Origin: Phycisphaerae bacterium | GTDB taxonomy: Bacteria > Planctomycetota > Phycisphaerae > Tepidisphaerales > Tepidisphaeraceae | NCBI GenBank assembly: GCA_014380825.1 | Contig: JACMJD010000296.1 | Location: 1 to 7,517 of the forward strand | Reading direction: 5' to 3' | DNA length: 7,517 nucleotides | In this document: in pieces, positions 1 through 7,517 of the stretch | Position numbering within the stretch: position 1 is the stretch's first letter | Layout: every line of letters begins with the position of its first letter | Program-made: the position numbers and the translations under genes | The notes under the pieces: generated by a model | The model's database searches: none | What the model saw: the letters and a program-made list of their open reading frames with translations, nothing else | Told to the model about the DNA's origin: nothing

Positions 1-786
1 ACCAAGCCGGAGGTTTCCGATCTCCCCACCGCGCACGCGATGCCACGCATCGTCGGCCAGGTGAAATTCGAGAACGTCACGTTCGGGTACAACCCCGAAC
101 GGCCAGTTCTGCACAACATCAACTTCACGGCCGAATCGGGACAGATGTTCGCGCTGGTTGGCTCTACCGGCAGCGGGAAGAGCAGCATTGTCTCGCTGAT
201 CGCGCGCTTCTATCAGCCGCAGCAGGGTCGCGTGCTGATCGACGGAACCGATATCCGCCACGTCACCGGCGAATCGCTGCACAAACAGATGGGGCTGGTG
301 CTTCAGGTGAATTATCTGTTCACGGGCACGGTGATGGAGAACATTCGCTACGCCCGGCCGGAAGCGACCGAAGAAGACGTGATCCGCGCGTCGAAGGAAA
401 TCGGCAGCTACGACGCGATCATGTCATTGCCGGATGGCTTCACCAACGAAGTCGGCGAACGCGGCGCGAGCATGAGCCTCGGCCAGCGACAATTGATCTG
501 CTTCACGCGCGCGTATCTTGCGGACCCGCGCATCTTCATGCTGGACGAGGCCACCAGCGCCGTCGATACGGCGACCGAAATGCTCGTGCAGGAGTCGCTG
601 GAAAAACTGCTCGCCGGCCGAACCACGTTCGTCGTCGCGCATCGGCTCAGCACGATCATGAAGGCCGATAACATTCTCGTGATCGACCACGGACGCATCA
701 TCGAGCAAGGCACGCATCGGCAATTGCTTGATGCCAACGGGAAATACGCGCATCTGTATCGCCAGTTCGTGCTTCACGGCGCGTAA
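1..786 (+). CDS. ABC exporter, ATP-binding domain (5' partial)
   Basis: This is the C-terminal nucleotide-binding domain of an MsbA/ABCB-type exporter, which couples ATP hydrolysis at the cytoplasmic face to export across the inner membrane. The frame is open from base 1, so the transmembrane domain lies upstream; the ATG at 40 is internal. Counting from that Met, one sees the A-loop Tyr17, Walker A GSTGSGKS (41-48), Q-loop Gln89, the signature as MSLGQ (145-149), Walker B IFMLDE (165-170), D-loop SAVD (173-176) and the H-loop His201. All catalytic positions are present. The signature differs from LSGGQ by Met for Leu and Leu for the first Gly, a variant I recall in other exporters. The VLQ..FLFTGTV-type stretch after the Q-loop is typical of fused-TMD exporters. 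The substrate cannot be told from this half. It ends 77 bases before the Tad-like array. Confidence 0.93.
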   Translation, partial: TKPEVSDLPTAHAMPRIVGQVKFENVTFGYNPERPVLHNINFTAESGQMFALVGSTGSGKSSIVSLIARFYQPQQGRVLIDGTDIRHVTGESLHKQMGLVLQVNYLFTGTVMENIRYARPEATEEDVIRASKEIGSYDAIMSLPDGFTNEVGERGASMSLGQRQLICFTRAYLADPRIFMLDEATSAVDTATEMLVQESLEKLLAGRTTFVVAHRLSTIMKADNILVIDHGRIIEQGTHRQLLDANGKYAHLYRQFVLHGA

Positions 787-828
787 CTTCTGCTTTCTTG
801 CTTTGTTAAACCTGATAACCGCCGAATC

Positions 829-846
829 GCTCAACTGGGATTGAGC
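829..846 (+). other. Short inverted repeat between ABC gene and array
   Basis: GCTCAA (829-834) and TTGAGC (841-846) form a perfect 6-bp stem with a 6-base loop. No T-run follows, so it is a poor intrinsic terminator. It ends 17 bases before the first Tad-like gene and could be an RNA hairpin in its leader or chance. The rest of 787-863 shows no convincing promoter. Confidence 0.25.
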
Positions 847-863
847 CGAGCCGATACGAACGT

Positions 864-1901
864 ATGCGACGGCACAACAAGTCTACGCGGGCTGCGGGCG
901 TCTCGATGATTTATTGTCTTATCGCGATGACCGCGGTCACCGGATTCATCTCGATGGGAGTCGACGTTGGACGCGTCCAACTCGCCAAGACCGAACTCCA
1001 ATGCGCCGCGGATGGCATCGCGCGTTATGCGGCGACGGGAGTCCTTAACGGAACTGCGGACAACAAAGCCAAGGCGGTCGACACCGACTATCTGGTCGAT
1101 GGCGTTCAACTGAAGTTGAAGAACGGCGACATCGACGTGGGCGTCTGGGATTCAGCAACGAAGACGTTTACCGTAACGAACACCAACCCCAATGCTGTGC
1201 GCATCATCGCGCGGAGATTGCAGTCGCGCGACACCGGGGTGCCCACCATCTTTATGCGGCTGATGGGTCAGAACTACGTGGACATTCAAGCCACCGCGAT
1301 CGCGACGTATGTGACAGGCACGACCACGACGCTGACCGCGCCGTCGAAGGGAAATCCGTGGCTTGCGGGAATGCCCAACGGCACAGTTGGAAACACATTT
1401 GACTCCGCGCCGAATAACTCTCCATCGCAGGTCACGGGAATTACCATGACGCCGGGCGCAACGCTCAACTTTGGCTTCACCGGGAGCGCAAGCTATTATC
1501 CCGGCACGCAGCCGTTTGATCCGGACGGCAACCCCGGGTGGATCATCAACAACTACGCCGGCCGCGAGCACGGGAAGTCTCAGTTGTATGCGCCACTGAC
1601 GGCGGTGGTTGGCGTTTTCCTGAACGACACGCAGCCGAACCTCGCCGGTGCGCCCCCCGCTGATTTGGATTTCACTTCGCCCGCCAGTCGCGACTTCGCG
1701 ACGTTAACGCCCGCGCTCCGCCAGCCGTTCTTCATCGGAAACGGCATGCGTGCCGACGGAACCACGCTGCAAAACTTCGTCGTCCCCGCCGGCGCGACGC
1801 GCCTATATCTGGGGATCATGGACGGCCAGCAGTGGAGCGATAACAGCGGCGCGCTCACGTCGACTGTCGTCAAACCCACGCAGATCACGACCGTCAAGTG
1901 A
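864..1901 (+). CDS. Tad-like pilus-assembly protein with LecA-like C-terminal domain (paralogue 1)
   Basis: 345 residues. A basic leader (1-11) is followed by the prepilin-like G12-V-S-M-I-Y17 and one hydrophobic segment (about 13-33), then GRVQLAKTELQ (36-46), the hallmark of TadE/TadG-like proteins. Residues about 70-150 match the shared Tad extracytoplasmic region (VGVWDSATKTFT, NAVRIIARR). From about residue 186 a second domain begins. Its features (SPxxVTGI, GWIINN, AGREH with His236, VGVFLND, FFIGNG, VPAGATRLYLG, then D320 and D326-N327-S-G) resemble the PA-IL/LecA galactophilic lectin fold, whose Ca-binding loop is D...NNSG. The protein is probably anchored in the inner membrane or built into a pilus, with the lectin-like domain outside. 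The start is the only ATG near the leader and has no strong Shine-Dalgarno sequence. It is the first of four tandem paralogues. The Tad assignment is firm; sugar binding is inference. Confidence 0.85.
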   Translation: MRRHNKSTRAAGVSMIYCLIAMTAVTGFISMGVDVGRVQLAKTELQCAADGIARYAATGVLNGTADNKAKAVDTDYLVDGVQLKLKNGDIDVGVWDSATKTFTVTNTNPNAVRIIARRLQSRDTGVPTIFMRLMGQNYVDIQATAIATYVTGTTTTLTAPSKGNPWLAGMPNGTVGNTFDSAPNNSPSQVTGITMTPGATLNFGFTGSASYYPGTQPFDPDGNPGWIINNYAGREHGKSQLYAPLTAVVGVFLNDTQPNLAGAPPADLDFTSPASRDFATLTPALRQPFFIGNGMRADGTTLQNFVVPAGATRLYLGIMDGQQWSDNSGALTSTVVKPTQITTVK

Positions 1902-1950
1902 GGCGAACGACTGGCTCGTTGAACCGAATGCCGCTGATCTCTGTCAGTAA

Positions 1951-1957
1951 AGGGGAG
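1951..1957 (+). promoter_or_regulatory. Ribosome binding site for paralogue 2
   Basis: AGGGGAG lies 6 bases before the ATG at 1964. It decides the start against the in-frame GTG at 1898, which overlaps the stop of the preceding gene and would add 22 residues not needed by the leader. Confidence 0.75.
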
Positions 1958-1963
1958 TTAACC

Positions 1964-3112
1964 ATGATGCGATCAACCATGGCAAACGGTAAGTGCCAGC
2001 CGCGGCTGCGTCGACGGCGCTATGCCGGCATCACACTGATTTATGCGACGGTCGTCATGGTGGTGCTGTGCTCGTTCGTGTCGCTGGGTGTTGACTACGG
2101 GCGCGTTCAACTGGCCAAGACCGAACTGCAACGGGCGGCCGATGCCGGATCACGCTACGGGGCGTCAGGCCTGAAGAATATCCTGTACGGTGTTTCCGCC
2201 GCCCGCGCGAACGCCGTTGTCGCCGCGAAAGACAATCTCGCCGACGGCTCACCGGTTACGCTGGATGCGAACAAGGATGTCGAGTTGATCATCTGGGACG
2301 CGAAGAAGAAAACCGCGACAGTCACAACCGACCCTTACGCCGCGAATGCAGTACGCGTCACTGCGCGACGGACCGCGGCGCGCGGCAACCCAATTCCCAT
2401 GACATTTGCCAGGCTCGCTGGGGTGAACTCTTGCGATGCCAGCGCCACGTCGATCTCCATGCTCACCCCCGGCGCGGATGAAGATTACCTGGTTGAAGCG
2501 ACCAACAATCCGTATCTATCGGGTATGCCGCCCGGCACGATCGCGAGCAATCCCAATCCCCATAACAACCCTGACTATAGCGGGTCCAAGAACACAGGGA
2601 AGACGAAGAAGAACACGTTGGTGCAGAAGCAATCGCCGGTTGATGCCGACATCCCCGTTGTCAGCAACGCGGCTTTCACCTTCGATGGAATCAACGGAAA
2701 CGCGAACAACGACATCAACGATCCAGCGCGTTACACCGCAGATGGAAACACCGGCTGGATTACCAAGAACCACAACGGCGCGGAAAATGGCATCAGTGAC
2801 TTGAACGCGCCGATCAACTCGCTGGTTGCGGTGTTCCTTGACGATACGCAGCCAAACACCAGCAGCGCGCCCAGCGCGCTCGACTTTGGTACGGCCGCGC
2901 AGCGCGACTTCACTACGCTCCAGCCGAAACTCAAACAGCCCTTCTTCATCGGTGATGGTCGAACCAGCACCGGCGAGGTGCAACAATTCATCGCTCCGCC
3001 GGGCGCGACGCGCTTGTTTATCGGCACCTGGGACAGCTACGAATGGAACAACAACGTCGGCGAGTTCTACCTGACGATTCACCGAACCGGCACCGTGCAG
3101 ACAGTAAAGTAG
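1964..3112 (+). CDS. Tad-like pilus-assembly protein with LecA-like C-terminal domain (paralogue 2)
   Basis: 382 residues from the RBS-supported ATG; a second ATG follows at once at 1967. The leader is long and Arg-rich (RLRRRR at 14-19). Then come G22-I-T-L-I-Y27, a hydrophobic segment, GRVQLAKTELQ and the shared Tad extracytoplasmic region (VELIIWDAKKKTATV, NAVRVTARR). The C-terminal domain is clearly homologous to that of the preceding gene: NPYLSGMPPGT, GNTGWI, VAVFLDDTQPN, KQPFFIGDG, PPGATRLFIG, then D357 and N362-N363-N364-x-G. Two differences stand out. The GREH His of the neighbour is Asn here (GAEN, Asn275), and a Lys/Thr/Asn-rich insert (about 206-223) precedes the lectin-like fold. 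It lies 62 bases after paralogue 1, consistent with one operon. Both proteins end in TVK. The C-terminal fold assignment rests on motif memory, not on a search. Confidence 0.86.
   Translation: MMRSTMANGKCQPRLRRRRYAGITLIYATVVMVVLCSFVSLGVDYGRVQLAKTELQRAADAGSRYGASGLKNILYGVSAARANAVVAAKDNLADGSPVTLDANKDVELIIWDAKKKTATVTTDPYAANAVRVTARRTAARGNPIPMTFARLAGVNSCDASATSISMLTPGADEDYLVEATNNPYLSGMPPGTIASNPNPHNNPDYSGSKNTGKTKKNTLVQKQSPVDADIPVVSNAAFTFDGINGNANNDINDPARYTADGNTGWITKNHNGAENGISDLNAPINSLVAVFLDDTQPNTSSAPSALDFGTAAQRDFTTLQPKLKQPFFIGDGRTSTGEVQQFIAPPGATRLFIGTWDSYEWNNNVGEFYLTIHRTGTVQTVK
2579..2632 (+). other. Lys-rich insert in paralogue 2, absent from paralogue 1
   Basis: This encodes about 18 residues (206-223) rich in Lys, Thr, Asn and Gly (GSKNTGKTKKNT core). 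It sits between the NNP-rich linker and the SP that opens the lectin-like domain. The sister gene goes from its NN linker to the SP with no such stretch. It is probably a linker extension. Confidence 0.5.
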
Positions 3113-3245
3113 GACCACGATCCTGGTGAATTATCAGACGCGCTGGTTCTGCGCGATCGACTTCATCACAAGCTCCCGCTATTCGATATATCAATGATGG
3201 CCCGTGTTCGATGCATTGCAGCGTCGCGCGCGATCGGTCAGGCGT

Positions 3246-3251
3246 AAGGAG
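3246..3251 (+). promoter_or_regulatory. Ribosome binding site for paralogue 3
   Basis: AAGGAG lies 7 bases before the ATG at 3259, near-ideal spacing. It fixes that start over an upstream in-frame ATG at 3211 that would add 16 residues. Confidence 0.8.
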
Positions 3252-3258
3252 CTTTCGA

Positions 3259-4362
3259 ATGATCGCGCACAGGCATGTTCGTCGAACCGGCATCTCATTG
3301 ATCTACGCGATGGTGGCGATGGTGGTGCTGGTCGGCTTTGTCTCGCTGGCGGTCGACCTCGGCCGCGTGCAGTTGGCAAAGACGGAGCTTCAGCAAGCAA
3401 CCGACGCCGCCGCGCGATACGCCGGGGGCGGCATGTGGCAGAGCGTGGCGACGGTCAAGAGCCGGGTCGCGACGGCGGGTTTGGAGAACATGGTTGACGG
3501 CAAGCCGTTGGTGATCGACCCAGCCGCCGACCTGGAATTCGGAACGTGGAACGCCGCTACCAAGACCTTCACCGTGCTGGTCGGCTCGGCACAGACCGGC
3601 GCCACCGCGGTCCGCGTGACGGGGCGACGATCAGCGTCGCGCGGCACCGCCGTCCCGACGTTCTTCGGTAAGCTATTGGGACGAAACACGATCGACATGA
3701 AGGCCACCGCGATCGCCGCATACGGCCAAGGTGCGGACGTGGTGCTCATTCAGGACATCACCACATCGTTCTCTGATGAGCTGGCGGATGCAAAGGTCGG
3801 CGACCAGGCGCTGGTCGATACGCTCTACGCCAACGGGAGCGGAATCACGCGCATCGCGATTCTTGTACACACCGGCTGGGGCAAGACATTGGCGCCGTTG
3901 ACCGTTGTCGGCACAAATTATTCCTATCTGACCAACATCGTCAGCTCGATCAAACTAGCTGGGAGTCCGGGCATGCCGGTCGCCAGTGGCACGGATATCG
4001 CCGCTGGATTCGACGAAGCCCTCAAGGTCTACACGGCACCGGGGTACGTCGCGCCGGCCGGCGGTAAGGTGGTTGTGCTCGTGAGCGACGGTCAACCCAC
4101 GTCAAGCAGTGCCGGCTCACATCCGGGGCTCAGCGATGCGCAAATGCTCACATTAGCGCAGACGCGAGCGAACCAACTGTGGGCACAGAACGTCCATATC
4201 TACATCGTGTTCTTCGATCGAGACAACGACGCAGCAGCGGCGAACAAGCTCAAGACGCTCACGCGAGGCAACGGCGACTTTGTAGCGGTGTCGGATCCCA
4301 AGGATCTGCCAACCGCACTCGCGGAAGTCACCAAACGACTACCGTTGAAACTCGTCAAGTGA
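3259..4362 (+). CDS. TadG-like protein with von Willebrand factor A domain (paralogue 3)
   Basis: 367 residues. A short basic leader is followed by G11-I-S-L-I-Y16, one hydrophobic segment (about 12-33), GRVQLAKTELQ and the shared Tad region (LEFGTWNAATKTFTV, AVRVTGRR, FFGKLLGRNTIDMKATAIAAY). From about residue 160 to the end lies a VWA domain. The strand VVLIQD carries the first MIDAS motif D166-I-T-T-S170, Thr245 in GTDIAAGFDEAL is the second ligand, and Asp277 in VVVLVSDGQP the third. A typical late strand, VHIYIVFF, follows. This N-terminal Tad plus C-terminal VWA order is the classical TadG layout, so it is the most conventional member of the array. The domain would bind a divalent metal and a protein ligand outside the membrane. 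It starts 146 bases after paralogue 2, the gap holding no recognisable gene. Its partner is unknown. Confidence 0.9.
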   Translation: MIAHRHVRRTGISLIYAMVAMVVLVGFVSLAVDLGRVQLAKTELQQATDAAARYAGGGMWQSVATVKSRVATAGLENMVDGKPLVIDPAADLEFGTWNAATKTFTVLVGSAQTGATAVRVTGRRSASRGTAVPTFFGKLLGRNTIDMKATAIAAYGQGADVVLIQDITTSFSDELADAKVGDQALVDTLYANGSGITRIAILVHTGWGKTLAPLTVVGTNYSYLTNIVSSIKLAGSPGMPVASGTDIAAGFDEALKVYTAPGYVAPAGGKVVVLVSDGQPTSSSAGSHPGLSDAQMLTLAQTRANQLWAQNVHIYIVFFDRDNDAAAANKLKTLTRGNGDFVAVSDPKDLPTALAEVTKRLPLKLVK

Positions 4363-4476
4363 ATGTGTTGCGGGCGGTTTTGCGAGCCACACCACCGTCA
4401 GTAGTTAACCGCGCCAGCATATGCCCGATCCTTGCACTTAGAAGCAACGCTACACACTGAAAGCAACTCGAAAAGT

Positions 4477-4554
4477 ATGGTCCTTCTGCTCCGCAACGAA
4501 TCGGGTGACGAAGTGCTCGAATATGCACTGATCGCAGGCCTGATCGATTTTTGA
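4477..4554 (+). pseudogene. Truncated Flp (type IVb) pilin relic
   Basis: This 25-codon ORF, too short for most gene callers, encodes LLLRNESGDEVLEYALIAGL followed by I-D-F and a TGA stop. Flp/Tad prepilins have a short leader, a Gly cleavage site, then four residues and Glu-Tyr (G/xxxxEY), and a hydrophobic helix rich in ALIA-type residues. Here G10-DEVL-E15-Y16 fits exactly and ALIAGLI follows, but the helix stops after nine residues where about twenty are expected. Neither other forward frame continues it: one stops within a few codons and the other reads polar sequence. It is therefore more likely a degraded pilin gene than a simple frameshift. It lies inside the array of Tad-like proteins, the expected genomic context for a pilin. 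No strong RBS was seen. Alternatively it is a chance match, or a real micropeptide. Confidence 0.6.
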
Positions 4555-4597
4555 ATTAAGTTGCGCGCACCCGAAGTGGATCCGATTCGAGCGATGC

Positions 4598-4602
4598 GGA
4601 GA
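4598..4602 (+). promoter_or_regulatory. Ribosome binding site for paralogue 4
   Basis: GGAGA lies 6 bases before the ATG at 4609. It favours that start over the in-frame ATG at 4594 and the TTG at 4561. Confidence 0.65.
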
Positions 4603-4608
4603 ACCGTT

Positions 4609-5826
4609 ATGCGTCAAGTCGATCAAAACGCGGCACACAATTACGAAGCAACCTCCTCGACGCGCAGGCATCGTCGCGGCGTGACGTTCATCTATGCGAC
4701 GATCGCATTCGTCGTGGTGGTTGGTTGCGTTTCAATGGCGGTGGACCTGGGCCGCGCGCAGTGCGCCAAGACCGAGCTTCAGCGTGCCGCCGACGCTGCC
4801 GCGCGATACGGTGCCGCCGGGATCGTCGACAGCACCGCGATTGCCAAGGCGACCACCGCCGCGGCGGAGAATCTGGTGGACGGCACGCCGCTGGTCCTGA
4901 GCAACAGCTTTGCAAACACGCCCAAGGATATCGAGCTGGGTAACTGGAACAGCACGCTGAGCCCGAGGTTCAGCACCAGCCGGACGCCGACCAATGCGGT
5001 TCGCGTGACCGCGCGGCGCACGTCCGCGCGCGGCACCGCGATCCCGCTTTTGTTCGCCAGGATGCTCGGACAAAACACGTGCGATCTGATGTCCACGTCG
5101 ATCGCCACGCAGAACATCGCCACGCCGAACTTCATTGGCCTGAACGGGATCACCGCGAAGAACAATGCCAGCGTCGGCTACGATCCGCTGCTGGGCGTGC
5201 CAAGTGCAGGCAATACCAGCAGTGGCGCGTCGATCGCATCGAATGCGGCGATCGACTTCAATAACAATCCTTCAATCAACGGATCGGTAATTCTTGGTCC
5301 CAGTGGAACCTTCAGCGGCTCCTCGCCCCCGACCAAGCTTGCTCAGGATCTGTCATACCCCGCCACGGAAAGTCCACCGTTTGCCGCGACGGGGAGCCTA
5401 AGCGTCAACGGCACCGTGCACATCACGGGCGGCGGTACAAAGGTGTACACGTCGATCAGCCTGAGCAACAACAGCATGCTGATCTTCGATAGCCCCACCA
5501 CCGTTTACGTGACGGGCAGCATCACGTATGCGCAAGGCGGCGAGATCAAGCCATTGAGCAACCTGCCGGTGGATCTGAAGATTCGAATGACCGGCGGCGC
5601 GGGGTCAACGCTCGGCGGAAATAATGCGAACAACATGGTGCTCACTGCACAGGTTTACGCGCCCGCCACCGATTTCATCGCCAAGAACAACGGCGAGCTG
5701 CGCGGCACGGGACTGTTCCGCACGATGAGCGCCACCAACACGCTGAGCCTCTATTACGACATCTCACAAAAGAGCGTGGTGTATGGGCTTAGCAATAACT
5801 ATCTGGGCGTGATGGTGGTGCAGTAA
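4609..5826 (+). CDS. Tad-like protein with PilX-type beta-repeat C-terminal domain (paralogue 4)
   Basis: 405 residues, the longest of the four. A 23-residue leader ending RRHRR precedes G24-V-T-F-I-Y29, the hydrophobic segment and GRAQCAKTELQRAADAAARY. The shared Tad region follows (IELGNWN, NAVRVTARR, LLFARMLGQNTCDLMSTSIA). From about residue 175 the protein changes to Asn, Ser, Gly and Thr-rich sequence with short alternating hydrophobic strands (INGSVILG, VNGTVHITGGG, TSISLSNNSMLIF, TTVYVTGSITY). It closes with LTAQVYAPATDF (346-357), GELRGTGLF and YYDIS. That ending recalls the beta-helical domain found on PilX-like and bactofilin-like exported proteins (DUF7305-type), where an IYAP motif precedes a final G-rich turn and a YD. 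It has no LecA-like or VWA motifs. A surface or pilus-tip role is inferred from the array. It ends in VVQ, unlike the VK end of the other three. Confidence 0.82.
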   Translation: MRQVDQNAAHNYEATSSTRRHRRGVTFIYATIAFVVVVGCVSMAVDLGRAQCAKTELQRAADAAARYGAAGIVDSTAIAKATTAAAENLVDGTPLVLSNSFANTPKDIELGNWNSTLSPRFSTSRTPTNAVRVTARRTSARGTAIPLLFARMLGQNTCDLMSTSIATQNIATPNFIGLNGITAKNNASVGYDPLLGVPSAGNTSSGASIASNAAIDFNNNPSINGSVILGPSGTFSGSSPPTKLAQDLSYPATESPPFAATGSLSVNGTVHITGGGTKVYTSISLSNNSMLIFDSPTTVYVTGSITYAQGGEIKPLSNLPVDLKIRMTGGAGSTLGGNNANNMVLTAQVYAPATDFIAKNNGELRGTGLFRTMSATNTLSLYYDISQKSVVYGLSNNYLGVMVVQ

Positions 5827-5864
5827 GCGCATCATCGCCCCGCCGCCATATCAGACAGGATAAT

Positions 5865-5880
5865 GCGCGCGCTCGCGCGC
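5865..5880 (+). other. GC-only hairpin downstream of the array
   Basis: GCGCGC (5865-5870), a GCTC loop and GCGCGC (5875-5880) make a strong 6-bp stem 38 bases after the stop of paralogue 4. No T-tract follows, so it is not a classical intrinsic terminator, though it may stall transcription or protect the 3' end of the array transcript. Alternating GC repeats also arise by chance in GC-rich DNA. Confidence 0.35.
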
Positions 5881-5923
5881 GGCGACATAGCCACGACGGA
5901 ATGGTCTCGGTACGCTTCGCGGC

Positions 5924-7517
5924 ATGCACAAGCCCATCGCAGCCGCGTGTCTGGCGCTGATCCTGATCAGCGCATCGTCGTGCGTCGATCACAGTCAATT
6001 GCCGCCTGAGCAACGGAAGTTCCAACCAAAACGCACCGCCGAAGACCGCGCCTACCAAGCGTTGGCGGCGGAGTATCTGGACGGCTACTTCACGTGGCGG
6101 CCGCAGACGGCGGTGTCGCTCGGCTTTCATGAGTACGACGGCAGGCCCGCGGATCTGTTGCCGCCTTCGCTCGACGCCGAGCGCACGCGACTGCGTCGCT
6201 TCCGCGATCGATTGGCCGCGATCGATCAATCCAGGCTTTCACCGGATATGTCACGCGAGAGCCGCGTTCTGCGTTCGGCCATTGATGGCGAACTGCTCAC
6301 GTTTGAGGTGTATCGCTCGTATTGGAAAAATCCGATGTCGTACGCTGACTCGTCGGAGTTGATGACGTACGCCAAACGCGACTTTGCATCTAAGCCGCAC
6401 CGGCTGAAGTCGGTGATAGCCCTCTTAAACGCGATGCCGAGCAAGACCGCCGCCGCCCGCGCGAACCTCGAGGAACATCTGCCGCGTACGTTCATCAAGA
6501 TCGCGATCGACCAGGCGGAAGGATCAGCGGCGTTCTTCAATGATGATCTGGTGCTGGCATTCGAAGACGTGAACGACCCGGCGCTTCAATCGCAGTTCAA
6601 GCAATCCCGCACGCTGGCCGCCAACGCGATGAAGCAGTTTGCGGCGTGGCTGCGCGACAAGAAGCTGCCGGCGGCGAACGACCAGCACGCGATCGGTCGC
6701 GACGCGTACGTGAAGATGCTGCGGCAGACCGAGCTGATGCAGGAATCGCCCGAGCAAATCCTGGCGATCGCCATGCGCGAGCTGAAGGCGGAACAAGATC
6801 GCTTTGCATCGATCGCCCGGGAAATCGACCCCGATCAACCGGCGATCGACGTGTACAAGTCGATCCAGCGCGATCACCCCACCGAACAAACGCTCATCCC
6901 TGAAACGGCCAAGCAGCTGGAGCAGATCCGTCAGTTCGTGATCGATCGAAAGCTCGTGCGATTTCCATCGAACGATCGCGTGAAGGTCGAAGAGACACCG
7001 AAGTTCGATCGCGCGACCGGCTTCGCGTTCATGGACGCGCCGGGTCCGTTCGAGCGGGCGGCACAGGCGTTTTATTTCGTCACGCCCACCGAGCCGGAAT
7101 GGGACGCGAAGCGAAAGGAAGAATGGCTGAGCGCGTTCAACTATTACGTGAACGATGTCACGTCGATTCATGAAGCTTATCCCGGCCATTTCGTACAGGC
7201 GCTGCATTTGAAGGCGTCGCCGGCGTCGAAGATCGACAAGACGTTCGGCAGTTACGCGTTCATCGAAGGCTGGGCGCACTACACGGAAAAGATGGTGATC
7301 GATGAAGGCTTCCCGGGAAACGCCGACGCAACGACCACGGCGAAGTATCGCCTGGCGCAATCGGACGAGGCGCTATTGCGACTGTGCCGGCTGTGCGTGT
7401 CCGTGCAAATGCACTGTCGGAATATGAGCGTGGATGATGCGACGAGGTTCTTCAGAGACAACGCGTACTACGAAGAAGCATCCGCCCGAAGCGAGGCCGA
7501 GCGCGGCACGTACGATC
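5924..7517 (+). CDS. DUF885 family exported protein, possible lipoprotein (3' partial)
   Basis: 531 complete codons are visible before the window ends with the frame still open; family members are usually about 550-600 residues, so only a short tail is missing. The N-terminus has a Lys, a hydrophobic core (AAACLALILISA) and SASSC with Cys20. This suggests a lipoprotein signal, although position -3 is Ala rather than the preferred Leu. The body carries the family's signatures: H416-E-A-Y-P-G-H422 and E448-G-W-A-H-Y, which together look like a metallopeptidase-type zinc site (HExxxxH plus a downstream Glu), and near the end ARSEAERGTYD. DUF885 proteins are poorly characterised, and a peptidase role in the envelope is inferred from these motifs. 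The start is chosen for the signal peptide; no clear RBS was seen. It lies 97 bases after the array and may have its own promoter. Confidence 0.88.
   Translation, partial: MHKPIAAACLALILISASSCVDHSQLPPEQRKFQPKRTAEDRAYQALAAEYLDGYFTWRPQTAVSLGFHEYDGRPADLLPPSLDAERTRLRRFRDRLAAIDQSRLSPDMSRESRVLRSAIDGELLTFEVYRSYWKNPMSYADSSELMTYAKRDFASKPHRLKSVIALLNAMPSKTAAARANLEEHLPRTFIKIAIDQAEGSAAFFNDDLVLAFEDVNDPALQSQFKQSRTLAANAMKQFAAWLRDKKLPAANDQHAIGRDAYVKMLRQTELMQESPEQILAIAMRELKAEQDRFASIAREIDPDQPAIDVYKSIQRDHPTEQTLIPETAKQLEQIRQFVIDRKLVRFPSNDRVKVEETPKFDRATGFAFMDAPGPFERAAQAFYFVTPTEPEWDAKRKEEWLSAFNYYVNDVTSIHEAYPGHFVQALHLKASPASKIDKTFGSYAFIEGWAHYTEKMVIDEGFPGNADATTTAKYRLAQSDEALLRLCRLCVSVQMHCRNMSVDDATRFFRDNAYYEEASARSEAERGTYD

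Follow-up and report, generated by a model that had tools for sequence, protein, structure and literature searches.

Candidate Tad-type minor pilins with one shared anchor and three kinds of head in tandem genes of a Phycisphaerae bacterium

Organization of the locus

The stretch of DNA analyzed here (the window) is a whole contig of 7,517 bases from a Phycisphaerae bacterium (Tepidisphaeraceae), and it carries the end of an ABC half-transporter gene, followed by four Tad genes (T1 to T4) and a DUF885 gene (Table 1). The earlier note described four tandem Tad-like paralogues at 864..5826, and the four open reading frames found there all match both Tad and Tad_C of Pfam. The better ATG starts of T2, T3 and T4 (1964, 3259 and 4609) were chosen by an upstream GGGGAG, AAGGAG or GGAG, and no clear signal of this type precedes the T1 start at 864. 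Counted from these starts, the gaps across the four genes are 62, 146 and 246 bases. No TadE/TadF-like partner was found in the window, in which flanks of about 0.9 and 1.7 kb are visible; at the gene level these flanks are ABC_tran and DUF885, and the contig ends shortly after. The DUF885 gene downstream of T4 has no evident link to the array. Promoter and terminator patterns within the array, with 2 and 5 sites compared with 1.7 and 6.1 expected, were rejected, as was a phage origin of the array, with no near match among 50,697 phage records.

Table 1. Features of the window and the basis of their assignment
Feature	Position	Strand	Content or basis
ABC half-transporter, C-terminal 261 residues	1..786	+	Pfam ABC_tran; recurrent upstream neighbour
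T1	864..1901	+	Tad/Tad_C anchor with LecA-type head
T1 anchor	864..1322	+	Leader, hydrophobic helix, Tad and Tad_C
T1 head	1323..1901	+	LecA-type by homology to T2 (44% identical)
T1 D-x6-N motif	1821-1850	+	Alignment with Lec rows
T1 C-terminal strand (last five residues)	1884..1898	+	
T2	1964..3112	+	Tad/Tad_C anchor with LecA-type head
T2 anchor	1964..2476	+	Pfam Tad/Tad_C
T2 head	2477..3112	+	PA-IL/LecA fold (model residues 172-377)
T2 D357...N364...G366	3032..3061	+	Aligned Lec rows
T2 C-terminal strand	3095..3109	+	
T3	3259..4362	+	Tad/Tad_C anchor with short VWA head
T3 anchor	3259..3735	+	Pfam Tad/Tad_C
T3 head, VWA	3736..4362	+	Sub-cut-off Pfam VWA, structure-sequence search, aligned relatives
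T3 MIDAS first part, D166-x-T168-x-S170	3754..3768	+	Aligned relatives
T3 MIDAS T245	3991-3993	+	Aligned relatives
T3 MIDAS D277	4087-4089	+	Aligned relatives
T3 C-terminal strand	4345..4359	+	
T4	4609..5826	+	Tad/Tad_C anchor with DUF7305 beta-solenoid head
T4 anchor	4609..5124	+	Pfam Tad/Tad_C
T4 head	5125..5826	+	DUF7305, ice-binding/ComZ-like beta-solenoid
T4 C-terminal strand	5809..5823	+	
DUF885 gene	5924 to 7516		Pfam 235.9 bits; contig end cuts gene

The shared anchor

All four proteins exceed the Pfam cut-offs for Tad (PF13400, N-terminal) and Tad_C (PF09977), and NCBIfam gave no match over its cut-offs for the window proteins. Their anchors are 46-50% identical in pairwise comparison (z 42-50 against shuffles). 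The 14 invariant residues that the earlier note counted in the 24-residue helix starting at GR were confirmed, with the third codon base varying at 12 of the 14. Leaders of the Tad/TadG type were judged by a Gly plus Glu or Phe at +5. The prepilin-type Gly is present in 96% of the proteins and the +5 residue is Tyr, Trp or Phe in 93%; in T1 to T4 it is Tyr, not Glu. The parts that fit a tip pilin are found in all four proteins, namely the leader G-X4-aromatic, the helix, the pilin module, the head and the last strand. Each protein combines a pilin module with an unrelated functional module, as modular pilins do, and the Tad/Tad_C anchors with unlike heads support the proposed reading as modular minor pilins or adhesins of the Tad type.

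Three kinds of head

The T1 and T2 heads match no Pfam model. The structure model of the T2 head takes the LecA/PA-IL fold; the Pfam PA-IL model gave no match among 47 members at E <= 0.1. D357...N364...G366 is invariant in all 155 rows of the Lec alignment (T2 counted twice), and in the sequence alignment the spacing of D357/N364 equals that of LecA Asp100/Asn107, numbered as described in PMC12684298. LecA/PA-IL and PllA are free lectins, whereas T1 and T2 bear a lectin-type head on a pilin; a title and abstract search of the open-licence literature turned up no report of Tad pilins that carry LecA-type heads.

The Pfam VWA match of T3 (20.4 bits) lies below the cut-off of 23.8, and 16 of 37 aligned T3-type rows match VWA at E <= 0.001. 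The MIDAS motif DxS/TxS...T...D is complete in T3, with D166, S170, T245 and D277 invariant in all 37 rows, and a false VWA call was rejected on account of this conservation. A sequence search of solved structures with the VWA profile gave one match, 4cn8.

T4 matches Pfam DUF7305 with 29.0 bits (cut-off 27), and its structure model shows a solenoid fold and a pilin module within one chain. As described for ComZ of Thermus thermophilus (PMC6561018), an ice-binding-like beta-solenoid is borne on a pilin fold in this model; ComZ is a proposed tip receptor of a competence pilus, whereas T4 is of the Tad type. The ComZ solenoid of about 380 residues is shown in that report to lie between the penultimate and last strands, and a similar insertion may be proposed for T4.

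Identity between the heads of T1 and T2 is 44% (z 42), and the remaining five head pairs gave z values of -1.3 to 1.2. The C-terminal regions were checked for a single shared fold, the outcome that the earlier note set against its own reading, and three kinds of head were found instead; one fold common to a LecA-type sandwich, a beta-solenoid and a VWA domain (the last by sequence) was rejected. The description of the heads as LecA-like twice and VWA once holds, and the fourth, which had been called PilX-like, is better described as an ice-binding/ComZ-like beta-solenoid with DUF7305. With the T2 and T4 models, no Foldseek match reached E 0.001, and the sequence search of solved structures found no match below E 0.1 for the Lec and DUF7305 profiles, the best values being 0.14 and 0.73, respectively. 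Head classes were assigned by scripts on the fetched relatives of T2, T3 and T4; 26 heads first classed as other were put into the DUF7305 class after inspection of their sequences and listed domains, and the counts include the window's own proteins P0001, P0121 and P0233.

A common C-terminal strand

The four proteins had been said to diverge fully after the anchor, which is true of the heads and not of the end of the chain: T1 to T4 and most relatives close with a hydrophobic strand and V-K or V-Q. Most proteins of all head types share a C-terminal motif of approximately [VI]-x-[LT]-V-[KQR], which is looser in the VWA class. The last-but-one residue is Val in 97% of 153 Lec, 89% of 130 DUF7305 and 56% of 39 VWA proteins, and Val, Ile or Leu in 98%, 93% and 90%, respectively, compared with a Val background of 7-10% in the 54 residues before the last six. 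Four proteins with unlike heads were excluded from these counts and inspected separately. The tail is absent from P0332, P0180 (perhaps cut short) and the L005 and L049 products; the last-but-one Val is kept in LamG-headed P0299, in the 279-residue P0232 and in two short proteins of L040.

By analogy with ComZ, the head probably sits between the penultimate and last strands of the sheet, and on this plan the C-terminal tail would belong to the anchor. The unlike-headed and short proteins that keep the Val speak for this plan, and those without the tail speak against it. In the T2 model, the LecA rows stop at residue 377 and the PllA rows reach 380 (last strand 377-380); in the T4 model, most solenoid rows stop at 384-388 and two reach 404 (last strand 401-403). 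The models alone leave the packing of the last strand unsettled for T2 and T4. The shared strand offers a testable rule for the position of heads in a pilin frame.

Relatives and age of the duplications

Database searches found 485 proteins for T2, 127 for T3 and 153 for T4 (those with T3 and T4 scored only the candidates sharing most words), and the best 120 for each were listed. Many listed relatives are named Flp pilus assembly protein TadG, and the few with an organism name are mostly from Phycisphaerae or Tepidisphaeraceae. The anchor is present in 329 of the 333 fetched proteins. A scan of genome contigs with T2 yielded one useful genome, a Humisphaera MAG (L001). A Kibdelosporangium locus was rejected as a relative, being a chance match of 24 residues only.

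T1 is 83% identical to P0186 and 40% to T2, and the best aligned relatives among the matches listed are 60%, 79% and 77% identical to T2, T3 and T4, respectively, compared with 46-50% between sibling anchors. Since each protein is nearer to an outside relative than to its siblings, the duplications are older than those lineages, in agreement with their suggested old age.

In a 116-row anchor tree, in which 49 of 113 inner branches are weak, 14 changes of head label are required (minimum 2, mean after shuffling 51.7). A 52-row tree made without the long branches P0231 and P0161 requires 9 (minimum 2, mean after shuffling 23.5), and its well-supported branches force two changes each for Lec and DUF. 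Both trees are samples. Constraining the anchors of one head class to a single clade was weakly rejected for Lec (p 0.047) and DUF (p 0.031; three tests, uncorrected) and not rejected for VWA (p 0.446). The T1 anchor lies in the 52-row tree inside a 13-row clade (99/93) of 10 DUF and 3 Lec rows, T4 included. These results suggest that heads mostly move together with their anchors and that some head exchange or anchor conversion likely took place, so the heads may be called exchangeable, as had been proposed, to a limited extent.

Arrays in other genomes

The anchor was matched in 22 of the 26 genomes of the Humisphaera MAG family. The neighbourhood survey suggested in the earlier note found the exact four-gene set nowhere else, and recovered part of it as pairs of Lec and DUF7305 heads and as other arrays. 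The G012 array has five genes (DUF-DUF-Lec-DUF-DUF), and G013 has two DUF genes, with four more at a separate place. Smaller arrays occur in G005 (Lec-DUF), G023 (Lec and DUF) and G025 (two Lec), and G001 has two DUF genes, one with a partial anchor match. Four DUF7305-headed anchor genes lie in tandem in L038 (G013 C105, 3168-9550).

Among the loci retrieved from this family, none was assigned a VWA head. Of 397 genomes sampled from the class, 3 encode a short VWA head, and neither Lec nor DUF7305 heads were present in the DNA fetched around these. The anchor was also matched in 66 of 114 genomes from another order of the class. Of 27 loci retrieved there (L062-L088), 21 have anchor and VWA frames of 596-817 residues, which resemble CpaL, and 3 have DUF7305 heads. 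In BH09PLA1, the consecutive tags _07090 and _07100 belong to a VWA-headed protein that is 67% identical to T3 and a Lec-headed protein that is 83% identical to T1. Contigs of equal size in other records hint, indirectly, at VWA and Lec together (7,005 bases) and at VWA and two DUF together (6,121 bases).

The ABC exporter and tad loci as neighbours

The ABC end of the window is 80% identical to the gene preceding the G012 array and 46% identical to the partner of that gene. With 59% identity or more taken as orthology, 20 family genomes have an ABC orthologue, and in 11 of them an anchor gene lies directly downstream on the same strand. The anchor lies 3.4-3.7 kb downstream in G001, and an anchor pair lies about 5 kb away on the opposite strand in G005; in two genomes the contig ends too soon, and in five no anchor was seen near the orthologue within the DNA examined. 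No anchor lies within 10 kb of any of the 64 other ABC places, and the Fisher p of 9e-9 for the association is overstated because the genomes are related. Of 103 ABC rows, 84 were used; the others were 17 second halves of neighbouring ABC pairs and two rows of G001 C291. Outside the family, none of the 12 loci examined showed the link, and one of these extends just about 590 bases downstream. Of the 54 genomes that matched there, 24 had no locus and were left out. The ABC exporter beside anchor genes is a recurrent neighbourhood, and the ABC half and the anchor genes possibly form one transcript. A second ABC half lies upstream of the orthologue in G012, G013, G023, G025, G020 and G002, and the ABC gene precedes the anchor in loci L036, L037, L045, L047, L117 and L118.

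Genes of the TadG type usually sit in a tad locus. Of the 26 family genomes, 21 have RcpC and 23 have Flp-like stretches (11 above the cut-off); anchors and RcpC co-occur among these genomes, and two anchor-bearing ones gave no RcpC match. RcpC lies within 10 kb on the same contig for 4 of 73 anchors and not for 69, on MAG contigs that are short; these distance counts, like those to the ABC orthologue, used 73 of 74 anchor rows, the second piece of one frame being dropped. One more anchor, G022 C533, adjoins Flp-like stretches. L096 (G021 C591, 339-7065) is a compact tad locus in which a Tad-DUF7305 gene lies between TadE and RcpC; a prepilin peptidase, secretin and ParA-like ATPase are encoded there as well. 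We take this slot to be the expected TadG position, so the T4 type, at least, can be a true TadG.

Interpretation

We consider it probable that T1 to T4 are paralogous modular Tad (type IVc) minor pilins, which display their heads at the tip of an Flp pilus. The cleavage, head insertion, tip position, ligands and alternative use of the heads are what we infer, as follows. Each protein would be inserted in the inner membrane and then cleaved by a prepilin peptidase behind the conserved Gly in R-R-x-G-X4-[YWF]. Docking at the end of the pilus would involve the alpha1 helix and the Tad/Tad_C module, as is suggested by TadG, KilN and CpaL. The tip would then display the head, which probably lies between the two final strands of the sheet. 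T1 and T2 may bind glycans through a putative LecA-type calcium site, T3 may bind a protein ligand or sense force through its VWA MIDAS, and the rigid solenoid of T4 may grip a solid or polymeric ligand. Three different heads on one shared anchor suggest a set of alternative grips for the pilus tip. Several observations count against this view: the window has no TadE/TadF-like partner, 69 of 73 family anchors lie away from RcpC, two anchor-bearing genomes gave no RcpC match, the +5 residue is aromatic, some relatives lack the common tail, and Foldseek gave no match at E 0.001.

The same proteins might instead be membrane-anchored surface or periplasmic binding proteins that use a Tad-type module outside any pilus. 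The distance of most arrays from tad loci (69 of 73 anchors), the two anchor-bearing genomes without RcpC and a +5 residue that is not Glu are consistent with this, but we regard it as unlikely, given that conservation of the prepilin-like Gly, the helix and the C-terminal motif goes beyond what a plain membrane anchor needs, that anchors co-occur with RcpC and that one relative lies inside a tad locus. It is very improbable that T1 to T4 belong functionally to the upstream ABC exporter as cargo or envelope partners, with the tad link secondary. The anchor genes beside 11 of 20 orthologous ABC genes and 0 of 64 other ABC places, and the 80% identity to the G012 exporter, speak for it; against it, the association fails at all 12 loci examined outside the family and, within the DNA covered, in five of the 20 family genomes; for 52 of 73 anchors, the ABC orthologue is on another contig or at a distance of more than 8 kb; and gaps of up to about 320 bases leave room for separate transcripts. 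Chiefly CpaL-like surface sensors, whose heads report contact through the pilus, would agree with the T3 MIDAS motif, which is the same as in CpaL, described as a predicted Tad minor pilin with a MIDAS-bearing VWA domain (PMC12607857). We find this quite improbable as well, since VWA is found in only one of the four heads and the lectin fold and solenoid point to ligand binding.

Minor pilins with heads displayed at the tip have precedents. In Tad systems, the pilus is described as being primed and aimed by TadEFG-like tip complexes that have variable heads, and interchangeable Tad tips were reported in predatory bacteria in 2025 (PMC12075869). The TadG/KilN proteins of the Myxococcus xanthus Kil Tips, as described there, likewise have a Tad-type module and a large variable C-terminal head, and several paralogous sets per genome, which we count as a likeness; the genes of Kil Tips 1-3 are in their own separate clusters. 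KilLMN are sets of three genes, whereas the window has four TadG-like genes and no TadE/TadF, and its LecA-type, VWA and solenoid heads are unlike those of KilN (PMC12075869). CpaL of Caulobacter is described as a VWA tip pilin that may sense force, and it shares with T3 the pilin module, the G/A-X4 leader and the DxTxS...T...D MIDAS; its VWA is split by beta-rich domains in a protein of about 630 residues, whereas that of T3 (367 residues) is uninterrupted (PMC12607857). In Streptococcus sanguinis, lectin and VWA modules were modelled at one pilus tip, and PilB and PilC, as here, carry VWA and lectin heads on pilin modules. These are described as type IVa proteins with heads grafted at the C terminus and a ConA-like lectin, whereas T1 to T4 are of the Tad type, with heads that are perhaps inserted and a LecA-type lectin in T1 and T2 (PMC8179133, PMC9934059).

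A wider reading is tentative and rather improbable: in planctomycetes of this family, such genes would form interchangeable tip-pilin cassettes, often behind a conserved ABC exporter and away from the tad locus, with lectin, VWA and solenoid heads held between the two final strands of one pilin frame, and the expressed member would re-aim the pilus. If this were true, switching the expressed tip pilin would turn one pilus to sugars, proteins or solid surfaces. The T1-T4 locus is a compact natural set of recognisable heads, and therefore allows direct questions about the binding partner of each head and about the exchange of heads within an unchanged frame.

Other ends were also observed on this anchor. 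L040 (G014 C19, 11315-13383) encodes two adjoining short anchor proteins with proline/threonine-rich ends and without a head of the Lec, VWA or DUF7305 class, and LamG-type heads, a fourth kind, occur in L108 (6793-8073), P0299 and P0332.
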